NCBI GenBank assembly: GCA_027364495.1
Contig: DAHXPE010000441.1
Coordinates: 1-6,064 of the forward strand
Direction of reading: 5' to 3'
Source of the DNA: Candidatus Heimdallarchaeota archaeon
GTDB taxonomy: Archaea > Asgardarchaeota > Heimdallarchaeia > Hodarchaeales > LC-3
DNA length: 6,064 bases
This document shows positions 1 to 6,064 of this stretch, piece after piece. The notes beneath the pieces were generated by a model that had not been told where the DNA came from, did no database searches, and saw only the letters and a program-made list of their open reading frames with translations. The translations under genes and the position numbers were made by a program. Within the stretch, counting starts at the first letter, position 1; each line of letters begins with the position of its first letter.

Positions 1-680
1 GATTTAGTGAATAATTTTTCATCCATCATCATTTTTGCTTCTTTTGAGCCAATGATTATCGGATAATATGTTTTGTTTCCAACTTTATGCTTGTAGAATT
101 GGTTTAGATTTCCTTCACTTAATTCTAATTTTAATGAAGCAACATTGTCAATATTGTATATGTAAAATAATTTTGGTGTGTTTTCATCTTTGAATTTTAC
201 AAGCAAAGTGTTAGAATCTCCATTTAATTGATCAAACTGCTCTTTACTTAAAAAATGAAAATCATCTGCAAATGTTTTTGTGCTATCAAGAATACCTTCA
301 ACAGTTGTATCTATTCCAAAAAGATCTTTTAATTTATCTCCTGGCTTTTGAAATAATTTTTCAGCAATCATCATTCTAGCTTCGTCTGAACCAATAACCA
401 TACTATTAGATTCAGGAATATTGTTTCCATTGCTTGAATGATATTTTTCTAAGACATTGTTTTTTGCGTATGCAAATATCTTCACTGCACCTTCAGAATT
501 ATATGCTGCTTTGAGCTTAATATCTTTGAATAAAGATACATCAATTGCATTCTTGCCTTCACCCATTGCTGAAATGCCTGAAGCACCTGAAGTAAAATAG
601 AATATGCTTCCTACAATCAAAAATAATATAGCAATTATAATTGGTTTTTTTCTTTGTTGAAAATAATCTTTTCCAATCAT
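1..680 (-). CDS. Membrane-anchored extracytoplasmic protein with duplicated domain (C-terminus beyond window)
   Basis: An open frame of 226 codons runs from ATG at 680 off the left edge with no stop. The N-terminus MIGKDYFQQRKK is basic and is followed by a hydrophobic helix at about residues 13-30, so the rest is probably outside the membrane. There is no lipobox Cys. The soluble part shows an internal duplication: residues 94-112 (VIGSDEARMMIAEKLFQK) match residues 208-226 (IIGSKEAKMMMDEKLFTK) at 12 of 18 positions. Each copy is preceded by a region rich in beta-strand residues, so the protein looks like two or more copies of a unit of about 115 residues. The start is supported by a G-rich stretch (GGGGGAT, 6 nt before the ATG) and an upstream TATA box. 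I do not recognise the family. It is divergent from the 7-helix protein gene. Function unknown; coding status is fairly certain. Confidence 0.85.
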   Translation of the reverse strand, partial: MIGKDYFQQRKKPIIIAILFLIVGSIFYFTSGASGISAMGEGKNAIDVSLFKDIKLKAAYNSEGAVKIFAYAKNNVLEKYHSSNGNNIPESNSMVIGSDEARMMIAEKLFQKPGDKLKDLFGIDTTVEGILDSTKTFADDFHFLSKEQFDQLNGDSNTLLVKFKDENTPKLFYIYNIDNVASLKLELSEGNLNQFYKHKVGNKTYYPIIIGSKEAKMMMDEKLFTK

Positions 681-740
681 TGTTTTATCCCCCACGTTTT
701 GTTAAATATGAACTTCTTGAACAAATATTGACCCTTAACA

Positions 741-748
741 AATATAAA
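741..748 (-). promoter_or_regulatory. TATA box for the left-edge gene
   Basis: The minus strand reads TTTATATT here. A transcription start about 26 nt downstream would fall near 718, giving a leader of about 38 nt that contains the G-rich ribosome site. Direct repeats AACAAATAT (720-728 and 737-745, plus strand) overlap this region and could be regulator sites. Confidence 0.45.
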
Positions 749-786
749 TGAACGGAAGAATTACTCTAGAGTTTACCTGCGTAATC

Positions 787-794
787 TTTATAAA
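787..794 (+). promoter_or_regulatory. TATA box for the 7-helix protein gene
   Basis: The sequence TTTATAAA is centred about 26 nt before the ATG at 817, the usual archaeal TATA-to-start distance. The mRNA would therefore be leaderless or nearly so. This spacing is why 817 was chosen as the start rather than the ATG at 748, which lies upstream of the box and inside the opposite-strand TATA box. Confidence 0.5.
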
Positions 795-816
795 TAGTAA
801 AATAGAAATGCGTGGT

Positions 817-1476
817 ATGTCGACAATGTATATGGCACCTAGCTGGTTTTTTGGCTACGATGTTATTTTTGAATTGTTCTTTTTTATAATTTCTTTAGTG
901 ATAGCACTTTATGCATTAAAGATTTACAAAACAACTGATCAGGAATCAGCGGGTCATTTTGGTTATGGTTTCTTGATTATATCGGTAGCATACCTTTTGC
1001 AATCAATATCAAATTTTTTAGTATATTCTGAATTGAATAAACAAATCTGTCAGGTGGCAAAATTTGCATCAGTAACAACGATTGATGCAATAGGAACATA
1101 CGCATATATGCTATTCATGATTTCTGGACTTGTTGTATTGTTATTTGTTAGTTTCAAAGAAGAAAAGAAACGAATGTTGTGGATATCTTGGCTAGTTTCA
1201 GTAATTGCAATTGCATTAAGCAAGAATCCAATGTATTCATTTTATCTGTTATCTTCCATATATTTAGTATTCATTGCTTGGCACTTTTTAGAGAGTTATC
1301 TCAAAAATAGAAAAGCAATAACATTATGTGTTGCATTAGCGTTCATATTTTTGTGTTTTGGATCATTTCATTTCGTGATCTCAGTGAATCATGAATTGTA
1401 TTATGTTATTGGGCACATTTTAGAATTCATTGCGTATATTCTTATTCTAGTAAACTGGTTCATGGTTAGAAAATGA
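817..1476 (+). CDS. Seven-helix integral membrane protein, unknown function
   Basis: This predicted 219-residue protein is mostly hydrophobic, with about seven membrane helices at residues 15-34, 48-69, 93-113, 120-136, 139-161, 168-190 and 195-216. A basic loop (KEEKKR, 114-119) follows helix 3, and the C-terminus is short and basic (MVRK). Several polar residues sit in or near helices: H156, E159, H185, H192, H200 and E203, the last two in a GHILEF segment. The frame is open back to ATG 748, but the first 23 residues would be poorly hydrophobic and would precede the TATA box, so the ATG at 817 is preferred; ATGs at 808, 826 and 832 are alternatives. Its stop overlaps the winged-helix gene start by 4 nt, so the two are co-translated. 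No catalytic domain is visible. A sensory or anti-regulator role toward the downstream DNA-binding protein is plausible but only inferred from context. Confidence 0.85.
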   Translation: MSTMYMAPSWFFGYDVIFELFFFIISLVIALYALKIYKTTDQESAGHFGYGFLIISVAYLLQSISNFLVYSELNKQICQVAKFASVTTIDAIGTYAYMLFMISGLVVLLFVSFKEEKKRMLWISWLVSVIAIALSKNPMYSFYLLSSIYLVFIAWHFLESYLKNRKAITLCVALAFIFLCFGSFHFVISVNHELYYVIGHILEFIAYILILVNWFMVRK

Positions 1477-1751
1477 GCGTAAAAAGAGATAAGATTACGA
1501 TAATGAACGACATATTGGAGTTCATAAGGAGTAAAGACGGTGTTGCTAAACCAACGCACATAATGTACAAAGCCAATCTCTCAAACGAAATGCTTTCAGA
1601 ATATCTCAAGATTCTATTAACTAAAGAATTCATTAAAGAACACAAAGATAAAGAAGGAAAAAGAACATACAGCGTTACCGACAAAGGATTTGGATTTCTT
1701 AAAGATTACAAACAGATGAAAGGATTCTTAGATTCATATAGCTTAAATTAA
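1473..1751 (+). CDS. Archaeal winged-helix DNA-binding protein (HTH_45 type)
   Basis: This small basic protein of 92 residues is very probably a transcription factor. Its layout fits the archaeal HTH_45 family: an N-terminal helix (RDKITIMNDILEFIRS), a helix-turn-helix at about residues 24-50 containing PTHIMYKANLSNEMLSEYL, and a wing at about 53-70 (IKEHKDKEGKRTYSVTDKG). A C-terminal helix (FLKDYKQMKGFL) is typical for dimerisation in this group. The length matches free-standing members. No metal-binding Cys or His cluster is present, so it does not look like a metal sensor. The start ATG overlaps the stop of the 7-helix protein gene (ATGA), showing translational coupling. Its targets cannot be read from the sequence; autoregulation of the 681-816 divergent promoter region would be an ordinary possibility. 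Confidence 0.88.
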   Translation: MSVKRDKITIMNDILEFIRSKDGVAKPTHIMYKANLSNEMLSEYLKILLTKEFIKEHKDKEGKRTYSVTDKGFGFLKDYKQMKGFLDSYSLN

Positions 1752-1754
1752 TTC

Positions 1755-1793
1755 ATTGAATTACTTTAGATTTAAAAAATTCAATCATCTAAA
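1755..1793. repeat. Interlocked inverted repeats between convergent genes; probable termination region
   Basis: Two perfect inverted repeats interlock here. ATTGAATT (1755-1762) pairs with AATTCAAT (1778-1785), and TTTAGAT (1765-1771) pairs with ATCTAAA (1787-1793). On the minus strand positions 1779-1774 are TTTTTT, 28 nt after the stop of the DUF302 gene, which fits archaeal U-tract termination. The plus-strand gene would meet T-runs at about 1826-1838, inside the end of the convergent gene. The terminator role is inferred from position. Confidence 0.4.
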
Positions 1794-1806
1794 ATAAATA
1801 TTCCAA

Positions 1807-2187
1807 TCACACTTTATCAATTACATTTTTTAATTTTTGTTCAACGGACAAAGCAATGTCTTTTAGTTTATCATTTTTTACTACACTCATTGCTTGAGTT
1901 GGAAGTATTGCAGAAACAAATGTTTTTCCTTTATCCATATAAACCAATATATTGCACGGTAGGAGAAGACCGATATCTTTTTCGGATTGTAGACTTTTAT
2001 ACGCAAAAGAAGGATTGCATGCACCAAGTATTACATAATCATCATAATCAACATCAAGTTTCTTTTTTAATGTTGCTTTCACATCTATTTCTGTAAGCAC
2101 ACCAAATCCTTCTTTCTGCAACTCATCTTTTACTTTGCTAACCGCTTGAAAATAGTTTAATTTTGTTTCTTTTTTGTATCCATACAT
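1807..2187 (-). CDS. DUF302 domain protein
   Basis: This 126-residue protein matches the DUF302 family almost from end to end. Hallmarks are the N-terminal segment LNYFQAVSKVKDELQKEGFG (10-29), the motif ILGACNPSFAYKSL (53-66), and GLLLPCNILVY (73-83) with a late Pro at 96. Two Cys residues (C57, C78) lie in the conserved motifs. DUF302 has no settled biochemical role; it is a small alpha/beta domain often found beside metal-resistance and envelope-stress genes. There is no signal peptide, so it should be cytosolic. The start was set at the ATG at 2187 because GAGGT lies 7 nt before it. The longer frame opening with TTG at 2208 would overlap the upstream gene and translate across that ribosome site. 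It is the last gene of the minus-strand cluster, 13 nt after the cupredoxin-like gene. Confidence 0.9.
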   Translation of the reverse strand: MYGYKKETKLNYFQAVSKVKDELQKEGFGVLTEIDVKATLKKKLDVDYDDYVILGACNPSFAYKSLQSEKDIGLLLPCNILVYMDKGKTFVSAILPTQAMSVVKNDKLKDIALSVEQKLKNVIDKV

Positions 2188-2194
2188 TCTATTT

Positions 2195-2199
2195 ACCTC
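2195..2199 (-). promoter_or_regulatory. Ribosome binding site fixing the DUF302 start
   Basis: GAGGT on the minus strand lies 7 nt before the ATG at 2187. It favours this start over the in-frame TTG at 2208. Confidence 0.7.
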
Positions 2200-2200
2200 A

Positions 2201-2545
2201 TTATTCAACGATAATTATTCCAGACATATTTTTGTTGTATTCATTGTGATATCTGTATATTCCTGACTTATGAAAAGTATGATTAAACTTTTGTTCAAAA
2301 GATAAGATGTTTCCTTTAAGATCATCATTAACATCTGGCGTAATACTCTGAATAGAAGTTTCTAGATTTGTCCAAATTACAGTGTCTTCTTTTTTTATCT
2401 TAAGTTTGTTCGGACTAAACGTCGAGTCGATTATTGAAATTTGATATGATTTTGATTCTCTTTTATTATTGATTTCAATGAAAACACTTACTGTTATCAC
2501 TAAGATAACTATCATTATCAGAAGTATTAATATTATTTTTTTCAT
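2201..2545 (-). CDS. Membrane-anchored cupredoxin-like protein lacking most copper ligands
   Basis: Residues 1-25 form an uncleaved-looking hydrophobic anchor (MKK followed by Ile/Leu/Val), and residues 33-114 follow the plastocyanin/amicyanin-like cupredoxin pattern: FSPNKLKIKKEDTVIWTN (43-60), FNHTFHKSGIYRYH (87-100) and MSGIIIVE (107-114). The fold belongs outside the membrane, where family members carry a type 1 copper bound by His, Cys, His and Met. Here the first His position is Q66 (CAG), the Cys position is N101 (AAT) and the second His position is N104 (AAT); only M107 remains. A normal blue copper site is therefore impossible. H89, H92 and H100 are nearby but not at ligand positions. 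No ribosome site precedes ATG 2545, 19 nt after the SHOCT gene, so coupling is likely. It may be a structural or partner protein, or bind Cu(I) differently; that is inference. Confidence 0.85.
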   Translation of the reverse strand: MKKIILILLIMIVILVITVSVFIEINNKRESKSYQISIIDSTFSPNKLKIKKEDTVIWTNLETSIQSITPDVNDDLKGNILSFEQKFNHTFHKSGIYRYHNEYNKNMSGIIIVE

Positions 2546-2564
2546 AGTATAATTTATTATCTTT

Positions 2565-2798
2565 CTAATTGTTGATGTCTTTTTTCATATCATCATATTG
2601 TTTTTTTGTTTTTTCGCCTTTCGCATATCTTTCTTTTAATATGTCTGCAGGACTTCTGTAACTATTATGATTAAAATTTCCATTTCTATTCAAGAGCCAC
2701 ACTATGAACCAAATTATTGCTCCCCAAAACAGTATCATTAAAATCGGACCAAATATTCCCATTCCGTACCAAGTATAATCATTATAATATCCCATCAT
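2565..2798 (-). CDS. SHOCT domain membrane protein
   Basis: This 77-residue protein has one membrane helix (about 15-36, rich in Ile, Phe and Trp) after an aromatic, Tyr/Gly-rich N-terminus. It ends in a SHOCT domain (49-75), recognised by SPADILKERYAKGEKTKKQY. SHOCT is a short C-terminal helical-hairpin module thought to mediate oligomerisation; such small TM-plus-SHOCT proteins frequently sit in heavy-metal and copper gene clusters. The size is usual for the group. AGGTGA (2810-2805) lies 6 nt before the first ATG, supporting this start over the ATG of the second codon. Downstream the cupredoxin-like gene follows after 19 nt. The tail should be cytosolic if the N-terminus is outside. The exact role is unknown. 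Confidence 0.9.
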   Translation of the reverse strand: MMGYYNDYTWYGMGIFGPILMILFWGAIIWFIVWLLNRNGNFNHNSYRSPADILKERYAKGEKTKKQYDDMKKDINN

Positions 2799-2818
2799 TT
2801 TAGTTCACCTGAAGAATT

Positions 2819-2845
2819 AATGTAAAAAGCGCAAAAAATTACATT
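2819..2845. repeat. Inverted repeat with T-tracts between Met-rich and SHOCT genes
   Basis: AATGTAA (2819-2825) and TTACATT (2839-2845) form a perfect 7-bp dyad around a 13-nt spacer. On the minus strand the spacer region reads TTTTTT, GCGC, TTTTT. It lies in the 68-bp gap of the cluster and could be a partial terminator that lowers expression of the downstream genes, or a regulator site. An AAAATATAA-like stretch just upstream (minus strand, about 2848-2856) could be an internal promoter. Confidence 0.4.
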
Positions 2846-2866
2846 TTAATTAAATTATATTTTCAA

Positions 2867-3208
2867 TTAATCAGTATTTCCCATACAAGAATCATGCATT
2901 GCATCCATTTGTTTTGCTGTTTCAGGATCAAGATTTTTTATCATTTGATCGTGTAATGCATTAATTCTATCTTTGGATTCGATGTCAATGTTTCCCATCA
3001 TACCAGAATAATATTCATAATTATTCATCATATTTCTGTAATTTGCATTACCATTCATCATTCCATTATATGCGCCTTGATAGTTTCCCATCATATTCCA
3101 CTTTTGTTCATTCGAATTACTGTATGCATAAGCACCTGCTGTTCCAAACAATAACACGAATATTCCGAACGTAGCAAGTCCATACTTCATATTACTATTA
3201 TTTTTCAT
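2867..3208 (-). CDS. Membrane-anchored Met-rich protein, probable metal (Cu/Ag) binder
   Basis: The 113-residue product has a signal anchor or signal peptide at about residues 8-30 (LATFGIFVLLFGTAGAYAYS). A low-complexity Asn/Gly/Tyr segment follows, with four Met-Met pairs at 39-40, 50-51, 60-61 and 70-71, spaced 10-11 residues apart. A charged helical tail (76-109) ends in MDAMHDSCMG, which adds M101, M104, H105, C108 and M109. Regular Met clusters outside the membrane are typical of Cu(I)/Ag(I) binding in envelope copper-handling proteins, so a metal-buffering role is inferred. I do not recognise a named family. The start at 3208 is chosen because GGAG lies 9 nt upstream and a TATA-like box gives a transcription start near 3223. 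In-frame ATGs at 3238 and 3223 would add 10 or 5 residues without a good signal. It heads the recognisable part of the minus-strand metal cluster. Confidence 0.82.
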   Translation of the reverse strand: MKNNSNMKYGLATFGIFVLLFGTAGAYAYSNSNEQKWNMMGNYQGAYNGMMNGNANYRNMMNNYEYYSGMMGNIDIESKDRINALHDQMIKNLDPETAKQMDAMHDSCMGNTD

Positions 3209-3244
3209 ATTTCTCAACTCCATCCATCCTTTAAGCATGGATAG

Positions 3245-3253
3245 TTATATTTT
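3245..3253 (-). promoter_or_regulatory. Possible TATA box for the Met-rich gene
   Basis: The minus strand reads AAAATATAA, directly after the small upstream ORF. A start about 26 nt downstream would be near 3223, giving a 15-nt leader with GGAG before ATG 3208. The alternative is readthrough from the promoter at 3412-3418. Confidence 0.35.
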
Positions 3254-3259
3254 ATTTCA

Positions 3260-3370
3260 TCAAAAACTTCTTAGTTCGCTCGTGCTGGGTAATACACCAA
3301 ATTTCTCCCAGTAGATTATTCTCTTTTTTTTAATCAAAAGTTCGTGTGCATTTTTATCTTTCATATTCAT
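3260..3370 (-). CDS. Small ORF (36 residues) with strong ribosome site
   Basis: ATG at 3370 to TGA at 3262-3260 encodes a basic 36-residue peptide that begins MNMKDKNAHELLIKKK, continues RIIYWEKF and ends GVLPSTSELRSF. A nearly ideal ribosome site, GAGGTGG (3383-3377), stands 6 nt before the ATG, and a TATA-like TTATAAA lies at 3418-3412. That is better initiation context than several neighbouring genes have. The peptide has no signal sequence, membrane helix or Cys, and I recognise no family. It could be a true small protein, a regulatory leader ORF for the metal cluster, or the stump of a longer gene. The run of eight A in the coding strand (3331-3324, followed by G) contains an A-AAA-AAG slippery pattern; the -1 frame stays open for a further 23 or so codons to TAA at 3254-3252. 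Real translation is probable, function unknown. Confidence 0.5.
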   Translation of the reverse strand: MNMKDKNAHELLIKKKRIIYWEKFGVLPSTSELRSF

Positions 3371-3376
3371 TATATA

Positions 3377-3383
3377 CCACCTC
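3377..3383 (-). promoter_or_regulatory. Strong ribosome binding site of the small ORF
   Basis: GAGGTGG matches the archaeal anti-Shine-Dalgarno well and lies 6 nt from the ATG at 3370. It is the main evidence that the 36-codon ORF is translated. Confidence 0.6.
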
Positions 3384-3411
3384 AATTATATATTTAGAAT
3401 ACATTAGAAAG

Positions 3412-3418
3412 TTTATAA
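3412..3418 (-). promoter_or_regulatory. TATA box at the head of the minus-strand metal cluster
   Basis: The minus strand reads TTATAAA. A start about 26 nt on, near 3389, gives a short leader that retains the ribosome site at 3383-3377. A second candidate, TATATAA around 3386-3392, would place the start after the ribosome site and is less likely. Repeats of TTCTAA (minus strand, 3409-3398) lie just downstream of the box, in the promoter-to-start interval. Confidence 0.45.
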
Positions 3419-3420
3419 CC

Positions 3421-3644
3421 AATGTGCAGAACAACTATAGAGTTAAAATTCATAAAATTTAAAAAAGAAAATTGTAGAAAGTGATTTAAATATAAATGAT
3501 TAGAACTTTCTTAGATTTGACGCAGTAAAAATATTGTACTTACTTTTGAATTCACAGAATTCTTGATAACAATAAACTTAGTTGATAATAATAGTCAAAT
3601 TCTAAATAGAAATATCATTATCTAATACAAAATAATAAGAAAAA
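3421..3644. other. AT-rich divergent intergenic region without convincing genes
   Basis: No ORF with acceptable initiation signals is seen. The stretch holds paired palindromes TGAATTCA (3547-3554) and AGAATTCT (3556-3563), a near direct repeat TTGATAACAATA / TTGATAATAATA (about 3563-3592), and AACTTTCT (3504-3511), whose reverse complement is at 3406-3413 by the minus-strand promoter. A TATA-like TTTATATT on the minus strand (about 3490-3497) could drive a longer leader for the minus cluster. None is proven functional. Confidence 0.5.
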
Positions 3645-3652
3645 TTTATATA
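3645..3652 (+). promoter_or_regulatory. TATA box of the repressor-ATPase operon
   Basis: TTTATATA, preceded by an A-tract that suits a BRE, is a textbook archaeal promoter. The start about 26 nt downstream falls near 3675, so the repressor mRNA would have a leader of only a few nucleotides. Confidence 0.7.
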
Positions 3653-3669
3653 TGAATGACTGTTCATAT
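3650..3669. promoter_or_regulatory. ArsR/SmtB-type operator overlapping the TATA box
   Basis: ATATGAA (3650-3656) and TTCATAT (3663-3669) form a perfect 7-bp dyad separated by 6 nt. The core TGAA-N6-TTCA equals the operator consensus of SmtB, CzrA and CadC repressors. It overlaps the last bases of the TATA box, so bound repressor would block TBP or the start complex, and metal would relieve this. An extra TGTTCA half-site (3669-3674) follows as a direct repeat. Confidence 0.75.
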
Positions 3670-3677
3670 GTTCAGTT

Positions 3678-4031
3678 ATGATAAAAGATGATGTTTGTGA
3701 AATAATTTCAGTAGATAAAGATGCAGTTCATGAAGTCAAAAAAAAATTACATGATGAGAATGATCTTTATCAAATTTCGGAGCAATTTAAATTATTAGGA
3801 GATCAGACGAGATTAAAAATACTTTCTGCCCTATCAATAAGAGATCTTTGTGTCTGTGATTTATCTAGTATTCTTTCTATATCACAATCTGCTACGTCTC
3901 ATCAATTAAGAGTTTTAAGAAATGCTAAACTTGTAAAATATGTAAAAAAAGGGAAAATAGTATATTATTCCATTTTAGATAATCACGTCAAGACAATGAT
4001 TACATCAGCTCTCAAACATTCAAAGCATTAA
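3678..4031 (+). CDS. ArsR/SmtB family metal-sensing repressor (CadC/SmtB-like)
   Basis: This 117-residue winged-helix repressor should bind the adjacent operator without metal and release it on binding Zn, Cd or Pb. The core QFKLLGDQTRLKILSAL (36-52) and recognition helix SQSATSHQLRVLR (69-81) are typical, followed by the wing KYVKKGKIVYYSI (87-99). Two metal sites are readable. The Cys site uses C7 near the N-terminus and C58-V-C60 in the DLCVCDL motif, at the same numbering as S. aureus CadC, although the second N-terminal Cys (C11 in CadC) is missing. The alpha5 site is complete: D101-x-H103 and H114-x2-H117, spaced as in SmtB and CzrA. The length matches the family. It is followed after 11 nt by the ATPase, the usual repressor-exporter operon. 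Which site senses and which metal is preferred cannot be decided from sequence. Confidence 0.95.
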   Translation: MIKDDVCEIISVDKDAVHEVKKKLHDENDLYQISEQFKLLGDQTRLKILSALSIRDLCVCDLSSILSISQSATSHQLRVLRNAKLVKYVKKGKIVYYSILDNHVKTMITSALKHSKH

Positions 4032-4042
4032 GATGATTAACT

Positions 4043-6064
4043 ATGAGTGAAAAAACAAAAACTTCGTGCTGTTCTATATGCAGTGAAAAGAATACTCAAA
4101 ATAAAAATATTGAAATTCAAATTCAATCAGAAAGTTCTTCAGGAAAAACTTCTGCATTTCTCGAAATGTTTGTAAATAATGAATTTAAATGGTTGATAGT
4201 CGCTTTGCTTGTTGTAATTCCTTTTGAAATAATGGCTTTACTTAAACATCATGCATCTTTATGGATTGAAATTCCATTATTTTTATCAATCATTATTTTC
4301 TTTGGGCGTACTGTAATAATTGATGGTTTAAAAAATTTGATTAAATTCAGATTTTCTAGTATAAATCTATTGATGACCATTGCTATTGTGGGAGCAATTT
4401 ATCTTGGAGAATTTGAAGAAGCGGCAATCATTGTGCTGCTATTTTCACTTGGAGAAAAACTTGAAGAATATGGATTTGAAAAAAGTAAGAACAGCATTGC
4501 GGGATTGATAAAAAAACAACCTAAAGTTGCTCTCTTAAAGGGTAAAAAAGAAAAACAATCTGTTGAATCCGTAAAAATTAACGATATAATTATTGTCAAA
4601 CAAGGAGAACAGATTCCTCTTGACGGAGTTATTGTTAGTGGAAAATCATTCGTTGATGAAGCTGCAATAACTGGTGAACCATTGCCAAAAAACAAAACGG
4701 TAGGGGACATCGTTTTCGCTGCGACAATAAATACAAACAGTTATTTAGAGATAAGAGTCACAAAAATTGCATCCGAAACGACATATGCTAAAATTTTAGA
4801 GATGACTGAAAAGGCTTTAGAGAATAAATCTAATTCACAACAGTTCATAGAGAAGTTTGCTAAGTACTACACTCCTTCAGTTCTTGGAGGATTCGTGCTC
4901 ATGTTAATAATACCAGTTCTAATATTTAATCAATCTTTTAATGTATGGTTTGAAAGAGCATTAACACTTCTCGTGATATCCTGTCCTTGTGCACTCGTTA
5001 TTTCGACACCTATTGCAATATTTTCTGCTATGGGAAACGCATCAAAAAGAGGTGTGCTGATAAAAGGAGGAAAATATGTAGAGGAGCTTGGAAAAATAAA
5101 AATAATGGCATTTGACAAAACAAGAACATTAACGACAGGAGAATTACAGGTAACCGATATCATTCCTTTTAACGGATTTAGCGAAAAAGAAGTAATAGCT
5201 TGTGTAGCTGGAATGGAATCATACTCAGAACACCCACTCGCAAAAGGAGTTATAAAAAAAGCAAATTCCGAAAGTGCAAAGATTCACTTGTTCAAAAATC
5301 TTGAATTTCTGCAAGGAAAAGGAATCAAAGGAGACTGCATGGTCTGCGTTGATAAGCATCATTGCATTGGAAACCTGAAATTTGTGATGCAAGAGCATAA
5401 GATTCCAAAAGAAGTGTTACGAGATCTGAACAGATTAGAACATGAAGGAAAAACAGTTATTATCAGTTGTGATAATAAGAATGTAAAAGGATTAATTGCA
5501 TTGTCGGATACTATTAAACAAGAAAGTAAAGAAGTAATTGCAACAATAAAAAAATTTGGAATCAAACCAATAATATTATCAGGAGATAGCAAGGCATCAG
5601 TCAAATATACGGCAGAACAACTTTCGATAACTGACTATGAAGCAGATTTGCTGCCTGAAGGAAAAGTTGATTTCATTACAAAACTTGCAGTTAAATATAA
5701 GAATGTGGCTATGATCGGAGATGGAGTCAATGATACGCCTGCACTCGCTAAATCATCAGTAGGAATTGCAATGGGTGCTGCTGGTTCAGATTCTGCAATT
5801 GAAACATCAGATATTGTAATACTTAATGACAATATAAAAGTTATCGGTCATATCGTTAATCTAGGAAGAAAAACTACAAATAAAATAAAATTCAATATTG
5901 TATTTGCAATAGTCGTTAAGGCACTTATTTTATGCACAGCAGTTTTAGGGTTTACAAATCTTGCACTGGCAATATTTGCTGATGCCTTGCTATCTCCTGA
6001 TAATATTATTGGTTTGATTCCAAATTTTTTTATTGTTGCAATTACTTCTTTACTTTCTTGTTTA
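4043..6064 (+). CDS. zntA: Zn/Cd/Pb-exporting P1B-type ATPase, C-terminus replaced by inverted sequence
   Basis: The frame is open from ATG 4043 to the window end. Eight membrane helices are expected: about 50-68, 74-95, 107-122 and 126-142, then 279-296 and 304-325 with C314-P315-C316, then 616-636 and 638-650. N618, K626 and D647 together with CPC mark the P1B-2 (Zn/Cd/Pb) class. The actuator TGEP (210-213), HP (397-398), SGD (513-515) and GDGVND (559-564) are all present. The N-terminus has C9-C10-xx-C13 but no HMA domain. Two things are odd. The phosphorylation motif at D358 reads DKTRT, with Arg (AGA) for the nearly invariant Gly. Sequence after about 5983 is a reverse-complement copy of 5515-5600, so residues after FAD (645-647) are not native and some 15-25 C-terminal residues are missing. 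The N domain also carries C432, C435, H439, H440 and C441. It exports cytosolic metal using ATP and is controlled by the upstream repressor. Confidence 0.9.
   Translation, partial: MSEKTKTSCCSICSEKNTQNKNIEIQIQSESSSGKTSAFLEMFVNNEFKWLIVALLVVIPFEIMALLKHHASLWIEIPLFLSIIIFFGRTVIIDGLKNLIKFRFSSINLLMTIAIVGAIYLGEFEEAAIIVLLFSLGEKLEEYGFEKSKNSIAGLIKKQPKVALLKGKKEKQSVESVKINDIIIVKQGEQIPLDGVIVSGKSFVDEAAITGEPLPKNKTVGDIVFAATINTNSYLEIRVTKIASETTYAKILEMTEKALENKSNSQQFIEKFAKYYTPSVLGGFVLMLIIPVLIFNQSFNVWFERALTLLVISCPCALVISTPIAIFSAMGNASKRGVLIKGGKYVEELGKIKIMAFDKTRTLTTGELQVTDIIPFNGFSEKEVIACVAGMESYSEHPLAKGVIKKANSESAKIHLFKNLEFLQGKGIKGDCMVCVDKHHCIGNLKFVMQEHKIPKEVLRDLNRLEHEGKTVIISCDNKNVKGLIALSDTIKQESKEVIATIKKFGIKPIILSGDSKASVKYTAEQLSITDYEADLLPEGKVDFITKLAVKYKNVAMIGDGVNDTPALAKSSVGIAMGAAGSDSAIETSDIVILNDNIKVIGHIVNLGRKTTNKIKFNIVFAIVVKALILCTAVLGFTNLALAIFADALLSPDNIIGLIPNFFIVAITSLLSCL
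5515..5600 (+). repeat. Source arm of the 86-bp inverted repeat (inside the ATPase P-domain)
   Basis: This native ATPase sequence, coding for the region up to the SGD motif, recurs as an exact reverse complement at 5979-6064. Confidence 0.95.
5979..6064 (-). repeat. Inverted copy of 5515-5600 reaching the window end; probable fold-back chimera
   Basis: All 86 bases are the exact reverse complement of 5515-5600, and the match is cut only by the window edge. The flip occurs at CTGATG (5979-5984), which suits both the expected native FAD-coding sequence and the inverted copy, that is, a short microhomology. The identity includes a 7-base homopolymer, so the copy is recent or artificial. It removes the native end of the ATPase. 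Confidence 0.95.

Follow-up and report, generated by a model that had tools for sequence, protein, structure and literature searches.

An exact inverted repeat at the end of an archaeal contig is very probably an artificial fold-back chimera within a Zn/Cd-class ATPase gene

At the right end of the window, i.e., the whole 6,064-nucleotide stretch of DNA analyzed here, a heavy-metal pump gene reads back into its own antisense strand, which raises the question of whether this join is a feature of the archaeal genome or of the contig. The original prediction that positions 5979 to 6064 are the perfect reverse complement of positions 5515 to 5600 was borne out by a repeat search and by a script, the two arms being exact mirrors of one another at 86/86 nt and lying 378 nt apart (Table 1). 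The inner boundary of the repeat is sharp, in that T at 5601 faces G at 5978 and pairing occurs at 15/40 of the first inward positions (script), while the outer boundary coincides with the end of the window, such that 86 nt represents a lower limit. When the window was shuffled 200 times under a first-order Markov model, the longest exact self-reverse-complement word had a mean length of 14.6 nt and a maximum of 22 nt. Folded as single-stranded DNA, positions 5515 to 6064 form a stem from the two arms, and the result lies 15.7 standard deviations below the average obtained for 100 shuffles.

A protein search performed with the product of positions 1473 to 1751 returned the window's own entry, P0121, which comprises one member sequence on one contig, with a longest contig of 6064 bases. 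Because the contig of P0121 has this length, the window spans the contig from end to end, and the last base of the mirror is also the last base of the contig. Such a terminal position is what would be expected of an assembly running into its own reverse complement. It is proposed, with high confidence, that at the end of this short contig the inverted repeat arose artificially as a fold-back (inverted) chimera, for which phi29 multiple displacement amplification (MDA) is the most likely source, chimeras of other library types being a possible source in its place.

Table 1. Coordinates of the features of the window that bear on the join
Feature	Positions	Strand	Basis or remark
Gene for an ArsR/SmtB-family metalloregulator, immediately preceding the pump	3678..4031	+	NF033788, 90.6 bits; PF01022
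P1B-type (Zn/Cd-class) heavy-metal ATPase gene, residues 1 to 647, probably without about the last 20 codons	4043..5983	+	TIGR01525; TIGR01512; alignment; C-terminal length of relatives
Arm 1 of inverted repeat	5515..5600	+	Authentic coding sequence of the pump, as far as about ...ILSGDSKAS
Spacer between arms, 378 nt	5601..5978	+	Authentic coding sequence of the pump, with GDGVND, up to the IF of IFAD; single copy in the window
Arm 2, mirroring arm 1 exactly and extending to the end of the contig	5979..6064	-	Interpreted as the copied-back part of the chimera
Probable 6-nt overlap CTGATG at the join	5979..5984	+	Complementary to CATCAG at 5595-5600; bases 5980 and 5983 presumed native

The predicted product of the gene in which the join lies belongs, by curated score, to the P1B-type Zn/Cd-class ATPases, as it scored 546.7 bits against TIGR01525 (curated cutoff, 346.25) and 470.3 bits against TIGR01512 (curated cutoff, 313.5). 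A protein-database search with this pump scored 7995 candidates, of which the best 120 were listed, the window's own pump not being among these, and 14 of the 120 were taken into an alignment. In that alignment, the pump remains in line with the family through CPC, DKTRT, SEHPLA, and GDGVND up to IFAD and then departs from it abruptly: identity to each of the 14 relatives amounts to 20 to 29 of the 40 residues preceding the switch and to 0 to 3 of the 22 residues following it. D647 is the last pump residue to align with these 14 relatives, and the residues that come next are antisense in origin, the peptide DALLSPDNIIGL being the antisense reading of arm 1. The loss of similarity past residue 647 thus bears out the earlier claim that the TM8 continuation expected after FAD has been replaced by an antisense peptide.

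A complete TM8 with DxG, which we take to be the TM8 motif of P1B Zn/Cd-type ATPases, does not occur in the window's pump, whose aligned part stops at D647. The pump shares with the ATPases described by TIGR01512 and TIGR01525 the CPC motif and the FAD with which the last conserved stretch begins, but differs from them in that, owing to the join, it lacks the remainder of the final membrane stretch. Among the best 120 of the 7995 candidates, F(A/S)DVG is present in 118, and the median distance from its F to the protein end is 24 residues (range, 20 to 51). Because of this median distance in the relatives, the true pump gene probably continues for about 20 further native codons beyond the join, a continuation which is visible at the protein level only, since the relatives found reach at most 52% identity among genome contigs and 84% among the proteins listed. 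We attribute the incomplete TM8 to the contig rather than to the gene itself.

As a short intragenic segment is here bounded by inverted repeats, an invertible (phase-variable) segment was also considered, in which the 86-nt arms would act as recombination sites flipping the 378-nt core. This core, however, encodes GDGVND, which flipping would move to the other strand, and a mirrored tail is present in 0 of the 14 aligned relatives. Furthermore, no recombinase was found among the nine contig proteins (of 16 open reading frames listed) that were scanned against Pfam, NCBIfam, and PHROGs, although the enzyme could be encoded elsewhere, and the probability of such a segment is considered vanishingly small.

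The junction had been placed at CTGATG, a claim which holds insofar as these six bases are certainly arm sequence, whereas their membership in the native gene is in part deduced. The relatives exhibit Ala-Asp-Val at the join (Ala in 13 of the 14 aligned and Ser in 1), and because of the codons required for these residues, four of the six bases (C, G, A, and G) are fixed; the remaining two, at 5980 and 5983, would be native only if the codons were GCT and GAT. The 47 Ala codons of this pump gene comprise 28 GCA, 16 GCT, and 3 GCG codons, and GAT accounts for 15 of its 21 Asp codons, while L001 and L002, the relatives read at the DNA level, possess GCC GAT at this place. The overlap cannot exceed 6 nt, because the next base in the window is C where T is expected in the Val codon, and the contiguous overlap would be reduced to 1 nt were the native Ala codon not GCT. 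When 200,000 inverted joins were placed at random within positions 3700 to 5900, 0.26% of them had an overlap of at least 6 nt. On the reverse strand, the pattern CNGANG set by the four forced bases is matched at 14 of 5973 places. CATCAG is found at five places in the window, two of which (5754 and 5805) are nearer to the join than the site used, which counts against the proposed priming.

The shortness of this overlap also bears on the original prediction that the repeat is either an MDA chimera or a misassembly. Assembly errors tend to gather at contig ends, and the position of the mirror would accord with a pure assembly misjoin, formed without any chimeric molecule. The two pieces nevertheless share at most 6 nt, so that a read carrying the join would presumably have been needed, and the words by which assemblers join reads are far longer than 6 nt. 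Because the overlap lies below the usual word length, a pure misjoin appears less likely than a chimeric molecule and is judged highly improbable; the chimera part of the prediction is supported by the orientation and the spacing and, should the native codons be GCT and GAT, by the overlap.

If the join is indeed a fold-back chimera, its formation can be envisaged as follows. During in vitro copying of the pump gene, a growing strand with the 3′ end ...CTGATG (5979 to 5984) would have left its template and annealed to CATCAG (5595 to 5600) on a nearby plus strand or on the same one, and its backward extension would then have yielded a mirror copy running from position 5600 to 5515 or further. 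The reverse direction of events would give the same chimeric product, and the assembly presumably came to a stop where the mirror leads back into sequence that the contig already contains. Uncultured archaea like the Nanoarchaeia and Woesearchaeota, which are represented among the relatives of the window's proteins, are often sequenced following MDA of single cells, which fits the proposed source without being proof of how this DNA was prepared.

According to PMC4595205 (2015), the larger of two studies, MDA chimeras which join opposite strands display distances that peak at 250 to 300 nt (range, 0 to over 5,000 nt) and overlaps that peak at 6 nt and are mostly 5 to 8 nt long. In the single-cell MDA of Escherichia coli, as described in PMC1855051 (2007), 406 of 475 chimeras were inverted and 337 of these joined segments under 10 kb apart; the complementary stretches that served for priming measured up to 21 nt, and in most chimeras the overlap was 2 to 21 nt. 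The window's join resembles the phi29 MDA inverted chimeras of the two papers in its inverted second segment (86/86 nt), in the closeness of the joined segments (378 nt, i.e., a few hundred bases), in the absence from the copied-back strand of the stretch between the joined points, and probably in a short sequence shared at the join. The spacing is near, not at, the published MDA peak, and the overlap would equal the full 6 nt of CTGATG if the native gene reads GCT GAT and would otherwise be shorter, with four of its six bases fixed. A difference from the chimeras in these sources is that the join is known from an assembled contig rather than from single reads.

Similar joins have also been modeled for living cells, in which DNA would fold back at inverted repeats that are short and interrupted (Kugelberg et al., cited in PMC4689423), and the same geometry would result from an inverted duplication truly present in the cell, formed by snap-back or template-switch replication at such a repeat as a tandem inversion duplication or a similar structure. 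Such an event would possibly amplify the metal-pump region, additional copies of which could be useful. The tandem inversion duplications and fold-back amplifications described in PMC4689423 have in common with the window that a short inverted repeat is the site of an inverted join; the window, however, exhibits a single join, located right at the end of the contig and followed by no further sequence. A second copy was not apparent: a scan of genome contigs yielded eight loci with pump relatives, none of which exceeded 52% identity. The exact 29-nt junction pattern had 0 matches in viral contigs, the one class of contigs searched for it, and the 90% cluster of the neighboring winged-helix protein comprises one contig, which is that of the window. 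A real inverted duplication is, on these grounds, regarded as very unlikely. We attach a very slight probability to its more specific form, a genuine recent fold-back duplication inside the Zn/Cd pump gene of a Nanoarchaeia-like organism, serving as an intermediate of metal-resistance amplification by tandem inversion duplication; were the join real, it would show that an uncultured archaeon had duplicated a gene by fold-back.

The join is consequently treated as an artifact and not as a real feature, and the pump as incomplete rather than disrupted. For annotation purposes, the contig should be cut at 5978, and no gene order can be read to the right of this position.

The best protein-database relative listed for the pump, P0001, shares 84% identity with it, and Woesearchaeota are represented among the best 120 of the 7995 candidates by P0007 (62%) and P0067 (53%). 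Among the matches listed from plasmid records, pump relatives were all under 60% identity, and a search of viral contigs for pump relatives found none. Relatives of this archaeal-looking pump (4043 to 5977) were observed in a Patescibacteria bin (52%), a Chlamydiae bin (47%), and a Criblamydia plasmid record (50%); as judged from such similarities, transfer of the pump between distant lineages is possible. The first organism-labeled relative of the winged-helix neighbor protein is P0128 from Candidatus Nanoarchaeia, at 76% identity.

The phosphorylation motif of the pump (5114 to 5128) reads DKTRT, and in this respect the pump and its close relatives differ from P1B Zn/Cd ATPases with DKTGT, which we take to be the usual form. 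A sequencing error was considered and rejected, since 108 of the best 120 of the 7995 candidates share DKTRT and the other 12 carry DKTKT, DKTGT being found in 0/120. The pumps of L001 and L002 possess DKTRT, and those matched in L003 to L008 possess DKTGT. DKTRT may be the hallmark of a subfamily in which this position is basic; none of the papers searched for the string "DKTRT" contains it. The pump also harbors a Cys/His-rich stretch, CMVCVDKHHC (5336 to 5365), and the corresponding pattern C-x-[V/I]-C-xxx-[H/Q] is present in 100 of the best 120 of the 7995 candidates.

With regard to the rest of the contig, a search of the window for tRNA, tmRNA, and Rfam matches found none. The cluster adjoining the pump (1807 to 3238, minus strand) encodes one protein of the DUF302 family, one that is cupredoxin-like, and two small ones that match no family, and it is possibly metal related, although this is a guess. 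At positions 3 to 695, also on the minus strand, lies an open-ended protein of 231 amino acids without a Pfam, NCBIfam, or PHROGs match, the DNA of which holds an internal repeat (10 to 53 versus 352 to 395; 84% identical).
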